A stretch of 51,078 nt of DNA from a virus. The notes beneath the pieces were generated by a model, which worked only from the letters and a program-made list of their open reading frames with translations, ran no database searches and had not been told where the DNA came from. Position numbers and translations under genes: made by a program. Below are positions 1 to 51,078 of this stretch, in pieces (the stretch's first letter is position 1; each line of letters starts with the position of its first letter). Location of the stretch: the IMG/VR virus record IMGVR_UViG_3300036830_000098, positions 1 to 51,078 of that record; one strand, written 5' to 3'.

Positions 1-127
1 CGAACTAGTGCGGCATCGGACCATATGCTACCCATGCAACCTAGCCCGGAAGCGCGACGTAGCCGCGCGAGCACAGTCCACGGAGGCCGGTGCTGTCTAT
101 AATCGAACAACTACGGCAGCATACAGG
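1..127. repeat. Terminal direct repeat, left copy (circular assembly overlap)
   Basis: These 127 bases are identical to 50952-51078. An exact 127-base end overlap is what a de Bruijn assembler with k = 127 leaves when it reports a circular contig. The window is therefore best read as a complete 50,951-bp circular map (circularly permuted or circular replicative form), not as a fragment. The repeat falls inside a coding sequence that reads straight across the junction. Confidence 0.9.
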
Positions 128-475
128 CGCACTCCATTAGGACGAGCCGGCGTCTTAATTTTCTTTGCTGCAAAACGTGCACGCACGGCAGGCCGGGATT
201 TTAACCTAACGCGCGAAGACGTGGCGCGTCGTATCGCAGTCGGTAAATGCGAAGTGACAGGACTGCCTTTCGACATGGCACCCGGTCCTGGCAGTAATCA
301 TGCAAATCCGTGGGCGCCTTCTCTTGACCGAAAAAACAATGCTAAAGGATACACTACTGATAATGTACAGGTAGTCGTTGCGGCCTACAATTACGCGAAG
401 TCGGAGTGGTCCGACGACGTGCTTTTGCGTCTTGCGCATGCTATTGTTGACGCAAACCGCAAAACGGGTGTATGA
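2..475 (+). CDS. HNH-type endonuclease, 3' part (begins at 50902)
   Basis: Body of the junction-spanning HNH-like protein. It holds a conserved phage arrangement: a Cys-x-x-Thr-Gly-Leu-Pro segment, then Pro-Ser-Leu-Asp-Arg with Lys-Gly-Tyr-Thr and Asn-Val-Gln, then an Asn-Tyr-Ala-Lys segment near the C-terminus. Proteins of this type cut or nick DNA; near phage head genes they may assist terminase or act as homing nucleases. It ends 6 bp before the portal start, so it probably belongs to the portal transcription unit. Which of these roles applies cannot be decided from sequence. Confidence 0.7.
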   Translation, partial: ELVRHRTICYPCNLARKRDVAARAQSTEAGAVYNRTTTAAYRRTPLGRAGVLIFFAAKRARTAGRDFNLTREDVARRIAVGKCEVTGLPFDMAPGPGSNHANPWAPSLDRKNNAKGYTTDNVQVVVAAYNYAKSEWSDDVLLRLAHAIVDANRKTGV

Positions 476-481
476 CAAGTC

Positions 482-2425
482 ATGCGCGACCTTCCCGTGT
501 TAAAACTCGACCTGAGTAAGCCCGAAACCTTCGGTAATGTCGCGGAAAAACTGGACGCTGACGAACGCCGCCGGCTCGCTACCGACCTGATTGAACTCAT
601 TGGTATCGACGAACAATCCATGTCGGACTGGGCCGGGAAGGCCCAAGGCTACCTCGATAAAGTGGACGCGGAAGGCGACGACTTCCCGCAGGATCGCGAA
701 CAGGAAGGCGCTGCCGAAGAACCGCCACCGTCCACGGAAATGACGCTTGCCGCCGTCATCCAGTTTTCGGCACGCGCGACGGATGCCCTGCTAGGCGAGC
801 CCGATCTGGCACGCGCCAGCGAACCCGGCGGCGAAGGACTTGCCTCTTGGGTTTCAAGCCAGCTCCGCACGCGCGATCCGAACTGGACCCTGGATACCGA
901 TCCGCTTATCGTCCATATGTCGGTCACCGGCCTGGCATGGCGCAAGCGCGATTTTGACGACGACGATAAGGTATTCCACTCTTATTTTCTACCGTCTGTC
1001 GGCTCCAACTCCGTCATCATAAACAGCAACGTACGGTCGATCGAACGTGCTCCGCGCATCACGCATCAATTTGATCGCTACCCTTACGAAATCGAGCGTT
1101 CTATCGAGCGCGGCAGATGGATCGACTACGAACCGAATTACGACGAACAAGACCCGCAGGCGCCGAAACGCTTTTACGAAACCGACGCATGGCTCGATCT
1201 TGACGGCGACGAAATAGACGAGCCGTGGACGATTGTCATCTCGCGCGACGACATGGCGGAAGTAGTTCACATCCGCCCGCGCTGGTCGAAAAAGACGGTC
1301 GTAAACACCGAAGAAGCACTGTTCTTCAATCCTATCCGCCGATTCTATCCGTACCGCTTCCTGCCGGACCCGAAAGGCAGCTTCTTTCCGATGGGCTTCG
1401 GCAAATTGCTGGATCGCACAGAGAGTTCGGCAAACCGCTTGCTGGCGTCCATCGTAGAGACGGCAAAGAGCGAAAGCGAGAATGGCGGTGTTCTTGCCGG
1501 CGGCGGCTTCGGGCTGCCCGATAAAGTCGAACTGAAAAACAACCGCATTGCGACTGTCAACACAGACGGCGCTCCGCTTGCTAATAAGTTTTCGGCGTTC
1601 CCCGTCAAGTCGGTGTCGCCGGGCTCCGTAGCAGTCCTTGAAAAGATCATGACGCTGGGCGACCGCCTGGCCGGAACGCTCAATCTTTTGGAGAACGCAC
1701 CTGCGTCAATGACCGCTACGATGGCGAAGGGCATCATTGACACCGGAACGCAGGTACAGTCCGCCGTACACCGCCGCATGGTCGCGTCCATGACGCAAGA
1801 AATGCGCATGTTCGTACAGATGGCCGATGCCTACGGACAGCTTCCCAGCAGCGTCTCCGTATCGAACGCGAACGGCATTTCGGTAACGGCGGACCCGCAA
1901 CTCGCGACCGAAATGCAGCGCACGGCGCTGGCCGGCATCTATATGGAATTGATGAAAGACCCCATGACGAAATGGGATGAGGTGCGCTTGCGCCTATACC
2001 GCACTTTGCGGCTGCCCGACCCGCAGAAATTGCTCGGCTCGCCGCCGCAGCAGCCGGAAGCGACGCCTTATGAAAAGATCGAAGGCGGCGTAAAGGTGGC
2101 GAAAGTCAACATCGAAAAGATGAAGGCCACGGGTGCCGTTGCCGTACAGCTTACGCAGGCGCTCTTGAACATGGTTGAGGCGAGCGGCGGAATGCTTGAC
2201 AACCGTACAGCGCTGTTGCAAATGGCGCAGTTGGAACAAGCCGTACAATCCTTGATGCAGGACGCGAACAATGCAGGCAGCAGCCTTAGCGGATTGGCTC
2301 CGCAGCCCGGAAACTCAGGCGCTTCTAACGTACCTGCGGTTCCGGCAGGAACCGGCGATATCAATGCTGCTCCAGGGGCTCCCGGTGCCGCCGGAAACGC
2401 AAGCCAAGGCGGCGGGATGCAATGA
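482..2425 (+). CDS. Portal protein
   Basis: Predicted 647-residue portal, the dodecameric ring at the capsid vertex through which DNA is packaged and ejected. Support is length, an acidic N-terminal third, a central region rich in aromatic and Arg residues (around 290-310, with RRFYPYRFLPDPKGSFFPMG-like wording typical of P22-class portals), a long helical barrel-like segment after residue 380, and a low-complexity Ala/Gly/Pro tail. It follows the HNH gene by 6 bp and precedes the co-chaperonin-like gene. Large terminase is nearby but on the opposite strand, which is unusual for portal-terminase pairs. Capsid, gp4-like and gp10-like genes elsewhere fit a podovirus head. Confidence 0.85.
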   Translation: MRDLPVLKLDLSKPETFGNVAEKLDADERRRLATDLIELIGIDEQSMSDWAGKAQGYLDKVDAEGDDFPQDREQEGAAEEPPPSTEMTLAAVIQFSARATDALLGEPDLARASEPGGEGLASWVSSQLRTRDPNWTLDTDPLIVHMSVTGLAWRKRDFDDDDKVFHSYFLPSVGSNSVIINSNVRSIERAPRITHQFDRYPYEIERSIERGRWIDYEPNYDEQDPQAPKRFYETDAWLDLDGDEIDEPWTIVISRDDMAEVVHIRPRWSKKTVVNTEEALFFNPIRRFYPYRFLPDPKGSFFPMGFGKLLDRTESSANRLLASIVETAKSESENGGVLAGGGFGLPDKVELKNNRIATVNTDGAPLANKFSAFPVKSVSPGSVAVLEKIMTLGDRLAGTLNLLENAPASMTATMAKGIIDTGTQVQSAVHRRMVASMTQEMRMFVQMADAYGQLPSSVSVSNANGISVTADPQLATEMQRTALAGIYMELMKDPMTKWDEVRLRLYRTLRLPDPQKLLGSPPQQPEATPYEKIEGGVKVAKVNIEKMKATGAVAVQLTQALLNMVEASGGMLDNRTALLQMAQLEQAVQSLMQDANNAGSSLSGLAPQPGNSGASNVPAVPAGTGDINAAPGAPGAAGNASQGGGMQ

Positions 2426-2504
2426 AATCGAACGACTGCTGAAGCAGTCGCCGGACAAGATAAAAGAAATCTTCGAGAACGCAGCCAAGGAAATGAATAA
2501 ATGA
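2364..2504 (+). CDS. Small hypothetical protein overlapping the portal 3' end
   Basis: Open frame of 46 codons starting inside the portal gene (+1 frame relative to it) and ending in the ATGA overlap with the next gene at 2501. It fills the 75-bp gap between portal and co-chaperonin and encodes a charged helical C-terminus (Glu-Arg-Leu-Leu-Lys, Lys-Ile-Lys-Glu-Ile-Phe-Glu-Asn). The same frame is open further upstream to 2271, so the start is uncertain, and no clear Shine-Dalgarno sequence precedes the ATG. An alternative is that the gap codes for nothing. Confidence 0.4.
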   Translation: MLLQGLPVPPETQAKAAGCNEIERLLKQSPDKIKEIFENAAKEMNK

Positions 2505-2971
2505 GCAACGTCGGAGTCCACGATTTCGCTATACCCCACGAGTTCGTGCAGCCGACGCGCGATATGGTTATCATCCGCATGCCGTTGCCGCCGAAGATGG
2601 TCGGAAGTGTTCATGTTCCCGACCTGGTGCGCGACATGGCGCAGCACAATGTCATGGCTGGTCGCGTCGTCGCGATGGGTCCGCTGGCATTCACCTACAA
2701 AGACGGCAACGGCTTGGCGCGGCAGGATGTAAAAATTGGCGATTGGGTCGTCATCCGTCCTTTCGCCGGTACGCTCATGCAAGGCGGCAAATTGCAGATC
2801 ACGAGCGGCTGGCGCTACGTATCCAGTTTCCAAGACGTGCTTGGTTTGCTGCCGGCCGACAAGATGCCGGACCCGTCAACCTTGGTATGGGACGACGCCG
2901 AAGAACCGCCGAAGACCGCAACGCAAGCGGAATGGCCGAGCAACGTGCGAGAAACGATAAGGATGCCATGA
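2501..2971 (+). CDS. GroES-like co-chaperonin (Cpn10 fold)
   Basis: A 156-residue protein whose residues about 15-120 follow the GroES pattern in order: Pro-Thr-Arg-Asp-Met-Val-Ile-Ile-Arg strand, a mobile-loop-like segment with Gly-Ser-Val-His-Val-Pro-Asp, Gly-Arg-Val-Val-Ala-Met-Gly-Pro, Val-Lys-Ile-Gly-Asp-Trp-Val-Val, and a final Phe-Gln-Asp-Val-Leu-Gly. GroES caps GroEL; phages such as T4 encode a replacement (gp31) to fold their capsid protein. The position between portal and scaffold candidate fits a head-assembly chaperone. The C-terminal 35 residues are extra. The start is set by AAGGA and by ATGA overlap with the preceding small frame. Function is inferred from pattern only. Confidence 0.7.
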   Translation: MSNVGVHDFAIPHEFVQPTRDMVIIRMPLPPKMVGSVHVPDLVRDMAQHNVMAGRVVAMGPLAFTYKDGNGLARQDVKIGDWVVIRPFAGTLMQGGKLQITSGWRYVSSFQDVLGLLPADKMPDPSTLVWDDAEEPPKTATQAEWPSNVRETIRMP

Positions 2972-2972
2972 C

Positions 2973-3635
2973 ATGAGCGACTTTAACACTATGCTGCGTG
3001 AACAGGCGCGCAACGGGCTCCAAGCCCAGCTTGACGCAGCCGTGACCAACGGTGACGCGGCAGCCGCGCGCAAGGTAACCGCCGACCTGGAAAAGCTGGC
3101 GGTGTCCACTGCGCCCAAAGCGCCGCCGTTTTCCGATACGGAAATCCGCGCCGAACTGGACAAGTTGCCGTGGTTCGGCACCGATCCGAAAAAGTCGGCC
3201 AAAGCGGTAGAGTTCGGCAAGACGCTGGACCCGAAGAAATTCGCTACCGCGGCACTGTTTGCGGCTGCGCTGGTCAAGGCCGTCGATGATGAGTTTAAGC
3301 CGCCGGTTGCCGAAACTAAGGAAGAAGACGCCGAAGGCGAGGAAGAGGGCGCCGAAGGCGAGGAAGAGGGCGCTGAAGAGGGCAAGACCAAACCACCGAA
3401 GAAACGCGCCACGGACGGCCCCAACGATGGCGACACGGCAGGGAATCGTACCCGGCGCCCATCCGGCCCGTGGGCGAAAATTACCGATGCGCCGGCCGAC
3501 GTGCAAAAGGAAATCAAACGCCAGGCCGACAAGTTCGTGGCCTCCACGGCTCCCAAAGAGCTGCGCGAGAAATTCGTTACGAAGGCACTGGAAAGCCATT
3601 ACGCAACCTACCTGCGCACCAAGGGAAAGAAGTGA
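2973..3635 (+). CDS. Acidic scaffold-like protein (candidate)
   Basis: 220 residues, highly charged and without membrane segments. The N-terminal half is helical and Ala/Lys/Glu rich; residues about 112-137 are a Glu/Gly tract produced by a 21-bp tandem repeat; the C-terminal part is basic and helical, ending Lys-Gly-Lys-Lys. Scaffolding proteins of tailed phages are acidic and helical with a basic C-terminal capsid-binding end, and the gene lies just after portal and co-chaperonin. No family is recognised, so scaffold is an inference from composition and place. The ATG directly follows the previous stop. Confidence 0.5.
   Translation: MSDFNTMLREQARNGLQAQLDAAVTNGDAAAARKVTADLEKLAVSTAPKAPPFSDTEIRAELDKLPWFGTDPKKSAKAVEFGKTLDPKKFATAALFAAALVKAVDDEFKPPVAETKEEDAEGEEEGAEGEEEGAEEGKTKPPKKRATDGPNDGDTAGNRTRRPSGPWAKITDAPADVQKEIKRQADKFVASTAPKELREKFVTKALESHYATYLRTKGKK
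3330..3371 (+). repeat. Tandem 21-bp coding repeat (Glu-rich)
   Basis: Two exact copies of a 21-base unit (3330-3350 and 3351-3371) followed by a partial third copy. They encode the acidic Ala-Glu-Gly-Glu-Glu-Glu-Gly units in the scaffold-like protein. In-frame units of this type vary easily in number by slippage. Confidence 0.85.
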
Positions 3636-3639
3636 CGCC

Positions 3640-4179
3640 ATGAGCACCGATCCTTTCAAGGGAATGCCGGACTTTCTCACGCCGAACCCGCCGGCAGAAA
3701 TGCCCGAGCCGCAGGCGCCCGGCAATGGCGTGGCAGCCGCTTCGCCATTCAAGGAAGCGCTGGACGTGGACGCGATCATAGCCAATCTGACGCTCGATCG
3801 CCCGCTGAAGCTGTTCATCCCCAACCGCGAAAAATTCCCGGATTGGGAGTTTCGCATCATCAACAGCATCCCGTCTGAAATTGCCGATGCCCATAACAAG
3901 GGCTGGAAGGAAGTCACCGACCCGGAAATGACGAAGCTGTTTGTCGAACTGGTCGCCGGGACCGACAAGGACGGCAAGGCGTTCCGCCCGATCCTGTGCT
4001 CGCGTCCGAAGAAAGTCGGAGATCACATCCGTAAGCGTAACCGCTTGCAGCTCGCCAGTCTCTACGCCGGCATGGACCCGAAGAACAAGGAACTGAACGG
4101 GAAGTACACCGCCAACGTGGACGCGAAGGACGGCACGCTGGGCCAGTTCTCCGGTCCCGGTTTCCGCATCAGGGTTTAG
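3640..4179 (+). CDS. Hypothetical head-region protein
   Basis: 179 residues, unrecognised. It has a Pro-rich N-terminus (about residues 1-35), then a mixed region with Phe-Ile-Pro-Asn-Arg-Glu-Lys-Phe-Pro-Asp-Trp-Glu-Phe-Arg-Ile-Ile-Asn, a Lys/Arg-rich stretch, and a Gly-Gln-Phe-Ser-Gly-Pro-Gly-Phe-Arg end. No signal peptide or membrane segment. It closes the plus-strand head cluster and is separated by only 14 bp from the convergent minus-strand membrane-peptide gene. A virion or head-assembly role is likely from position alone. Confidence 0.65.
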   Translation: MSTDPFKGMPDFLTPNPPAEMPEPQAPGNGVAAASPFKEALDVDAIIANLTLDRPLKLFIPNREKFPDWEFRIINSIPSEIADAHNKGWKEVTDPEMTKLFVELVAGTDKDGKAFRPILCSRPKKVGDHIRKRNRLQLASLYAGMDPKNKELNGKYTANVDAKDGTLGQFSGPGFRIRV

Positions 4180-4193
4180 CGGCGCACGACCAC

Positions 4194-4286
4194 TTAGCCA
4201 ACCATCCACATCTCGAATGCAGTTGCTAGGGACCAAATCAGCGCCGCGCAACCCGCAAGCAACAGTACTGCCTCAAATGGCGTCAC
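4194..4286 (-). CDS. 30-aa single-span membrane peptide
   Basis: Begins with GTG overlapping the stop of the RHH gene (GTGA), so it is probably translated by coupling. It encodes Thr-Pro-Phe-Glu followed by one hydrophobic helix of about 20 residues and ends Glu-Met-Trp-Met-Val-Gly. A second tiny gene at 26068-26145 has a similar Thr-Pro-Phe start, hydrophobic core and Trp-rich end, which makes both more credible. Function unknown; such peptides can modulate membranes or act in exclusion or lysis timing. Confidence 0.55.
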   Translation of the reverse strand: MTPFEAVLLLAGCAALIWSLATAFEMWMVG

Positions 4287-4429
4287 CTGATTTTCCCGAT
4301 TGCTTCGATAACAAGGCTCGTCACGGTTCGGCGTAGTTTCTTTGCCTTGGCCGTGATGCGCGACTTTTCGGCTTTTGACAGCCGGATATCAAGGCGTGCG
4401 AGCTTCTTGATTTTCGCTTCGGATTTCAT
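4283..4429 (-). CDS. Small ribbon-helix-helix DNA-binding protein
   Basis: 48 residues with a classic RHH (Arc/CopG-type) layout: a strand Leu-Ala-Arg-Leu-Asp-Ile-Arg-Leu, then Ser-Lys-Ala-Glu-Lys-Ser-Arg-Ile helix, then Arg-Thr-Val-Thr-Ser-Leu-Val-Ile-Glu-Ala-Ile helix. An AGGGA ribosome site sits 5 bases before the ATG. A sigma-70-like promoter and a 9-bp-arm inverted repeat lie immediately upstream (4442-4491), so autoregulation is likely. It sits downstream of the terminase gene on the same strand but has its own promoter. Confidence 0.7.
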   Translation of the reverse strand: MKSEAKIKKLARLDIRLSKAEKSRITAKAKKLRRTVTSLVIEAIGKIR

Positions 4430-4441
4430 GACTTTCCCTGT

Positions 4442-4491
4442 ACGGTTGACGCCGGATAGTCATACAGTACAGTTGTGTACAGGTCAACCGT
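4442..4491 (-). promoter_or_regulatory. Promoter and 9-bp inverted repeat upstream of the RHH gene
   Basis: On the minus strand TTGACC (4487-4482) is followed after 17 bp by TATGAC (4464-4459). The region is bracketed by inverted arms ACGGTTGAC (4442-4450) and GTCAACCGT (4483-4491), the right arm overlapping the -35 box and the terminase stop codon. This fits a repressor-controlled promoter for the RHH/membrane-peptide pair. Confidence 0.5.
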
Positions 4492-6025
4492 CTACGGCCA
4501 TAGAAATCGCGCAGCAATCCCACCTGTCCGGCGAGCGGCCCAGTACGGCGCGTACTTTCTCTTTCAAAGTCATGAAAAGCCGTGCGTTTTCGTCACGACG
4601 ACATCCAGTTTGTCCCCATTTGTAAGCTGCCGCCTCTTCCTGTGCCAGTTTGTCGTTCGGCATCGATACGTTGCCTTGGAGCCAGCGCAGCAACTTGTCG
4701 TGCAGCTCGGCGCGGCGGTTGCCGTACATGACCGAGTTATTCGCGCCGTGGCTGAATACCACGGGCACGATCTTTTCATCACCAAGAGTGCGCATGCGCA
4801 GGCGGCAACCTGCTATCAGGTCGCGCCCATAACCGCCTGTGGCGTCAATAAGTATAGCGTCCATATCGAAACGCTTGAACGTCGCTACCAGCCAATCCGA
4901 TGCTACATTACCGTCCCGGCTCGCCAGCTCGCCCCATACGCGGGCGCCGATCGCGGAACCTTGCCGGTCGCACACAAAAGGCTTGTCCTGGCCGTCGCCA
5001 GCCGGATCGACACAAAGCAGCTTCAAAGCGCCCGCGGACGGCGCAGCTTTGTTCGCCATCGCGGCGGCCACGATAGACGCGGGGTAGAAGTCCAGCGTGC
5101 TATCGGCCATGAAGCATTCACTGTACACGGCGGGATACTCTTGCCGCGTCAGTCTGTGGATTGTCTCAGGCTGGCCGCCGTTCATTGTCGCAATGGTGTA
5201 GTTCTGCAACCAGAACCAATAAAGTTGTTCGGGGTCCAGCCCGTGCATTCGACCGTAGTCCGTGAAGTCCTTCGGCGCGTGCCAGTTGGGTGGGACCGCT
5301 GTGCGGTATTCCGGCATGATGGCCCACGGCAGGAAATGAATGCGCCACGGTCCCTTGTTTTGCTGGCGATTGGCTTCCTCGCACATACTAAAGAACATGC
5401 CGGACTGTCCGTTGCCGGTGCTCTCCATTGCGATCTCAGTACCGGGTAGGTTTTGCACGGTTTGCAGCAAGCCCGAAGACAAGTCTTCCGTGCTGTCGAA
5501 AAATGCGGCTTCCGACAAATGCAGCAAATGAAAATCGTCCGAACGCCCAATATCGCCGCCATCGGCCGATGCGACCTTGTACAGCGATTCCAACTTGTCG
5601 AATATCAGCTCTCGCGCGTTCGACCCGCCAAGATGCGGACGAATCGACTGCGGTAGCTCTTCGTAAAAATGCTTCACTTCGCGATGCAAATTAGTCGCGC
5701 TGTCTGTCCGGTGCGCTACAACTTGTGCGCGGCGCCCCGTTTCCGTGGCCGTGTGGTGGAAGTACCGGCCGCTTATATAGGTGCTGACGCCCATACGGCG
5801 AGCCTTGGGGATTAGCGCCCGCACGGTTCCGAATACTTCGCGCTCGCGTTCAATGCGGGCGTGCAGAAGTTTCTGAGCGTTGTTGAGAATAAAAGGAATG
5901 CGCTCGCCGCCTGATCGGGGACGCACGCGCAAGAACTTTTCCCGGTAATAGTCGAAATTGCGCAACTTTGTCCGAACAGACTCTCTAGCCTGCGTTGACG
6001 ATTCGGGTTGCCACGGGAAGTTCAA
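4484..6025 (-). CDS. terL: Terminase large subunit
   Basis: 513-residue packaging motor. The ATPase part has a deviant Walker A at 73-82 (Pro-Lys-Ala-Arg-Arg-Met-Gly-Val-Ser-Thr) and Walker B with catalytic Glu at 167-175 (Leu-Leu-His-Leu-Ser-Glu-Ala-Ala-Phe). The nuclease part shows RNase H-type acidic residues Asp340 (Cys-Val-Asp-Pro), Asp394 (Leu-Ile-Asp-Ala-Thr-Gly) and Asp503 (Asp-Arg-Trp-Asp). It cuts concatemeric DNA and drives it through the portal. The start is TTG at 6025, the only in-frame start, with a weak ribosome site. This puts Asn-Phe-Pro-Trp at residues 2-5, one copy of the terminal FPW motif. No obvious small terminase adjoins it. Confidence 0.9.
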   Translation of the reverse strand: MNFPWQPESSTQARESVRTKLRNFDYYREKFLRVRPRSGGERIPFILNNAQKLLHARIEREREVFGTVRALIPKARRMGVSTYISGRYFHHTATETGRRAQVVAHRTDSATNLHREVKHFYEELPQSIRPHLGGSNARELIFDKLESLYKVASADGGDIGRSDDFHLLHLSEAAFFDSTEDLSSGLLQTVQNLPGTEIAMESTGNGQSGMFFSMCEEANRQQNKGPWRIHFLPWAIMPEYRTAVPPNWHAPKDFTDYGRMHGLDPEQLYWFWLQNYTIATMNGGQPETIHRLTRQEYPAVYSECFMADSTLDFYPASIVAAAMANKAAPSAGALKLLCVDPAGDGQDKPFVCDRQGSAIGARVWGELASRDGNVASDWLVATFKRFDMDAILIDATGGYGRDLIAGCRLRMRTLGDEKIVPVVFSHGANNSVMYGNRRAELHDKLLRWLQGNVSMPNDKLAQEEAAAYKWGQTGCRRDENARLFMTLKEKVRAVLGRSPDRWDCCAISMAVDG

Positions 6026-6038
6026 GAGGTCGCCGCAA

Positions 6039-7403
6039 CTAACCTGTCTGGCTGAAAATGCCAGGGTTAATGTTGTCGTTCGCAGGTTTGTCGAGCGCGC
6101 CCTGTTTTTCTTCCAACACTAGGGCAGCAGGTATGGCTGCGGCGTTCCACAGGCCGTTTCCCGCGGCAGCCCAAAAGTACACCGTGTAACTTGTTGATGT
6201 TACGACACCTGGGGCGTCGAAAGCGTACATCGGGACGGCACCCTGGCTACTCTGTCCTGCGATTCCCTGACTGCCGATAGCAGTAGAAGTCCCGCGATAG
6301 ATAGACGATATGGCAGCGCCGGTTGAAGAACCGCCCAGCATTCCGAATGCTTGCGCGCGAATCAAATTGGCGGCAGAAGTGGGAGTGATCGCTCCGGTAA
6401 GATGCGTCGCGGTCGGAGTCGTTCCCGAACCCGTCGTCGCTTGTGAATTTGTAAAATATAGCGTCCGCACTACGGCGCCCGGCTTCGGAATGCCAGGACC
6501 AAACATTTGTAAAGTCGTACATGAACTAGCCCATGTGCCGGCAGTAGCCATCCCGCTGGAGAAATCGCAGTAGCCGATGATACGTACCGCGTCCAAGTTA
6601 ACGCCCGTAGTGGCATACAGCGTCCCAGCGGTGCCGGCACTCCCACTTATGGTAGTGCTGGTTACGAGCGTACTTTCCCATGCCGCACACGAAAAAATAG
6701 TCGTAGTGTTACTGCACGTCGCAACACCCAGCTCAGGCGTCCCTCCATTGTACTCAACAAAAATCCAAACGCGAAAAGGGCATGTACTGCCGTTGGCGCA
6801 ACTGCCGCTATTCGACGAAGTACCGAGTGTCGCACCGGAAGGAACGGTGATGGACAACGGCGCAGAAATGGTGCTCCACGTCACCGTACCTGTCGTCAAC
6901 GCAGTAGACCGGAACGGCACCAATACCGGATTGTTACTGGTCGGCGCGCTGCCATTTGCTTGCGTCAAGTTGATAACCAACGCGCCGCCAGAAGGACTCG
7001 GAACCGACAGACCGAGATTGATCGGCATGTCGTAGCCGGTCTGCACGGCGATGTTTCCGCAACTTTCCCCGACGCCTGCGGTATAGCGGAGCGCTTGATT
7101 GACAGCCGTACACGGCGCCCTAGGAACGTCCACGACAGTCGTTCCGTTCAAACTGCCTTTGTAAGTGTCGGCAGCGCCGGCCGCAAAACCGCTATTGGCG
7201 ATATTGCCGAAAGCCGGATCAGTCGTCGGCCCGGTGCTGACAAACGGCTGGCCCGCGGTTCCGGGTACGGCGGCACCAAAGCCCTGATAGCCGCTACCTT
7301 TACCGATCGGTACGGAGTGATTTGGCGTCTGCCATTGCGCAAACGCAGGAGTGCCAACCAGCAACAATGCAGCGGCGAAGAAGGCGCGGAACGTTTTCAT
7401 CAT
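6039..7403 (-). CDS. Exported tail-appendage-like protein with Sec signal
   Basis: 454 residues. It starts at ATG 7403 overlapping the upstream stop (ATGATG). The first ~23 residues are a clear Sec signal (Lys-Thr-Phe-Arg, hydrophobic core, Ala-Phe-Ala then Gln). After it comes Gly-Ser-Gly-Tyr-Gln-Gly-Phe and Pro-Gly-Thr-Ala-Gly-Gln-Pro-Phe-Val-Ser, a wording I associate with Rhizobiales phage tail proteins, then Ser/Thr/Gly-rich beta structure to the end. No catalytic motif is recognised. It is the last gene of the tail-appendage run before terminase. A virion role is likely, but a cleaved signal peptide on a virion protein is odd. Confidence 0.7.
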   Translation of the reverse strand: MMKTFRAFFAAALLLVGTPAFAQWQTPNHSVPIGKGSGYQGFGAAVPGTAGQPFVSTGPTTDPAFGNIANSGFAAGAADTYKGSLNGTTVVDVPRAPCTAVNQALRYTAGVGESCGNIAVQTGYDMPINLGLSVPSPSGGALVINLTQANGSAPTSNNPVLVPFRSTALTTGTVTWSTISAPLSITVPSGATLGTSSNSGSCANGSTCPFRVWIFVEYNGGTPELGVATCSNTTTIFSCAAWESTLVTSTTISGSAGTAGTLYATTGVNLDAVRIIGYCDFSSGMATAGTWASSCTTLQMFGPGIPKPGAVVRTLYFTNSQATTGSGTTPTATHLTGAITPTSAANLIRAQAFGMLGGSSTGAAISSIYRGTSTAIGSQGIAGQSSQGAVPMYAFDAPGVVTSTSYTVYFWAAAGNGLWNAAAIPAALVLEEKQGALDKPANDNINPGIFSQTG

Positions 7404-8017
7404 CCAATAACCCATGAGTTCAGGTTCGGGGACGGCCTAAGAACAATACTAGCGAGTTGGTCAGCAGTGGACAAAAGAGTCCACGAATTTTTCTGCATAA
7501 TTGTTGCGCCATCCGGCGTCGTCAACGCGATTGCGTGGTTCGCCACGTTGGTAGAAAAGTCCACGATTTGAAGTCTGTTGCTGTATATAGAGAACTGCGC
7601 GCCGAGTGGCGGAAGTATGACCGAAGTAGTCGCCGGGTTATTTCTCTGTACGGCTGCCAGCGTAACGCCCGGATTTACGGTGTTGATTGGATCGACCATG
7701 GATTGAAAATCATAAGGCGCTACGATGCCGGCAAGAAACTCAGTCCATAATGTCGGCGTGGCTACCTCGTATTCCGTCGTGACTGAGTTCCATAGGTAAA
7801 ACGTTCCTTCTGCCACCCACGATGGAAGCGCCGGTTTCAACCATGCCGTCGTAGCCTGGTTAACCGTAGGCGCCACCTGTCCAACGGAGAGGCTGAAAAA
7901 TCCGGCACGCGCAAGCGCGGCAATAATGTAATCCAGCCCCGGCATGCGTTCCGAGCGCACGCCGCCGGCCGTGAGCCGCAGCAAGCCTAGAAAATCGGTG
8001 GCTGGGTTGTAACTCAT
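7400..8017 (-). CDS. Tail-appendage protein (hypothetical)
   Basis: 205 residues, started at the ATG that overlaps the previous stop (ATATGA), which suits the tight operon better than the longer upstream extension. The N-terminus has Gly-Gly-Val-Arg-Ser-Glu-Arg-Met-Pro-Gly-Leu-Asp-Tyr, followed by Trp/Pro-rich beta segments (Trp-Leu-Lys-Pro-Ala-Leu-Pro-Ser-Trp; Thr-Leu-Trp-Thr-Glu-Phe). Such proteins occur beside tail fibre genes. Its ends overlap both neighbours by about 4 bp, so it is cotranslated with them. Exact role unknown. Confidence 0.7.
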   Translation of the reverse strand: MSYNPATDFLGLLRLTAGGVRSERMPGLDYIIAALARAGFFSLSVGQVAPTVNQATTAWLKPALPSWVAEGTFYLWNSVTTEYEVATPTLWTEFLAGIVAPYDFQSMVDPINTVNPGVTLAAVQRNNPATTSVILPPLGAQFSIYSNRLQIVDFSTNVANHAIALTTPDGATIMQKNSWTLLSTADQLASIVLRPSPNLNSWVIG

Positions 8018-8442
8018 ATGGCGTGCTCGTTTTCCGCCGAATAGAGTGGGTTTAAAGCGACCGCTACGGCTGCTGGATTCGCCGGCCACACGCCAGCCGC
8101 CTTCGGCCCTAAGATAGACGGTTGCAGGCCGTAATTCGGATAGCCGCCCCACATCAGGCAATAATCCCCATCTACGCCTAAATCATTTGTCGGGTGCGCA
8201 GCACTAAACCAATTCAGTGCGGCTTGGTAGGTCGCGGGAACGACGAACAAATAGTTACCCCACGGGCTCGTTTTGTCGTTGCTGCGTTTGGCGTACAGAA
8301 AAAACGTCTGCGTATCTACGTATACATCGCCAACGACGCCGGCACCCGGCGCGGGGTCGCCAGTTCCGCGCAGGACCGGACCAAACTGTTTGGTCTGCGC
8401 AAAAACGCCGCCTTGAAGTGTGCCGTTATCGTAGCCAGACAT
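8014..8442 (-). CDS. Short paralogue of the 8446-9078 tail protein
   Basis: 142 residues, clearly related to its upstream neighbour. Shared are the N-terminus Gly-Tyr-Asp-Asn-Gly with Gln-Thr-Lys-Gln, a Gly-Val-Val-Gly-Asp-x-Tyr-x-Asp-Thr-Gln-Thr-Phe-Phe-Leu-Tyr-Ala-Lys-Arg block, Trp-Gly-x-Tyr-Leu-Phe, Gly-Asp-Tyr-Cys-Leu, and the end Asn-Pro-Leu-Tyr. About 65 residues before the C-terminal motif are absent compared with the longer copy. Read as a tandem duplication followed by internal loss or gain. Probably a tail-fibre accessory or adhesin. Confidence 0.75.
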   Translation of the reverse strand: MSGYDNGTLQGGVFAQTKQFGPVLRGTGDPAPGAGVVGDVYVDTQTFFLYAKRSNDKTSPWGNYLFVVPATYQAALNWFSAAHPTNDLGVDGDYCLMWGGYPNYGLQPSILGPKAAGVWPANPAAVAVALNPLYSAENEHAI

Positions 8443-8445
8443 GAC

Positions 8446-9078
8446 CTACACCGCGTGCGAATCGGTTGCCGTGTAAAGCGGATTTATTGCAACGCCTGCC
8501 ATCGGAGTCGGCATCGACAAAAGACCCAAATCCGTAACAGGTGAATCAGGAATTTGCGCCACCGGAATGGCCAGAATGTATTCATCGGCTAGCCCAGCTA
8601 CGACCAACTGCGACGACGTACTGTACGCGATCGGAGTGCCTTCATCCGCTAGGCCGACAGGAAGCGCGTAGCCCGCATACGCCGGGTCCAGCAATAGATC
8701 AGGACCGTTACCGCTTTCCGGCCAACTGCCGCCGACTTTCGGGCCGTACACAAAAGGCTCAACGCCGTAGTCACCGTAACCACCCCAAAGCAGGCAATAA
8801 TCACCCGCCACACCTATGCTGTCGTCCGGCAACGAAGTACTGAACCACTTCAAAGTGTTTTGGTACACCGCCGGCACTTCAAACAGATAGTGGCCCCACG
8901 GGTCAGTCTCTTCGGACGCTCGTTTGGCGTATAAGAAGAAAGTTTGCGTGTCGATGTACAAGTCACCGACCACGCCAGCCAGCGGTGACGGCGGCCCAAG
9001 ACCGCGCAAGATTGGGCCGAGCTGCTTTGTCTGCGCTCGTATGCCGCCCCATAACGATCCGTTGTCGTAGCCGCCCAT
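8446..9078 (-). CDS. Long tail-appendage paralogue
   Basis: 210 residues. The first ~135 align with the downstream 142-residue protein; residues about 140-195 are an insertion with two related short blocks (Val-Gly-Leu-Ala-Asp-Glu-Gly and Val-Ala-Gly-Leu-Ala-Asp-Glu-Tyr), suggesting an inner repeat. Both end Ala-Ile/Leu-Asn-Pro-Leu-Tyr. No enzyme motif. Duplicated receptor-binding or baseplate genes are a known route to altered host range; here that is inference from the location in the appendage cluster. Confidence 0.75.
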   Translation of the reverse strand: MGGYDNGSLWGGIRAQTKQLGPILRGLGPPSPLAGVVGDLYIDTQTFFLYAKRASEETDPWGHYLFEVPAVYQNTLKWFSTSLPDDSIGVAGDYCLLWGGYGDYGVEPFVYGPKVGGSWPESGNGPDLLLDPAYAGYALPVGLADEGTPIAYSTSSQLVVAGLADEYILAIPVAQIPDSPVTDLGLLSMPTPMAGVAINPLYTATDSHAV

Positions 9079-9495
9079 TTAAGTCACGGCCCCGTCGTCG
9101 CCAGTACGCGAAACCTGCATATCCATGACAACACCAGTGCCGTCACTGTTATTGATATTGATGATGCGCAACCGCACCCAGCCGGCGCGTTGCGCCCGCC
9201 GCGATGTAGCGACGACAAGATTCTGCCATTGATCGATGGGGCGGGCTGAAGCATCCGGGTCGCCGCCGAATATTTTCAACTCCATCACTACTTGGACTTC
9301 AGGCGCTACCGGCGATGGCGTTATGAGGCTTTGCGCGACAGACTGAAACGTAAGCGCCGCGCGCGAAACGTTGACAGCGATGTTATCGCCTCTGTTGATC
9401 GGCAGCCAGCCGGTCGCGCCGCCGATAAAGTCAGCGTACACCGTATCGTATTGTGCGGATATCCGCGCTGCGGCGCCGCCCGGCCTATAGAAAAT
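9079..9495 (-). CDS. Tail-appendage protein with apparent ATT start
   Basis: 138 residues if translation starts at ATT 9495. A perfect GGAGG lies at 9505-9501, five bases before this ATT, right after the upstream stop. The only standard in-frame start is GTG 9441, which has no ribosome site and would lose 18 residues that look coding (Phe-Tyr-Arg-Pro-Gly-Gly-Ala-Ala-Ala-Arg-Ile). The remainder is beta-rich (Trp-Leu-Pro-Ile-Asn-Arg-Gly; Trp-Val-Arg-Leu-Arg-Ile-Ile-Asn-Ile-Asn). The family is unrecognised; position implies a virion appendage protein. Confidence 0.6.
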   Translation of the reverse strand: MFYRPGGAAARISAQYDTVYADFIGGATGWLPINRGDNIAVNVSRAALTFQSVAQSLITPSPVAPEVQVVMELKIFGGDPDASARPIDQWQNLVVATSRRAQRAGWVRLRIININNSDGTGVVMDMQVSRTGDDGAVT

Positions 9496-9504
9496 AGAAG
9501 CCTC

Positions 9505-9762
9505 CTACTTGCTGCCGCGATTGAAGGCCGTATTTCCTGAGAACCGCGTACCGCTGCCATCGCCGTCGCCGTGTTCGGATTTCGCCATGCGACGATTGCT
9601 CATGCCGATATCGGCCACGGCACCGGGGTATCGCTTCAAACCGCCTTCGGGTAGTCCGCCGCGCCCCGTGAATCTCGTCGTCGGCGGACCCATAGGGTTA
9701 GGCACGCAATCGTTACTGCCCGTGGGGTTAAAGCCGGTCTTTTGGCCCTTGAATTTGGTCAT
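9505..9762 (-). CDS. Small Gly/basic-rich hypothetical protein
   Basis: 85 residues from ATG 9762, preceded by GGGAAAGG about nine bases away; a longer frame to 9801 lacks a ribosome site. Rich in Gly, Arg, Lys and Pro, with no membrane span. It contains Gly-Gly-Leu-Pro-Glu-Gly-Gly-Leu-Lys-Arg-Tyr-Pro-Gly and a Gly-Asp-Gly-Asp-Gly-Ser tract. Lies between the lysis cassette and the tail-appendage genes; function unknown. Confidence 0.55.
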   Translation of the reverse strand: MTKFKGQKTGFNPTGSNDCVPNPMGPPTTRFTGRGGLPEGGLKRYPGAVADIGMSNRRMAKSEHGDGDGSGTRFSGNTAFNRGSK

Positions 9763-9826
9763 TTTCGCTTGCCTTTCCCGTGGTTGCCGCGAGACTAGCA
9801 CAACGGAACTGCCGCGGAAAGCCCCG

Positions 9827-10189
9827 CTATTTGCCGGATTTGCCGCCGTCTAGCTTTGTTTCCATGCGTTCAAGCCGACTGTCGAGCCGGGTAAACTGTG
9901 CCTTTATGTCTGCACTCAGCAGCTCCCAGGATTTGTAGAAGCTGTCCCGGCGTACGAACGTGTCCCGCGTAAAAAGTTCGACCTCCCGAACTTTCTCCCT
10001 GACAGCCGCCACGCTTTCGCCAAATGATCTCCCTAAATTATCTATGTCCGCCTCAAAGCGATCCCGGTTATTATCGATTTCTTCCCGAACGGCGTCGCGA
10101 ACGCGGCTGAGTCCCCATGTAAGGGCGATCACCGCAGCGACAACGTTGAAACAGAGAGATGATAAAGCGATCGATTCGGTAAACGTCAT
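9827..10189 (-). CDS. Membrane-anchored coiled-coil protein (lysis region)
   Basis: 120 residues: one N-terminal transmembrane helix (about 8-27) and a long charged coiled coil (about 30-112), ending Arg-Met-Glu-Thr-Lys-Leu-Asp-Gly-Gly-Lys. The next upstream gene has the same plan and a near-identical Arg-Val-Glu-Ala-Lys-Leu-Asp-Gly-Gly ending, so the two look like diverged tandem copies. The start overlaps the upstream stop (ATGA). The topology resembles inner-membrane spanins or XhlA-like lysis accessories. No lipoprotein partner is visible, so the assignment stays tentative. Confidence 0.65.
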   Translation of the reverse strand: MTFTESIALSSLCFNVVAAVIALTWGLSRVRDAVREEIDNNRDRFEADIDNLGRSFGESVAAVREKVREVELFTRDTFVRRDSFYKSWELLSADIKAQFTRLDSRLERMETKLDGGKSGK

Positions 10190-10536
10190 GGCTTAGGCGG
10201 CGCGGGCAGCGCGGGCGCGGGAGGGCCACCGTCGAGTTTTGCCTCGACGCGCTGCACCTGAGAGCTGATGTAGACGATGGCCGTTTCGACGCGGCTCAGT
10301 CTTTGGTCAGCCAGGGTCTGCGCATCGCGGGTCTTGGCGAGCGATTGATACACGGTCTGGAACCGAGTATCGGAGCCTTTTGCGACCTCTTCAGTCCTTG
10401 ATGAAACCTGGTCGAGCTTGTCGGAAAGGCCGCGGTAATTCGACGACGCGATCCAGATATTCGTGGCGATAATTCCAACCGTGCTGATGACTGCGACAAC
10501 GGCAGCTGGCCCTATCGTACTGTCAAATTTCAGCAT
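10186..10536 (-). CDS. Membrane-anchored coiled-coil protein with Pro-rich tail
   Basis: 116 residues: N-terminal transmembrane helix (about 9-30), coiled coil (about 35-100), and a Pro/Ala tail (Pro-Pro-Ala-Pro-Ala-Leu-Pro-Ala-Pro-Pro-Lys-Pro). A periplasmic coiled coil plus Pro-rich end after a single N-terminal span is typical of inner-membrane spanin subunits. Its ATG overlaps the lipase stop, and its stop overlaps the next ATG. Paralogous in plan to 9827-10189. Spanin is an inference from topology and position. Confidence 0.65.
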   Translation of the reverse strand: MLKFDSTIGPAAVVAVISTVGIIATNIWIASSNYRGLSDKLDQVSSRTEEVAKGSDTRFQTVYQSLAKTRDAQTLADQRLSRVETAIVYISSQVQRVEAKLDGGPPAPALPAPPKP

Positions 10537-11204
10537 TCTTTCGTCCTTTTGCCGGGAGCGCTGCGATAGAGCTGCATATGATGGTAACGCGCCGCGCCGT
10601 TGTCGCCCAACGCTGGTGCCTGATAGAGATGGATCAACGGCGTCGGACGCCTAAAAGGTAACCTTGGGGGGCTTGGAATTGGCGAATCTGTCACGAGATC
10701 GTGACCGCCCTCATCCTCGTTACAGTAGCTCGATTGCCACGGGATCGGATTCAGCAGATCGCAAAAAGAAGCAAAACCGGGGTACGGTTCACCAAAGACA
10801 ACGCGCCCGGTCGGCACGTCTCCGTCGAGGATCGCCAACCCGCAGAACACATCCGCACGCGCGGCCCCTAGTGAATGGCCGCCAACCCAAAGCTGCTTTT
10901 CTGGCCGGCGCAACGATTTTGCCTTAACCCACACAGCTCCCATGAAGAGGAGAAAACCATTGTGAACTTGCCCGAGGCGCGCATCGACTGAAGGCGCTAC
11001 GATAAAATCGAGGTCAACTAACCATTCGGCAGGGTCATAAGTGCCTCGGAAAATGAAAACGTCAGCGTCGTCGAAATACTTCACGCCGAAGCGGACACCA
11101 GTAAAGCCGCTCGCTTCGGACAGGTAATCCCAGGCGATTGGGGCTTCACCCGGATAGGCGTAAATGCCGCAGCAAAGGTCTGCAATGTCTTGGTCAGTCG
11201 GCAT
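10530..11204 (-). CDS. Class 3 lipase-like alpha/beta hydrolase
   Basis: 224 residues with the lipase class 3 order: Val-Phe-Ile-Phe-Arg-Gly-Thr near 49-55, Trp-Leu-Val-Asp-Leu near 61-65, Val-His-Asn-Gly-Phe near 80-84, the nucleophile elbow Gly-His-Ser-Leu-Gly-Ala with Ser111, an acidic candidate at Asp169 or Asp173, and a C-terminal His208/His209. The family hydrolyses ester bonds of lipids. No signal peptide. It sits between the beta-barrel fusion and the coiled-coil membrane genes with overlapping ends. A role in outer-membrane disruption at lysis, or as a virion lipase at entry, is inference. Confidence 0.75.
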   Translation of the reverse strand: MPTDQDIADLCCGIYAYPGEAPIAWDYLSEASGFTGVRFGVKYFDDADVFIFRGTYDPAEWLVDLDFIVAPSVDARLGQVHNGFLLFMGAVWVKAKSLRRPEKQLWVGGHSLGAARADVFCGLAILDGDVPTGRVVFGEPYPGFASFCDLLNPIPWQSSYCNEDEGGHDLVTDSPIPSPPRLPFRRPTPLIHLYQAPALGDNGAARYHHMQLYRSAPGKRTKEC

Positions 11205-11219
11205 TGCGGACTTTGCAAG

Positions 11220-12104
11220 TTAGAATTTGTAGTCCAGCCCAACCTTCACGACGTTGATAGACGGGCAACTCTGGCCCGTTGCACAGTTCGATGCCCCGGA
11301 CGGAAACTGATAGTTCTCGTAGCGTGCGTCAACGAACCAATGCTGCTGATCGATTGCGAACGTCACGCCTGCGCCGCCGACCATTCCAGTCGTACCCCAA
11401 CCGCTTTGCGCGGCGCCAAAGAAAATGTAAGGCGCAATCGTGTTCGCGGTCAGGATCGACGAAAGGCCTGTGGTGTTTGCCGGCGCAGGCGCCGATCCGA
11501 AGAATGTCGAGAACGGCGTACCGAGCTTGATGATCTCTTCCGCCAGATAGTGCGGGCTGGACTGCCCCGCGACCGGGCCGGAAGTACCGCCGTAGGTGTA
11601 GTCGATTGCAACCTCGGGACCGAAGAAGAAAGTACCGTTCCAGAACTGGTAGCCGCCTTGGACACCGATATTCTGGCCGCCAGCCGCGACCGAACCGTTG
11701 ATGCCGCCCGCCAGTACGTTCACATTGGTCGAAATGCCAGCAATATTGAAGCCGCCGTACCAGCCTGTGCAGGCGATCGGCGTGCATGGCGTAAAGGCCG
11801 CGAGCGCCAGTTTAGGCACAGGCTTGGCCGCATCGGCGGCGCGGGCCGAATACGGGCTCAAGATCAGCAGGGCGAAAACGACGGCGCCGGCCGCGCCGAA
11901 TTTCGACGATGACGGGCCGCCGGTATCGACGGGCTTTGACGGAGCCTTATTCGGCACCGCGTAGACCAATATGGTTCCGAGGACGCTGGCAAGCGCGGCC
12001 ATGTTCTCGGGCGACACGTCAAATGAAAATCCGTACTTCTGATTGAGCCAAAGAAGAATGCCGGGGAGCAGCGCCGCAATGGCTTTGTCGAGAACGGTCA
12101 GCAT
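11220..12104 (-). CDS. Holin-like N-terminus fused to outer-membrane beta-barrel
   Basis: 294 residues, started at ATG 12104 behind GGAGAGG. Residues 1-52 contain a hydrophobic segment, Leu-Asn-Gln-Lys-Tyr-Gly-Phe, and a second segment ending Tyr-Ala-Val-Pro-Asn-Lys, like small phage holins. Residues 71-90 form another hydrophobic stretch ending Ser-Ala-Arg-Ala/Ala-Asp, a credible signal-peptidase site. From about 113 onward is an Omp25/31-type barrel (Trp-Tyr-Gly-Gly-Phe-Asn; alternating strands; final Tyr-Lys-Phe). No internal start separates the parts. Lies directly after the endolysin. It could be a holin-porin polyprotein or a bridge between both membranes. Confidence 0.7.
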   Translation of the reverse strand: MLTVLDKAIAALLPGILLWLNQKYGFSFDVSPENMAALASVLGTILVYAVPNKAPSKPVDTGGPSSSKFGAAGAVVFALLILSPYSARAADAAKPVPKLALAAFTPCTPIACTGWYGGFNIAGISTNVNVLAGGINGSVAAGGQNIGVQGGYQFWNGTFFFGPEVAIDYTYGGTSGPVAGQSSPHYLAEEIIKLGTPFSTFFGSAPAPANTTGLSSILTANTIAPYIFFGAAQSGWGTTGMVGGAGVTFAIDQQHWFVDARYENYQFPSGASNCATGQSCPSINVVKVGLDYKF

Positions 12105-12114
12105 GTTGCCTCTC

Positions 12115-12588
12115 CTACCTGGATACAAATTCAAAGTGCATGGGATCGGTGCGACCTTGGTAGTCGCCGCCCCATAGCGCACCCTGCTTTTTGAAAGCAT
12201 CGACAACCATGTTGTCGATCGTGCCGTGCCCGGTGTTGAATCCGTTGGTGGTTGGCGAAATATCGACCGCGCAGGCCCACGAATGATTAGACCAGTTGTT
12301 GCTGCCGGCGATGTTGCGGATATTGAAACAGCCGCCCCAGTCGCTCGCGCCAGTTTGATCGACGGCTGCCTGATCCTGACCGCATTGCGCCCAAATGTCG
12401 GCAAACACGGCGGTCAACGGCGGTACGATCAACTTATGAACGAGAATGCCGTGCGTCATTGGCTGCTTGTCATAGTACATGACGAACGGCGCGTTCATGT
12501 GCACGAGATTCAAATCCTGCCAGCCCGGCGAGTGAAAATCGCCGTAAAAGGCGTTTTTCGATATAGTGTCGTCGTGCGGCCAGTTCAT
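12115..12588 (-). CDS. Endolysin, peptidase M15 (VanY/L-Ala-D-Glu type)
   Basis: 157-residue single-domain peptidoglycan peptidase. The M15 zinc site is visible: His102 in Ser-Asn-His-Ser-Trp-Ala-Cys-Ala-Val-Asp109, and Asp148-Pro-Met-His151-Phe-Glu near the C-terminus; Gly-Gly-Cys-Phe-Asn-Ile-Arg precedes the first motif as in phage M15 endolysins. It cleaves stem-peptide bonds of murein at the end of infection. No signal peptide, so release needs a holin; holin-like segments are in the next gene and in the 30-aa peptide upstream. Spacing to the fusion gene is 10 bp. Confidence 0.85.
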   Translation of the reverse strand: MNWPHDDTISKNAFYGDFHSPGWQDLNLVHMNAPFVMYYDKQPMTHGILVHKLIVPPLTAVFADIWAQCGQDQAAVDQTGASDWGGCFNIRNIAGSNNWSNHSWACAVDISPTTNGFNTGHGTIDNMVVDAFKKQGALWGGDYQGRTDPMHFEFVSR

Positions 12589-12624
12589 AGCGGGAATGTA
12601 CTACGAAGGGTTTCAGTATGTCAA

Positions 12625-12717
12625 TTAGCTACGATCTGCTGTTTTTCTGTAAAACGACAGCCAAATCACGGCGATCATTGATGGCGCCAAAATCCAGAAG
12701 ATAAAGGGAGGAATCAT
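12625..12717 (-). CDS. 30-aa single-span membrane peptide upstream of endolysin
   Basis: ATG at 12717 has GGAG seven bases upstream. The peptide has Ile-Pro-Pro-Phe followed by a hydrophobic helix of about 18 residues and a basic tail (Tyr-Arg-Lys-Thr-Ala-Asp-Arg-Ser). It is the first gene of the lysis cassette and lies 37 bp before the endolysin, so a pinholin- or antiholin-like role is possible. It fills most of the 183-bp gap between spike and endolysin genes. Confidence 0.6.
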   Translation of the reverse strand: MIPPFIFWILAPSMIAVIWLSFYRKTADRS

Positions 12718-12771
12718 TTTTGCGCTCCAAGTGACAGAGGTCGAAAGTGTAGTACGGCTAGGCTTTAACGT

Positions 12772-15700
12772 CTATCCCGCCTCCTTCAAGAACGCCGGGC
12801 TGTTGTCGTTTGATGCTGGGTCGAGATCGCGTTTAAGCAGGTAGTTGGTCTGGATGTAGCAGTAGCCGTTGCCGCCCGTGCCGATATAGACGCGCCCCGG
12901 CACTACTTGGTCACCATCCATGCTTACGACGCCTTCAATTGTCCCGCACTGATAGGTCGAAATCTTCGCCCACGTCGAGGCATTATCGTCAGATTCCCAA
13001 ATTCCATAAACACCATTATACCAAGCACTGACGTAGATCGACGGCCACGACTTGCCTGATTTGATCGCCCCAAATCCGAAATACCCTGGCTCCTTCATAT
13101 TAGCGACCGCCGCCCATGTTGCTCCGCCATCTTGTGAGTACTCGAATGTTTCTGCGGCCGGATGTGTCGAGTATGAATTGCCCTGCGGTCCCATGCTTGC
13201 GTAAAGATAACCGGAGTGCCCCGGCATCGCCTTAAGCGTCTGGTTTGCGCCGCCGCCACCGAAGATCGTTGATGATTGCAGGACCGGAGTGCTGCAATTG
13301 GTCATCTTGTAGGTGCCGAATAGCGAATTGTAGAAATAAAATGTGTTTGGCGTAACGCGATCTGCCGCAACTATGTTTGCATCGAGATAGTAAGCAAATG
13401 GAAAACCAGAACCGGGCGGCACGATTTGACCAAAGCCTGTTGCTGGGGATGACCCTGGGTCTGAGGCATTTACCGTAATAGTCGTGCCGTGGCCAACGTT
13501 CGTTGCGGTGAATGTCCCGTTGTAGCCGGATGGAGAAAAACCATAGACGGTGAACGTCTTGTTGTTCGTCGCGTTGAATATGTATGGATCAATGTCTGTC
13601 GTGAAGGTAATTACCCCTCCGCTGTAGCTCGCCGCCGTGATCTTCGCAGGCGTTGGAACGCCGGGAAACTTCGGCATATTCCAAGTTTGACCACCGTCAA
13701 GCGTGCAATAGGCGTAGTCGTTATTAGCTATGACCACAGCCATGTTAGTTGGTGACGCCGCGGCGATTGCCCCACCGCGCTGATCGAACCATTGCACATA
13801 GCCGCCGCCTGTATAAGCATTCGTGAAAGCGGAGTCAGTGAGCTCGAAGGTCTGATTTGTATTGTTCTGGTTTGCTTCAATCCAGCAGCCGTTTGCCTCC
13901 GTCGTTCCCGTCACGCCATAGATGCAAATCTTATCGCCATTGCCGAGGCGGTTTACAGCAACGGGAACGGTGACTTGAATTTTCCCGCTTCCGTTATTTT
14001 GGACGTTGGTGATGCCAAGCTGACCTGCAAGCGATGTTCCCGGCTGCGTTGTCGCGGCAACGAGATAGTTTCCGATTTGATTGACAACGTTAGCGTAGAT
14101 AGAATGATTAAGCGTGAAGTGTGTCGCGTCATCCACAGTGACCGTGTAGTAGCCCGTCACGCCATTATTCGGGGCGTCGTTATAACCAAAGACTTGAACC
14201 ATGCTACCCGCACCCGCCGACCAAGTGGTGAGCGCCGCCGTTGATGGAACTAGGAATTGTATCTTGCCTCCATTATTCAGGACGTGTGTATTATCGTTAG
14301 TCAGTGTCTGGCTGTAAGTTCCGAACAGTGTCCATGTTGCTCCACCATCGTTCGAATAGCCGCTTTGGTTGCCGCCAAGAATAAAATAACTAATATATCC
14401 CGCGATGAAATTTGGATCGCTCGTCGCCCAATCCAGACCAAAACCGACTTCTAGCGAACTTGTATTAAGTGTCGTTGTATTTTGCTGCGTCGGATAAGTG
14501 CTTGGGTTAGCCGTAAGTTTATAGATCGATCGATCCTGCACGCCAACAATGGGCGAGCCGTTAGGTGAAATGACGGTCCAAGAATCCAGCGTCTCCGTCC
14601 CGGCAAGCCTGCTATTCCAGACAAAGCTTACAGCCGTGCTAGGCGGATTTGTGTACCAAGGGCCGATGCCTTCGCCAAACCACAGGCCGTTACTGTCCGA
14701 TTTATCAAACTGAATGTCACCAGCCGACATGGCATATTCGTTCGTCCATGCAGCCCAAGGTACATCGGTTGCCGAGCGCGTGAAATTAAGCGAGCCAGTC
14801 CAGGTTGATCCAGTATTAGACGAAACGTTCAAGTGCCCGAAACCTGATACGGTCACAATATGCGTCGCGTCATTCGGATCGACAGCAACGGAATGTAGAC
14901 CGCTTGCTCCCGCCGCAGTTACGTTCGTCCACGATCCAGAAGAATATTTCCAAAGGCTACCGCTCGAATTGGAAACTGTCGTACCGCCGTCGATGGCCCA
15001 TACGTTGCCGCCGCTCGCTGCCACGACCATATGCTGCATCGACGTAGGACCGCCAGGGATTTCCGCCCAGGTCGATCCAGCGTTTGTTGTTTGGTAAGTC
15101 GTACCATCGTAAGCCGTGCCGCCAGAAACATAGCTGCCTGGGTTGCTCGCAAGATTGACGACGACGCTTGTGCCACTCGTCCCAGCCTGTGCAATGTAGA
15201 TGCCGTTATAACTGGAAGGGCTAACGCCTTGGATACTAATGCGGCTACCTACTGCGAAATCAGAGCGGAGATTGGGGATCGTAAAAGTCGCTTGGTTCGT
15301 CGCCCAACTTGCGGCGCTGACGGCAACGACATGGTTCGTGAAAACATATGCCGTGTTTGTCGCGCCACCCGTGGTGCCTGAAGATGGGTCAAAGGCAATG
15401 TTGTAATTCGGATAGTTAGACCCTCCAACGCTATCGGCAGTCGCCATAGGAATTGCTGAAATCAAAGTCGAAGTATTGAAACCATCGGTCGTTGACCAAA
15501 GACCGTTTCGCTCCGTGCCTGCAATGACGATGTTAGCGTTGTTCGGATCAACAGCCATCTTGCGGCCGTTCATGCGATAAGTACCGTTGGGCGTCATAGC
15601 GGCGCCGACTTGCATCGCTTCGCCGCCTACGGTCTGCGATATGTTGACTGTGTAAGTTCCAGTGCCTCCAGTACCAGCCGTGGTTATTTCGGTGCCCGGT

Positions 15701-16218
15701 AAGATGCCGGCTCCAGTAACAAAACTATATTGCGTGATGTTGCCGGTGATCGCCGTAACGGTAAGTGTCGTGCCAGAGATCGATCCGGTGGTCTGCGCGC
15801 CACCAAAGTTAGTGCGCACCCACGACGCCCCACGATCAGTCGAAAGAAACACACCGCCTAGATATTGAACATAAATCGTGGACGATAGGCTTGGCGCGCT
15901 GGTGATCTCTTCGCAGGGACCCCCAAAGAGAAAAACCTGGTTGTTTCCGGTTCCGACAACGCCGGCCCAATTCACAGGAAGCGTTGTGGCCGTCAAGAGC
16001 CCGCTGAAAGTCTGAGTTCCTTTATTGTAAATGTACGGAGTTGAACTATCCTGCCGCGCGATGATGGTATTGCCATCAGGCGAAACGTCAAGCCCAACAG
16101 CCCACCCGCCACCGCCGATCTTGAGAGTAAATTCGCCCGCTGGATTAACCGGGCCCCCTGTTCCGTGTATCCAGCCAGCGGCAACAACGGCGATAGCTAC
16201 GAGTAAAAGGCGCTTCAC
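12772..16218 (-). CDS. Large beta-propeller (BNR/GH74-like) spike candidate
   Basis: 1148 residues, GTG start directly after the upstream stop. It has a hydrophobic signal-like N-terminus (Lys-Arg-Leu-Leu-Leu-Val-Ala). At least six Asp-box motifs are spread along it: Ser-Thr-Asp-Arg-Gly-Ala-Ser-Trp, Thr-Asn-Ala-Gly-Ser-Thr-Trp, Ser-Asn-Asp-Gly-Gly-Ala-Thr-Trp, Leu-Asp-Gly-Gly-Gln-Thr-Trp, Ser-Gln-Asp-Gly-Gly-Ala-Thr-Trp and Ser-Asp-Asp-Asn-Ala-Ser-Thr-Trp. These mark sialidase/GH74-type propellers that bind or cut polysaccharide. Ig-like Gly/Thr inserts lie between them. Among appendage genes it is the best tailspike candidate; substrate and catalysis are unknown. Confidence 0.75.
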   Translation of the reverse strand: MKRLLLVAIAVVAAGWIHGTGGPVNPAGEFTLKIGGGGWAVGLDVSPDGNTIIARQDSSTPYIYNKGTQTFSGLLTATTLPVNWAGVVGTGNNQVFLFGGPCEEITSAPSLSSTIYVQYLGGVFLSTDRGASWVRTNFGGAQTTGSISGTTLTVTAITGNITQYSFVTGAGILPGTEITTAGTGGTGTYTVNISQTVGGEAMQVGAAMTPNGTYRMNGRKMAVDPNNANIVIAGTERNGLWSTTDGFNTSTLISAIPMATADSVGGSNYPNYNIAFDPSSGTTGGATNTAYVFTNHVVAVSAASWATNQATFTIPNLRSDFAVGSRISIQGVSPSSYNGIYIAQAGTSGTSVVVNLASNPGSYVSGGTAYDGTTYQTTNAGSTWAEIPGGPTSMQHMVVAASGGNVWAIDGGTTVSNSSGSLWKYSSGSWTNVTAAGASGLHSVAVDPNDATHIVTVSGFGHLNVSSNTGSTWTGSLNFTRSATDVPWAAWTNEYAMSAGDIQFDKSDSNGLWFGEGIGPWYTNPPSTAVSFVWNSRLAGTETLDSWTVISPNGSPIVGVQDRSIYKLTANPSTYPTQQNTTTLNTSSLEVGFGLDWATSDPNFIAGYISYFILGGNQSGYSNDGGATWTLFGTYSQTLTNDNTHVLNNGGKIQFLVPSTAALTTWSAGAGSMVQVFGYNDAPNNGVTGYYTVTVDDATHFTLNHSIYANVVNQIGNYLVAATTQPGTSLAGQLGITNVQNNGSGKIQVTVPVAVNRLGNGDKICIYGVTGTTEANGCWIEANQNNTNQTFELTDSAFTNAYTGGGYVQWFDQRGGAIAAASPTNMAVVIANNDYAYCTLDGGQTWNMPKFPGVPTPAKITAASYSGGVITFTTDIDPYIFNATNNKTFTVYGFSPSGYNGTFTATNVGHGTTITVNASDPGSSPATGFGQIVPPGSGFPFAYYLDANIVAADRVTPNTFYFYNSLFGTYKMTNCSTPVLQSSTIFGGGGANQTLKAMPGHSGYLYASMGPQGNSYSTHPAAETFEYSQDGGATWAAVANMKEPGYFGFGAIKSGKSWPSIYVSAWYNGVYGIWESDDNASTWAKISTYQCGTIEGVVSMDGDQVVPGRVYIGTGGNGYCYIQTNYLLKRDLDPASNDNSPAFLKEAG

Positions 16219-17127
16219 TCAAAAGCCCCAATAAGTGTGCTGATTGGAGTTCAACGCAGAAAAGTTTGCTGAAATATCACTCGACCAAAAACCTCCTTCT
16301 TCGAATTTTCCATCAAGGCCGAGCGCGCCGCCACTGCTCAAGCCAATATTTATTGTCGTGCCAAAGCCAGTAGACCCTGCGCTTACTGCGTGGTTAGTGC
16401 CATCAATATAAAAAGCACTAGAGGCTCCATTCGCTAGTGCTCCTTCTGCATGCCAAGTACTATCGGCCGCCGACACGTTAGCGTGAGCGCCAAAATAGGC
16501 GCCAAGCTGATTAGCAGAGTTACCAAATTCAGGACCGCCCCCGGACGACACAAGGATTTCATTATATGATGTGACTGTTCCGGTTCTCACAGCAACAATT
16601 GAAAAACTAAAAGGTTGAGAAAACGTAGGTACTGACGACGTTTTCTTAAGCACCATTGAACTAGCGGCAACGAATACGGCACATACTTTACTTCCCAGGC
16701 AACTAAATGAAATCGTCGGACGACTGAGAATCGTGGCTTGCGTCACATCACACGCAGTAGAACCGGTGCAGGCCAGTGCGCCAGATTGGTCATAAAGTGT
16801 TTTGATTGTGCAAGTACCACCAACGCCTCCGCAGTTAAGTGGAGACCCTTGCGCCGTCGCGGCATCAAAATCGCCATTAGAAAGTGAATTTATATCCGCA
16901 CAATTTGCATCAGCGGCATTGCAAATATTAGCAATTTTAGTTCCTACTTTAGCCGAGCTGTAGGCGCGCAGGCCATACCACATTGTAGCTGATACAATAT
17001 CGCCAGGGCCGCTATATGCGCTACTCGCGACGCTTTTGTTGTAGTTACTATCCCGCGATTGCCAGAACGCACTTGCAGGCGCGGCAGTGCAGAGCGCAGC
17101 AATGATCAGCCAACGAATATATTTCAC
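16219..17127 (-). CDS. Exported arabinofuranosidase-B-like/lectin-fold protein
   Basis: 302 residues from GTG 17127, which overlaps the upstream stop (GTGA). Residues 1-20 form a Sec signal ending Ala-Ser-Ala. The rest resembles the AbfB catalytic/concanavalin-like fold: Ala-Tyr-Ser-Gly-Pro-Gly-Asp, Gly-Leu-Arg-Ala-Tyr-Ser, Cys-Thr-Ile-Lys-Thr-Leu-Tyr-Asp-Gln-Ser-Gly with paired Cys, and a C-terminal Phe-Glu-Glu-Gly-Gly-Phe-Trp. Such modules bind or hydrolyse arabinan-like sugars. Coupled to spike and beta-rich genes, it is probably part of the receptor-binding apparatus. Catalytic residues were not identified. Confidence 0.6.
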   Translation of the reverse strand: MKYIRWLIIAALCTAAPASAFWQSRDSNYNKSVASSAYSGPGDIVSATMWYGLRAYSSAKVGTKIANICNAADANCADINSLSNGDFDAATAQGSPLNCGGVGGTCTIKTLYDQSGALACTGSTACDVTQATILSRPTISFSCLGSKVCAVFVAASSMVLKKTSSVPTFSQPFSFSIVAVRTGTVTSYNEILVSSGGGPEFGNSANQLGAYFGAHANVSAADSTWHAEGALANGASSAFYIDGTNHAVSAGSTGFGTTINIGLSSGGALGLDGKFEEGGFWSSDISANFSALNSNQHTYWGF

Positions 17128-18344
17128 AGCGTAAAGCCCCAAGCCGTAACGGACACGACGCCGCCCGTTCCCGGTGCTGCGGAAATCACCGCAATGCCAG
17201 TGTTGACCGCACTGGCCGGGATGCAAGGTGTGAATATCTGCTCAGTCACGCCAAGTCCTGAAGCATTGGGCGCGGTCCATTGTGTGTAGTTCAACGTGCC
17301 CGTGATCGTGCCGGTTACGGTCGCGTTGCCTGTGGCCGCCGCCGTCGCATTTGCGCGGATCGAAAAACCGCAAATGTACGTCGTAACCGATGCGCCGGTA
17401 GCAAGTGTTGCCGTCGTAGCGCCCGTGGTTCCGGTGCCAGAAATCGTGATTGGCGTAGAACCAATGGGATAGCCCCCGCCCCCGATAAGCAAGCCGCCGC
17501 GCGGACCAACTTGCAACGGAACCGTTTGCCCAGTTGTCAGTGTCGGGGCGGTCGAATTGTAAATGCCGCCAATGACCTGCGTGTTCGTCGGCGCGGTGCC
17601 AGGAGTTGTTCCTGACATCAGTCCCCAAGTAGCGATGGTAGCGGGATCAACGGTGCCGATTTTATTTGTACCGGCAGGAATCGAACCGGCAATCCCGCCT
17701 GCGATATTTTTTAAGATCGCAATAGCCGTGCCACTGCCGCTCGACCAAGCCGCGTCCGAAGTCGTACCGAGTGCAACGTCCGCGCCGTCTGCTATTGTGA
17801 CTGCGCCACCTGAGCCTCCCCCGCCGCCGCCCCATCCTGTCGGCAGCCCGGAACCACCCGAGGCAATGACCACGTTCGACGCCGAGCCGGACTGGTCGAT
17901 GCAGGCGAAGTGATCGTAAGTCGTCGCGCCATAGACTGTCGCAAGCGGCAGACCGCTCGACGCGGGTATTTGCAGTTCACCAGTCGTGCCCGTCGCCGCG
18001 CCCGAAGCAAGCGTACAACTAACCGTGGTCGTGCCGGCGTTGAAGAGAATGACCGAGCCAGTGTTGGTCGGGATTGCTGTAGATGCGCACGCCGAGTTTG
18101 TCGCCGTGCAGGTTGCGTAGGCCAGGCTTGGGGCAAAGCCGCTTACCGTCGCGGTAACCGCCGCGGTCGTGCAAACATTTCCGTTTACATCCTGCACAAC
18201 CGGCTGGCGCTGGCCCTTTGTATAAGTGTAAGGCGCTGTGCCGCACGACTGGACAACGATGGCCAGCGCCGTCTGCTGCGCAACAGCAACGTGCGGCGCG
18301 AGTGCAAAGATCAAAAACAGGAATGCAGATAGCGTCTTTTTCAT
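17124..18344 (-). CDS. Exported Gly/Thr-rich tail-appendage protein
   Basis: 406 residues with a textbook Sec signal (Lys-Lys-Thr, hydrophobic core, Val-Ala-Val-Ala then Gln). After residue 25 come beta-rich Ser/Thr/Gly sequence, two Cys pairs, a glycine linker (about 168-180) and a C-terminal beta domain ending Trp-Gly-Phe-Thr-Leu. No enzyme motif. It is the first of three overlapping genes leading to the spike. A likely appendage protein by context and composition. Confidence 0.65.
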   Translation of the reverse strand: MKKTLSAFLFLIFALAPHVAVAQQTALAIVVQSCGTAPYTYTKGQRQPVVQDVNGNVCTTAAVTATVSGFAPSLAYATCTATNSACASTAIPTNTGSVILFNAGTTTVSCTLASGAATGTTGELQIPASSGLPLATVYGATTYDHFACIDQSGSASNVVIASGGSGLPTGWGGGGGGSGGAVTIADGADVALGTTSDAAWSSGSGTAIAILKNIAGGIAGSIPAGTNKIGTVDPATIATWGLMSGTTPGTAPTNTQVIGGIYNSTAPTLTTGQTVPLQVGPRGGLLIGGGGYPIGSTPITISGTGTTGATTATLATGASVTTYICGFSIRANATAAATGNATVTGTITGTLNYTQWTAPNASGLGVTEQIFTPCIPASAVNTGIAVISAAPGTGGVVSVTAWGFTL

Positions 18345-18366
18345 CGTGTCAGCTCCGTTGTGCCGC

Positions 18367-18669
18367 TTACCGATAGACGCCGCGCGCTATCAGCGCAATT
18401 TCTCCAAGTAACGCCGTGATGCCAGCCAGCACGAGCCGGTACTGGCCTGCGGGCAGCGTAAGTACCACCATGCCGTCACCAGCCATTACAGCACCCATGA
18501 CCGGAACGTACGTAGTGCCGTCCGGCAACAATTTTTGTAGCGTTGCCGATCCCCACACGCCGGCCGTCAAGGTCAGCCCGTACGTCCCCGTATCCAGGTT
18601 GAAATCGTTGGGCGTCGCGTTGATAGCGTTCCAGAATTGAAAACTACGCGGTTGGTCATTTCTCGCCAT
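18367..18669 (-). CDS. Hypothetical appendage-region protein
   Basis: 100 residues from ATG 18669, six bp after the ligase stop; the longer frame to 18738 would overlap the ligase end. Sequence includes Phe-Gln-Phe-Trp-Asn-Ala-Ile-Asn, a beta-rich middle (Gly-Thr-Tyr-Gly-Leu-Thr-Leu-Thr-Ala-Gly-Val-Trp-Gly-Ser) and a hydrophobic Leu-Ala-Gly-Ile-Thr-Ala-Leu-Leu segment. No family recognised. Ordering suggests a small virion-surface protein. Confidence 0.6.
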   Translation of the reverse strand: MARNDQPRSFQFWNAINATPNDFNLDTGTYGLTLTAGVWGSATLQKLLPDGTTYVPVMGAVMAGDGMVVLTLPAGQYRLVLAGITALLGEIALIARGVYR

Positions 18670-18674
18670 CTTGT

Positions 18675-19748
18675 TCAGCCTTTTGCTGTATGATGCGATC
18701 CCAGGGAAAAAGCCTGGCTGCGGAGCGTGCGTGCCCACGATACGCCATATTGTCCGCGATTACCGCTGTAACTGACAACCACGCCATCGCTGCGAAGAAT
18801 GCGACCCACAGCAACAAAAGCCAGAAACGCCGTGACCGGCATAAAGAGCGGCATTGAGTAGCACCCGGCGGTAACGAATGCGACGACGACGGGCCATTCT
18901 TTAATGTCGCTGCGGTAAAGCGCGTAGCCAACGATGCCGATCGGAATGGCGGCGCCGATTCCGTACTCAAATACGAGCTGAAGTGCGTCATTATGTGCAT
19001 ACTCCGGGAAGAAAGGCACGCCAGCATGTGACAGCAAGATCGAGTAGAGCACGCCTGGACCCCAGCCGAACAGCGTCGAATTATCCCACACTGACCGCCA
19101 TATGAACAAGCGATCCGCGTCGGTTACGCCTAGCGGACTCAGTAAATAAAACGCGCCTGCAACGGCAACGATACCGAACACCCATATTCGTCGCACGTAA
19201 CAAGCCACAAGCCCAACAGCTAAAGCCAGCCATCCGCCGCGCGAATGCGCCAACCACATTCCAGGCAGCAAAGGGAGCGCCAAAAACCACATGCGTTCGG
19301 ATGCAAGCGCCACGATTATCAGCGCCAACACGGTGCCCTGCTGCACACTGTTTACGTACAAGCCGGCTGGCATGTTTGAAACTACTGGAATGCCGGTGAA
19401 TCCAAAATGCTGAAGTACGGCAATGAACGATGACACCGCACCGCCGATCGCCAGTCCTGCGTAAAGACCGCGCACGTCTTTTAGCGTCGTGCCAAACCAC
19501 ATGCACAGCCCCGTGATGAAGACGAGCCACAGCCCCATAACGCTAAAGTAAGGGATCGGGCTGTAAGCCGCGCGTACCGCGGCATAGATCACAAAAAGCA
19601 CGCCCGCCGTGTGCGCTGCCGTATACGGACCTCGACGCAAAAGCGCAAATGGCATCAAAAAAGCAAGCAGGGGCCACTGTGTCGCAATGTACGCCCCGGT
19701 CAGCCCCGGAACGTAGCAAAGCGATACGGCGGCCCCAAGCCAGAACAT
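18675..19748 (-). CDS. O-antigen ligase/polymerase family membrane protein (WaaL/Wzy-like)
   Basis: 357 residues with about ten hydrophobic spans. The diagnostic region has Leu-Ala-His-Ser-Arg-Gly-Gly-Trp-Leu-Ala near 166-175, then Ile-Trp-Arg-Ser-Val-Trp with Phe-Gly-Trp-Gly-Pro-Gly, and Pro-Glu-Tyr-Ala-His-Asn-Asp-x-Leu-Gln-x-x-x-Glu-Tyr-Gly in the large periplasmic loop. These are hallmarks of the Wzy_C/O-antigen ligase family, which joins or polymerises lipid-linked O-antigen in the inner membrane. It lies among tail genes and starts behind AAGG. In a phage it would most simply alter the receptor polysaccharide to exclude superinfection; that is inference. Confidence 0.75.
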   Translation of the reverse strand: MFWLGAAVSLCYVPGLTGAYIATQWPLLAFLMPFALLRRGPYTAAHTAGVLFVIYAAVRAAYSPIPYFSVMGLWLVFITGLCMWFGTTLKDVRGLYAGLAIGGAVSSFIAVLQHFGFTGIPVVSNMPAGLYVNSVQQGTVLALIIVALASERMWFLALPLLPGMWLAHSRGGWLALAVGLVACYVRRIWVFGIVAVAGAFYLLSPLGVTDADRLFIWRSVWDNSTLFGWGPGVLYSILLSHAGVPFFPEYAHNDALQLVFEYGIGAAIPIGIVGYALYRSDIKEWPVVVAFVTAGCYSMPLFMPVTAFLAFVAVGRILRSDGVVVSYSGNRGQYGVSWARTLRSQAFSLGSHHTAKG

Positions 19749-19760
19749 TGACTTGCCTTG

Positions 19761-20300
19761 TTAGTGCGCGCCGATAGCAAATTGCAGGAATTGACCGCCC
19801 GGCCCATTCACACCATACGCACAAATGCGCGACTGGGTGTAGAAAGGCAGATCAATACCGACGTTCGTTTGCACGAGCGCTACGGGCGCGGAACCCGGCG
19901 CACTGGGGCATGCAGCTCCCCACGCAAGCGCGGTCGAACTTGCCACGGTCATCGCGGCGGAAAGCGTGATGCTGGTTCCGCTGTACGCCGTAACCGTCGT
20001 TCCCGACGTAATGCCCGTACCGGAAATGATGCAGCCAACGCAGGGGACCGTGAGCGGCGTCGTGGTCAATGTCAGGCTTGTGGACGACCCCGACGTGCTG
20101 CCGACGCCCGAACCCTGCGAAGTAAAAATCGCCATGCTGCCAGAGAGCATGCGAATTTCGGTTGGGCCGTTGCCAGCGTCGAACACAGTGCCCGATGCCG
20201 CATACTTCGGCAGCGACGTAACGACTTGCGCCGCGGCAGGTGCCGCGAACGCCAGCGCAGCGATAAGCACCGCGCCGAACATAGAACGAAAGTTTTTCAT
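19761..20300 (-). CDS. Exported beta-rich virion-associated protein
   Basis: 179 residues from ATG 20300. A Sec signal (Lys-Asn-Phe-Arg-Ser-Met, hydrophobic core, Ala-Ala-Ala-Gln) precedes Gly/Ser/Thr beta structure containing Gly-Thr-Gly-Ile-Thr-Ser-Gly-Thr-Thr-Val-Thr-Ala-Tyr-Ser-Gly-Thr-Ser-Ile-Thr-Leu. The same kind of module recurs inside the 1148-residue spike (near its residues 145-200). It ends Gly-Gln-Phe-Leu-Gln-Phe-Ala-Ile-Gly. No enzyme motif. Follows the 243-residue structural gene by 32 bp. Confidence 0.65.
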   Translation of the reverse strand: MKNFRSMFGAVLIAALAFAAPAAAQVVTSLPKYAASGTVFDAGNGPTEIRMLSGSMAIFTSQGSGVGSTSGSSTSLTLTTTPLTVPCVGCIISGTGITSGTTVTAYSGTSITLSAAMTVASSTALAWGAACPSAPGSAPVALVQTNVGIDLPFYTQSRICAYGVNGPGGQFLQFAIGAH

Positions 20301-20332
20301 GGTGCAATTTTCCTGTTCTGCGTTGCGCGCGG

Positions 20333-21064
20333 TTAATCGACGATGAAGGCGGCAGTGCCCTTGTAGTGGCGAGTAACGTTGAACTGCACTTCCGCGACGG
20401 AACCGGCTGCGGTCGGGTCGTTGCCGATCTGGTCGCCCGAATCGAGGATACGCAGCGGCAGCGTCGCAGTCGTTTGAACGGTTGCCGGATCGAGCGATAC
20501 GCCCGAAATGCCGAACCGCGTGGCTTGCTGACCGGCGTTGGCTTTTACGTCGATGCCGGACATGAGATTGAGATTGAATGCAGTCGCCGGTACGGCCGGC
20601 ATGGTAATGGCCATCACAACGGACGGATCGGTTTCGACGAACGCCCAGCATTCGATCGCGGCGGGCGCGTACTGGAAGCCGTTCTTCGCCTGGTACAGCG
20701 TGATCGGACCCCAGCCAACGACGACGCCGGCAATGACGCTGGTTGTGTCGCCCGGAACCCAGCGCGTGATGTTCGGCGCCATAGATTGATTGCCGAGGCC
20801 CGAACCACCGCCGTTACCGATAACGACGGATGCAGACGGCGCCGAAATGTTTTCGGGCAAGTCAGCGCCGCCGGGCGTGCCGATCGCACCAGACGCCATG
20901 ACGACGATATCACCGCGGAAAATCGCCGCCGCGTTGGCGGACGGAATGTGGAACACCCGTACAGAGGCGTTGTTCACATCGCCGTCGCCGGGATTCACGG
21001 GCAATAAACCCGCATAATGTCTGAACCCGCCTCCAAGCTGGCCGGCGTTAACGATATTCACCAT
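20333..21064 (-). CDS. Structural protein, possibly capsid decoration
   Basis: 243 residues without signal or membrane spans, beta-rich. Blocks include Phe-His-Ile-Pro-Ser-Ala-Asn-Ala, Ile-Phe-Arg-Gly-Asp-Ile-Val-Val-Met, Ile-Ala-Gly-Val-Val-Val-Gly-Trp-Gly and Leu-Arg-Ile-Leu-Asp-Ser-Gly-Asp, and it ends Phe-Ile-Val-Asp. The repeated Gly-x-Val-Val-Gly strands recall decoration or head-fibre proteins of other podoviruses, but I do not recognise a family. A 107-bp gap with repeated TGTCATAC sits upstream, so it may head its own transcript. Confidence 0.6.
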   Translation of the reverse strand: MVNIVNAGQLGGGFRHYAGLLPVNPGDGDVNNASVRVFHIPSANAAAIFRGDIVVMASGAIGTPGGADLPENISAPSASVVIGNGGGSGLGNQSMAPNITRWVPGDTTSVIAGVVVGWGPITLYQAKNGFQYAPAAIECWAFVETDPSVVMAITMPAVPATAFNLNLMSGIDVKANAGQQATRFGISGVSLDPATVQTTATLPLRILDSGDQIGNDPTAAGSVAEVQFNVTRHYKGTAAFIVD

Positions 21065-21171
21065 TTGAATGGCCTCTCGGTTGGTGCATTTTCAAAATCG
21101 ACAAAAAGCACGTTAGCGATTTAAGTGTCATACAGCAATAGCAAGTATAACTAAGCCTCGCAGTGTCATAC
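21065..21171 (-). promoter_or_regulatory. Intergenic region with repeated TGTCATAC
   Basis: Non-coding gap upstream of the 243-residue structural gene. It holds two direct copies of TGTCATAC (near 21128 and 21165). The same octamer, or its reverse complement GTATGACA, also occurs at 35690 and 45858, with a GTATGACT variant at 4457; all lie in intergenic or gene-start DNA. It could be a -10-like element or a protein site. Confidence 0.35.
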
Positions 21172-21480
21172 CTAATCCTTAAGATAGTCCTCCAGACTTA
21201 ATCCGATCGTAGCTTCGGCCTTCGGCGTCCATGTGTTCGTTTCTCGGCGCATGGCTGCGCGCACGACGCCGGTCACGCCGCTGTCACGCGCACGCTCGAA
21301 CAGCAATATCTCGCCTTCGGCGAGCGCCTTATCTACTTCGGGATCGTCTTTCACGCTCGACCACGAAATGCCGGCCGCACGCGCCACCAATTCCGGCGGC
21401 ACGCCATCGCGCAACCGCTCCAGCATCGTTTCGTGCGGCGTTTTTGGCGCGGGTAGTTGCGTGAAAGTCCACGGGAACAC
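21172..21480 (-). CDS. Small HTH-like protein with N-terminal FPW (small terminase candidate)
   Basis: 102 residues from GTG 21480, eight bp after the internal-protein stop. Phe-Pro-Trp follows the start directly, as in the large terminase. Residues about 30-55 look like a helix-turn-helix (Glu-Leu-Val-Ala-Arg-Ala-Ala-Gly-Ile-Ser-Trp-Ser-Ser-Val-Lys-Asp-Asp-Pro), followed by helical Ala/Glu-rich sequence and an end Leu-Glu-Asp-Tyr-Leu-Lys-Asp. This order (HTH, then oligomerisation helices) is that of small terminases. No other candidate is visible in the genome. The assignment is tentative; it could be another DNA-binding regulator. Confidence 0.55.
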   Translation of the reverse strand: MFPWTFTQLPAPKTPHETMLERLRDGVPPELVARAAGISWSSVKDDPEVDKALAEGEILLFERARDSGVTGVVRAAMRRETNTWTPKAEATIGLSLEDYLKD

Positions 21481-21487
21481 ATCAATC

Positions 21488-24400
21488 TCACTGTTGCATG
21501 ACGACGCCGCGCTGCGCAGCACCGCCGACAACGCCCGGCGCCGTGCCGCGTTGCACTTCTTCAGCAAGAAAATCACCGAATTTTACGGCTCTGCCGAGAA
21601 CGCGCGCGTTCATGTAACCTTGCATCAGTCTGTACAGACGATGGCCGCCGACCAAAGCGCTCACCGCGCCAACTGTAGGCACGCCGCCCATATTGGCTGC
21701 CGCTTCGCCGGCAATAATCGGGATCATGAGCTTCGCTTCGGATTGCCAGTCGCCGCCAGCACCGGCTTTCATCGCGTTGAATGCGCGAATGGCGGTCGGA
21801 TCGCCTTTGGCGAACTCCTTGAAATTCTGTTCCAGCGCGCGACTTTCCGGCGTGTTGCCGGACGCGAGCACCGACTGCATTTTGCTGTAATCCATGCCTG
21901 CCGTCGCGTTCATGACCTTGGCGTAACGCTGATCGAGATTTTCCAGCTTGGAAATGACGGCCGCGCCCTGTTTAGGACCGAATACGTACGAGGCTGCCGC
22001 TTCCTGCTGCGCACGCACGCCCTGGAATAAGTTATCCATCGCGGTCGCGCTTGGCTTGTCGCCGGCTTGCAGGAACGCCATGCGCTTCTGGATCAACTCA
22101 GAACCCGCATTTTGCAACTGCTGCCACTTTTCGCCCCAGTCTTTTGCCGGCGCCTTCATCAGCATTTCGGCGTTCTGAGCATCGGGCGCGAATTTCGCTT
22201 CTACTTTGCCCGTGGGATTTTCGGTCGTGCGCAACTGCGCAACGGGACCGTTTGGAAGCGGCTGATTTGCTTTCGGCGCACCGACACCGGCCTCGTTAAC
22301 CTGAGCCCGCAAATCGTTGTAGCCGGCCGACACGGCGGTTCTCTCACGAACGGCGGGGCGCAATACCGCAGCCTCGCCCGCCGACACGCCGGCTTTAGCC
22401 TGTTCGTACGCGTGTACCATGTCGTCGGGATTCTGCCCGTGATCCTTGATGGCTTTTTCCGCTTCCGTTGCCGCTTCCTTCGCGGCGACGTACTTCGGAT
22501 TAGGTCCGGCTTCGCCTGGCAGGTCTGGCTTTTCGATCGCCAGCGTTTGCCGTGCTTCGGATAGCTGGCCTGCATGTGCCGACAGTTCTTGCTGCGCCGG
22601 TATTGTATAGCGCGACAACGCTTTGAAAGCCGTAGCGCCCGCCGACGAAATAAAACGGCCCAGCGCCTCGCCGCCAAGTCCGTACGCGAGCCCCGTACCG
22701 GCCGCGTCGGCAATATCCGCATTCTCGTTGCTTCCCGCGGCACTGGCAGCCGCCGTGACTGCGCCCGCACCGATCACACGAGTCGCCATCGCGGCAACAG
22801 GTCGCGCTTCCGACGCTACGCCAAGAATGGCACCGTATGCACCTTGCGTAAGCAATTTTGCGGGGCTTTGCTTGTTACCTTGCATGTAATCTTTGAACGC
22901 TTGGCCGGCCGCGCCGCCTACGCCGCCGCCCGCGAACCCGCCCGGCGGGCCGGCGACCAAACCGCCACCAACTGCGCCGACAGTCGAAGCGATGGCCGGT
23001 GCGTGTTCGATCGCTTGCGTCCCGGTATCTCGCCAATCTTGCCCCGTTTGCGCCCACTGGTCGGCGGCATTGGGCGGCGCAACCGGCGCTGCTGTTGCCG
23101 TACCGCGTCGTGCAGCCGCTTCCCGCTGCATCATCGTCAAGGGGACCGCGGCCGTTTGCGGCGCAGCTCCGCCGCCCTTCGCTACTTCGTCCTGATATCG
23201 CTGCAACACGGTTGCGACGGTCGGACGGCCGCGGAAAAACAGCGGATTGTTGCGCGCGACAGTTTCACCGACTGCCGTACGCGCGTCGGCGTTCTGGTCG
23301 GTGTGCAACAACGCGACCGCGCCTTGCGCGCCTAGATTATGCGCCATGTATAGCGTTGTGTCGTTGACCGGCATGCCGCTGCCTCGCAGCGCGGTCGCGT
23401 TCTTCGCGGTCAAGGTAGACAGAAAATCGGCTTGCTGTTGCGGCGTGGCGTCGGCGGCGCGTGCGGGAGCGCCGGCCGGCTTGTTCTCATCCCACGTCTT
23501 TTTGACGGCCTGGAAAGCGCCAGTTGCGCTGGTGCCTTTCGCGCCCGCCGTCCACGGATCGCGTTCGTTGCCCGACTCGATACGTTGCAACGAACCAACG
23601 TACGCGGGCGACGCGCCGGGCGGCAGGTTAAAACTGACTTGCTGGCCTGCGACCGTAACAGGCTCGCCCGCGCCACCAGGGGGTTGCGGCGGCGCGGGCG
23701 CCCCGCCAGCCGGACCGGGAGGACTGGCTGCTGGCGAAGGTTGACGGGCCTGCTGTACAGGCGTCATGAGCGGTTGCGCGCCCGGTAACTGCGCTGCTGG
23801 CGTGGTTCCGGCGGGCATCGCGGTTGCGCCGGTTCCCGGCACTTGCGCGTTGAGCTGCAACACGCCGTCACCGCCGCCGATTGCCTGGAAATTAGGGCGC
23901 ATGCGCGCGATCTGTGCCTGACGGCCTTCCTCAATGGCGCTGTCAATGACTCCGTTCGATTCGTCGTTACCGAGGCCGAGCGCCGAAGCATCGAAGCCCA
24001 AAGCGCCCGCACGTTTCGCAATGCCGGTTGCGCGATCATTTACGTTGCTGTCGTTCCACGCCTTCAGCGCGTCCATGATATCGCGGACCTGCTGTTGCGT
24101 TTTTCCGGTCAAATAGCTCTTGCCAACATCGGCGCCCGTAATCGTGTTGATCGCGCCGGAATAATTCGACTTGATGGTGTCGAGCGCGGTTTGCAGCGCC
24201 GCGCGTTTGCTGCTTTCGATTTTCAGCAGCCCGACATTGGCGCCGCCCATGCCGCCGCGCAGCATCGAAGCCAAGCCCTCGGTAACGCCTTGCTGTATGT
24301 TCGGGTTGGTATTGAAAGTGCCTTCGGGCATCGGGTCGCCTTGCTTCAAGCGAACCGTGCCGCCTTTGCCGTTGTCGTAGACGCCATCGCGCGGTGCGGT

Positions 24401-25540
24401 CGTCGCCACTTGGTAAATACGATTGAACGCGCGGTATTTTTCCACATCTTTCGGCGGCAATGCGGTCTTGAATTCGTCGCTGATTTCCTTGCGCTGGTCG
24501 GCGTTACCGAGCGTACCGCCTTTGCCGAGCGCGTCCGGCGTTGCCAGCCCATTGTTGATGAAACCGCGCGTGCCGGCCGCTGCGTTACGCGACCACGTTC
24601 CGTTGGTGATCTGGTCGCCGTATGCCGTCGTCAAGCGCCCGCTGTACGTCGCCGCTTCGTCTTTCGACATCGGTTGATAGGTGTTGCGGTCTTCCAATTT
24701 CTGCCGCACCGATTCGATGCCGATGCGCGCGTTGCGCAACGCCAAACCTTCGGCCGATTTCGTGTTGTTGAACTCGTCGAACGTCGCGGGCACCTTGGCA
24801 CCGAGCGCTTCGAGATCGGTCAGCGTGCCGTCCTGGCGCAGCTCGTTAAGCTTGGCCTGATACTGGCCTTGGTTCTGCATGCCCGCCAGACTTTCGAAAG
24901 CGAGCTGCGCGTTGTTCAAGTGGCCCGACACGGCTTCGTAGACCTGCGGCGCAATCGACGCGGCCGTGGTCGGGTCTACTGCCTGAATACCTTGAAATGC
25001 GCGCATGTCGCCTTTGATCGCTTTCGCACTGGCGATCGTCAGCCGATCGGCTTGCGTTGCCTGGTCCGATATTTCGCCGGGCGCGAGTCCCAACGTCTGC
25101 GCTTGCACGCGGCCAGCTTGGATGGTCGCCTGCTGCTGCTGAATTTTCTGTAATTGTTCGGCGGCCTGCGGAACGAATGCACGGGCCGCCTGCACTTGCT
25201 CAGGCGCGAACAACTGCGCCAGCGGACTTGTGGCGATCTGGTTGGCGCGCTTAACACGCTGTTGCAGCAAATCCGACGCCTGGTCGAGCGGCGCCATTTG
25301 CGGATCGGGCGCGGCGTAGTTCGGTCCCGGCAAAATGCTCCTGAGCATGCCGCCGAATGTCGATAACGCGGACTGTTGCGGTGCTGCTGGTGGCGGCGCG
25401 GCGCCACTCGGCGGCGGGTTTACCGGCATCGGTGCGGCGTCCACGGTCGGCGGCACTGAGCCATCGGTCGGCGCGTATGCTGGCATGCTGCTGGGACCGG
25501 CGTTGCCGAAACCCAGCCCCGAACCGAAACTATCGGACAT
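21488..25540 (-). CDS. Giant internal virion protein with transglycosylase-like domain
   Basis: 1350 residues from ATG 25540 behind AAAGG. The N-terminal 120 residues are Pro/Gly rich, followed by a long helical Gln/Ala region. A lysozyme-like domain lies around 710-870: Leu-Gln-Arg-Ile-Glu-Ser-Gly-Asn-Glu (catalytic Glu candidate), Gly-Ala-Lys-Gly-Thr-Ser-Ala-Thr-Gly-Ala-Phe-Gln, Leu-Tyr-Met-Ala-His-Asn-Leu-Gly, matching soluble lytic transglycosylases. After it come Gly/Ala-rich hydrophobic segments (about 930-1050) suited to membrane insertion, then a coiled, charged C-terminus. This is the layout of podovirus ejection proteins that cross the host envelope during DNA entry. Confidence 0.8.
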   Translation of the reverse strand: MSDSFGSGLGFGNAGPSSMPAYAPTDGSVPPTVDAAPMPVNPPPSGAAPPPAAPQQSALSTFGGMLRSILPGPNYAAPDPQMAPLDQASDLLQQRVKRANQIATSPLAQLFAPEQVQAARAFVPQAAEQLQKIQQQQATIQAGRVQAQTLGLAPGEISDQATQADRLTIASAKAIKGDMRAFQGIQAVDPTTAASIAPQVYEAVSGHLNNAQLAFESLAGMQNQGQYQAKLNELRQDGTLTDLEALGAKVPATFDEFNNTKSAEGLALRNARIGIESVRQKLEDRNTYQPMSKDEAATYSGRLTTAYGDQITNGTWSRNAAAGTRGFINNGLATPDALGKGGTLGNADQRKEISDEFKTALPPKDVEKYRAFNRIYQVATTAPRDGVYDNGKGGTVRLKQGDPMPEGTFNTNPNIQQGVTEGLASMLRGGMGGANVGLLKIESSKRAALQTALDTIKSNYSGAINTITGADVGKSYLTGKTQQQVRDIMDALKAWNDSNVNDRATGIAKRAGALGFDASALGLGNDESNGVIDSAIEEGRQAQIARMRPNFQAIGGGDGVLQLNAQVPGTGATAMPAGTTPAAQLPGAQPLMTPVQQARQPSPAASPPGPAGGAPAPPQPPGGAGEPVTVAGQQVSFNLPPGASPAYVGSLQRIESGNERDPWTAGAKGTSATGAFQAVKKTWDENKPAGAPARAADATPQQQADFLSTLTAKNATALRGSGMPVNDTTLYMAHNLGAQGAVALLHTDQNADARTAVGETVARNNPLFFRGRPTVATVLQRYQDEVAKGGGAAPQTAAVPLTMMQREAAARRGTATAAPVAPPNAADQWAQTGQDWRDTGTQAIEHAPAIASTVGAVGGGLVAGPPGGFAGGGVGGAAGQAFKDYMQGNKQSPAKLLTQGAYGAILGVASEARPVAAMATRVIGAGAVTAAASAAGSNENADIADAAGTGLAYGLGGEALGRFISSAGATAFKALSRYTIPAQQELSAHAGQLSEARQTLAIEKPDLPGEAGPNPKYVAAKEAATEAEKAIKDHGQNPDDMVHAYEQAKAGVSAGEAAVLRPAVRERTAVSAGYNDLRAQVNEAGVGAPKANQPLPNGPVAQLRTTENPTGKVEAKFAPDAQNAEMLMKAPAKDWGEKWQQLQNAGSELIQKRMAFLQAGDKPSATAMDNLFQGVRAQQEAAASYVFGPKQGAAVISKLENLDQRYAKVMNATAGMDYSKMQSVLASGNTPESRALEQNFKEFAKGDPTAIRAFNAMKAGAGGDWQSEAKLMIPIIAGEAAANMGGVPTVGAVSALVGGHRLYRLMQGYMNARVLGRAVKFGDFLAEEVQRGTAPGVVGGAAQRGVVMQQ

Positions 25541-25599
25541 TTTTGCTGCCTTTCCCGCGCTTTGTCGGCGGGAGGGTAGCACGAGCCGGCGTTGCTTGG

Positions 25600-25794
25600 C
25601 TAGGAGGCCCTGTGCCTGCGCAGCACGCGCTGAAAGTCGCGCAATATGCGCCAGTCCTGGGCGATTACTTCGTACGTCGTAAATCGGATGCCGCACTTTG
25701 AGCAAGCGCGGCGGCGTTGCCGGTGCTCGTCGTACTTGTGGCTGATGATCTTCGTGGCGCCGCCGCACGTACAACGCAATCCCAACGCCTTCAC
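25600..25794 (-). CDS. NrdR-like zinc-ribbon protein
   Basis: 64 residues from GTG 25794, which overlaps the upstream stop (GTGA). Cys-Thr-Cys-Gly-Gly, a short linker, Arg-Arg-Arg-Ala-Cys-Ser-Lys-Cys-Gly-Ile-Arg-Phe-Thr-Thr-Tyr-Glu repeats the DNA-binding zinc ribbon of NrdR, the ribonucleotide-reductase repressor. The ATP-cone domain of NrdR is absent, so only the DNA-binding part is present. Such mini-NrdR proteins could compete at host nrd promoters or act on phage promoters; that is speculation. Last gene of a run of overlapping small genes. Confidence 0.65.
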   Translation of the reverse strand: MKALGLRCTCGGATKIISHKYDEHRQRRRACSKCGIRFTTYEVIAQDWRILRDFQRVLRRHRAS

Positions 25795-25991
25795 TGCTCG
25801 TTTCCCTTCGTCCAGTTCATCCACGCGGTACTGAGCGCCGGGTAAAAGAACTTGCGTTCCTCGGAATGCCGGACGCCCCAAACCACGTACACGCCGGTCG
25901 GCGTCGTGCTCGATACTTCGCCAGTGCTCGCGCTCATGGAGTTGGTGATCTTGTCGCCGGCTTTGAGCGCGGCAAATTCTTGCAGGTTCAT
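25791..25991 (-). CDS. Hypothetical 66-aa protein
   Basis: ATG 25991 overlaps the stop of the upstream membrane peptide (ATGA), and its own stop overlaps the NrdR-like GTG. Predicted beta-rich small fold (Leu-Lys-Ala-Gly-Asp-Lys-Ile-Thr; Gly-Val-Tyr-Val-Val-Trp-Gly-Val-Arg), like a KOW/SH3-type barrel. No family recognised. Confidence 0.65.
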   Translation of the reverse strand: MNLQEFAALKAGDKITNSMSASTGEVSSTTPTGVYVVWGVRHSEERKFFYPALSTAWMNWTKGNEQ

Positions 25992-26077
25992 GCGTCGTAT
26001 TCCTGTTCCTCCGCGATCATGGCGAACAATGCTGCGAAGAACAGCGCGGCCAGGACGGCGATAACGATCACGCCCAT
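25988..26077 (-). CDS. 29-aa single-span membrane peptide
   Basis: Met-Gly-Val-Ile-Val-Ile-Ala begins a hydrophobic helix of about 20 residues; the tail is acidic (Ile-Ala-Glu-Glu-Gln-Glu-Tyr-Asp-Ala). It overlaps the upstream 25-aa membrane peptide by 10 bp and the downstream gene by 4 bp. Two adjacent tiny membrane proteins in overlapping frames suggest a functional pair. Confidence 0.55.
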   Translation of the reverse strand: MGVIVIAVLAALFFAALFAMIAEEQEYDA

Positions 26078-26145
26078 GTCATCAGCCCCCATGCAACGCC
26101 GAGCGAACAAATTAGGACGGCGAAATCGAACGGCGTGAAGGTCAT
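26068..26145 (-). CDS. 25-aa single-span membrane peptide
   Basis: ATG 26145 overlaps the stop of the upstream 43-aa gene (ATGA), and GGGGGA lies just before it. Sequence plan: Thr-Phe-Thr-Pro-Phe-Asp, one hydrophobic helix, and a Trp-containing end. It resembles the 30-aa peptide at 4194-4286 in start, core and Trp pattern. Function unknown. Confidence 0.55.
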   Translation of the reverse strand: MTFTPFDFAVLICSLGVAWGLMTWA

Positions 26146-26273
26146 AGCTCGTCCCCCAACAGATCGAGCAAGCCAAGCACGACGTTGCGCAGTTCGTCAA
26201 CGCTGCGCGCTTCCTTCAAGCGCTGGCGCAGACGCGCGATACGTTCCTGGATGGTGCGTGGCTGCTGTTCCAT
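26142..26273 (-). CDS. 43-aa helical hypothetical protein
   Basis: Fills the gap after the DUF2800-C-like gene, whose stop lies 3 bp upstream. Fully helical and charged (Gln-Glu-Arg-Ile-Ala-Arg-Leu-Arg-Gln-Arg-Leu-Lys-Glu-Ala-Arg), ending in an amphipathic Leu-rich helix (Val-Leu-Gly-Leu-Leu-Asp-Leu-Leu). Translationally coupled to the following membrane peptide. Unknown function. Confidence 0.6.
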   Translation of the reverse strand: MEQQPRTIQERIARLRQRLKEARSVDELRNVVLGLLDLLGDEL

Positions 26274-26276
26274 TTG

Positions 26277-26687
26277 TCAGTACACCACTCGTTTGCCGGC
26301 TTCAGGCTTGAACGACGCGACGGCAACAAATGATTTGCCCTCGTCGCCAAGCTTTTCCATTTGCGCAGGTGACAGCAATTCACGCTTGAACGCGCGATCG
26401 CCCAGAGTCTCTTGCGCGAGCTGCGCCGCGGTTTCAGGATCGGACCAGCGGCGATGTACGACGGCATCCTTGACGACCACGCCGGGAATTAATTCGCCGT
26501 TGCCAATCGCACGCGCCTGTATCTGCGCATCGATCGCGGCGGAATAAGCGCCTATGGACTGCACAATCTTGACCATCGGTACGAGATTAGCCGATTCGAT
26601 CTGTTCGGCGCCGATCGCTTGCAGCTTGGCGAGTACCGATTCGAGATCGGCGTAGACGGTAGCGAGTGCGGGAATGTTGGTATTCAT
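26277..26687 (-). CDS. Stand-alone homologue of the DUF2800 C-terminal domain
   Basis: 136 residues. The C-terminal half matches the end of the DUF2800 nuclease at 36176-37159: Arg-Arg-Trp-Ser-Asp-Pro-Glu-Thr-Ala-Ala against Arg-Ala-Trp-Asn-Asp-Gln-Glu-Gln-Ala-Ala, Ser-Pro-Ala-Gln-Met-Glu-Lys-Leu-Gly against Ser-Pro-Ala-Gln-Ala-Glu-Lys-Leu-Gly, Phe-Lys-Pro-Glu-Ala-Gly-Lys-Arg-Val-Val-Tyr against His-Lys-Pro-Glu-Ala-Glu-Leu-Lys-Val-Phe-Tyr. The PDDEXK nuclease core is missing; residues 1-60 are helical. The start has GCTGGAGAG upstream and a good promoter at 26748-26720. Perhaps an adaptor or competitor of the nuclease. Confidence 0.75.
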   Translation of the reverse strand: MNTNIPALATVYADLESVLAKLQAIGAEQIESANLVPMVKIVQSIGAYSAAIDAQIQARAIGNGELIPGVVVKDAVVHRRWSDPETAAQLAQETLGDRAFKRELLSPAQMEKLGDEGKSFVAVASFKPEAGKRVVY

Positions 26688-26719
26688 TTTTGCTCTCCAG
26701 CTTGTTTGTGAATTAGGCG

Positions 26720-26748
26720 GTTTTAGCGGACGTACGGATGTTTGTCAA
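26720..26748 (-). promoter_or_regulatory. Sigma-70-like promoter
   Basis: Minus strand TTGACA (26748-26743), 17-bp spacer, TAAAAC (26725-26720), inside the end of the upstream 40-aa gene. It is followed by the GCTGGAGAG ribosome site of the DUF2800-C-like gene. Confidence 0.5.
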
Positions 26749-26845
26749 GCTGTGCCGCGTCAAGAATGCGCTGAACTTCAGCCTTGATCTCCGCGTGTGT
26801 TGGTTCGCGGTTCAGCCTGGCTTTGAGTGCTTCGTAGATTGTCAC
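26723..26845 (-). CDS. 40-aa helical hypothetical protein
   Basis: GTG 26845 lies behind AACGCTGGAGAGCAGAA, the same leader used by several early genes. Predicted helical, charged (Thr-Ile-Tyr-Glu-Ala-Leu-Lys-Ala-Arg-Leu; Glu-Ile-Lys-Ala-Glu-Val-Gln-Arg-Ile-Leu), ending His-Pro-Tyr-Val-Arg. No family recognised. Confidence 0.6.
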   Translation of the reverse strand: MTIYEALKARLNREPTHAEIKAEVQRILDAAQLDKHPYVR

Positions 26846-26866
26846 TTCTGCTCTCCAGCGTTTGAG

Positions 26867-27064
26867 TTAGGCGTAGTAGTTGGCAGGAACTACAACTATG
26901 TTAGCCACCAAGCCGGAAGCAGCCAGTTCAGCCACGTAAATTTCGGCAGCGACAACGGTGGGAAATGAGCGAAAAGAGCAACCTTCGTTATAACGGACCA
27001 CGCGACCTTCTTTAAGTGCCTGAGTGTACGCTACCTTGCGGGCTTTGGCTTCTTTTTTGGTCAT
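26867..27064 (-). CDS. 65-aa basic hypothetical protein
   Basis: Starts at ATG 27064 behind AACGCTGGAGAGTGAAA. A Lys-rich N-terminus (Lys-Lys-Glu-Ala-Lys-Ala-Arg-Lys) precedes a small alpha/beta segment ending Val-Val-Val-Pro-Ala-Asn-Tyr-Tyr-Ala. Its upstream promoter (27121-27094) duplicates the one that drives the rightward early genes. Likely early, unknown function. Confidence 0.65.
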   Translation of the reverse strand: MTKKEAKARKVAYTQALKEGRVVRYNEGCSFRSFPTVVAAEIYVAELAASGLVANIVVVPANYYA

Positions 27065-27093
27065 TTTTCACTCTCCAGCGTTTGATTGTCCTT

Positions 27094-27121
27094 TGTACAC
27101 ACAGGCCCTAGGGACTGTCAA
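27094..27121 (-). promoter_or_regulatory. Early promoter with CCCTAGGG operator
   Basis: Minus strand TTGACA (27121-27116) followed after 16 bp by TGTACA. The spacer carries GTCCCTAGGG, the palindrome of the 27842-28126 array. Downstream lies the AACGCTGGAGAG leader. Almost base-for-base the mirror of the rightward promoter at 28069-28096. Confidence 0.5.
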
Positions 27122-27124
27122 GCG

Positions 27125-27253
27125 CTATCTTCGCTTTTTCCGCACGGCACGTTTGAAGCCGCCAGTCGCGTAATAGGCTACCACCTGCTTTTTGCTGAAT
27201 TTACGGCCGCTGGGCGATTTGTACGTATTCGGGCCGATTTTCTTAAACGGCAT
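27125..27253 (-). CDS. 42-aa basic small phage protein
   Basis: ATG 27253 behind GGAGA. Sequence begins Pro-Phe-Lys-Lys-Ile-Gly-Pro-Asn-Thr-Tyr-Lys-Ser-Pro-Ser-Gly-Arg-Lys-Phe, continues Lys-Lys-Gln-Val-Val-Ala-Tyr-Tyr-Ala-Thr-Gly-Gly-Phe, and ends in a run of Arg/Lys. I recall very similar tiny proteins from other phages, none with known function. The strong positive charge suggests nucleic-acid binding. Confidence 0.65.
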   Translation of the reverse strand: MPFKKIGPNTYKSPSGRKFSKKQVVAYYATGGFKRAVRKKRR

Positions 27254-27267
27254 TACGTTTCTCCAAA

Positions 27268-27372
27268 TCAGGCGGCGTCCCGCAGAACAATCGAAGGGCC
27301 ACCCATGATGTACGTCCAGTGCACCCCGTCGTGCGAAAACAAAATGACGCCTTTGTAAATTCTAAATCGCAT
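27268..27372 (-). CDS. 34-aa hypothetical protein
   Basis: ATG 27372 overlaps the end of the upstream gene. The leader GGAGAAACGTA is the same as that of the following 42-aa gene. Encodes a small beta-rich peptide (Phe-Arg-Ile-Tyr-Lys-Gly-Val-Ile-Leu-Phe; His-Trp-Thr-Tyr-Ile-Met-Gly-Gly). Unknown function. Confidence 0.55.
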   Translation of the reverse strand: MRFRIYKGVILFSHDGVHWTYIMGGPSIVLRDAA

Positions 27373-27841
27373 TACGTTTCTCCGTTTTCTCGACCCTGCG
27401 AGCGTACAACAGCGAGGTTTCGGTGTCCATGCCGAGCAACCAGGCCAGCTTGCCCAGCTCGTACCCCTCGCAGATAGCGTCCCAGTGGCTCACGGCCGCT
27501 CTGCCGTTGATTGGCGAGGCAACTATGGCGCATCGTAGCGCCGACGCGGCAGGCTCGTCAGCAGCCGCCAGAACGCGCTGCTTTCGCTTCGTGCGTTCGA
27601 AATCCGATCGAGCGAGCTGACCGATCCTCACCAGATCGTCAACCACACTTGCGAGCAATCCGCCGCACAACTCTGCCAATTCGATAGGCAATCCGGCTCG
27701 CCTGCAAGCCGCGGTCAACGTAGGCGATTCGAGCCGTACCAGCCGTCTAATCCGTTCCTGGTGCTGCAAAGCCGTCTCCACTGCGATCTGTGGAAGCCGT
27801 TGCGCTTGGTCCTGTTGACTTGCCGTAATTGTGAGGTCCAT
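27362..27841 (-). CDS. Hypothetical 159-aa helical protein, first leftward early gene
   Basis: Starts at ATG 27841 next to the operator array, so it is the first gene of the leftward unit. Helical throughout, Leu/Ala/Arg-rich, with possible HTH-like segments around 95-105 and 130-150 (Leu-Gly-Lys-Leu-Ala-Trp-Leu-Leu-Gly-Met-Asp-Thr-Glu-Thr-Ser-Leu-Leu-Tyr). No membrane span. The position would suit a regulator of the array, but no family is recognised. Confidence 0.6.
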   Translation of the reverse strand: MDLTITASQQDQAQRLPQIAVETALQHQERIRRLVRLESPTLTAACRRAGLPIELAELCGGLLASVVDDLVRIGQLARSDFERTKRKQRVLAAADEPAASALRCAIVASPINGRAAVSHWDAICEGYELGKLAWLLGMDTETSLLYARRVEKTEKRNAI

Positions 27842-28126
27842 CCTTGGACCATAAGGTCCATTCCCCTTCCCGTCTAGGGTCCCAGCGTAGCGACTAGGGA
27901 CCCATCCTTAGGGAAGGGAAGTGGGACTGTCTATAGGACTGTCCCTATCCATAAGGATGGACATCCTAAGGAGCGTCCATTGATCCGTCCTAGGACTGTC
28001 CTACGGACATCCTTAAGTATGTCCATTGATAATCCTTAAGGACGGCTTTTATTAGACTAAAGTATAAGTTGACAGTCCCTAGGGAGTGTGTATTGTGCAT
28101 CCTTAGAGACAACGCTGGAGAGTGAA
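27842..28126. promoter_or_regulatory. Array of TCCYTARGGA-type palindromes between divergent early units
   Basis: This 285-bp non-coding stretch is packed with short palindromes. Clear copies: TGGACCATAAGGTCCA (27845-27860), TCCTTAGGGA (27905-27914), TCCATAAGGA (27948-27957), TCCTAAGGA (27964-27972), GTCCTAGGAC (27987-27996), GTCCTACGGAC (27998-28008), TCCTTAAGTA (28010-28019), TCCTTAAGGA (28033-28042), TCCCTAGGGA (28076-28085) and TCCTTAGAGA (28100-28109). GTCCATTGAT occurs twice and GGACTGTC three times between them. This looks like a multi-site operator region controlling both directions; an origin is an alternative. Confidence 0.7.
28069..28096 (+). promoter_or_regulatory. Rightward early promoter
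   Basis: TTGACA (28069-28074), 16-bp spacer containing the perfect palindrome TCCCTAGGGA, TATTGT (28091-28096). The operator lies inside the promoter, so a bound protein would block it. Transcription would begin just before the 28127 gene. Confidence 0.6.
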
Positions 28127-28339
28127 ATGCACACGGATAAAGCGCACTACTACGTTTCTGCAATCGACGGCACAAAACGCTACTTGATAGCCGGCCCGTA
28201 CACTGCGCATGCTGAAGCGTTGGCGCGTGTCGATGCTGTCAAAAATTACGCATGCGACAACGACGGCCGCGCTCACTTCATGGCATGGGGCACCGCCGGC
28301 AGCGATGAAATTTTCAAAACGCCTTTGGGAGTTTACTAA
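28127..28339 (+). CDS. Hypothetical 70-aa early protein
   Basis: ATG 28127 lies behind AACGCTGGAGAGTGAA, the shared early leader. Alpha/beta small protein (His-Tyr-Tyr-Val-Ser-Ala-Ile-Asp-Gly-Thr-Lys-Arg-Tyr-Leu-Ile-Ala-Gly-Pro-Tyr; Glu-Ala-Leu-Ala-Arg-Val-Asp-Ala-Val) with a Phe-Met-Ala-Trp-Gly-Thr-Ala-Gly-Ser motif. First gene of the rightward transcript. No family recognised. Confidence 0.7.
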   Translation: MHTDKAHYYVSAIDGTKRYLIAGPYTAHAEALARVDAVKNYACDNDGRAHFMAWGTAGSDEIFKTPLGVY

Positions 28340-28340
28340 A

Positions 28341-28694
28341 ATGAGCATCCACTGCAACACAGAGCCGCAAGAACTGGTAGATTACCTGCGCGAAATGTAC
28401 ATACAGTACGGCGCCAAACCACAGATGATTCAGGCGATCGACAATCTGTATGATGCACTGGGCGCGGAATACGAGCTAAAAAAAGTCGGCGAAGAACTGG
28501 TGCAGGTCGAGGAAGAAAGGGACGACTTGCGTGAGGAACTGAGACTAGCAACCGAATCGCTGGAACTGGCGATCGACACAATAGCCAGCATTGCCAAGAG
28601 CCCGGCGGATGCTGTGGACATGATCAATATTAACGAACTGCACCAGTTGCGCATGCAACTTGGAAACAGCAAGAGAGTGCTTGACAATCCCTAA
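28341..28694 (+). CDS. Coiled-coil hypothetical protein
   Basis: 117 residues, started at ATG 28341, one base after the previous stop. The centre (about 50-95) is a strong acidic coiled coil (Val-Glu-Glu-Glu-Arg-Asp-Asp-Leu-Arg-Glu-Glu-Leu-Arg-Leu). No zinc or membrane motif. Second gene of the rightward early unit; unknown function. Confidence 0.7.
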   Translation: MSIHCNTEPQELVDYLREMYIQYGAKPQMIQAIDNLYDALGAEYELKKVGEELVQVEEERDDLREELRLATESLELAIDTIASIAKSPADAVDMININELHQLRMQLGNSKRVLDNP

Positions 28695-28703
28695 AGACAG
28701 GCG
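28681..28703 (+). promoter_or_regulatory. Possible secondary promoter/operator (TTGACAATCCCTAAAGA)
   Basis: TTGACA followed by TCCCTAAAGA reproduces the promoter-operator module of 28069 and 27121 at the end of the coiled-coil gene. The -10 hexamer is poor, so activity is doubtful. Confidence 0.35.
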
Positions 28704-28735
28704 TACACGTACACACAACTGATGGAGATCGAAAA

Positions 28736-28903
28736 ATGCAAACGTACTACGTACTCTACTCCCCGCCCCGCAATCAATACGTCAACGTCGAAGGCGATTT
28801 CGCCGGCTTTGCCGACGCGGAAAAGCACGAACAGCCCTGGTTCACGCCTGCGCTCGACGATGTGAAGTGGGTCGGACCTTGTGAAGAGGGGATTGAGCCA
28901 TGA
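28736..28903 (+). CDS. Hypothetical 55-aa protein
   Basis: ATG 28736 with GGAGA nine bases upstream. Begins Gln-Thr-Tyr-Tyr-Val-Leu-Tyr-Ser-Pro-Pro, contains Glu-Gln-Pro-Trp-Phe-Thr-Pro and ends Glu-Glu-Gly-Ile-Glu-Pro. Compact alpha/beta composition, acidic. Stop overlaps the next ATG (ATGA). Unknown function. Confidence 0.6.
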   Translation: MQTYYVLYSPPRNQYVNVEGDFAGFADAEKHEQPWFTPALDDVKWVGPCEEGIEP

Positions 28904-29040
28904 CCAACGCGCAAGCCGCCAAAGCAAGTCAAATCTGCGAAAAGGCGTTGCAACTGATCGACGCATTGCAGAAAAATCTCGACGAAATGAAAGCCGCACA
29001 AGATCAATATGAACGCTGGCTGAAGGAGCGCGAGAAATGA
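28900..29040 (+). CDS. 46-aa helical hypothetical protein
   Basis: Coupled at both ends by ATGA overlaps. Entirely helical, with Lys/Glu/Gln heptads (Lys-Ala-Leu-Gln-Leu-Ile-Asp-Ala-Leu-Gln-Lys-Asn-Leu) that would form a coiled coil. Unknown function. Confidence 0.6.
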   Translation: MTNAQAAKASQICEKALQLIDALQKNLDEMKAAQDQYERWLKEREK

Positions 29041-29438
29041 GCATGACCAACGTCAGTCCATGCTACACTTGCAAGTGCGATATGTGGATACCGACGCCAC
29101 TGTACGAAGCGGCGCAACGCGGCAAAGGCAAAATTTCTTTTCACTGTGCTTACGGGCACTCAAACGTGTTCTGTGTCGGGGACAACGAAGAAACTAAATT
29201 ACGCCGCGAGCGCGATCGGCTCCAACAGCGGCTTGCGGAAAAAGACGATGAAATTAAACGCCAACGCGACATGCGCGAAGGGACTGAGCGCCAGCTATCC
29301 GCCACGCGAGGCGTCGTAACCCGCATTAAAAATCGCGTCGGTCATGGTGTCTGCCCATGCTGCAACCGGACGTTCGGTGACCTGGCCCGGCACATGCACA
29401 CGAAACATCCGACATATGCGGCCGAAGCCGCTGAATAA
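29037..29438 (+). CDS. Zinc-finger protein with C2H2-type finger and coiled coil
   Basis: 133 residues. The N-terminal part has Cys-Tyr-Thr-Cys-Lys-Cys and Cys-Ala-Tyr-Gly-His (zinc-ribbon-like). The middle (about 52-92) is an Arg/Glu coiled coil. The C-terminus has Val-Cys-Pro-Cys-Cys-Asn-Arg-Thr-Phe-Gly-Asp-Leu-Ala-Arg-His-Met-His-Thr-Lys-His, a C2H2-type finger (Cys-x2-Cys-x10-12-His-x4-His). C2H2 fingers are rare in bacteria outside Ros/MucR proteins but occur in small phage proteins. Probably binds nucleic acid; target unknown. Confidence 0.75.
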   Translation: MSMTNVSPCYTCKCDMWIPTPLYEAAQRGKGKISFHCAYGHSNVFCVGDNEETKLRRERDRLQQRLAEKDDEIKRQRDMREGTERQLSATRGVVTRIKNRVGHGVCPCCNRTFGDLARHMHTKHPTYAAEAAE

Positions 29439-29455
29439 AAGCAGGAGCGCACATC

Positions 29456-29635
29456 ATGAGCTACGGAAATCACTCAGGACACGGCGGCGGCCTGTTTGGC
29501 ACCGCGGCAATCGTCTACGTTATCGCGTACGTGTTCGGCAAGCATGTCGCACGCATGGTCGTCGGCACGGCATCGCTTGTCGTGCTGGCGTGTTTCGCCT
29601 ATGTCATGTTCCGCATTGTGACGGGGACTTTGTAA
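29456..29635 (+). CDS. 59-aa two-span membrane protein
   Basis: ATG 29456 with GCAGGAG nearby. The N-terminus is His/Gly rich (Ser-Tyr-Gly-Asn-His-Ser-Gly-His-Gly-Gly-Gly). Two hydrophobic helices (about 13-28 and 36-53) are separated by Gly-Lys-His-Val-Ala-Arg. Holin-like size and topology, but it lies in the early region, so an early membrane function such as exclusion is equally possible. Confidence 0.6.
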   Translation: MSYGNHSGHGGGLFGTAAIVYVIAYVFGKHVARMVVGTASLVVLACFAYVMFRIVTGTL

Positions 29636-29636
29636 G

Positions 29637-30011
29637 ATGCGCGACCGCTCCGAATGGATACGCGGTGAAACCGGGCCACAGAAAATCGGCACCAGGAGTT
29701 ACAAGCGGCTCACTGAGTTTTCGCGACCATGCGCGACGTGCAAGCAACCGTTCTCGATCTTCGTCACTGAGAAGATTGCCGAGGGGTTGGCCGATTCCAA
29801 TAATTTCGGTCTGAGGAATTGCGAGGTACACCGACGCGGCGCCGCGCCCATCGATAGCGAAGAACTCGAATCGCTACGTACAAAGGACCGCGTTATGGCC
29901 GATGAATTGTCGGGCCTCTATGCGACGATCCGCGATTTGAAAGAACGGTTGGCGAAAGCTGAAGCGCGTCCAGCGCCAAAAGGCTTGACGTTTCCTTGGG
30001 GCCAGCGTTAA
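29637..30011 (+). CDS. Cys-containing coiled-coil protein with C-terminal FPW
   Basis: 124 residues. It has Cys-Ala-Thr-Cys and, 28 residues on, Cys-Glu-Val-His: a possible C3H zinc site. Then follows a coiled coil (about 75-108) and a Pro/Ala linker into the end Thr-Phe-Pro-Trp-Gly-Gln-Arg. The terminal Phe-Pro-Trp after a linker is the same short motif found at the ends of the primase-helicase, methyltransferase and others. Unknown function; the tail looks like a docking peptide. Confidence 0.7.
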   Translation: MRDRSEWIRGETGPQKIGTRSYKRLTEFSRPCATCKQPFSIFVTEKIAEGLADSNNFGLRNCEVHRRGAAPIDSEELESLRTKDRVMADELSGLYATIRDLKERLAKAEARPAPKGLTFPWGQR

Positions 30012-30048
30012 AAGAAAAACCCGCCCCGGCGCTGGACACCGGGACGGG
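30011..30048 (-). terminator. Intrinsic terminator on the minus strand (antisense)
   Basis: On the minus strand CCCGTCCCGG (30048-30039), nine-base loop, CCGGGGCGGG (30029-30020), then TTTTTCTTTT. The stem pairs fully as RNA only on the minus strand (one G-U pair); on the plus strand one pair becomes C-A and no T-run follows. All genes here are on the plus strand, so it would stop antisense transcription. Confidence 0.55.
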
Positions 30049-30079
30049 CTAACGATGCACACCCAGGCTCGGGGCCTGA

Positions 30080-32137
30080 ATGCCGCCATTTCCAGATAGC
30101 ATCCAATCGTTCTGGGTACAAGCCCAGGCCCGGGGACTGTTCCCGCTCGCCATAGCACGCGGGAGCAAGGCCCCGATCGGCGAAGGCTGGAACGTATGGA
30201 CACATCCTATCGCTCATCCGGGTGCCGGCGCTGTTGGGCTGCGCTGCGGCGACGGCGGATTATCGGCGTTTGATTGCGATCATTCCGACCCGGTGATGGC
30301 GCAACGCCTGCTGGGTGCATTCCGTTCCGTGCTGGGTCCGGATATTCCGGTACGCTGGGGCCGCGAACCGCGTTTTCTGATTCCTTATTTTCTTACCGAT
30401 GCGCCCGTACAGGGCCGTACATTCTCATTCCCGGACGGCCAAAAATTGCAACTCATGGGCGGTCAGTTCATTGCCTTTGGCGAGCACAAAGATACAAAAC
30501 AACCCTACCGCTGGGAAAATTGGGGGGTTGACTGGCCGCGAATAACGACGGCGCAGCTCCAGCAAATACTGACCGAAGTGCCGTTAAAAGCCGGGACCTC
30601 ATTGCGGTTTTCGGCCGAACATGAAACCGCCAGCGTCGATGAGCTAAAGTACGCCGCGCCGCAGACGCAAGATGAATGGCAAGCCGGCCGCGACGCCGCG
30701 ATGCGCTATCTAGGGCTGCTCAAGCATGAACTCATGGGCAGGACGGAGGGGCGCGGCTCGACCATTTTCGCAATCGTCGGCGTGCTGAAATTTGCCGAAC
30801 GTAACGGCATGTGCACACGGCGCGAGATCGAGGACGCCATAACCGACGCCGGGCACAGCCTGGATGAAGGGCTCGGCGGTCGCACGCTCGGCCAGGAAAT
30901 CCAGCGCCAGGACGAACTGCCGGTGCTGCGCGGTAACCTCATCATGCAAGCGATCATGTCACGCCGCACGATTCTGCAAGGGCTGGCCGACGCGCAGAAA
31001 ACGCCCGCGCTGGCGGCGCGCACGGGTTTTGAAATCTCATTGGAGGACCACACTAACGAGCTGCCTTGGCTGCTTTACCAGCGCATTCTATGTGGCGAGG
31101 TACATTTTTTCACCGGGCATAGCGGCTCGGGAAAATCAACCGTCATCACTGACATGGCTATCAACTACCTTAAAGGAACTGCCTGGCTTGATGCCGACAT
31201 CGAGAAAGCAAACGGTCATGTTTTGTGGATCGCGTCCGAAGATGATTATGGCACGGAACGGCGCGTGCGGCATTTACTCAGACAGGAATCGGACGCGCGC
31301 AATCTGGCATCGCGCTTTCACTTAATCCGCGGTATCAACGAACCGATGGCGTTCGAACAGCAATGTGTCGCGCAGACTCAGGCGATGGCCGCAATGGGCA
31401 TGCGCGTCGATATGATCGTACTCGATACGTGGGGTGCGTCGGGCTTGTGCTTTGCGGACAACGACACCGAAGCCGTGTTGAAAGCCATGTTTATCCTGAA
31501 GAACGTAGGCAAGCGCACCGCTGCCGCCGTACTGGTAACGGACCACTTGCCGCTCGGCAACGAAGAAGCATGGCAGAAAGGCAACGGCGCCAAATCAGGC
31601 AATAGTGGTTTTGTCTACCGCATCACGGCCAATCGAAAAGACATGGTATCGATCGATTGTGGCAAGGCGCGCGGCGCCCCGAAAGCGAAAAGTTTCCTTG
31701 GTCGAATCGTATCCGAAAACTACGGCAGGGACATAAAGGGCCGCACAACCACGGTTAACGTATTCAAGCGCGACCTGATGCCGTCGCAGACTGAAAAAGA
31801 ACAAAGCGTCGTTATGCGTCTGGCCGCGGTGCTGCCTGGCGTCGTTGCCGCCGGCATGGATGCCTTGCGTTCGGGCTCCATTGTCAGATTCGATAGCGTG
31901 GCCGCCGACATCGGCCATGCGGTCAAAGGCGAAGTGCCAGGCTACGTCATAACCAAGGACGCCGCGTTGAAAACATTTACCAAAGATGGCATGCAAAGCT
32001 TGCTAAACAGTGGTCATCTCCGTACAATGCATGGAGTCCCGTTTCTTGCTGTTTTCGCGCCGTCAGGATCGACGAAAGAGAGTCTGATAATTCCTTGGGC
32101 AATCGAGCCGCCAAAAGTGGAGACTTTTCCGTGGTAG
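30080..32137 (+). CDS. Primase-polymerase fused to RepA/DnaB-type helicase
   Basis: 685 residues. The N-terminal ~170 is a bifunctional primase/polymerase (PrimPol) domain: Phe-Pro-Leu-Ala near 21, Lys-Ala-Pro-Ile-Gly-Glu-Gly-Trp, and Asp65-x-Asp67 in Ala-Phe-Asp-Cys-Asp. From about 330 is a RecA-like ATPase with Walker A at 346-354 (Gly-His-Ser-Gly-Ser-Gly-Lys-Ser-Thr), Trp-Ile-Ala-Ser-Glu-Asp-Asp, and Walker B in Met-Ile-Val-Leu-Asp-Thr-Trp. It should prime and unwind at the phage fork. The protein ends Val-Glu-Thr-Phe-Pro-Trp, the FPW motif as its last three residues. Confidence 0.85.
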   Translation: MPPFPDSIQSFWVQAQARGLFPLAIARGSKAPIGEGWNVWTHPIAHPGAGAVGLRCGDGGLSAFDCDHSDPVMAQRLLGAFRSVLGPDIPVRWGREPRFLIPYFLTDAPVQGRTFSFPDGQKLQLMGGQFIAFGEHKDTKQPYRWENWGVDWPRITTAQLQQILTEVPLKAGTSLRFSAEHETASVDELKYAAPQTQDEWQAGRDAAMRYLGLLKHELMGRTEGRGSTIFAIVGVLKFAERNGMCTRREIEDAITDAGHSLDEGLGGRTLGQEIQRQDELPVLRGNLIMQAIMSRRTILQGLADAQKTPALAARTGFEISLEDHTNELPWLLYQRILCGEVHFFTGHSGSGKSTVITDMAINYLKGTAWLDADIEKANGHVLWIASEDDYGTERRVRHLLRQESDARNLASRFHLIRGINEPMAFEQQCVAQTQAMAAMGMRVDMIVLDTWGASGLCFADNDTEAVLKAMFILKNVGKRTAAAVLVTDHLPLGNEEAWQKGNGAKSGNSGFVYRITANRKDMVSIDCGKARGAPKAKSFLGRIVSENYGRDIKGRTTTVNVFKRDLMPSQTEKEQSVVMRLAAVLPGVVAAGMDALRSGSIVRFDSVAADIGHAVKGEVPGYVITKDAALKTFTKDGMQSLLNSGHLRTMHGVPFLAVFAPSGSTKESLIIPWAIEPPKVETFPW

Positions 32138-32340
32138 ACTTCCCTTGGTCCGTGCCTCCACGTTTCAAAGTCGGCGACGAAATATATTCGCATGTCGATC
32201 GCGGTCGCGTTATCGAAGTGGACGCCGTTGCTGGAATCATGCGGGTAACTTGGGACGATGGCGACGGCGGCACCATAACGTATCCGCTGGACGCAGATTA
32301 TTTCGAGACGGAGCCGCCGGAGAAAATGCCGTGGGAGTAG
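32131..32340 (+). CDS. 69-aa protein with FPW at N-terminus and MPW at C-terminus
   Basis: GTG 32131 overlaps the helicase stop, with GGAG nine bases upstream; an ATG at 32095 would add 12 residues. N-terminus Val-Asp-Phe-Pro-Trp-Ser-Val-Pro-Pro-Arg, then a small beta barrel (Phe-Lys-Val-Gly-Asp-Glu-Ile-Tyr-Ser; Gly-Arg-Val-Ile-Glu-Val; Met-Arg-Val-Thr-Trp-Asp-Asp-Gly), ending Lys-Met-Pro-Trp-Glu. The core resembles KOW/Tudor-like barrels. Two copies of the short motif in so small a protein suggest it could bridge two partners. Confidence 0.7.
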   Translation: MVDFPWSVPPRFKVGDEIYSHVDRGRVIEVDAVAGIMRVTWDDGDGGTITYPLDADYFETEPPEKMPWE

Positions 32341-32645
32341 ACCGATTCCCTTGGGAAAATCCGCCGCTGAACGACACCGTTGCAGCGTTGCAGCGCGATT
32401 TCGCTTACGCTGTGAGAACGACCTGTGTTATCGTTCACAGCAATAATCCGGCGTTCAAGGCGATGGCAAACACCGCACGCGGGCAGCTCGTACCGCGCGG
32501 CGAAGTCAAGTTCACGGACGGCACGACGGTCGAGCTGCATGACATCGGGATGTGTCAGCCGAACGTATCTGAAATGACCGTACAAGAGATCATGTCGCGC
32601 GTGTGGGAAATGGCAACGAATTTAGGTCTGGAGCTGGTAGTATGA
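32331..32645 (+). CDS. 104-aa protein with N-terminal FPW
   Basis: GTG 32331 has GGAGA seven bases upstream and overlaps the previous gene by 10 bp. N-terminus Gly-Val-Asp-Arg-Phe-Pro-Trp-Glu-Asn-Pro-Pro, then an alpha/beta region with Val-Lys-Phe-Thr-Asp-Gly-Thr-Thr-Val-Glu-Leu and a C-terminal helix. No family recognised. The stop overlaps the next ATG (ATGA), so it belongs to a tightly coupled block with the methyltransferase. Confidence 0.65.
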   Translation: MGVDRFPWENPPLNDTVAALQRDFAYAVRTTCVIVHSNNPAFKAMANTARGQLVPRGEVKFTDGTTVELHDIGMCQPNVSEMTVQEIMSRVWEMATNLGLELVV

Positions 32646-32947
32646 ATTATTGGCCGGCTTCGCTGTTCATCCGCAGTCCGTATTTGCTGCCCGCGGGCCA
32701 GTGGGAGATTGCAAACATTGGGCGCCCCGGTGCGGTAATCTCGGAAAGTACTCTTGTCGCATGCCACCAGATCGCGGAAACAACGCCGGGCAGCGGCGCG
32801 TCGCTGGTGTTGATTTGCAGCGAAGGTGCGCCCGTGCGCCGTGCATATCTGAACCACCCGACCGATGTAGAATGGACGGCGCTGGAGCGTGGCGGCTTTG
32901 TGGCGAATGGCGGCAATTTCGGTTTTGTGCTTGACGCGCTGCACTGA
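32642..32947 (+). CDS. Hypothetical 101-aa protein
   Basis: Coupled to both neighbours by ATGA overlaps. The first residues are Asn-Tyr-Trp-Pro-Ala-Ser-Leu-Phe-Ile-Arg-Ser-Pro-Tyr. The rest is a beta-rich small domain (Ile-Cys-Ser-Glu-Gly-Ala-Pro-Val-Arg-Arg-Ala-Tyr; Gly-Phe-Val-Ala-Asn-Gly-Gly-Asn-Phe-Gly-Phe-Val-Leu). No FPW here, although both flanking genes have it. Unknown function. Confidence 0.65.
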   Translation: MNYWPASLFIRSPYLLPAGQWEIANIGRPGAVISESTLVACHQIAETTPGSGASLVLICSEGAPVRRAYLNHPTDVEWTALERGGFVANGGNFGFVLDALH

Positions 32948-33522
32948 TGAGGATGCCTTGGGAGCCTCCTGTGTACGGCATGCTGCGCGCTGCGAACAAC
33001 GGCGGCGAGCGGCGTGCGAATGATTTTTACCCGTCACCACGCGAACCGGCGCAAGCACTAATCCCGAAACTGACTGGATGGCCGCGCGCTATTTGGGAGC
33101 CTGCATGCGGTGACGGTGGAATCGCGAAACCGTTTGAAGAAGCGGGCTTCCAAGTTACGGGTACGGATTTAGTCTATCGAGGCTATGGATGGGGCGGGGT
33201 GGATTTTCTTTCAACTGCGACGCGCGCAACCGACGCGCTTGTGACTAATCCACCATACGGAAAATTGGTAACGCGCTTCATAGAGCACGCACTTGATTTG
33301 GGCGTGCCCCATATCGCCATGCTTCTTAATGTCAACTTGTGGCATGCAGAACGACGTACTAAACTATGGAACAGACGCACGCCAGAAGCTATTTACGCGC
33401 TAACGTGGCGCCCAGATTGGACAGGGAGTGGCGCTCCTTATTTTAACGCGATATGGACCGTGTGGGCGCCGAAGAGCGCAGCGTTTACGCGCTACGAGCT
33501 ACTTGACTTCCCTTGGAAATAA
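32947..33522 (+). CDS. DNA N6-adenine-type methyltransferase with MPW/FPW at its two ends
   Basis: 191 residues. AdoMet motif I is Trp-Glu-Pro-Ala-Cys-Gly-Asp-Gly-Gly at 50-58, with acidic Gly-Thr-Asp-Leu at 72-75, and the catalytic Asn-Pro-Pro-Tyr at 101-104, as in amino-methyltransferases acting on adenine (or N4-cytosine). No restriction partner is visible, so it is an orphan enzyme, perhaps for protection from host restriction. It starts Arg-Met-Pro-Trp-Glu-Pro-Pro and ends Leu-Asp-Phe-Pro-Trp-Lys, carrying the short terminal motif twice. No target-recognition domain is evident. Confidence 0.8.
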   Translation: MRMPWEPPVYGMLRAANNGGERRANDFYPSPREPAQALIPKLTGWPRAIWEPACGDGGIAKPFEEAGFQVTGTDLVYRGYGWGGVDFLSTATRATDALVTNPPYGKLVTRFIEHALDLGVPHIAMLLNVNLWHAERRTKLWNRRTPEAIYALTWRPDWTGSGAPYFNAIWTVWAPKSAAFTRYELLDFPWK

Positions 33523-33551
33523 ACGTACAAATACGTACAAGGATTCCGACT

Positions 33552-33818
33552 ATGGACGATGGCCTGCGTATCGAAGCCGCCGCGAGCATCACAGCGCGCG
33601 ACATGATAACAAAGCACCTGGGCGCATTTTCGCACGCCATACAGCGCGATCGGATCGCCGGGCAGGCTACCGTCGCGGCCTACATCGACGGCTTGGCGGG
33701 TGTCGCCGCTTTAGTGATCGCGGGTGGCTATGGCAGCAAGTCCGAAGTGATCGAATCAACGATAAAGTCCCTGTGTGAAGCAATCGAGCGCGATCTGCGC
33801 CATTTGAAAGCAAGATGA
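33552..33818 (+). CDS. Hypothetical 88-aa helical protein
   Basis: ATG 33552 with AAGGA eight bases upstream. The preceding gap contains ACGTACAA twice (33524 and 33533). Helical (Ala-Ala-Ala-Ser-Ile-Thr-Ala-Arg-Asp-Met-Ile; Val-Ile-Glu-Ser-Thr-Ile-Lys-Ser-Leu-Cys-Glu-Ala-Ile) with a Gly-rich turn. Unknown function. Confidence 0.65.
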   Translation: MDDGLRIEAAASITARDMITKHLGAFSHAIQRDRIAGQATVAAYIDGLAGVAALVIAGGYGSKSEVIESTIKSLCEAIERDLRHLKAR

Positions 33819-33819
33819 C

Positions 33820-34023
33820 ATGCCAAACACCGAACCCAATGCGATGCCGCCGGCATTCGATAGCTGGGAAGACTGGCGTGGGCTTTACGCGCAGCACGTT
33901 GCCGATTTCAAAGCAACGCGAAAAAGCGCCAGTGACGTATTGCAACTCAAAATCCGGCTGCGCCGCATGGGCTACTTCGGCAAGCGGCTGGAAGATGAAA
34001 TCGAGTACGTAAAGAACGACTGA
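33820..34023 (+). CDS. Hypothetical 67-aa protein
   Basis: Begins two bases after the previous stop, and its stop overlaps the helicase ATG. Contains Phe-Asp-Ser-Trp-Glu-Asp-Trp-Arg and a basic helix (Lys-Ile-Arg-Leu-Arg-Arg-Met-Gly-Tyr). Small helical protein, possibly a helicase partner by coupling; no family recognised. Confidence 0.65.
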   Translation: MPNTEPNAMPPAFDSWEDWRGLYAQHVADFKATRKSASDVLQLKIRLRRMGYFGKRLEDEIEYVKND

Positions 34024-35648
34024 TGCACGCGCCCTATCCATTGCCGTTGTTCGTACCGCGCCCGCATCAAACCGATGGCGTCCGCGCACTCATCAATTAC
34101 GACGGGCGTTTTTCAGTTTCCGAAATCGCCGTGGCCGGCGGCAAGAGCGCTATGCTGGGAATGCTGGCGCAGCATTACAGTCAGTTCGGCCGCGTGCTTG
34201 TCGTGGCACACAATAAAGAACTGGTAAGACACAACGCTGCTGCCTGCAAGATGATAGGCGTCAACGCCGGCATTTGTTCGTCGTCCATCAGCACGAACGC
34301 ATTCGCGCGCGTTACTGTTGGCACGATCGGCAGCATCATAAACCGCGCCCACCTGTTCCGCGATTTAGTCGCCATCCTAGTTGACGAAGTTCATATGGTG
34401 CCGCCGGCCAAATCGTCGCAATATCGTAAATTGTTCGACAAGATTCCCAATACCAAAGTTCATGGTTTAACCGGGACGCCTTTCCGCGCTGATGGCACAG
34501 GCGACCTTGCGAAGACTTTCGGCCCGATCGTCTACCGTTACACGTTCTTGGATGCATTGCGCGATGGCTACGTTAAGCCGCTCGTGCCGGTGGATGCTGG
34601 CGAAGACGAAACAATCGACACCGAAGGATTGAAAACGACTGCCGGCGACTTCGATCTAGAGGACATGGCGCCGCGCGCGATCAAACTAGCGCCGAGCCAC
34701 GCTAAAACCGTCGTTGAAGTCATGCAGAAATACAAGCGGCGCCGAACGCTGGTGTTCTGCTGCAACATCGAACACGTTGACAAAATGGAATCCGCGTTGC
34801 GAAAGCTGGACGTGCGAGCTGTCGGCGTGCATTCGCGTTCGGTCACAGGTAAGCGCGATAAGGCCGTGGACGCATTCAAGGCCGGCGCTGCCGAAATCCT
34901 GGTATCGTGCATGATGTTCACTACCGGATTCGACGTGCCGGACATCGATTATATGGCGTTCTGCCGCGCAACTAAATCGGCGGTTTATTATGCCCAGGGC
35001 CTAGGCCGCGGCGCCCGCATAACGCCGTATGCGGCTAATTGTCTCGTGTCGGACTTCGGCGGCAACATCGCGCGCCACGGTACGCTTGACGCCGTAATGG
35101 CGGCGCCGGGTCGCATGTTGGAGTGCGACGAATGCGGGCAAGAATGGGAAACATGGGAGCACGGCAAGACGTGCCCAAAGTGCAAAACGTTGCATCGCAG
35201 CGCGCCGAAGTGCAAAAATTGCAACGAACGATTTGATCCGCATTATCACGGCATGCGCTGCCCGAACTGCGGCCAACAGCAGTCCGAAATAAAACAATGC
35301 GCGGCGTGCGAAGAAACCTACGCGGCGTTCCTGCACCCAATCTGCCCGTTTTGTCAGTTTGACAACACGATAACGATTTCCGCTGGCAAAGACCTGAAAA
35401 TGCGCGGCGGCGCTGGCGAAGCTGTCAGCGTGCGGAAAATGGTGGAGCTGGAGCCTTGGCAGGAGATCGTCAGCCCGCCCGTAAAAAACAGTTCTGGCGG
35501 CTGGATTTTGACGACGCGATTTACGACCGCGATCTGGCCCTACGAGACACTGCCGTCGCCGCGCTCTGTCTACCTAAAGCGATCGCCAAACGGCCGGTAT
35601 CTCGCAGCCGGGATTTACGACACGCATGGAAATGTCCATCAACGATGA
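34023..35648 (+). CDS. SF2 DEAD/DEAH-box helicase with zinc ribbons
   Basis: 541 residues. Helicase motifs in order: Q-like Arg-Pro-His-Gln near 13-16, Walker A Ala-Gly-Gly-Lys-Ser at 38-42, motif II Asp-Glu-Val-His at 121-124, motif III Thr-Gly-Thr-Pro at 150-153, a second RecA-like lobe, and motif VI Gln-Gly-Leu-Gly-Arg-Gly-Ala-Arg. The C-terminal part has a run of five CxxC pairs (about residues 363-450), giving two or more zinc ribbons. Members of this type are usual companions of DUF2800, DUF2815, family A polymerase and VRR-NUC genes in phage replication modules, all present here. Confidence 0.85.
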   Translation: MHAPYPLPLFVPRPHQTDGVRALINYDGRFSVSEIAVAGGKSAMLGMLAQHYSQFGRVLVVAHNKELVRHNAAACKMIGVNAGICSSSISTNAFARVTVGTIGSIINRAHLFRDLVAILVDEVHMVPPAKSSQYRKLFDKIPNTKVHGLTGTPFRADGTGDLAKTFGPIVYRYTFLDALRDGYVKPLVPVDAGEDETIDTEGLKTTAGDFDLEDMAPRAIKLAPSHAKTVVEVMQKYKRRRTLVFCCNIEHVDKMESALRKLDVRAVGVHSRSVTGKRDKAVDAFKAGAAEILVSCMMFTTGFDVPDIDYMAFCRATKSAVYYAQGLGRGARITPYAANCLVSDFGGNIARHGTLDAVMAAPGRMLECDECGQEWETWEHGKTCPKCKTLHRSAPKCKNCNERFDPHYHGMRCPNCGQQQSEIKQCAACEETYAAFLHPICPFCQFDNTITISAGKDLKMRGGAGEAVSVRKMVELEPWQEIVSPPVKNSSGGWILTTRFTTAIWPYETLPSPRSVYLKRSPNGRYLAAGIYDTHGNVHQR

Positions 35649-35668
35649 TTTGTACGGAAATTAGGGTG

Positions 35669-35697
35669 TTGACGCAACCTTAGAAATTTGTCATACA
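35669..35697 (+). promoter_or_regulatory. Possible promoter upstream of the recombination module
   Basis: TTGACG (35669-35674), 17 bp, CATACA (35692-35697) in the 87-bp gap before 35736. The -10 box overlaps TGTCATAC, the octamer repeated at other gene starts. Confidence 0.4.
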
Positions 35698-35735
35698 GTC
35701 GCATCGCATTCTAAACGACAACGGGAGCCCGCAAA

Positions 35736-36164
35736 ATGAAACTCTGTTTCGACAGTATCGAGGAAGTCAAGCTTTTCGTCGCCGCTCTGAAAGGCACGCG
35801 CGGCAAGAAGGGTGAAGAGGAATCCGGTGATGCCGCCGTGCACCAAGCCCCGGCGCCGCTCATGCCGCCCCAAGCCGCCCCACAGGCTTTCCAGGCTGCC
35901 GCAGCACCGCAGTTTTCACCGCCTGCCGCGTTCCCAATCGGCCCGGGTACTGACCCTGCCGTGATGGCGCTCGTGGGCCGCATCAATACGCGCATCGACG
36001 GTGCCATTGCTTCGGGCCAGCCTGCCGACCAAGTTCTAACGTGGTTCCGCGGCCAGTGCGGCGCGGAAGCGGGCAACGCCACTATGGATCAGATCAAGGC
36101 GAATTTTCTGCCGAAGCTTTCGATGGCTGCGCTGGAAAACATCGCAAAATTGATGAACGCTTAG
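35736..36164 (+). CDS. Hypothetical protein with Pro/Ala-rich middle
   Basis: 142 residues behind GGGAG. The N-terminus Lys-Leu-Cys-Phe-Asp-Ser-Ile-Glu-Glu-Val-Lys-Leu-Phe-Val-Ala forms a small alpha/beta unit. A Pro/Ala/Gln linker (about 42-75) leads to a helical C-terminal domain ending Leu-Met-Asn-Ala. A two-domain linker protein at the head of the DUF2800/DUF2815 operon; possibly a recombination or ssDNA accessory, unproven. Confidence 0.7.
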   Translation: MKLCFDSIEEVKLFVAALKGTRGKKGEEESGDAAVHQAPAPLMPPQAAPQAFQAAAAPQFSPPAAFPIGPGTDPAVMALVGRINTRIDGAIASGQPADQVLTWFRGQCGAEAGNATMDQIKANFLPKLSMAALENIAKLMNA

Positions 36165-36175
36165 TAAGGACTGAC

Positions 36176-37159
36176 ATGGCCGGCCACGCCATCTACGCAC
36201 CTTCGTCGTCGGCAACTTGGCTGAAGTGCTCTTTCAGTGCGCGTAACAGCGTACCGGAAGCACCGAAGCCGCTGGCGACGAAGTTGGCGGCCGACGAAGG
36301 CACGCGCGGCCATGCGCTGCTAGAGGCTGCAATTTCCAAAATGGAAATGCCGGACGAAGGCGACAGCAAAGCCGAAGCAATCGCACTCGGAATGGACTTC
36401 ATCGATCAGTTAGAAGACGGCGAAATGGGCGCCGAAGTGGAAGGCGAGCTGGCCCCCGAATGCGGCGGCACGACCGATCTTTTGAACCTGCATCCGCACA
36501 TAACAACCGTTTTCGACGCGAAGTTTGGCAAGTGGGACGTGGATGCCTACCACAATACGCAAATGCTGACTTATGCGGCCATTCACCTACCGCGCACGAC
36601 AGCGGAGTGGTTCCGGCTTGTGATCTTTCAGCCGTTCGGTTTGGACGAGACGCCTTTCAAGCAATGGCTGGCACACCGTAGCGAAGTCGAGGCGCATCGC
36701 GAGCGCGTGCTTCGCGCTATCGTGGATCGAAGTGCGCCGACGCCGGGGCCGCATTGCCGCTGGTGTCGCGCATTCCAGCAGTGCCCCGCGATGGCGACCG
36801 ACGCCGGGTTTTTAATGGGCGCCATGTCGCGCGATCCGGCGACACTGACACCCGACGAACTGGTGCGCATGCTGCGCCTGATTCGCGCTCTCGGGGACGT
36901 GAAGGCGGTCTACGATGATATTTTGACGGCGAAGCTAAAGCTGGGCCACGCGGCGGCCGGCGCAACGCTGAAACCGGGACGTAGCTTCCGGGCCTGGAAT
37001 GACCAGGAACAGGCCGCCAAAGTGCTTTACGAAGCTTTTGGCCCCCGTGGGATCAAGCCGGTGTCGCCCGCGCAGGCCGAAAAACTTGGGCTGGCCGGAA
37101 AGCAGTATGCGGTTGTGGGCGCGCACAAGCCCGAAGCGGAACTCAAAGTTTTTTATTAA
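36176..37159 (+). CDS. DUF2800 family PDDEXK (Cas4/RecB-like) nuclease
   Basis: 327 residues. Begins Tyr-Ala-Pro-Ser-Ser-Ser-Ala-Thr-Trp-Leu-Lys-Cys. A nuclease-core pattern follows: Glu-Gly-Thr-Arg-Gly-His, then Thr-Val-Phe-Asp-Ala-Lys-Phe-Gly (Asp-x-Lys), Gln-Met-Leu-Thr-Tyr-Ala. A later Cys-Arg-Trp-Cys with the early Cys suggests an iron-sulphur or zinc cluster as in Cas4/AddB-type nucleases. The C-terminal ~60 residues recur as a stand-alone gene at 26277-26687. DUF2800 is usually next to DUF2815, as here, in recombination-dependent replication modules. Exonuclease is the probable activity. Confidence 0.8.
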   Translation: MAGHAIYAPSSSATWLKCSFSARNSVPEAPKPLATKLAADEGTRGHALLEAAISKMEMPDEGDSKAEAIALGMDFIDQLEDGEMGAEVEGELAPECGGTTDLLNLHPHITTVFDAKFGKWDVDAYHNTQMLTYAAIHLPRTTAEWFRLVIFQPFGLDETPFKQWLAHRSEVEAHRERVLRAIVDRSAPTPGPHCRWCRAFQQCPAMATDAGFLMGAMSRDPATLTPDELVRMLRLIRALGDVKAVYDDILTAKLKLGHAAAGATLKPGRSFRAWNDQEQAAKVLYEAFGPRGIKPVSPAQAEKLGLAGKQYAVVGAHKPEAELKVFY

Positions 37160-37293
37160 TGGCAGCCGCCTTCCCGTCTATTTTGATTATGCTCGACGCA
37201 TGCGCTGGTATCGCCTACGCTTTCGGGGGCGATTGGCGGCGCTCTGTGTACTGGTTCGCTGCTGCCATACTGACGGCTTGCGTGACTTTTTAA
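37159..37293 (+). CDS. 44-aa two-span membrane protein
   Basis: ATG overlaps the nuclease stop (TAATG). Two hydrophobic segments flank Gly-Gly-Asp-Trp-Arg-Arg-Ser-Val-Tyr-Trp, a hairpin wording I recall from similar tiny phage membrane proteins. Placed between two DNA-metabolism genes. Function unknown. Confidence 0.6.
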   Translation: MAAAFPSILIMLDACAGIAYAFGGDWRRSVYWFAAAILTACVTF

Positions 37294-37367
37294 CCTTGAC
37301 TACGCCTACTCGTGTCCGTACGCTACCCAAGTTGAAACTTTGACAAACTGACAAAAGGAACTGACAA

Positions 37368-38132
37368 ATGGCAAGCAACAGACAGTATGAAGCAGCTACA
37401 GTTTTTAATGCTCGCATTGTGGATATGCGCCACCTTTGGGAGCCGTCCCGCGAGTACCAAGGCAAGCCATCCGCAAAACCGAACTACTTTGCCATGTTCA
37501 TCGTGCCAAAGACGCAGGCACAGTGGCACATGGAACCAGCACTTGCTGGCATCACTGCCGCGTGCGGCAAGCTCTACGCTACTAACCCGCACGTTATCGC
37601 ATGGCCCGTCGTTGACGGCGACATGCCAAGTCCCCAAGGCAAGACTTCCGAGTTCGCCAAGGGGCACTGGCTGTTCTCGGCATCTACGAGCAACCCGCCG
37701 AACGTCGAAATCGTGCAAGCGGGCGGCGTACTGACAAAGCTGACGCAGAAAGTCGGGGTCAAGCCGGGCGATTATGTAATGGCCGGCGTGACTGCGGCCG
37801 TGAAACAGAATGATGCCCGTGGTGTCAAGCTGTACCTCAACGCCGTGGTATTCTCCGGTCCTGGTGAAGAAATCGTATTCGCCAACTCGGTCAGCGGTGC
37901 CGAGCTGATGAAGATGGCACAACAGCAGGGCCTCCAGGTTACGGGTTTCTCCGGTGCGCCTGGCGGCTTCGGGGGTCAGGGTGGCGGGGGTTTTACGCCG
38001 CCGGCCGGAAGCTTTGCCCTTACGACGGGAAACAATGCTACTCCGGGTGCCCAGGCCCAACCTGGGTCGGCTTTCGGTGGGAATGCGACATTCCCTTCTA
38101 ACCCGCCGGCTGGTCCTTTCGGCCCGCGTTGA
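37368..38132 (+). CDS. ssb: DUF2815 single-stranded DNA-binding protein
   Basis: 254 residues behind AAAGGA. The N-terminal ~170 form an OB-like domain typical of DUF2815/T7 gp2.5-like ssDNA-binding proteins: Val-Phe-Asn-Ala-Arg-Ile, Lys-Pro-Asn-Tyr-Phe-Ala-Met-Phe-Ile-Val-Pro, Gly-His-Trp-Leu-Phe-Ser-Ala-Ser, Val-Lys-Pro-Gly-Asp-Tyr-Val, Val-Lys-Leu-Tyr-Leu-Asn-Ala-Val. The last ~80 residues are a disordered Gly/Pro/Ala tail ending Pro-Phe-Gly-Pro-Arg; the acidic C-terminal tip usual in such proteins is missing. It should coat ssDNA during replication and recombination. Last gene before a strong terminator. Confidence 0.8.
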   Translation: MASNRQYEAATVFNARIVDMRHLWEPSREYQGKPSAKPNYFAMFIVPKTQAQWHMEPALAGITAACGKLYATNPHVIAWPVVDGDMPSPQGKTSEFAKGHWLFSASTSNPPNVEIVQAGGVLTKLTQKVGVKPGDYVMAGVTAAVKQNDARGVKLYLNAVVFSGPGEEIVFANSVSGAELMKMAQQQGLQVTGFSGAPGGFGGQGGGGFTPPAGSFALTTGNNATPGAQAQPGSAFGGNATFPSNPPAGPFGPR

Positions 38133-38149
38133 GGATTGAAAATTAATTA

Positions 38150-38186
38150 GGGGCGCAGAACTTCGGTTCTGCGCCCCTAAGTTTTT
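38150..38186 (+). terminator. Strong intrinsic terminator of the rightward unit
   Basis: Perfect 12-bp stem: GGGGCGCAGAAC (38150-38161), TTCG tetraloop, GTTCTGCGCCCC (38166-38177), then TAAGTTTTT. Stops plus-strand transcription after the ssDNA-binding gene. An A/T-rich flank on the other side (AATTAATTA) may also help stop the leftward genes that converge on it. Confidence 0.9.
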
Positions 38187-38201
38187 GAGTGGGCTATCCT
38201 G

Positions 38202-38459
38202 TCAGATTAAAGTAGTGCCGAATTGGCTAGGTTGATTTTCAGGATCGAAGATAGCACGTAGATGAACGGCGGCGACGGCCATAAGCTTGTTGGCACCGAG
38301 AATGTCCGGCGTGTTATCGCCAAGTTGGGTTGGTCGGCGCTGCACCCCGCGCTCAAGAAGCGTGATTAGCGTTTCCGTGCTTATTGGCTGCGGCCATTCC
38401 GTGAATGATTTTATCGCTAGATCAATCGCGCGTTCAAGATTAGTTTGCGGTTCCGGCAT
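38202..38459 (-). CDS. Hypothetical 85-aa protein (island, leftward)
   Basis: Last gene of a five-gene leftward run that converges on the terminator. Acidic-helical N-terminus (Asn-Leu-Glu-Arg-Ala-Ile-Asp-Leu-Ala-Ile-Lys), then a segment with Thr-Glu-Thr-Leu-Ile-Thr-Leu-Leu-Glu-Arg-Gly-Val and a helical end. AGGA lies upstream of its ATG. No family recognised. Confidence 0.55.
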   Translation of the reverse strand: MPEPQTNLERAIDLAIKSFTEWPQPISTETLITLLERGVQRRPTQLGDNTPDILGANKLMAVAAVHLRAIFDPENQPSQFGTTLI

Positions 38460-38477
38460 CGGGGGTGTCCTGACAGG

Positions 38478-38681
38478 CTATTGCGCCCTAGCTGGCGCAG
38501 GAAAAAGGGAGACTACATTGCCGAACTCAAGGGCGCGGATTATCAGCGCGGCCTGCTCAGGGTATTGACCGTTCTGATTGCAACGGGCCACGAGCAGCCC
38601 CTTGTATTCGTTCTCATAGATGCTGGTGGCAAAATTATCGTTGCCAACTTCATCAACGGCGGTCCAGCGCGGTTCGGCCAT
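38478..38681 (-). CDS. Hypothetical 67-aa protein
   Basis: ATG 38681 with GGAGGAAT upstream. Sequence Glu-Pro-Arg-Trp-Thr-Ala-Val-Asp-Glu-Val-Gly-Asn-Asp-Asn-Phe-Ala resembles small phage proteins that pair residues with Asn-Gly-Gln-Tyr-Pro-Glu-Gln-Ala-Ala-Leu-Ile; helical C-terminus. Unknown function. Confidence 0.55.
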   Translation of the reverse strand: MAEPRWTAVDEVGNDNFATSIYENEYKGLLVARCNQNGQYPEQAALIIRALEFGNVVSLFPAPARAQ

Positions 38682-38686
38682 CGGGC

Positions 38687-38914
38687 CTATTCCTCCAACT
38701 CGCCGGTTCCCATTACGAACCGAGCAATGCGTTTACAGACTGAGCGCCGTTCCTTGTCGAGTGCTTCGAGTGCCTTCTTGGCGAGATCGAGAGAGTTTTC
38801 TTGGCACCAGCAATCGGCGCGGTTCTGACCCCATCGACAATCCTTGCTGCAATCGCCAGCTTCGGCGTCCCAAATGGCGCGGCCAGCAATCTCGATTTCC
38901 TGCTCGCGCTTCAT
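38687..38914 (-). CDS. Cys-rich 75-aa hypothetical protein
   Basis: ATG 38914 with GAGGA upstream; an upstream extension to 38965 lacks a ribosome site and overlaps the next gene. Contains Cys-Ser-Lys-Asp-Cys-Arg-Trp and Cys-Trp-Cys, a possible zinc knuckle, between an Ala/Glu-rich helix and a charged helix ending Gly-Glu-Leu-Glu-Glu. Confidence 0.55.
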   Translation of the reverse strand: MKREQEIEIAGRAIWDAEAGDCSKDCRWGQNRADCWCQENSLDLAKKALEALDKERRSVCKRIARFVMGTGELEE

Positions 38915-38936
38915 TGCGGGGTCCTCTGACAATCTG

Positions 38937-39116
38937 CTAGTGCATTTCATCGAGCGTTTCGGCAACTTGTTTGAAGTCGCCGTAAGTCATCTTTCTGACG
39001 TGCGTGGCGTAAGGGTCATGGCCACTACGAACCGGATGCTCCGGGGACCACTCAAAGCCATCGGAGCCAGAGAACGCATAGCCAGGATCGGTGTCTTGGG
39101 GGCGGGGCTCTGCCAT
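38937..39116 (-). CDS. Hypothetical 59-aa protein
   Basis: ATG 39116 shares the wording Met-Ala-Glu-Pro-Arg with the 38478-38681 gene and ends Leu-Asp-Glu-Met-His. Pro/Asp-rich N-terminus with Glu-Trp-Ser-Pro-Glu-His-Pro, then a Lys-containing helix. GGATT lies eight bases upstream. Unknown function. Confidence 0.5.
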   Translation of the reverse strand: MAEPRPQDTDPGYAFSGSDGFEWSPEHPVRSGHDPYATHVRKMTYGDFKQVAETLDEMH

Positions 39117-39129
39117 CGGGCATAATCCG

Positions 39130-39324
39130 TTAGGCAGCCGGCTTCATCCGGCGCGTCTCTACGACGCCTTGAATTTCCTGCGTACCGATCAGCTTGTAAA
39201 CGCCAACCACAGTCTTGACGCCAAGCTCGCTGGCCTGGAGAACGTCGTCATATGGCTGGAGATAGTCCGGCCCGTCGCCGCCGTTTTCGCGCTTAATGAT
39301 CAACTGTTTTGGAAACTTTTTCAT
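39130..39324 (-). CDS. Hypothetical 64-aa basic protein, divergent from recombinase
   Basis: ATG 39324 with GGAGG four bases upstream. Begins Lys-Lys-Phe-Pro-Lys-Gln-Leu-Ile-Ile-Lys-Arg-Glu; contains Val-Gly-Val-Tyr-Lys-Leu-Ile-Gly and ends Arg-Arg-Met-Lys-Pro-Ala-Ala. Small beta-rich fold. Driven by TTGACA-17-TATGTA within the inverted repeat, divergently from the recombinase. Confidence 0.6.
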   Translation of the reverse strand: MKKFPKQLIIKRENGGDGPDYLQPYDDVLQASELGVKTVVGVYKLIGTQEIQGVVETRRMKPAA

Positions 39325-39335
39325 GTGGCCTCCGT

Positions 39336-39399
39336 TTCTGTAGCTTTACATACGCCTCTTGACTCATGGTGTCAAGTGAGCGTATGCTTATCTACAGAA
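39336..39399. promoter_or_regulatory. 28-bp-arm inverted repeat with divergent promoters
   Basis: Imperfect inverted repeat: left arm 39336-39363, right arm 39371-39399, 7-bp centre. Shared blocks are TTCTGTAG, CATACGC and CTTGAC. It includes a rightward promoter TTGACT-18-TATGCT (39359-39388) and a leftward one TTGACA-17-TATGTA (39375-39347). It can be an operator for the divergent genes, a recombination site for the adjacent serine recombinase, or both. Confidence 0.65.
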
Positions 39400-39418
39400 A
39401 TAGGGGCGTCCACGCCGC

Positions 39419-40054
39419 ATGGCAAAAAAGACGAAAATCGAGCCGCAGGGCTTCTTGGTGGGATATGCGCGAGTTTCGACCCAAGATCAGAATTTGGACC
39501 TCCAACTTGATGCCCTGCGAAAAGCAGGCGTCAAAGAGGACAATCTGCACGTCGAAAAGATATCCGGCGCGGCTTCCAAGCGCCCGGCGCTCGATCTCGC
39601 CATCATGGACCTACGCGAGGGCGACACGCTGCTGGTCTGGCGGCTCGACCGCTTCGCCCGGTCCATGCGCGACCTCTACGCCAGGCTCGATCGGGTCTAT
39701 GCCAAGGGCGCGAAGTTCCGCAGCCTTACCGAGTCCTTCGACTTCGACACCTTCACGGGCAAGTTCGTCCTCGGCATCCTTGGACTGGTGGCCGAGCTGG
39801 AACGTCAGATCATCGCGCACCGCACAAAGGCGGGCATCGACACATGGAAGGCCAAGGGTAAGGGCCAGTGGGGCCGACAGGCCATTCTCAGCGAGGCCAA
39901 GGTCAAGCAGGCTGGCAAGATGCTGAACAAGGGAATGAGCGGGCCGCAGGTGGCGAAGCACTTCAAGGTTTCGACACCGACCATATATCAGCACTATGCG
40001 CTGAACCGTTCTGGCCGTGGCCTGCGGTTCATCCGTAAGACCAAACCAAAGTGA
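39419..40054 (+). CDS. Serine recombinase (resolvase/invertase family)
   Basis: 211 residues. The catalytic domain has Gly-Tyr-Ala-Arg-Val-Ser-Thr near 14-20 (nucleophile Ser), Asp-Gln-Asn-Leu-Asp-Leu-Gln-Leu-Asp-Ala-Leu, and Val-Trp-Arg-Leu-Asp-Arg-Phe-Ala-Arg-Ser near 73-82. A long helix follows, then a C-terminal helix-turn-helix (Ser-Gly-Pro-Gln-Val-Ala-Lys-His-Phe-Lys-Val-Ser-Thr-Pro-Thr-Ile-Tyr). These enzymes resolve or invert DNA between short sites. No paired site flanking an invertible segment was found, apart from the 28-bp-arm inverted repeat at its promoter. Could resolve genome multimers or mark an acquired island. Confidence 0.85.
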   Translation: MAKKTKIEPQGFLVGYARVSTQDQNLDLQLDALRKAGVKEDNLHVEKISGAASKRPALDLAIMDLREGDTLLVWRLDRFARSMRDLYARLDRVYAKGAKFRSLTESFDFDTFTGKFVLGILGLVAELERQIIAHRTKAGIDTWKAKGKGQWGRQAILSEAKVKQAGKMLNKGMSGPQVAKHFKVSTPTIYQHYALNRSGRGLRFIRKTKPK

Positions 40055-40065
40055 GGAGACTGAAC

Positions 40066-40296
40066 ATGCCGGCAGAGGACGTGCACATAGCCCACCTAAC
40101 CCAGGTCATCGGGCATCTGAAATCCATGACGGCTTGCGTCATCCGCGGCTATGAGCAGGCAGTCGAGGAACTTGGTCGCGAAGGCGATCATCGCGGCGAG
40201 GATTGGTCAGCCGCACACAAGTTCTTGAGATCGAGACTAGACACGTTCAAGACCGGCGGCGGCGATCTGCCGACGCGCGACGATTATCCGCGATAG
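40066..40296 (+). CDS. Hypothetical 76-aa protein
   Basis: ATG 40066 behind GAGGAG, 11 bp after the recombinase stop, so probably cotranscribed. Helical, with Cys-Val-Ile-Arg-Gly-Tyr-Glu-Gln-Ala-Val-Glu-Glu-Leu and an acidic linker, ending Thr-Arg-Asp-Asp-Tyr-Pro-Arg. No family recognised. Confidence 0.6.
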   Translation: MPAEDVHIAHLTQVIGHLKSMTACVIRGYEQAVEELGREGDHRGEDWSAAHKFLRSRLDTFKTGGGDLPTRDDYPR

Positions 40297-40320
40297 TGCG
40301 GAAGGAACAGGAACGCCGAG

Positions 40321-40512
40321 ATGGGCAAAAGTCGCTTGGAAGAATTGGCCGATATTTTTGAGACTGCGTCTAAGCAGCCGACTAATATCATCGATCCACC
40401 GTTCGACTGTGTGACGGTCAACCTGCGGCCAGAGACATGCGCTGAGATTTCTAAAAATCTGCGCGCGATGCAAACCTTGGCCGATCAGGCCACCAAACCA
40501 TTTGTAGGATGA
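40321..40512 (+). CDS. Hypothetical 63-aa helical protein
   Basis: Third gene of the recombinase run. Begins Gly-Lys-Ser-Arg-Leu-Glu-Glu-Leu-Ala-Asp-Ile-Phe; contains Asp-Cys-Val-Thr-Val-Asn-Leu-Arg-Pro-Glu-Thr-Cys and ends in a Leu/Ala helix. Unknown function. Confidence 0.55.
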   Translation: MGKSRLEELADIFETASKQPTNIIDPPFDCVTVNLRPETCAEISKNLRAMQTLADQATKPFVG

Positions 40513-40522
40513 GGAATTTGAA

Positions 40523-40711
40523 ATGACTTTCGGTGGTCCAGAACCGGACAACTACCCGATGATGGAACGAATAGCGCGCGAGCGCAGATTGTGCGTCGGT
40601 CAAATTGTCAATGTTGTCTATCTGCGCGAGGTTGACGCGGGCACTGATAACGCTTGTTGGGTCGTTTGCAACAAGGTTGATCCTGGCGCTGTTCGTTTCA
40701 CTGACGAGTAA
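40523..40711 (+). CDS. Hypothetical 62-aa protein
   Basis: ATG 40523 behind GAGGA. N-terminal Thr-Phe-Gly-Gly-Pro-Glu-Pro-Asp-Asn-Tyr-Pro, then a small beta domain (Val-Gly-Gln-Ile-Val-Asn-Val-Val-Tyr; Cys-Trp-Val-Val-Cys-Asn-Lys-Val). Followed by a short GC hairpin (GCCCGG/CCGGGC near 40731) without a T-run. Unknown function. Confidence 0.55.
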   Translation: MTFGGPEPDNYPMMERIARERRLCVGQIVNVVYLREVDAGTDNACWVVCNKVDPGAVRFTDE

Positions 40712-40768
40712 ACAAAAGAGAACTTACCGCGCCCGGCGGCTCCGGGCATAGAAGCAGGAGAAGAAGCG

Positions 40769-41077
40769 ATGTTTACGTTGAAGCTCTATCGGAACGGACC
40801 TCTGCCGCCTTCGGGGCGGACTATCATTCTCGAAACGGTCGGCCTTTGGGTCAACCATTGCGAAGGTGACGTGAAACATATCCTCGCCTTCAAAAAGAAA
40901 GTCGGCGTCCAAGATGAGGATGGCACGCCAGAGTTCTATGTCGGCGGCACGCCGATCAAATATGAGGACTTGCCGAAGGATGCACCGTCCGCCTCTTTCA
41001 GCGACCGCGACGATAACTATTTCGGTTGGGGCGTCCTCGAAAACGCTCAAGGCAAAACAACTGAAATGTTTCGATAG
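40769..41077 (+). CDS. Hypothetical 102-aa protein
   Basis: ATG 40769 with AGGAG upstream. Beta-rich (Phe-Thr-Leu-Lys-Leu-Tyr-Arg; Thr-Ile-Ile-Leu-Glu-Thr-Val-Gly-Leu-Trp-Val), acidic C-terminal half with Asp-Arg-Asp-Asp-Asn-Tyr-Phe-Gly-Trp-Gly-Val. No motif recognised. It belongs to the rightward half of the accessory island. Confidence 0.6.
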   Translation: MFTLKLYRNGPLPPSGRTIILETVGLWVNHCEGDVKHILAFKKKVGVQDEDGTPEFYVGGTPIKYEDLPKDAPSASFSDRDDNYFGWGVLENAQGKTTEMFR

Positions 41078-41131
41078 GTGAAGCCGGGCGCTGGCGGTGT
41101 TCGTCAGCGCCCACGAGGATTATGAGTTTGC

Positions 41132-41362
41132 ATGTCGCCCGGGGAGAAGCGCAGACGGCAGGCCAAGCGAGCGCGTGACCGCGCCGCGTATGATCTATTA
41201 ATGGCGCCGTTGAGGGCTTCCGGTTCCGTTTGTGGTACATGCGCCCACTTCGCCAAGGCACCCTACGACAAGACGAAACATATTTGCGAAATAGACACCG
41301 ACAGTGACGGCTATACGGTCGTCAAGGCTGATGGCCTGTGTCCACAATGGACGCACAAATAA
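41132..41362 (+). CDS. Four-Cys 76-aa protein (zinc-binding candidate)
   Basis: Basic N-terminal helix (Lys-Arg-Arg-Arg-Gln-Ala-Lys-Arg-Ala-Arg) followed by Cys-Gly-Thr-Cys-Ala-His-Phe, then Cys-Glu-Ile-Asp and Cys-Pro-Gln-Trp. The four Cys could bind zinc or an iron-sulphur cluster; the Cys-x2-Cys-x-His-Phe start is common in phage proteins of this size. Possibly DNA-binding given the basic helix. Confidence 0.6.
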   Translation: MSPGEKRRRQAKRARDRAAYDLLMAPLRASGSVCGTCAHFAKAPYDKTKHICEIDTDSDGYTVVKADGLCPQWTHK

Positions 41363-41373
41363 CAGGATCGACC

Positions 41374-41541
41374 ATGACGGCAACCGACAAACAGCGGGCG
41401 CTTATCTTGACCGGATGGGTATGCGCGCGTCTCTCTAGCGGTGATTGGAAGCTTGCACTATTCGATACCGCCGTCGGTATCGGATTGCTCGCTATCGCGC
41501 ACTGGATCGACGAAAGTTGGTTCTCACCCCTAAAGAACTAG
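41374..41541 (+). CDS. 55-aa membrane protein
   Basis: ATG 41374 with AGGA upstream. Two moderately hydrophobic stretches: Ala-Leu-Ile-Leu-Thr-Gly-Trp-Val-Cys-Ala and Thr-Ala-Val-Gly-Ile-Gly-Leu-Leu-Ala-Ile-Ala-His-Trp. Its stop abuts the GGAG of the polymerase gene. Unknown function. Confidence 0.55.
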   Translation: MTATDKQRALILTGWVCARLSSGDWKLALFDTAVGIGLLAIAHWIDESWFSPLKN

Positions 41542-41553
41542 GAGCCCGTTCAA

Positions 41554-43491
41554 TTGCTTCGCCCTGACGACCTGCCTTGTGACCTGGAAACACGCAGCCG
41601 CGTCGATCTTAAACGCGCAGGTGCACGGCGGTATTCCGCCGACGCGAGCACGCAGATCACGACGGCGGTGTGGCGTTTTCGCGGGGTGAAGAAACGTGCT
41701 TGTACGGTGCATCCGCATTTAGGAACGCATTCGATTTATCAACTCTACGACGATATCCGGCAATGCAGCCGTTTCGTCGCGCATCATGCAAACTTCGACG
41801 TGAACGTACTCATAAAGCAAAATCCTTTTTTCACGTTGCCGCTGTCAAAAATTGATTGCACGATGGCGAGGGCGCAGGCGCTTGCGCTCCCCGGCGGACT
41901 CGACCAAGTTTGCACCGCGTTGGGTATCAAGGGCAAAGACCCGCGCGGGCGCGCACTTGTCATGGCAACATGCAAGCCGCAACGCGATGGTACTTTTAAC
42001 GAAGATACGCAGACGTTCCGCGAACTGCTCGAATACAACGACCAAGATACCGAATGTCTTATTGAGCTGGATAGCAGGCTGCCCCCGCTGTCGCCGGACG
42101 AACGGCTGATATTTGAACGAACATGGCGCAAGAACGAACTGGGGCTGCCGATCGATGTACATCTTGCCACGGCCATCGCCATGCGCCGGCAGGAGATCGA
42201 GCACCAGAGCACCGCAACACTGATGGAGCTGACCGGGAACGCGGTAACTAAACTTTCGCAACGCCAACGCATCATTGAGTGGTGCAATAGCGGCAACCGC
42301 GCTGCCGGGTTGGAGAGTACGCAAAAGCACGTCGTCGCGGAAAAACTGGCCGATGAAAACCTGCACCCCAATGTGCGAATTGTTCTTGAATTGCTGCAAT
42401 CCGAAGGCGGTTCCGCACCTTTAAAAGCGCAAGCACTGTTGGACCGGCACGTTGGCGGCTACTATAAAGACGCAACGCGGTACTTCGGGGCACGATCGGG
42501 ACGCGGCACGTCGGAAGGCGTCAACACATTCAATATCGCGCGCCCATCCGGCAAGTATGATGGGCAGGACGGGCGCCCAACAATAGACAGCGTTATCAGT
42601 GGACTAAAGCAGGGTTTTAAGTACGACAACATTGCGCTTACTGACTGTCTGCGCGGCATGATTGTCGCCCCCGAAGGCTGGATGATTTGCGATAACGACC
42701 TATCGAACGCAGAATACCGCATTGCTTTGTGGATGGCTGGCGACACCGATCGTTTGAACGTACTGGCGACGGGCGGCGATCCCTACATCTACAATGCAAT
42801 AGCGATGGGCCGCTGTCCGCCGGACTCAACTAAGCATACGCATCCGCACGAGAGGCAAAGCTATAAGTCCGTGACGCTGGGGGGCAATTATCAACTCGGT
42901 TGGAAGACATACATGGCGCATCAACGCCGCGCCGGCAACAGCATGGACGAAAACAAAGCGCGTTCCGACATTGACGGTTACCGACAGGCGAATCCGCTAC
43001 TTGTGCAGCTTTGGTATGCACTTGCTGACGCATTCAAATTTGCCATCTACGAGCTGCCGGGCCGCATTTTCCCGGCTGGCAAAGTATCTTTCCAAAAAGA
43101 CGGGCATGGCACCGTCTGGATGCTGCTGCCGTCCGGCCGCGCCGTGCCGCACTACTCCGCGCACATTACTTACGGCGGTGAGATGGCTTTCTTCCGCGGC
43201 AAGTATGGCGCTATGCTCAGGCAAAAGGCGTTTGGAGGGAGTCTTTTAGAAATCGCCTGCCAGTCCATGACGCGGGACTTAGTAACCGCCGCCGAAGCCG
43301 ATATCGAGCGCGAACTGCCGGACGTACATTTGATTTTGGATGTGTACGATTCCATACTGGCGCTTGCGCCCGCTCGCATTGCAAAGCAGCGATCCGAACA
43401 AATGCGTCAAATTATGAAACGCCCGCGTTCATGGACTTCGGGGCTGCCGCTGGATTGCGAAGGCTATGAAAGTTTAAGAATGTCCAAATGA
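41554..43491 (+). CDS. Family A DNA polymerase with 3'-5' exonuclease domain
   Basis: 645 residues, TTG start with GGAG nine bases upstream. Exonuclease motifs: Cys-Asp-Leu-Glu-Thr (Asp-x-Glu), His-His-Ala-Asn-Phe-Asp, and Tyr-Asn-Asp-Gln-Asp. Polymerase motif A is Asp-Asn-Asp-Leu-Ser-Asn-Ala-Glu-Tyr-Arg (Asp-Leu-Ser-Asn-x-Glu core), motif B Arg-Gln-Ser-Tyr-Lys-Ser-Val-Thr-Leu-Gly-Gly-Asn-Tyr. Motif C reads Val-Tyr-Asp-Ser where most members have Val-His-Asp-Glu, so the usual Glu is Ser and His is Tyr. This is the replicative polymerase of the phage, working with the PrimPol-helicase and DUF2815 protein. The HNH gene overlaps its stop. Confidence 0.9.
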   Translation: MLRPDDLPCDLETRSRVDLKRAGARRYSADASTQITTAVWRFRGVKKRACTVHPHLGTHSIYQLYDDIRQCSRFVAHHANFDVNVLIKQNPFFTLPLSKIDCTMARAQALALPGGLDQVCTALGIKGKDPRGRALVMATCKPQRDGTFNEDTQTFRELLEYNDQDTECLIELDSRLPPLSPDERLIFERTWRKNELGLPIDVHLATAIAMRRQEIEHQSTATLMELTGNAVTKLSQRQRIIEWCNSGNRAAGLESTQKHVVAEKLADENLHPNVRIVLELLQSEGGSAPLKAQALLDRHVGGYYKDATRYFGARSGRGTSEGVNTFNIARPSGKYDGQDGRPTIDSVISGLKQGFKYDNIALTDCLRGMIVAPEGWMICDNDLSNAEYRIALWMAGDTDRLNVLATGGDPYIYNAIAMGRCPPDSTKHTHPHERQSYKSVTLGGNYQLGWKTYMAHQRRAGNSMDENKARSDIDGYRQANPLLVQLWYALADAFKFAIYELPGRIFPAGKVSFQKDGHGTVWMLLPSGRAVPHYSAHITYGGEMAFFRGKYGAMLRQKAFGGSLLEIACQSMTRDLVTAAEADIERELPDVHLILDVYDSILALAPARIAKQRSEQMRQIMKRPRSWTSGLPLDCEGYESLRMSK

Positions 43492-44054
43492 CCTACAAGT
43501 TTTACAAAACTGTCAAAATTAAAAGTGGGCGTCCTCGCTGCCCGTACCGCGAAATGGCGGTGCGCATGAGCGTGCCTCGCTATGTCGATAAAAACGGCGT
43601 CGCTCGCATGACTGCTAGCGGCAATAAAATAGAGGGGCGTAAAGAACAACAAAGAACTGAGGCACGTATCAGAGGCGTGCAGCCTAGAAAACCAAAAGCT
43701 TCGCTGGAAGTAATTTCGGCTAAGAACGTAGCTCACGTTAAAAAGTGGCGCGAACAAAACCCGGACAAAAATAAGGCTTTGCGTTCTAGCGAAAATTTCA
43801 TGCGTCGTTCTGCCGTACGCGGTCGCGTGATGGAAAAAATAGGCGCTCAATTTTTAAAAGAACAACGTGACCGTCAGAACGATCTCTGTGCATACTGCGG
43901 TACTGATCTAAACGGCAGTGGTCACCAGGACCACGTAATTCCGGTGGCCAAGGGTGGCGCGCACGTACGAATAAACATAGTTTGGGCCTGCGAGTTGTGC
44001 AATCTGCGCAAAGGCGCTAAACTCGGTTGGGTTCCTTTTTGGGGCGGCAGATGA
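43488..44054 (+). CDS. HNH endonuclease
   Basis: 188 residues, coupled to the polymerase by ATGA. The C-terminal domain has Cys-Ala-Tyr-Cys-Gly-Thr, then Gln-Asp-His-Val-Ile-Pro-Val-Ala-Lys-Gly-Gly, Asn-Ile-Val-Trp-Ala-Cys-Glu-Leu-Cys-Asn, a full HNH site with a zinc-binding CxxC pair on each side. The N-terminal ~110 residues are strongly basic and probably bind DNA. Placement beside a DNA polymerase is typical of homing HNH genes. Ends Trp-Val-Pro-Phe-Trp-Gly-Gly-Arg. Confidence 0.8.
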   Translation: MTYKFYKTVKIKSGRPRCPYREMAVRMSVPRYVDKNGVARMTASGNKIEGRKEQQRTEARIRGVQPRKPKASLEVISAKNVAHVKKWREQNPDKNKALRSSENFMRRSAVRGRVMEKIGAQFLKEQRDRQNDLCAYCGTDLNGSGHQDHVIPVAKGGAHVRINIVWACELCNLRKGAKLGWVPFWGGR

Positions 44055-44224
44055 AACCAACAATATGCAGAGAGCCGCACGACGAAACAAGACCCGACGT
44101 GTTGGATTACGAAACTGCGATGCTCATAATGGGTGACATAGAAAGTAGATCATCGTGGAGCACGCCATTCGTACTTGCCCAATGGGTCGCCAAAATAAGA
44201 AAATACGAACGAAACGTTAAATGA
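44051..44224 (+). CDS. Hypothetical 57-aa protein
   Basis: ATGA-coupled to the HNH gene and to the acetyltransferase. Contains Cys-Arg-Glu-Pro-His-Asp-Glu-Thr-Arg-Pro-Asp and a helical C-terminal half ending Arg-Lys-Tyr-Glu-Arg-Asn-Val-Lys. No family recognised. Confidence 0.6.
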   Translation: MKPTICREPHDETRPDVLDYETAMLIMGDIESRSSWSTPFVLAQWVAKIRKYERNVK

Positions 44225-44736
44225 GCCAATTCGCGCAAGTCGGCCGCTTTGTTCTTCGTGATATTGAGCCCTGGGAAGGACCTGGACTTTTCGCCATGAC
44301 AGGCGACCGGCACGTCACGAAATACATGGGTTTCAAGGCCCACGACAGCGTTGACGACGCCACGCGGCTTATCCAGAGCTACAAAAATTCTCCGTCTACG
44401 TTCAAGGCCGTTTGCGTGGACGGGAGCCTAGGCGACATGATCGGCGTAGTTGGCATTGAGATAAGCAGGCACCAGGCCGCGATCACAATCATGTTTCGCC
44501 GCGACTGGAAAGCGCGGGGCGCGGGGCGCGAGTTCTCGGTGCCGTTTGTCAAGTGGGTTTTCACGCACCCTCAAATATGGCGAGTGTGGGCTTTTTGCCA
44601 CGTTGAAAACATTCCGGTACAAAGGGTACTTGAACGAATGGGCGCGAGACGCGAAGGTTTGCTGCATCGATTCGAGATATTCCCGAACATAAGCACGGAG
44701 CCTCAATCATGTTTCATTTACGCCATTACGCGGTAG
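44221..44736 (+). CDS. GNAT-family acetyltransferase
   Basis: 171 residues of the RimJ/RimL-like acetyltransferase type: N-terminal Phe-Val-Leu-Arg-Asp-Ile-Glu-Pro-Trp, central Gly-Val-Val-Gly-Ile-Glu-Ile beta strand, Arg-Gly-Ala-Gly-Arg-Glu (acetyl-CoA pyrophosphate loop), Val-Trp-Ala-Phe-Cys-His-Val-Glu-Asn-Ile-Pro-Val-Gln-Arg-Val-Leu-Glu-Arg-Met-Gly-Ala-Arg-Arg-Glu-Gly. It transfers acetyl to an amine of a protein or small molecule. Phage GNAT proteins can modify host factors; the target here is unknown. It overlaps the following RlpA-like gene by 28 bp. Confidence 0.8.
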   Translation: MSQFAQVGRFVLRDIEPWEGPGLFAMTGDRHVTKYMGFKAHDSVDDATRLIQSYKNSPSTFKAVCVDGSLGDMIGVVGIEISRHQAAITIMFRRDWKARGAGREFSVPFVKWVFTHPQIWRVWAFCHVENIPVQRVLERMGARREGLLHRFEIFPNISTEPQSCFIYAITR

Positions 44737-45218
44737 CCGCTATTGTTTTTGTTTTACTGGCATCGCCTGCGGAAGCGCGCGGGTGGCAATGGTTCGTCAC
44801 TCACATCAAACCAGGAAATCAGTGCAGTGGCAGGCCGATACCGACTACATATTATGGTGAAGGGCACCACAACGCCGATGGATCGCATTTCAACCCCTCC
44901 GGGCTTAGCGCCGCGTCGTGGGACTATCCTTTCGGCACCGTACTTGAAGTTACGAACTGCGCAAATGGGCGCAGTGTCAACGTCGTCATAAAAGATCGGG
45001 GTCCTGGCAGGCTTCAAGTTCGGCTAGGTATTCGACTGGACCTGTCGACCGGCGCAGCCCGCGCTATCATGCTTGGGCAAAATGGGCGCTTTGAGAGCGG
45101 GTACACGACGCACAGAGTCGTGTCGGTAGGCAGCGGTGAAGTATTTTCGCGTCACCGCAACAAAGGCAGTCATGTCATAATTAATGATATTGCTGCGCGG
45201 GCTCCGTATCCGTTCTAA
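44709..45218 (+). CDS. Exported RlpA-like double-psi beta-barrel protein
   Basis: 169 residues behind GGAG. A Sec signal (to about residue 23, Ala-Glu-Ala-Arg) precedes an RlpA/DPBB domain: Thr-Tyr-Tyr-Gly-Glu-Gly, Phe-Asn-Pro-Ser-Gly-Leu-Ser-Ala-Ala, Pro-Phe-Gly-Thr-Val-Leu-Glu-Val-Thr, Val-Val-Ile-Lys-Asp-Arg-Gly-Pro, Arg-Leu-Asp-Leu-Ser. RlpA proteins cut denuded glycan strands, and the His/Asp/Glu-type catalytic positions appear present. No SPOR domain. A second murein-acting protein far from the lysis cassette; it could aid lysis or remodel the wall early. Confidence 0.75.
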   Translation: MFHLRHYAVAAIVFVLLASPAEARGWQWFVTHIKPGNQCSGRPIPTTYYGEGHHNADGSHFNPSGLSAASWDYPFGTVLEVTNCANGRSVNVVIKDRGPGRLQVRLGIRLDLSTGAARAIMLGQNGRFESGYTTHRVVSVGSGEVFSRHRNKGSHVIINDIAARAPYPF

Positions 45219-45838
45219 AACATCGCAGCAATAGAACCGATACCGCCGAACATCGAACCGAGGCCACTGCCTTTGCCGCTGCTGTTCTTGGCTTGCGCCG
45301 CTGCAAGACTCGCGTCCGCGCTGTTTTGTGAGGCAGTGACGCCGGCCTGCTGTCCCGTCGCCGTCGTGCCGACACCGATCGCCTGGAACATATTTCCCAG
45401 CGCGCTTTCGAGCTGCCCGAATTGCTGGTTGTTGCCCGTCAGGTATTCGTTGTACGCATTGTTCGCGTTCTGCGCCACAATACCGCTGTCAATGGTGCCA
45501 AGCGCCCGCTCGTTTGCGCCCGATAGAAGACCGCCCTGCGCCGCTGCGCTGTTGTTCTGCCCTGCGTTGGCCTGTTGCAACTGGTACTGCGCTGCCGGCG
45601 TGTTCGTGTAGCCGGACATAAACTGATCGTAGCCCTGCGTATTGGCTGCCGCAGTCTGCACGCCACCGATTGCATTGGTTGCCGGCTGGAGAAATGACTG
45701 ACCGAACGTATTGTATGGCGCAACGGCGCTATTAAAGCTGCTGGAGTTGTTGCTGACGTTCTCGATGCCTTGATTTAAGTCTTGTGCGCCAATCTGTGCG
45801 CCGATTACTTGACCTAGGCCAGAACCGAAACTGCTCAT
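45215..45838 (-). CDS. Gln/Asn/Ser-rich internal virion protein candidate
   Basis: 207 residues, first of a separate leftward transcript. Begins Ser-Ser-Phe-Gly-Ser-Gly-Leu-Gly, similar to the start of the 1350-residue internal protein (Ser-Asp-Ser-Phe-Gly-Ser-Gly-Leu-Gly-Phe-Gly). Helical, Gln/Ala/Asn-rich, and ends in a hydrophobic Gly tail (Ser-Met-Phe-Gly-Gly-Ile-Gly-Ser-Ile-Ala-Ala-Met-Phe). This composition fits podovirus ejection proteins such as P22 gp7-type. The shared N-terminus suggests a common virion-targeting sequence. Confidence 0.65.
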   Translation of the reverse strand: MSSFGSGLGQVIGAQIGAQDLNQGIENVSNNSSSFNSAVAPYNTFGQSFLQPATNAIGGVQTAAANTQGYDQFMSGYTNTPAAQYQLQQANAGQNNSAAAQGGLLSGANERALGTIDSGIVAQNANNAYNEYLTGNNQQFGQLESALGNMFQAIGVGTTATGQQAGVTASQNSADASLAAAQAKNSSGKGSGLGSMFGGIGSIAAMF

Positions 45839-45885
45839 ATCCTAGGCCCTTGCAATGTATGACATTTAAGCCTAGTCTAGCATCC

Positions 45886-46092
45886 ATGTCGGCGGAACGC
45901 AAAAAATCCACAATGATTTCGGCCAGACTGCCCACGACGCTCGTAGAACGCGCGGACTACGTAACTCGCAACATAGACAGCAAAACCGTCAAAAATCGGT
46001 CCACGGCCGTCCGCGCTGCCCTGGAAGGGTGGCTTCCGGCGCAGGAGGACCGGCTTCGGGAGCTAGGAATCCTTGCGAAAAAAGCCCGTTAA
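45886..46092 (+). CDS. Ribbon-helix-helix DNA-binding protein
   Basis: 68 residues from ATG 45886. Met-Ile-Ser-Ala-Arg-Leu-Pro (strand), Leu-Val-Glu-Arg-Ala-Asp-Tyr-Val (helix), Asn-Arg-Ser-Thr-Ala-Val-Arg-Ala-Ala-Leu-Glu-Gly-Trp-Leu (helix) form a CopG-like fold with an extra C-terminal helix. The upstream 47-bp divergent gap contains GTATGACA; it may bind there and at the other copies. Overlaps the VRR-NUC start by 20 bp. Confidence 0.65.
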   Translation: MSAERKKSTMISARLPTTLVERADYVTRNIDSKTVKNRSTAVRAALEGWLPAQEDRLRELGILAKKAR

Positions 46093-46450
46093 AAAGAAGC
46101 GCAAGACCGTCGAGAACGACGAAACCTGCCTGCATTTACACTGCGCCAAGTGGGTCAGAGACACGCACCCTGATCTGCTGATTTTCCACGTAGCCAACGA
46201 ACGCAAGGCGGCGGTGCAGTACCACGTCAAGCTGAAACGCATGGGCGTCCTGGGTGGCGTGGCCGACTTTCTGGCATTCCCGGTTAGCGGTGCCAAGGTC
46301 GCGGTTGAACTGAAAGACGACAAGGGCACGCAGGACGCGGATCAAATCGCTTTTCAAAAACGATGGGAGCGCGCGGGCGGTGTTTATCACCTTGTCCGCA
46401 CGCTGGCGCATTTTCAAAATGTCGTGTCGGCGCTCGTGTTGTTTTCCTAA
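46073..46450 (+). CDS. VRR-NUC domain nuclease
   Basis: 125 residues, TTG start with AGGA four bases upstream. Basic N-terminus, then Leu-Gly-Gly-Val-Ala-Asp-Phe-Leu-Ala-Phe, Val-Ala-Val-Glu-Leu-Lys-Asp-Asp-Lys-Gly, Gln-Ile-Ala-Phe-Gln-Lys-Arg-Trp-Glu-Arg-Ala-Gly-Gly. This is the PD-(D/E)xK order of VRR-NUC proteins, which cleave branched DNA such as Holliday junctions. In phage modules with DUF2800, DUF2815 and SF2 helicase it probably resolves recombination intermediates before packaging. It converges with, and overlaps by 4 bp, the tail gene on the other strand. Confidence 0.85.
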   Translation: MRKKPVKKKRKTVENDETCLHLHCAKWVRDTHPDLLIFHVANERKAAVQYHVKLKRMGVLGGVADFLAFPVSGAKVAVELKDDKGTQDADQIAFQKRWERAGGVYHLVRTLAHFQNVVSALVLFS

Positions 46451-46869
46451 ATAACAAGACTCCAGGCACCCGCGACTTTAACGTAAATATGCAATCCAAC
46501 AGTGTCCGCGTACCAATCGCCGTTAACGCCCTGGCCGACAACTGGCGCAATGATTCCGTTCAAGACCTGATTGCGCGCTTGCAAAGTTGCCACTTCACCG
46601 TTCAACGTAACTATGCTGGCGGTGTTCGCCGCCACTTCGCCATTAAGTATGCCTATGCTGGCGGTGTTCGCCGCCACTTCGCCATTCAGCGTGGCTATGT
46701 CAGCGACGTTTGTTGCGACCTGCGCAATGGTCGCGGGTAAATCTTGCACAGTAGACGGATCAATCAGACCGCTCGAATTAAGAATCGATTGCAATTCTAT
46801 GAGCCAGCGATTAAGCGGCTGCAATGCGACGGGCAGCGTCGGAGGCGGGGGAAATTTCAGAACCGCCAT
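46447..46869 (-). CDS. Trimeric coiled-coil tail protein (needle-like)
   Basis: 140 residues. N-terminus Lys-Phe-Pro-Pro-Pro-Pro-Thr-Leu-Pro; residues about 45-100 form a parallel coiled coil with repeats Leu-Asn-Gly-Glu-Val-Ala-Ala-Asn-Thr-Ala-Ser-Ile at 14-residue spacing; the C-terminus is a small beta tip (Gly-Val-Asn-Gly-Asp-Trp-Tyr-Ala-Asp, Trp-Ser-Leu-Val-Ile). Next to the gp10-like gene, it matches a P22 gp26-type tail needle or a short fibre. Assignment is by architecture and place. Confidence 0.65.
   Translation of the reverse strand: MAVLKFPPPPTLPVALQPLNRWLIELQSILNSSGLIDPSTVQDLPATIAQVATNVADIATLNGEVAANTASIGILNGEVAANTASIVTLNGEVATLQARNQVLNGIIAPVVGQGVNGDWYADTVGLHIYVKVAGAWSLVI
46611..46686 (-). 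repeat. 42-bp-period direct repeat in the tail gene
   Basis: A 34-base block occurs exactly at 46611-46644 and 46653-46686 (period 42 bp = 14 codons). It encodes the repeated coiled-coil units of the needle-like protein and allows length change by slippage. Confidence 0.85.
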
Positions 46870-46870
46870 T

Positions 46871-48334
46871 TCACGACCCTGGAGTTATATTCGCAAACAG
46901 CTCATCGATAGTAAACGGGGCCTGCGTACCGCCGTATTGCAAACGAAACTGTCGCCGTCGTCCAGTGCCGAACTCGCGTCCGATGGCACGCCTTGTGCCG
47001 GGTTGCGGCATTACGATTTGGCGCGCGCCGCGCCATGTCACCGCACGATCTTCGGACCAGTCAAGTTGAAAACTGCCGGCCGCCGGACCCATAGACGAAG
47101 TAATGTCGATCGAATTGTATGTTTGTCGCGCCTCTTCGCTGCCGACCCACGGCGTTTGAATAAGCCTCGGCATCACGCCCGCCGGTTCCGAGCTGTTGTT
47201 GAGATCGATCGTGCAGACCTCGCCGGTATCGAGGCCGACATACGTAATGCCACCACTGTCTTCCGTAGCGCAGCGGCCTGCGTGGTCGAGACGGCCCGGC
47301 GTCTGCCGGTACGACCACACGCCTGAAGTCGAGCACAGTTCTAGGGACCATGCACCGGGCAATGTCAGCACGTAGAAATCGCCACCGCCCTGACCATAAG
47401 CGTAGGCTACAAGGGTAGAGAGCTGGGCAGCCGTCAACTGTTGCAAAAGCAAATCGACCCAAGGTGGTGAGATTGGCTGGCCTGTCTGCCCTGAACACAT
47501 CCATACGCGGCGATCAGTACCGACGAAAGCAATCACGTCGCGCAACACGGATAGCGACAGGCGCGCGGCAATTCCGACCGAGTACAGCGAATTGGGGTAC
47601 GCGGTGAATGCGAAGTCAGTTTGACCGCCTGGCGCATACCACTGTTCAAGCGAACGGGCGCCGAGCGGCCACAGCACGAGGCCCGATACAGCCAAATCGA
47701 CAACGCGATCGGCGCGGGCTTCCTTCGTGGCAAAGCTGTTCGGCAATACGGTTGCCGGCGCCAGCGGATTTGAGCTGTACATTTTGGCGTCTTGGCTGGC
47801 GTAGAAATTAGACGCTCCCGAATACACCGCGAAGTTGTTCATTTCGGCGCACGTGGAAGGATCAAAATTTATAGATGCGTCAAAACCGCAATTGACGACG
47901 CCTACGCCCTGAGTGGCAGTGTAGGCCGTGCCGTATTCCGCGGCATTATTTATATTCCGGTTTGAAGTAATGACCAGCGCCGTGCGGTCTTCCGCAAACC
48001 GGATTATCGGTTGCTGCGCGTTCACGGCGACGAAGCCCGCCAGCGCGGGCACGCCGGTTTCCACGCCGTAGTAGATCGATCCGTCCGCGTGCCCCGTCCA
48101 AATGTTATTGAGTGCGTGCGACATGGCGATGCAGGGCGCGGCCGTAGGCTTGCATTTTGTTGGCAATCCTGGAGCGCCGACAAGCCGCACGGGCGGCCGG
48201 TAAGGCGAGCCGTCTACACCCGGCCTGTCTTCCTTCATGTCGCGGGGGACAACGCGCACGTTTACTAGTTTAGCCGAACCTTCATCCAGGTTTTTGGGGT
48301 CTTGAAAGGAGCCGAGTACGCTAATGGCGGGCAT
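46871..48334 (-). CDS. P22 gp10-like packaged-DNA stabilisation protein
   Basis: 487 residues, beta-rich throughout. N-terminal Leu-Asn/Val-Asn-type segment (Gly-Ser-Ala-Lys-Leu-Val-Asn-Val-Arg-Val-Val-Pro) and Gly-Ala-Pro-Gly-Leu-Pro are typical of gp10-type tail hub proteins. Later blocks Phe-Val-Gly-Thr-Asp-Arg-Arg-Val-Trp and Gly-Gly-Gly-Asp-Phe-Tyr-Val-Leu-Thr-Leu-Pro fit the propeller-like fold, and Trp-Ser-Glu-Asp is near the end. It should close the portal-gp4 channel and carry needle and spikes. It overlaps the small upstream gene by 14 bp. Confidence 0.75.
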   Translation of the reverse strand: MPAISVLGSFQDPKNLDEGSAKLVNVRVVPRDMKEDRPGVDGSPYRPPVRLVGAPGLPTKCKPTAAPCIAMSHALNNIWTGHADGSIYYGVETGVPALAGFVAVNAQQPIIRFAEDRTALVITSNRNINNAAEYGTAYTATQGVGVVNCGFDASINFDPSTCAEMNNFAVYSGASNFYASQDAKMYSSNPLAPATVLPNSFATKEARADRVVDLAVSGLVLWPLGARSLEQWYAPGGQTDFAFTAYPNSLYSVGIAARLSLSVLRDVIAFVGTDRRVWMCSGQTGQPISPPWVDLLLQQLTAAQLSTLVAYAYGQGGGDFYVLTLPGAWSLELCSTSGVWSYRQTPGRLDHAGRCATEDSGGITYVGLDTGEVCTIDLNNSSEPAGVMPRLIQTPWVGSEEARQTYNSIDITSSMGPAAGSFQLDWSEDRAVTWRGARQIVMPQPGTRRAIGREFGTGRRRQFRLQYGGTQAPFTIDELFANITPGS

Positions 48335-48482
48335 TGATATCCCAATCCATGCTTACGACGTACTTCCAAACTTCATGTAACCGCCACCCCATCATGTATT
48401 TTAGTATCGGTGCAGTACGGGTGACGTGCGTCTCCGCGACTATGCCGGCTACAAAATGAGGTGCCGTAATCCTGTACAGCAT
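48321..48482 (-). CDS. Small conserved-type phage protein (53 aa)
   Basis: ATG 48482 with CAGGA upstream. Leu-Tyr-Arg-Ile-Thr-Ala-Pro-His-Phe-Val-Ala-Gly-Ile-Val-Ala-Glu, then Arg-Thr-Ala-Pro-Ile-Leu-Lys-Tyr-Met-Met-Gly-Trp, then a helical tail. I recall this Ala-Pro-His-Phe...Ala-Pro-Ile-Leu pattern from tiny proteins of many phages, always without a known role. It sits between gp4- and gp10-like genes. Confidence 0.65.
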   Translation of the reverse strand: MLYRITAPHFVAGIVAETHVTRTAPILKYMMGWRLHEVWKYVVSMDWDINARH

Positions 48483-48483
48483 A

Positions 48484-49167
48484 TCAATTCCTGACGAATC
48501 TCAACCATTGCTGGCCGCGAGCGTAGTCGCGCCATCGCGCGTTCACGCGCTCCGCGTCGATGATGATCGGATCGGTAGGGCTCAGAACGCGGCCGTAGGA
48601 ACCCATGATACGCCGCCCAAGGAGCAACGCCGCGTCGTGCAGACCTTCGGGCGGCAGCGCAACCACGTCGCTACCGTCCGCCGCCGAAATGAGAGGCAGC
48701 CGGCCTCCATACTCGATCAGGGCCTTGGCCGTGGCGCGCGGGGGCTGCCATGCGGTAACGAGCACTGACCCATCGGTTTGCCGTTCCTGGTGCCATTTTG
48801 TGATGATGCCGGGATACGTCGTTCGCACTACATCGGCAATCGGTGCCATGCGGGTTTCACGATTGACGGTCAAATTTATGTCGTTCATCCAAATAGCGCG
48901 CACGGCCACCGCATCGGCTTGTACCAAGTAATCCGCGCTCGCCGTGCCTACCGAAAACGAATAAATTTGCTGCGGCGTGCCCGGCGGAAGCTGTACGTTG
49001 GCCCGCTTAATGAGATACTGGCAGGCGCCGTCTGCCTGTTCCTGGCGCAACAAATCGTTAAGCACGGCTACGTTGTTCGCTATATCCGTAGGCGTACCTT
49101 GCTCAGTTTGATCGATTATTCCGAAAAGATGCAGAGCTTTCGTGATGATATCCGCAGCCGTTGCCAT
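48484..49167 (-). CDS. P22 gp4-like head-completion/tail adaptor protein
   Basis: 227 residues. N-terminal Ala-Ala-Asp-Ile-Ile-Thr-Lys-Ala-Leu-His-Leu-Phe-Gly-Ile-Ile and Leu-Asn-Asp-Leu-Leu-Arg-Gln-Glu-Gln-Ala-Asp-Gly are the usual opening of gp4-type adaptors; the middle has Pro-Pro-Gly-Thr-Pro-Gln-Gln-Ile-Tyr-Ser-Phe and the C-terminus is helical. It would form the ring joining portal and tail hub. Directly precedes the small 53-aa and gp10-like genes. Confidence 0.75.
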   Translation of the reverse strand: MATAADIITKALHLFGIIDQTEQGTPTDIANNVAVLNDLLRQEQADGACQYLIKRANVQLPPGTPQQIYSFSVGTASADYLVQADAVAVRAIWMNDINLTVNRETRMAPIADVVRTTYPGIITKWHQERQTDGSVLVTAWQPPRATAKALIEYGGRLPLISAADGSDVVALPPEGLHDAALLLGRRIMGSYGRVLSPTDPIIIDAERVNARWRDYARGQQWLRFVRN

Positions 49168-49170
49168 GTC

Positions 49171-49788
49171 CTATACCTTAATCGCGGCGGCCCAGGGCGG
49201 CGACCACAGTTGATCGTTTGGAAAGTCTCGATCGGTTTTGGCCACGTCCGCCAACTCGTCGGCTTCGTTTGGCGGCGTTACCGTTCGGACTGACGAACTA
49301 GGCAAAAAAGTACCGTCATAGTCGGCCGGTACGATCGTCGTCAGGTTGAACACCTTGGCCGAAAGCGGCGCATTCGGTCCTACGAATGCGGCCGACTTGC
49401 CCATGCCGGAATAGTAAGGGACCGTACTCAGCAGGTTGGCTAGCCGCGTAGCGTCGTCCGGCGCTGCCGCAGGCGCATTTGCAAATACCGCCGTGTTGCC
49501 ATATCGCGGCCCGTTGCCCCATATGGCGTCGAGGTTGTAGCGCAGCGGTAACGGTTCCGGTGGCGGCTCTATGGACTTATCGGGGAACGCCTGGAAATCG
49601 TAAACAAGCGGCCAAGGGTCCCAGCAGGACCGCGTTGCGCGTCCCGACGATTTGCTGCACACGAGCAACCCGGTCAGCCGCTCTCTTTTCAGACTTGAAT
49701 AAAGAACTCGTGCGTTACATCGTGCGCATGCGCCCCACAAAGCCGCGTTGCGGAATTTTGGCTTGACCGTGTGGTTTGCAGAAACCAT
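49171..49788 (-). CDS. Zinc-ribbon-containing head protein
   Basis: 205 residues behind AAGG. The N-terminal ~60 residues carry Cys-Ala-Arg-Cys, Leu-Val-Cys-Ser-Lys and Ser-Cys-Trp-Asp-Pro-Trp-Pro, a degenerate zinc ribbon seen in small phage head-tail proteins (Ala-Ala-Leu-Trp-Gly-x-Cys-Ala-Arg-Cys). The rest is Pro/Ala-rich, with repeated Pro-Pro and a Trp-Ser-Pro-Pro-Trp end. Located between capsid and gp4-like adaptor; structural role likely, exact one unknown. Confidence 0.65.
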   Translation of the reverse strand: MVSANHTVKPKFRNAALWGACARCNARVLYSSLKRERLTGLLVCSKSSGRATRSCWDPWPLVYDFQAFPDKSIEPPPEPLPLRYNLDAIWGNGPRYGNTAVFANAPAAAPDDATRLANLLSTVPYYSGMGKSAAFVGPNAPLSAKVFNLTTIVPADYDGTFLPSSSVRTVTPPNEADELADVAKTDRDFPNDQLWSPPWAAAIKV

Positions 49789-49809
49789 CCGCCGACCTTA
49801 AAGCAAAAA

Positions 49810-49840
49810 GGCCCCCGGTAGTTTTCTTTTACCGGGGGCC
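49810..49840 (-). terminator. Intrinsic terminator after the capsid gene
   Basis: Minus strand GGCCCCCGGTA (49840-49830), loop of nine bases, TACCGGGGGCC (49820-49810), then TTTTTGCTTT. An 11-bp perfect stem. Lies 26 bp after the capsid stop and would limit read-through from the strongly expressed capsid gene into the connector genes. Confidence 0.9.
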
Positions 49841-49866
49841 AAGTTTGGGAGGAACCCGCCTAAGAA

Positions 49867-50799
49867 TCAGACGCCATCGGCGCCGGGACTGCCGTACACG
49901 CAACGGAAATCGACGATCGAAGCGGCGCAACGCATCCAGATCGCGATCAGCGATGCTTGGTTGCTCCAATTGCTGTCTTCGCGAGTTTCGAGCGCCGACC
50001 GTTCCCAGAACGTGAAACCCTGGCCGTTGTCTTTTTCCTGCTCGCTGGTCTGGATGAAGTAGTTATCCTTGTCCACGAGGTAGGGGGTCTCGACAACCTC
50101 GGGAAGCGCGCCGGTCGAACGCAGGACGTTGATGTTGTTGGTCTGCGCGTTCCACTGCAACGGCGAACCGAGAATACGCCGCGTTTCGGGGCCGCTTTCC
50201 GGCGACAGTATGACGCGCTTCGGCAGTTCGTTGATGATGAAGCCGCGGCCATTGCGCGTGTATGAAATCTGGATCACGGCGTTTTCGAACGCCAGTTCCG
50301 ACACGTTGGCCGAAATGAGCTGGTTCGATTGCAAGCCGCTTGCGGTCGGATGGCTGGGCGAGATAAGCGGAACGCCATCGGCGCGCAGGCCGTTGACGGC
50401 ATCGACAGCGACTTGCAGCGGCGCGTGTGCGATGTACTCTTCGGTCTGCCGCGCGCTGAATGCCAGTTCCTTCATCATGCGCGAGCCGACATCTTCGTAC
50501 AGATTGTCGTCCTTCGCTTCGCGCGAGATGGCGACAGCCAGACCGTACGACGCATGCGTGACCTGCGTACGATAGCCTTCGTTCGGCACGTCGAATTGGA
50601 CAGGTTCGAGTTCGGGCTGCTGCACGGCAAGACCGAGGCCGGCGCGCTCCGTCATGAACTCTTCGAACGCTTTCTCCGATGGCTTGGTATCGAAGAACTG
50701 AGTGTAGATCGGCATAAGCCTTTCGTAGTCCAAACCAAAGAGCGCGTAGAGGCCCGGCCAATAAGAACTGGGCTGGAGACTCCTATCGATGACCTGCAA
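49867..50799 (-). CDS. Major capsid protein
   Basis: 310 residues from TTG 50799, with GGAGA six bases upstream; the longer frame to 50910 has no ribosome site. It reads Leu-Tyr-Ala-Leu-Phe-Gly-Leu-Asp-Tyr-Glu, then Ala-Phe-Glu-Glu-Phe-Met-Thr-Glu-Arg-Ala-Gly-Leu-Gly, Ser-Tyr-Gly-Leu-Ala-Val-Ala-Ile-Ser-Arg-Glu, and Pro-Leu-Gln-Val-Ala-Val-Asp; the last 50 residues contain Phe-Thr-Phe-Trp-Glu-Arg-Ser. HK97-like capsid by size, acidic N-arm and its own terminator. Probably folded with the GroES-like protein. Divergent from the HNH/portal unit. Confidence 0.8.
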   Translation of the reverse strand: MQVIDRSLQPSSYWPGLYALFGLDYERLMPIYTQFFDTKPSEKAFEEFMTERAGLGLAVQQPELEPVQFDVPNEGYRTQVTHASYGLAVAISREAKDDNLYEDVGSRMMKELAFSARQTEEYIAHAPLQVAVDAVNGLRADGVPLISPSHPTASGLQSNQLISANVSELAFENAVIQISYTRNGRGFIINELPKRVILSPESGPETRRILGSPLQWNAQTNNINVLRSTGALPEVVETPYLVDKDNYFIQTSEQEKDNGQGFTFWERSALETREDSNWSNQASLIAIWMRCAASIVDFRCVYGSPGADGV

Positions 50800-50901
50800 T
50801 TTAATTCTCCGTACGTTTGCGGCTCGTGCGAGCCTAGACTTGACTTCCGACGAAAAGGCCAATACACAAGGCCACCAGAAAGCACCGTAGACAAGAGTAC
50901 C
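50800..50901. other. Divergent gap between capsid and HNH/portal units
   Basis: 102 bp separating two units read away from each other, so it should carry both promoters. Beyond the GGAGA capsid ribosome site (50805-50809) I see only weak candidates, such as TTGACT near 50841 on the plus strand without a good -10. Confidence 0.4.
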
Positions 50902-51078
50902 ATGCGCCATAGAAAAGTCAAAACGTGCAGCAAGTGCGGTAAATCAGTTACCGAACTAGTGCGGCATCGGACCATATGCTACCCATGCAACCTAGCCCGG
51001 AAGCGCGACGTAGCCGCGCGAGCACAGTCCACGGAGGCCGGTGCTGTCTATAATCGAACAACTACGGCAGCATACAGG
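50902..51078 (+). CDS. HNH-type endonuclease, 5' part (continues at position 2)
   Basis: First 59 codons of a gene that wraps around the junction; with 2-475 it gives a 174-residue protein. This part adds an N-terminal zinc ribbon missing from the window's left end: Cys9-x2-Cys12 and Cys26-x2-Cys29, the usual front end of phage HNH proteins. The ATG lies 102 bp from the divergently read capsid start at 50799. No strong Shine-Dalgarno sequence is visible before it, so the exact start is moderately certain. Frame continuity across the junction was checked codon by codon. Confidence 0.8.
   Translation, partial: MRHRKVKTCSKCGKSVTELVRHRTICYPCNLARKRDVAARAQSTEAGAVYNRTTTAAYR
50952..51078. repeat. 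Terminal direct repeat, right copy
   Basis: Right copy of the 127-base identical end repeat. The reading frame that opens at 50902 continues through it and on into position 2 of the window, which supports circular closure rather than a true packaged terminal repeat. Confidence 0.9.

Follow-up and report, generated by a model that had tools for sequence, protein, structure and literature searches.

An in-frame fusion of a holin-like module to a predicted outer-membrane barrel in a phage lysis cassette, probably encoding a lysis precursor that is cleaved into two parts

The window analyzed here is the whole 51,078-base stretch of virus record IMGVR_UViG_3300036830_000098. On its minus strand, a single open reading frame of 294 residues (ATG at 12104, stop at 11220) joins a two-helix holin-like module, a short linker whose positive charges are K53, K57, and K68, an internal signal-peptide-like helix, and a predicted eight-stranded outer-membrane barrel (Table 1). 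The original prediction had placed this gene correctly and did not mention the strand. The fused gene starts 10 nt after the stop codon of an M15 endolysin gene. Directly downstream, a class-3 lipase/esterase gene sits between the fusion and two genes for coiled-coil-like proteins; it is a possible member of the lysis cassette, and its product could act on envelope lipids at lysis. In the 120-residue coiled-coil-like protein, arginines immediately follow the hydrophobic segment, which would leave the body of the protein in the cytoplasm and thus points against an i-spanin. Small genes resembling this one come after the barrel in many relatives.

Table 1. Features of the fused gene and its neighbors in the window, and the three further fusions at positions in their own contigs.
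Feature	Position	Strand	Details
Fused holin-like / signal peptide / predicted 8-strand outer-membrane barrel gene	11220..12104	-	294 aa; Shine-Dalgarno AGGAGAGG upstream of ATG 12104
Two-helix holin-like module, residues 1-52	11949..12104	-	stand-alone relatives L003, L005
Short positively charged linker and internal signal-peptide-like helix ending ARA, residues 53-89	11838..11948	-	
Putative mature 8-stranded barrel, residues 90-294, C-terminal Phe	11223..11837	-	predicted structure
M15 (D-Ala-D-Ala carboxypeptidase-like) endolysin, directly upstream	12115..12588	-	Pfam PF13539, 51 bits; PHROG endolysin families
Class-3 lipase/esterase, directly downstream	10530..11204	-	PF01764, 39.9 bits; phrog_21992
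Single N-terminal hydrophobic segment and coiled-coil-like protein, 116 aa	10186..10536	-	no family above cut-off
Single N-terminal hydrophobic segment and coiled-coil-like protein, 120 aa	9827..10189	-	no Pfam family above cut-off
Fusion L014	3791-4654		287 aa; beside M15 endolysin 60% identical to the window's
Fusion L051	3731-4642		303 aa, counted from first GTG
Fusion L054	3662-4516		284 aa, counted from Met 66 of open frame

The Shine-Dalgarno duplex energy at the start of the fused gene is -9.1, within the range of -5.5 to -16.7 seen at 16 unfused barrel starts. The earlier statement that the frame contains no internal start is a slight overstatement: codons 51-81 are indeed without ATG, GTG, or TTG, and upstream of them lie the candidates GTG50, TTG46, and ATG35, with weak Shine-Dalgarno energies (-2.7 to -3.5). 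On these energies we rejected a separate barrel start inside the frame, GTG50 being the remaining candidate. Possible internal starts in other fusions are GTG84 (L051) and TTG67 (L014). Scans of the fused protein against Pfam, PHROG, and NCBIfam gave no family above cut-off, and a PDB sequence search gave no match. No match was returned by tblastn against phages for the fused protein, L014 and its N-terminus, L016, L054, the L003 holin-like gene, or the barrels of L007 and L045; by tblastn against plasmids with L009 and L054; by scans of genome_contigs; or by a PF13505 search of the window's own record.

The two hydrophobic segments reported for residues 1-52 are present, with helices predicted at residues 4-24 and 32-47, although the hairpin is modeled by AF2 at low confidence (pLDDT about 40-60). 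A holin is expected to be small and phage-encoded, to have one or more transmembrane helices, to lie beside the endolysin in a lysis cassette, and to match a described holin family. Like two-helix holins, the window module has two hydrophobic helices and directly follows the endolysin; unlike them, it is without a family match and continues in frame into a signal peptide and a barrel. For residues 1-58 nothing exceeded the cut-off in Pfam, PHROG, or NCBIfam, the sole holin-type match being phrog_7198 at E = 0.25, and the best tblastn hit of the N-terminus against phages reached only E = 5. We regard the module as a putative holin on the basis of its layout and its neighbors. It does match stand-alone genes in other contigs, at L003 4974-5267 (E = 2.7e-10) and L005 4001-4159 (E = 4e-4). 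The first of these has a Hydrolase_2 endolysin on one side and a lipoprotein on the other, and the second is followed by an N-anchored protein with an out-of-frame lipoprotein. This latter stretch, L005 4156-4528, comes directly after the holin-like gene and resembles an Rz/Rz1 pair with the lipoprotein frame embedded out of frame, which we take to be the Rz/Rz1 layout.

For the C-terminal part, structure prediction had been suggested as a check on the original prediction. Using a 10-row alignment (A7), AF2 returned a model with a mean pLDDT of 66 and eight strands between residues 114 and 293 (114-125, 144-155, 160-171, 185-195, 222-234, 238-250, 256-271, and 280-293); run without an alignment, it gave a poor model (pLDDT 37.8). 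The barrel is thus borne out by the prediction, and the chain ends in Phe as described (...DYKF). In VIA-align 2 the top structural match is OprF (4rlc; Z 14.8, rmsd 2.6, 123 aligned), followed by porin III of the Legionella Dot/Icm machine (9nh2; Z 14.7) and OmpA (1qjp; Z 14.2, rmsd 2.3, 123 aligned), and NspA and OmpW score only slightly lower. A Foldseek search is in agreement and additionally retrieves phage-encoded outer-membrane barrels from BFVD (for example, A0A6J5MAZ5 and A0A6J5LBY6), which have the eight-strand fold in common with the window protein but only 14-18% identity in the three best BFVD structure alignments. The predicted model places the eight strands in a closed barrel of the OmpA/OprF/OmpX/OmpW type. 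The more specific label "Omp25/31-like", a name that we take to denote a family of Rhizobiales, came from motif similarity and is not supported by Pfam. With Pfam OMP_b-brl and OmpA_membrane as stand-ins for that family, the window protein scored 11.4 bits against OmpA_membrane (cut-off 21) and its relative L007 scored 26.3 against OMP_b-brl (cut-off 28.7).

Between the two modules, the third hydrophobic stretch with its signal-peptidase-like site is confirmed at about residues 69-85 (predicted helix 72-81). In alignment A7, the motif ARA/ADA (87-91) coincides with the expected cut sites in the signal peptides of unfused relatives. In the fusions that could be aligned (window and L014), the third helix is matched to the signal peptides of the unfused barrels. 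The four fusions known to us have the sites ARA, ARA, ASA, and AHA, all of the AxA form, and each also carries a positively charged residue ahead of the hydrophobic core. A barrel of the OmpA/OprF/OmpX class is expected to have a Sec signal peptide and an aromatic C-terminal residue; the fused protein ends in Phe and has, at the aligned site, a putative Sec signal peptide that is internal. From the predicted cleavage site to the second conserved cysteine there are 18-26 residues in the fusions and 19-35 in 15 of the 16 unfused barrels; the latter range is an upper estimate, because the automatic sites in L015, L016, L021, L052, L053, and L067 are the first AxA rather than the one nearest the AD motif and L063 has no assigned site. 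Since the tail of the fusions is not lengthened and the third helix aligns with signal peptides, a cut precursor is favored. The original prediction had offered cutting into a holin and a porin as one option. The cutting is supported, because the third hydrophobic stretch aligns with signal peptides that are cleavable in the stand-alone relatives; "porin" goes too far, as a fold of the OmpA/OprF/OmpX/OmpW type need not be an open pore.

We find the same kind of fusion in other viral contigs. Searches of viral_contigs yielded L002, a stand-alone barrel that carries a signal peptide of its own, and the stand-alone holin-like gene of L003, and wider barrel searches gave 20 distinct barrels, window included. 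Sixteen are unfused, and four are in frame with two hydrophobic helices and a third helix with an AxA site. Loci that repeat the same contig or a near-identical one (L001, L008, L010, L012, L017-L020, L037, L050, L055-L058, L062, L064, and L066) were left out of the barrel tree, as was the L045 barrel, which is not a relative by either BLASTP or HMM. When the N-terminal modules were compared with the 4,093 ORFs from all loci, none of the four matched another fused one. The L051 module matches L023 (4.2e-15), L025 (3.9e-14), and L029 (1.2e-8), the L054 module matches L021 (1e-4) and L027 (1.3e-4), and the L014 module matches only itself. Thus three of the four modules have stand-alone counterparts, most of them in holin-type slots; in L025, L027, and L029 the counterpart is the gene next after an M15 endolysin. 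In the 20-row tree the fused barrels fall in four places and require four changes, two of which are forced even when only strongly supported branches are considered; they form a single group in 0% of 200 bootstrap trees. An AU test rejects a single fused clade (p-AU = 3.4e-6, or 2.3e-6 without the long-branched window row); the fused group was named before tree building, the result is model-dependent, and the window's own placement is unsure. L051, which is fused, and L009, in which the two genes are separated by a 9-nt gap, have flanking genes in common (77% and 66% identical), and in L065 the holin-like and barrel genes overlap as ATGA, the intermediate one would expect. As judged from sequence comparison, the fusion is real and recurrent. 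Relatives with separate, unlinked parts had been named as evidence that would count against a meaningful fusion; separate parts do exist, and they are mostly adjacent rather than unlinked.

We examined the lysis context of the barrel family in two ways. First, for 12 of the 16 unfused barrels a small ORF containing a hydrophobic segment ends no more than 800 nt upstream, a count that includes L061, whose ORF lies amid structural-type genes, and L052, whose nearest ORF is a doubtful frame. The other four (L002, L011, L013, and L016) have no such ORF in this interval. In half of the unfused loci (L015, L007, L021, L052, L053, L059, L060, and L063) Pfam supports an upstream gene as wall-lytic or peptidoglycan-binding. 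Of the other upstream candidates scanned, that of L067 has no match, that of the fused L054 is a sub-threshold GH19 (17.5 versus a cut-off of 25.5), and no upstream wall-lytic candidate was seen in L051. Second, we collected 27 loci with endolysins 35-81% identical to those of the window and L014, a set that includes repeats (L033/L034 and L026/L028 look alike, L037 is the contig of L014, and L042 that of L002). Within 2 kb downstream of the endolysin, 16 of these loci carry a lipoprotein, often as the gene after the holin, two a barrel (L037 and L045), nine neither, and none both. In this slot after the endolysin, Pfam Phage_holin_10 (the Pam3 gp28 family) is the holin family found in related cassettes, with scores above the cut-off of 27 in L031 (41.5 bits) and L032 (27.2 bits) among eight proteins scanned, five of them from holin-type slots. 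At L045 4635-5914, the order is M15 endolysin, holin-like gene, and then a separate protein with a signal peptide and an aromatic C-terminus. This last protein has the look of an unrelated outer-membrane barrel and occupies the position held by a lipoprotein in relatives.

A lipobox scan found no lipoprotein beside the barrels of the window, L037, and L045 (within the cassette or 2 kb); the same scan recovered the expected lipoproteins in L003, L005, and L022. Its flag at L007 5362-5892 was judged spurious, an arginine-rich overlapping frame. Counting the window, there are three barrels and 16 lipoproteins in 28 loci, and by our own arithmetic the chance of no overlap is 0.07, so that with three barrels only the pattern is weak and not significant alone. 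The gene order nevertheless suggests that the barrel occupies a position often taken by an outer-membrane lipoprotein, and with no lipoprotein in the barrel-bearing cassettes the barrel may do the outer-membrane job.

Starting from the joined frame, the module boundaries, the recurrent independent fusions, and the conserved cleavage-site motif, all of which the analysis shows, we propose that the fused gene probably encodes a lysis protein that is processed into two pieces; its lytic role we infer. The lysis-cassette gene would yield a precursor in which a two-helix holin-like module, a hairpin with both N- and C-terminus inside, is linked to a phage outer-membrane barrel by the Sec signal peptide that belongs to the barrel and has become internal. 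The charges K53, K57, and K68 after helix 2 fit a hairpin with both ends cytoplasmic, so the signal-peptide helix would enter the inner membrane as a third segment in export orientation. Signal peptidase I would then cut after ARA, at residue 89, leaving the N-terminal piece in the inner membrane as a holin and releasing the barrel to the outer membrane in a 1:1 ratio and with the same late timing. That the precursor is cut into an inner-membrane holin and an outer-membrane barrel we hold to be reasonably probable. More tentatively, the barrel may be the outer-membrane component of the cassette, in the slot of the small lipoprotein of related phages. If correct, this layout would be an unusual route to two membrane effectors from one phage gene.

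A role of the barrel in outer-membrane rupture is plausible. The stronger version is speculative, and we would sooner bet against it than for it: that these cassettes are spanin-less, that the barrel rather than a lipoprotein spanin ruptures the outer membrane, and that it was welded several times to the upstream holin so that one split precursor supplies both agents in a fixed ratio. Unimolecular spanins, as described in PMC6139136, have an N-terminal lipobox and a C-terminal helix. The fused protein shares with this class (T1 gp11 type) a single lysis-cassette chain with inner- and outer-membrane parts. It differs in that the lipobox scan of the fused gene found none, its C-terminus is a predicted barrel strand (280-293) instead of a transmembrane helix, the order of the parts is reversed, and a signal-peptidase-like site separates them. 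Compared with two-component spanins and lysis-cassette lipoproteins, the barrel takes the same post-holin position and is a barrel instead of a lipoprotein. PMC6139136 also states that spanins were not found in 91 of 677 surveyed phages, discusses other routes, and asks by what means phages of this kind breach the outer membrane. With its position in the lipoprotein slot and its repeated fusion to holin-like modules, the barrel offers a concrete and testable candidate for outer-membrane opening without a spanin; among the papers searched, none on a fusion of holin and outer-membrane barrel was found.

The main alternative is that the barrel has no part in lysis and is a surface-altering passenger placed in the late operon, acting in superinfection exclusion or receptor masking, with the fusion tying its expression to late genes. 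Lom-type phage outer-membrane proteins are a model for such a role. Phage-borne outer-membrane barrels are common in BFVD, and members of the same barrel family lie amid structural-type genes with no small hydrophobic ORF upstream (L011, L013, and L016). Indeed, the four loci without this ORF, together with those amid structural-type genes, indicate that the barrel is not tied to lysis everywhere. However, the fusion recurs specifically with holin-like modules, most unfused barrels follow a small hydrophobic ORF and half a supported wall-lytic or peptidoglycan-binding gene, and a lipoprotein fills the same slot in many related cassettes. We consider a passenger possible and rather doubtful.

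Alternatively, the N-terminal module might be not a holin but any membrane anchor, or an extended leader affecting when the barrel is exported. This would agree with the lack of a holin-family match of weight for all four modules (in Pfam, PHROG, and NCBIfam for the window), yet the genes of the stand-alone relatives (L003, L005, L025, L029, L021, and L027) either come immediately after an endolysin or precede a lipoprotein or an Rz/Rz1-like pair, and we think it improbable. The original prediction had also considered an uncut chain working as a one-piece spanin, with hairpin and third helix in the inner membrane and barrel in the outer. One frame does hold inner- and outer-membrane parts in a single chain, but the cleavage-site motif is that of the stand-alone relatives, there is no lipobox, and the roughly 22 residues from site to barrel (about 80 A fully stretched, by our own arithmetic) are no longer than in unfused relatives, where a periplasm-bridging protein would be expected to need a longer tether; we judge this reading very unlikely. 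Finally, that assembly or sequencing error fused two genes is scarcely credible, even with no close relative of the window gene found, since three independent in-frame fusions in other contigs exclude the sequencing frameshift that the original prediction had named as a possible refutation, the junction needs no frame change, and third-position G+C remains high across it.

Within the barrel family, the best-conserved part is the first loop, GSNADIIGSGINGSVFA-like, at 11676-11729 of the window (residues 126-143), which is predicted to form a short helix; in outer-membrane barrels, variability is usually highest in the surface loops. A C-x4-C pair before the first strand (Cys107-Cys112 in the window, 11769-11786) is kept in 15 of the 20 barrels, and the other five retain only the second cysteine. 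Elsewhere in the window, long ORFs of the tail-type region, all on the minus strand (6039-7415, 12772-16218, 16219-17226, and 17124-18344), begin with signal-peptide-like sequences such as MMKTFRAFFAAALLLVGTPAFAQ. Such starts are unusual for virion proteins; similar ones are found on ORFs of L009, L021, and L051.

Follow-up and report, generated by a model that had tools for sequence, protein, structure and literature searches.

The window analysed here is an IMG/VR virus record of 51,078 nucleotides whose termini overlap by 127 bases, so that the genome is closed, with a size of about 50.95 kb. The region at 27842-28126 is situated between the leftward gene p159 (27362-27841, minus strand) and a rightward early unit, and it contains a putative operator array (27845-28109, no strand assigned) composed of TCCYTARGGA-type sites, GTCCTAGGAC, and a TGGACC-n4-GGTCCA element, together with a promoter-like sequence designated P_R (TTGACA-16-TATTGT, 28069-28096, plus strand). 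Within the rightward unit, 1.8 kb to the right of the array, lies the gene p124 (29637-30011, plus strand), directly followed downstream by a primase-helicase gene with Prim-Pol and AAA domains (30080-32137, plus strand). A C2H2-like finger protein with weak Pfam matches is encoded at 29037-29438 and is related to phrog_33336 (E 2e-24). The leader of p159 carries a G+C-rich stem-loop (27864-27918, minus strand; CCCTTCCC...GGGTCCC...GGGACCC...GGGAAGGG), and in the corresponding leaders of 30 genomes folding is on average more stable than in shuffled sequence (mean z -2.1), with exceptions. The p159 model matched nothing in the PDB at E ≤0.001, and Rfam gave no matches.

No close cultured relative of the window phage was found. 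Loci matching p159 initially numbered 21, all in phages, and 32 with alignment, the first 21 included. In a search of 84,980 species genomes of bacteria and archaea, p159 gave 117 pattern hits, none of them confirmed, and neither p159 nor p124 matched any of 50,697 phage records. The comparison set consisted of 30 genomes (the window and 29 others). Outside it stand G012, the record behind locus L016 with the same match as L015/G011, and G031, in which the region is absent; L014, a 98-kb record, was covered through its locus, which resembles that of L013. Some tests cover 29 genomes because the profile did not recover p124 in the truncated contig G019. Gene order and replication genes are common to the window and the 19 relatives compared. 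The annotated genes that the family shares include no integrase, and no prophage matching the family was found. A serine recombinase/DNA invertase gene at 39419-40054 of the window has no counterpart in the 19 relatives compared.

The motif TCCYTARGGA occurs with no more than one mismatch at 27905, 27948, 28010, 28033, 28076, and 28100. Three ten-bp palindromes are perfect (GTCCTAGGAC at 27987, TCCTTAAGGA at 28033, and TCCCTAGGGA at 28076), the spaced palindrome TGGACC-ATAA-GGTCCA lies at 27845-27860, GTCCATTGAT is repeated at 27975 and 28021, and GGACTGTC occurs at 27924, 27936, and 27993, with one further copy outside the array at 27112. The sites and repeats listed by the first-pass annotation, including the perfect palindromes, were all recovered in place. 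Its count of at least ten palindromic sites requires a different emphasis: the sites are present, but the number of palindromes is unremarkable, since near-palindromic ten-mers (at least 4 of 5 pairs) number eight against 4.3 in shuffles, and 135 of 2000 shuffles reach eight. It is the shared motif that stands out, with six occurrences in 285 bp against a mean of 0.14 in shuffles, none of 2000 shuffles reaching six; this density is attained by one of 892 overlapping genome windows, possibly the array itself. Palindromicity being barely in excess, the signal resides in the common motif and not in its symmetry. Helical phasing of the site spacing was not significant overall, and runs with 19-20-bp spacing are seen in G027 and G030. 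Literature searches for TCCCTAGGGA and for operator arrays returned no paper, which is no evidence that the system is undescribed.

The motif also occupies early promoters. The site at 28076-28085 lies inside the spacer of P_R, as had been noted beforehand, and two copies not listed earlier were likewise found in promoter spacers: GCCCTAGGGA at 27105-27114, in the promoter upstream of the leftward gene 27064-26867 (-35 box TTGACA at 27121-27116; element 27105-27121, minus strand), and TCCCTAAAGA, starting at 28688, in a second rightward early promoter (-35 box and site at 28681-28697, plus strand). Like the P_R site, both begin one base after a perfect TTGACA. Across the genomes with a class-A p124 N-domain, 16 of 37 exact sites of this type (class A) start 0-3 nt after a TTGACA-like -35 box, the usual gap being 1 nt, where chance would give about 0.029 per site. 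By eye, the P_R spacer site is present in all seven genomes with a class-A array; an automatic -35 rule recovers it in three of them (the window, G004, and G011). The promoter-located class-A sites track the class of p124, in G013 at up to about 15 kb from p159, and no dispersed promoter sites were found in classes other than A.

The p124 protein of the window, 124 aa long and not remarked on in the first-pass annotation, comprises a CxxC-n26-CxxH N-domain, a coiled coil, and a C-terminal FPW tail. In the family, an N-terminal domain of 60-70 residues (CxxC plus Cxx[H/C]R) is followed by a middle part that varies and is mostly coiled coil, and the protein ends in a PW tail; W7, C32, C35, C62, R66, P120, and W121 are invariant in 33 aligned copies, and the cysteines suggest that the N-domain binds zinc. 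The AlphaFold2 model is confident (pLDDT 90.9). At full length it matched no solved (PDB) or viral structure at E ≤0.001, and its VIA structure rows cover mainly the coiled coil. Pfam, PHROGs, and NCBIfam provided no family name for p124; phrog_10675 and phrog_3671 matched a few members weakly, and RepA_N was not among the Pfam matches of seven p124 proteins up to E 1. The distance between array and p124 ranges from 0.2 to 2.2 kb, and p124 is one of the first genes rightward of the array in many non-A genomes, a placement that fits self-control.

The gene p159 was found in all 30 genomes, each with the region to its right in the same position, and the sequence of this region falls into groups. 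The motif of the window occurs in the corresponding region of seven genomes, a GTAAATTTAC-like motif in about ten, and the others have motifs of their own. The palindromes themselves are thus kept in 7 of 30 genomes, and elsewhere other repeated motifs vary in step with p124, so that the lack of conserved palindromes in relatives, named beforehand as a refutation, applies only superficially. Generic palindrome discovery in single genomes was weak outside classes A and B, and the motifs are ill-defined for classes B2, C, D, E, and F. No gene confined to motif-A genomes was found (20 genomes). When array similarity, measured by shared 6-mers, was compared with protein identity and core-genome identity was partialled out, p124 reached a partial r of 0.644 (406 genome pairs), and the other 22 of the 23 families remained at or below 0.150, the value of the runner-up, the primase (RHH protein 0.017; p159 0.018). 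With the array trimmed of p124 coding sequence, the N-domain alone gave 0.665 and the C-terminal part 0.414 (0 of 2000 permutations each), so that the latter is less coupled than the N-domain but not uncoupled; the primase gave 0.232 (22 of 2000 permutations). The correlations of the C-part and the primase indicate that physical linkage contributes.

Motif and N-domain class correspond closely. The class-A counts are based on the motif set beforehand by the first-pass annotation. Among 29 genomes, exact TCCYTARGGA was present in 10 of 10 members of N-domain cluster 3 (class A) and in two of the other 19, G016 and G017. G016 was later found to carry a class-A p124 copy, which brings the tally for 30 genomes to 11 of 11 against 1 of 19 (Fisher 2e-7, kinship ignored); the exception, G017, has a single class-A site on a 21-kb contig without a class-A p124 copy. 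Over 501 kb, class-A genomes contain 37 exact sites, counted after dropping one end copy of a site duplicated in G016, and the others one in 895 kb, and a reversed-motif control yielded none. GTRAATTYAC is found in 9 of 13 genomes of N-domain cluster 1 and in 0 of 16 others, the four lacking it being among the more divergent members; the division of this cluster into class B (9 of 9 with the motif) and the remainder (0 of 4) was made after the counts were known. In cluster 2, GTCYTARGAC occurs in three of five genomes and elsewhere once, in the window itself. One new p124 genome, L151, has a divergent N-domain (at best 57% identical to that of G003) and none of the three class motifs as exact sites; by eye it bears its own AGATATCTAT-like repeat, and since its region is not nearest to that of G003 by 6-mers, it provides no sharp test. 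As far as sequence comparison can show it, a change of motif among the relatives goes with a change of the N-terminal domain of p124.

Exchanges between closely related genomes point to the same pair of elements. In the 2.7-kb stretch that runs from p159 past p124, G001 and G004, whose core proteins are 94% identical (957 aa compared), differ mainly in two blocks: the array (relative positions ~0-294), and the N-domain of p124 together with its upstream edge (~1254-1605). The roughly 960 bp between the blocks retain 83-100% identity per 60-bp block, and two smaller dips are seen, one at the p159 5' end and one past p124. The C-parts of the two p124 proteins are 91% identical and the N-domains 44%. 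G025 and G026 (96% core identity) also differ at the array and the N-domain, with a longer mixed stretch between, and this pair is less telling because the replaced stretches are not cleanly separated. Four genomes in which array and p124 do not match, G013, G016, G018, and G024, each have a second p124 gene: second copies turned up where the mismatch predicted them. G013, G018, and G024 combine a class-A p124 and class-A promoter sites, yet have a foreign-looking array, and G016 is the reverse case. The array-proximal second copy lies 267-350 bp from the start of the p159 match and belongs to the group of the array. That of G013 shares 92% identity with G020 in the N-domain and 32% in the C-part; the array of G020 resembles that of G013, and the two phages are distant on the core tree.

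Taken together, these patterns make it very probable that the array consists of binding sites for p124, and that p124, as its cognate binder, most likely represses its own and other early promoters seems a reasonable, if less secure, reading. Two N-domains, joined via the coiled coil, would bind each ten-bp palindrome. As p124 accumulates after infection, it would fill the array and the sites in the early-promoter spacers, and bound p124 would block RNA polymerase and shut off P_R, the source of p124 itself, p159 probably being silenced as well, along with other early promoters. Since one site lies between the -35 and -10 boxes, where a block to RNA polymerase is the simplest effect, p124 can be read as a self-limiting repressor of early genes, and repression is the role that we somewhat favour as its main one. 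Specificity residing in a small swappable domain would allow lineages to switch array and domain together, perhaps as an escape from cross-repression when relatives or parasites co-infect. A common partner would dock on the conserved PW tail; a simple repressor does not need such a tail, which counts against repression.

The binders originally suggested for the array were an RHH protein (45859-46092) and the 159-aa protein. In their favour, RHH proteins commonly recognise short operators in tandem, and p159 borders the array and ends in a helical stretch that could bind DNA. Neither protein covaries with the trimmed array (partial r -0.017 for p159; 0.051 for RHH, 596 of 2000 permutations), as the p124 N-domain does instead; moreover, p159 is almost identical in G001 and G004, whose arrays are unrelated, and the RHH strand keeps M-S-R, positions that we take to be contact residues, across motif classes. 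With partial correlations near zero, both were rejected as array binders, and a role for either is highly improbable. Joint swapping of array and p124 through closeness, without functional coupling, would be helped by their separation of only 0.2-2.2 kb and would agree with the partial correlation of the C-part and primase with the array, but it does not account for the G001/G004 exchange, which affects two blocks with conserved DNA between them, for promoter class-A sites that follow the p124 class far from p159, or for the second p124 copies found where a mismatch predicted them; we consider it very unlikely as well.

The first-pass annotation had likened the region to a multi-site repressor region or an iteron-like origin. 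Multi-site protein binding is well supported, and both readings stand. The origin alternative is kept alive by the conserved PW tail, which points to a common partner. As the main rival, the array would be the phage replication origin and p124 its initiator, with the N-domain on iteron-like sites, the PW tail recruiting replication machinery such as the adjacent primase-helicase, and the promoter sites serving autoregulation. The array region keeps its position in 30 of 30 genomes, all 33 aligned copies have the PW, and in several genomes 65-117 bp separate p124 from the primase match that follows it. A precedent exists in Vibrio PLE satellites (PMC8263062), in which an intergenic ori with semi-palindromic iterons varies together with the RepA_N DNA-binding domain of RepA, the C-terminal domain of RepA is conserved, and the pair has been swapped repeatedly, much as seen for p124 and the array. 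TTWTNCACA is dense in the array regions (11 in ~13.5 kb against 40 in ~1.4 Mb), but no more than 7 of 30 regions contain these DnaA-like boxes, the window not among them, and AT-rich motifs inflate the count. The cumulative GC skew has its minimum at the array, but fourfold-site GC skew of leftward genes lying with and against the fork is nearly equal (0.067 vs 0.055, 11 closed genomes), and as transcription diverges at the array, gene strand explains the minimum. The GC-skew mapping proposed earlier therefore gave no independent sign of an origin, and the absence of a fourfold-site replication signal lowers this reading. The sites are also short, irregularly spaced, and located in promoters, and in G013, G018, and G024, which have a class-A copy, the 400 bp next to p159 contain no exact site for it. 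Overall, an origin with p124 as initiator appears rather unlikely.

In lambdoid phages, the N-domain of the O protein binds repeats specifically and its C-domain recruits the replication machinery. As with p124 and the array, the O/ori iterons are near replication genes and engaged by an N-domain. The O/ori system is thus a further point of comparison (PMC7466680); the lambda ori lies inside gene O (PMC6022878), whereas the present array is intergenic and overlaps promoters too. Unlike the PLE RepA (PMC8263062), p124 has no reported RepA_N match, its sites are ten-bp palindromes that occur also in early promoters, and the p124/array pair is carried by the phage itself and not by a satellite, the likeness being one of sequence pattern. 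In Cluster A mycobacteriophages, motif and repressor distances correlate between phages, and the stoperators are, like the array, many copies of one short motif, some of them in early promoters; stoperators, however, are distributed genome-wide and predominantly one-way and the phages make lysogens (PMC6550527, PMC9283540), whereas the present sites are mostly palindromic and clustered in early control regions, and neither a family-wide integrase nor a matching prophage was found. By analogy, p124 and its array would work like a Cluster A repressor/stoperator system or like swapped RepA/ori modules; because RepA_N is not among the matches and lysogeny is not established, we file them in neither class.

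More broadly, and tentatively, p124 may found a so far undescribed family of zinc-domain modules that set DNA specificity in phages that appear to be lytic, with at least seven array-matched specificities in 30 genomes, array and N-domain pairs that are exchanged, sometimes two systems stacked, and a heteroimmunity-like incompatibility without lysogeny. From natural variation alone, a family unnamed in the libraries searched gains a likely partner, a DNA code, and a role open to testing, and the natural two-block swaps offer ready domain boundaries for specificity exchange. If p124 is a repressor in lytic phages, an immunity-like conflict without lysogeny is suggested; if the array is an origin, PLE-type origin swapping would extend from a satellite to phages themselves.

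Several other elements were recorded in the same genomes. The RHH protein is present in 27 of 30, its strand reading SAR, SGR, or SVR by lineage. The exact DnaA box TTATCCACA occurs three times in the 30 array regions, in those of G017, G019, and G024, and 10 times elsewhere in the genomes. A leader/ribosome-site element, CGCTGGAGAG, is conserved upstream of 28127, 26867, 26723, and 26277 in the window and of many early genes of the relatives, irrespective of array class, and it is often accompanied by TACGTACATCGAAACG, placed between promoter and start. Immediately before the -35 box of P_R, a conserved TGTAACATTTCGTGAT-like element was seen by eye in G004, G011, G027, G028, G030, and L151; common to several array classes, it is possibly a host factor site.

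Follow-up and report, generated by a model that had tools for sequence, protein, structure and literature searches.

The C-terminal tip of bacterial SSB (SSB-Ct, DDDIPF) is a short hydrophobic-Pro-aromatic peptide on a flexible end that ties many DNA-metabolism proteins together. The carboxylate of its terminal Phe is bound by partners (PMC5872125). The pockets that receive it have a basic rim. In phage T7, the C-terminal tails of gp4 and gp2.5 both bind the DNA polymerase gp5. Ghosh et al. 2009 (cited in PMC9917605) addressed the role of the C-terminal Phe of gp2.5. To our knowledge, no tails of the T7 type occur on methyltransferases or terminase. The RPA-binding motif of PrimPol docks a primase-polymerase tail on a ssDNA-binding protein, and one SSB domain accepts many partners (PMC5457501). 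This motif is eukaryotic and acidic and has no Pro-Trp. The beta-sliding-clamp-binding motif is short and common to many unrelated replication and repair proteins that share one hub (PMC11139829). Its consensus has Gln before a Leu/Met-x-Phe core.

The window considered here is the whole stretch of the viral contig IMGVR_UViG_3300036830_000098 (51,078 bases). The sequence-only reading had claimed that five genes of one block, the terminase large subunit gene terL and the gene at 21172 carry Phe-Pro-Trp or Met-Pro-Trp near a terminus. All of these copies were found where they had been reported. Genes and starts were called with a simple coding-potential script, and single N-end cases may be off. 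The copies are as follows.

29991..29999, plus strand: gene 29637-30011, FPW near the C-end (GLTFPWGQR)
32126..32134, plus strand: primase-helicase gene 30080-32137, FPW as the final three residues (ends VETFPW, then stop)
32140..32148, plus strand: gene 32131-32340, FPW at the N-end (starts VDFPW)
32326..32334, plus strand: gene 32131-32340, MPW at the C-end (ends EKMPWE, then stop)
32346..32354, plus strand: gene 32331-32645, FPW at the N-end (starts VDRFPW)
32953..32961, plus strand: methyltransferase 32947-33522, possible N-end MPW, the start codon being in doubt
33508..33516, plus strand: methyltransferase 32947-33522, PHROG 799, FPW at the C-end (ends LDFPWK, then stop)
6011..6019, minus strand: terminase large subunit gene 4484-6025, FPW at the N-end (begins MNFPW)
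21469..21477, minus strand: 102-aa gene 21172-21480, FPW at the N-end (begins MFPW)

The primase-helicase contains Prim-Pol and AAA_25 domains. The product of gene 29637-30011 has a Cys-rich module and a coiled-coil-like stretch and no family match; genes 32131-32340, 32331-32645 and 21172-21480 also have no family match. The start codon of terL is TTG at 6025 on the minus strand. The gene at 21172 most likely starts with GTG at 21480 and hence begins MFPW, as in several relatives. The N-end copy of the methyltransferase, read earlier as RMPWE, requires a start at 32947, and the script preferred 32971; thus only the C-end copy is secure and this claim held in part. Two further claims held: the codons vary (TTT/TTC/ATG and CCT/CCG in the window), and no called window gene has an internal FPW or MPW, the only internal forms being LPW and IPW. 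The carriers, read earlier as sharing no fold, are non-homologous proteins. A serine recombinase/resolvase-like gene, 39419-40054, also sits within the replication block of the window.

Two samples of relatives were considered: 13 relatives of the window primase (72-78% identity), read whole, and a wider set of 33 related viral contigs with 1814 genes in 599 families, which takes in a clade with a polymerase identity of only about 59-67%. The terminal zone was defined as the first 16 or last 12 residues of a protein and covers 11% of all positions. Six of the 58 called window genes contain a terminal [FM]PW, compared to a mean of 0.15 and a maximum of 3 in 5000 within-protein shuffles. Among the 1814 genes, 64 of 66 copies of FPW, 34 of 39 of YPW and 49 of 61 of MPW are terminal, whereas LPW, GPW, DPW and EPW are mostly internal. 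About 16 of the 599 families per random draw have a terminal [FM]PW (shuffle mean 1.2, maximum 6; 200 shuffles). In the first set (14 genomes), MPW is the most enriched at C-ends among 7555 tripeptides. In seven further phage records that show homology in polymerase, portal or primase, the main ORFs contain no terminal F/M/YPW and a single terminal LPW. The terminal counts are far above the shuffled background, and chance and composition are rejected as the cause. The possibility that the background rate gives as many copies, named in advance as a refutation, is thus ruled out. The terminal [F/M/Y]PW tag is real and far stronger across the relatives than the window alone could show.

The tag is conserved on orthologues. 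The C-end of the primase-helicase is tagged in 28 of 30 orthologues if F/M/Y/LPW are counted, one of them (G008) only via a conserved internal MPW near its end; the tail is GPW or SPW in three contigs. In the alignment P684 is nearly invariant and W685 fully invariant, and the rest of the tail is variable; the tails in the window group end FPWQ, MPWQ, FPW and similar. The family of gene 29637-30011 has the C-end tag in 18 of 19 members. TerL is tagged at the N-end in 23 of 29 orthologues, a ParB-like protein in 8 of 9, and the family of 32331-32645 in 13 of 18 relatives. The family of 32131-32340 is tagged at both ends. In relatives of the 102-aa gene, FPW, GPW or NPF occupies near the same N-end place. 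The second proposed refutation, absence of the tripeptide from orthologues, therefore also failed: the tag is kept at 72-78% and lower identity. Members of the 29637-30011 family keep the coiled-coil-like stretch and the tagged tail, and the N-terminal Cys-containing module is of at least two different-looking types.

The tag also moves between genes, a point that the sequence-only reading had proposed to check: different phages of the group carry it on different, non-homologous accessory genes. Methyltransferases of at least four PHROGs (799, 954, 67, 111) end in the tag near the stop codon, each in few contigs only. Some of the tagged proteins have no known function. Where a carrier's function is known, it tends to be in DNA metabolism or packaging, and most structural proteins lack the tag. 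Tags are few in some contigs, with two in G023 and three in G024. In G025 no called gene has a tag by the strict pattern; the primase tail there is NGPWS, and MPWE is present on small ORFs that were not called.

The original definition of the tag as [F/M]PW proved too narrow, as Y, W and L also precede PW, and G or S in a few phages. WPW is found both at the primase position (KTWPWEK) and on TerL (MWPWE) in two contigs, where the primase position is held by an 836-aa gene of another cluster. In two contigs both the primase and the 102-aa gene have GPW-type ends. The residue before PW has switched at least 10 times on the polymerase tree with Pro-Trp retained. The 156 terminal copies analysed, with an [M/F/Y/W]-P-W core, comprise 73 N-end and 83 C-end copies. 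In [FMY]PW copies Trp is followed by Glu (62) or Gln (21), and by the end of the protein in only 4. Position -1 is most often Lys (28 of the 83 C-end copies), and Glu leads only at position -2 (18 copies). The consensus is likely [K/R/x]-[M/F/Y/W/L]-P-W-[E/Q], displayed on flexible protein ends. Conservation of PW under changes of the preceding residue, retention on orthologues and mobility together show selection on a short peptide. That this selection acts on the peptide and not on the DNA, as the sequence-only reading had proposed, is supported by the varying codons, the N-end copies and the constancy of PW on the tree. A DNA-level repeat or regulatory site is rejected, because the match is to the peptide, the Pro codons vary (CCG 58, CCT 47, CCA 31, CCC 11), and the DNA pattern is rare outside the tags.

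Like SSB-Ct, the tag has a hydrophobic-Pro-aromatic core. However, SSB-Ct is acidic and carried by one hub protein, whereas the phage tag is on many clients, at either end, contains Trp, and often has Lys or Arg before it. The situation in T7 is similar in that a primase-helicase C-tail has a terminal aromatic residue. In T7 a single polymerase takes the tails of several proteins, which for the phage tag is inferred only. Placement at the extreme C-end of a replicative primase-helicase is met (28 of 30 in the window group, 80 of 80 in the other group described below), but in T7 these tails are acidic with Phe as the last residue, unlike the window-group primase tails. PrimPol is analogous in having a primase-type tail docked on SSB, which for the phage tag is only proposed; the acidic stretch of the PrimPol type is absent from the window-group primase C-tails, which are short and not acidic. 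The beta-clamp motif is analogous as one short motif on many unrelated proteins, although a single hub for the phage tag is inferred. The canonical clamp motif is rejected: tag copies show no preference for Gln at positions -5 to -3, and N-end copies starting MFPW leave no room for it. The literature searched, with partial coverage, yielded no paper on an FPW motif in phages and none on a beta-clamp motif in combination with terminase. Thus the claim that no system with this tag has been described held for the motif in that literature; the idea has close relatives in SSB-Ct and in the C-tails of T7 gp4 and gp2.5.

Tag-like ends occur in other phages. Viral contigs were scanned for KMPWE followed by a stop. 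Beyond the window group the matches fall mostly into one other family, a primase-helicase of about 570 aa (PHROG 239; at least 57), and at least 10 lie in a protein about 130 aa long with the end FPWEKMPWE. All 80 fetched relatives of the PHROG 239 primase-helicase end in MPWE, LPWE or a close variant. In the contigs of this group that were read, the primase-helicase is the sole or nearly sole tagged protein, and no DNA_pol_A match was found. Other homologues have xPF tips: EDEVPF in Cellulophaga phage phi10:1, DDVPF in Tenacibaculum phage JQ, DDFPF in phage PJN03 and KEIPF in Flavobacterium phage elemoA. As homologous primase-helicases end in xMPWE or xPF at the same place, MPWE stands in for an SSB-like tip. 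This alternation is the best mechanistic clue, and it may point to a hydrophobic-Pro-aromatic tip made for a pocket; that the same pocket exists in the window group is unproven.

Three further observations were made in these contigs. The tandem tag FPWEKMPWE ends a 125-133-aa protein of unknown function in L218, L224, L225, L229, L248, L266, L282, L284, L285 and L292. In the other phage group (L295, L336 and L371-L450), the small gene directly upstream of the helicase ends xDLPF in most of the contigs whose helicase ends MPWE. In L280, the helicase ends SLDDLPF, an SSB-type tip, and an SSB-like protein ends GNGKMPWE (L280:3282-4991 and L280:7187-7741).

The fixed replication core of the window group is tag-free: five families, present in 31-33 contigs, all lack the tag.

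41554..43491, plus strand: family A-type DNA polymerase, in 33 of 33 contigs, never tagged; candidate hub
37368..38132, plus strand: Enc34/gp2.5-like ssDNA-binding protein, never xPW-tagged, with its own conserved tail ending PFGPR; candidate hub
35736..36164, plus strand: 142-aa protein, core gene near the SSB, never tagged; candidate hub or adaptor
34023..35648, plus strand: DNA helicase, PHROG 16, core gene, untagged
36176..37159, plus strand: DUF2800 exonuclease, PHROG 69, core gene, untagged

The absence of the tag from these five proteins does not make any one of them the hub. The structure model of the SSB has a confident OB core and a disordered tail and is uninformative on docking. 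The 142-aa protein has two ends linked by a Pro/Ala/Gln-rich stretch; it could not be recognised as a peptide-binding fold, as its model had a pLDDT of 67 and matched nothing in the PDB at E<=0.001. The family A polymerase as a universal hub is weakened, since a DNA_pol_A match is missing in 14 of the 15 contigs taken from the KMPWE scan, although some may be fragments. As for the host, no relative of the window primase was found in the genome contigs searched.

It is likely that the tag is a mobile short linear docking motif for one shared, untagged replisome partner. Binding of the tag, a single pocket and its location on a core protein are all inferred; there are no binding data and the hub is unidentified. 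The earlier claim of a docking tag for one hub is thus supported as an interpretation, with single-hub binding and hub identity unproven. The tag would bring the primase-helicase, DNA methyltransferases, the ParB-like protein, the terminase and several small proteins to a common partner, which would be located on replicating phage DNA. The pocket may lie on a core replication protein, the polymerase or the gp2.5-like SSB in the first place, then the helicase, the nuclease or the 142-aa protein. The polymerase and the SSB lead because of the analogies with T7 gp5 and RPA (PMC5457501). A host replisome protein is a less likely partner, but is still open. The putative pocket would probably accept a hydrophobic-Pro-aromatic tip, like the SSB-tip pockets. 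If this is true, a four-residue peptide moving between genes wires together replication, DNA modification and packaging of a mid-sized phage, and would be the phage counterpart of the PIP-box, clamp or SSB-tip networks. It would provide a sequence handle for placing unknown phage proteins in the replication machinery, and a peptide bait for the hub. A bolder reading, to which we lean rather less than to its negation, is a self-contained address system: one phage hub with a Pro-Trp pocket would gather replication, DNA modification, nuclease and packaging proteins, new genes would join by gaining the four-residue tag, and tag variants would be the alternative to the SSB tip in other phage groups.

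Docking on known pockets is one alternative. In this case the tag would truly imitate the C-terminal tip of bacterial SSB, binding the SSB-tip pockets of host or phage proteins (PriA, RecO, chi, DnaG and others). In its favour, the hydrophobic-Pro-aromatic core is common to both, xPF tips and xMPWE ends alternate on homologous phage primase-helicases, the two kinds of end in L280 are exchanged between helicase and SSB-like protein, and the 102-aa gene alternates between FPW and NPF. However, no acidic run precedes the core and Lys is the commonest preceding residue at C-ends; Trp is usually followed by Glu or Gln and is not an aromatic last residue with a free carboxylate, which the known pockets contact (PMC5872125). 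About half of the copies are N-terminal, and in the window group the tag is not carried by the SSB, the exception elsewhere being the KMPWE of L280. The xDLPF small gene beside the MPWE helicase implies that the two tips may serve different pockets. A strict SSB tip is rejected as the identity of the tag, since its defining features are not met, and mimicry as such is unlikely.

Still less probable is a signal other than docking, for instance a handle for protease, chaperone or quality control. The tag is indeed small, terminal and present on unrelated proteins, but copies are found at either end and as far as about 10 residues inside, unlike N- or C-degrons, and the bias of its known carriers to DNA metabolism and packaging, with structural proteins mostly spared, also speaks against it. 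Finally, the tag could be a by-product of ribosome sites, TGG-GAG of the C-end copies being the Shine-Dalgarno box of the next gene, or of gene overlap. Several tagged window genes do run into the gene that follows (30080/32131/32331), and GGGAG can arise within Trp-Glu codons. However, this leaves the 73 N-terminal copies and the hydrophobic residue and Pro before Trp unexplained; for 45 of the 83 C-end copies there is no gene on the same strand within 60 nt, Glu after Trp is encoded by GAA in 14 of 34 cases, and in G041, a contig of the other phage group, the next ORF is 156 nt away. It is refuted as a general cause and all but excluded otherwise. Docking on a shared partner remains the preferred reading.

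The SSBs of the window group end mostly in tails of the NPFAPR, FPQR or WPQR type. In five contigs (G005, G006, G023, G024, G025) this tail has Trp in place of Phe, and in the same five Tyr, Ser, Gly or Asn precedes PW in the primase tag. This correspondence is a hint only: G010 is an exception, having Tyr together with an SSB tail of the Phe type, and the five contigs belong to few clades. The C-end of Enc34-like SSBs (NPF[AG]PR, GFPQR or WPQR type), which follows a long disordered tail, is a second conserved tail motif, different from the tag. The core helicases mostly end in xHQ[RKV].
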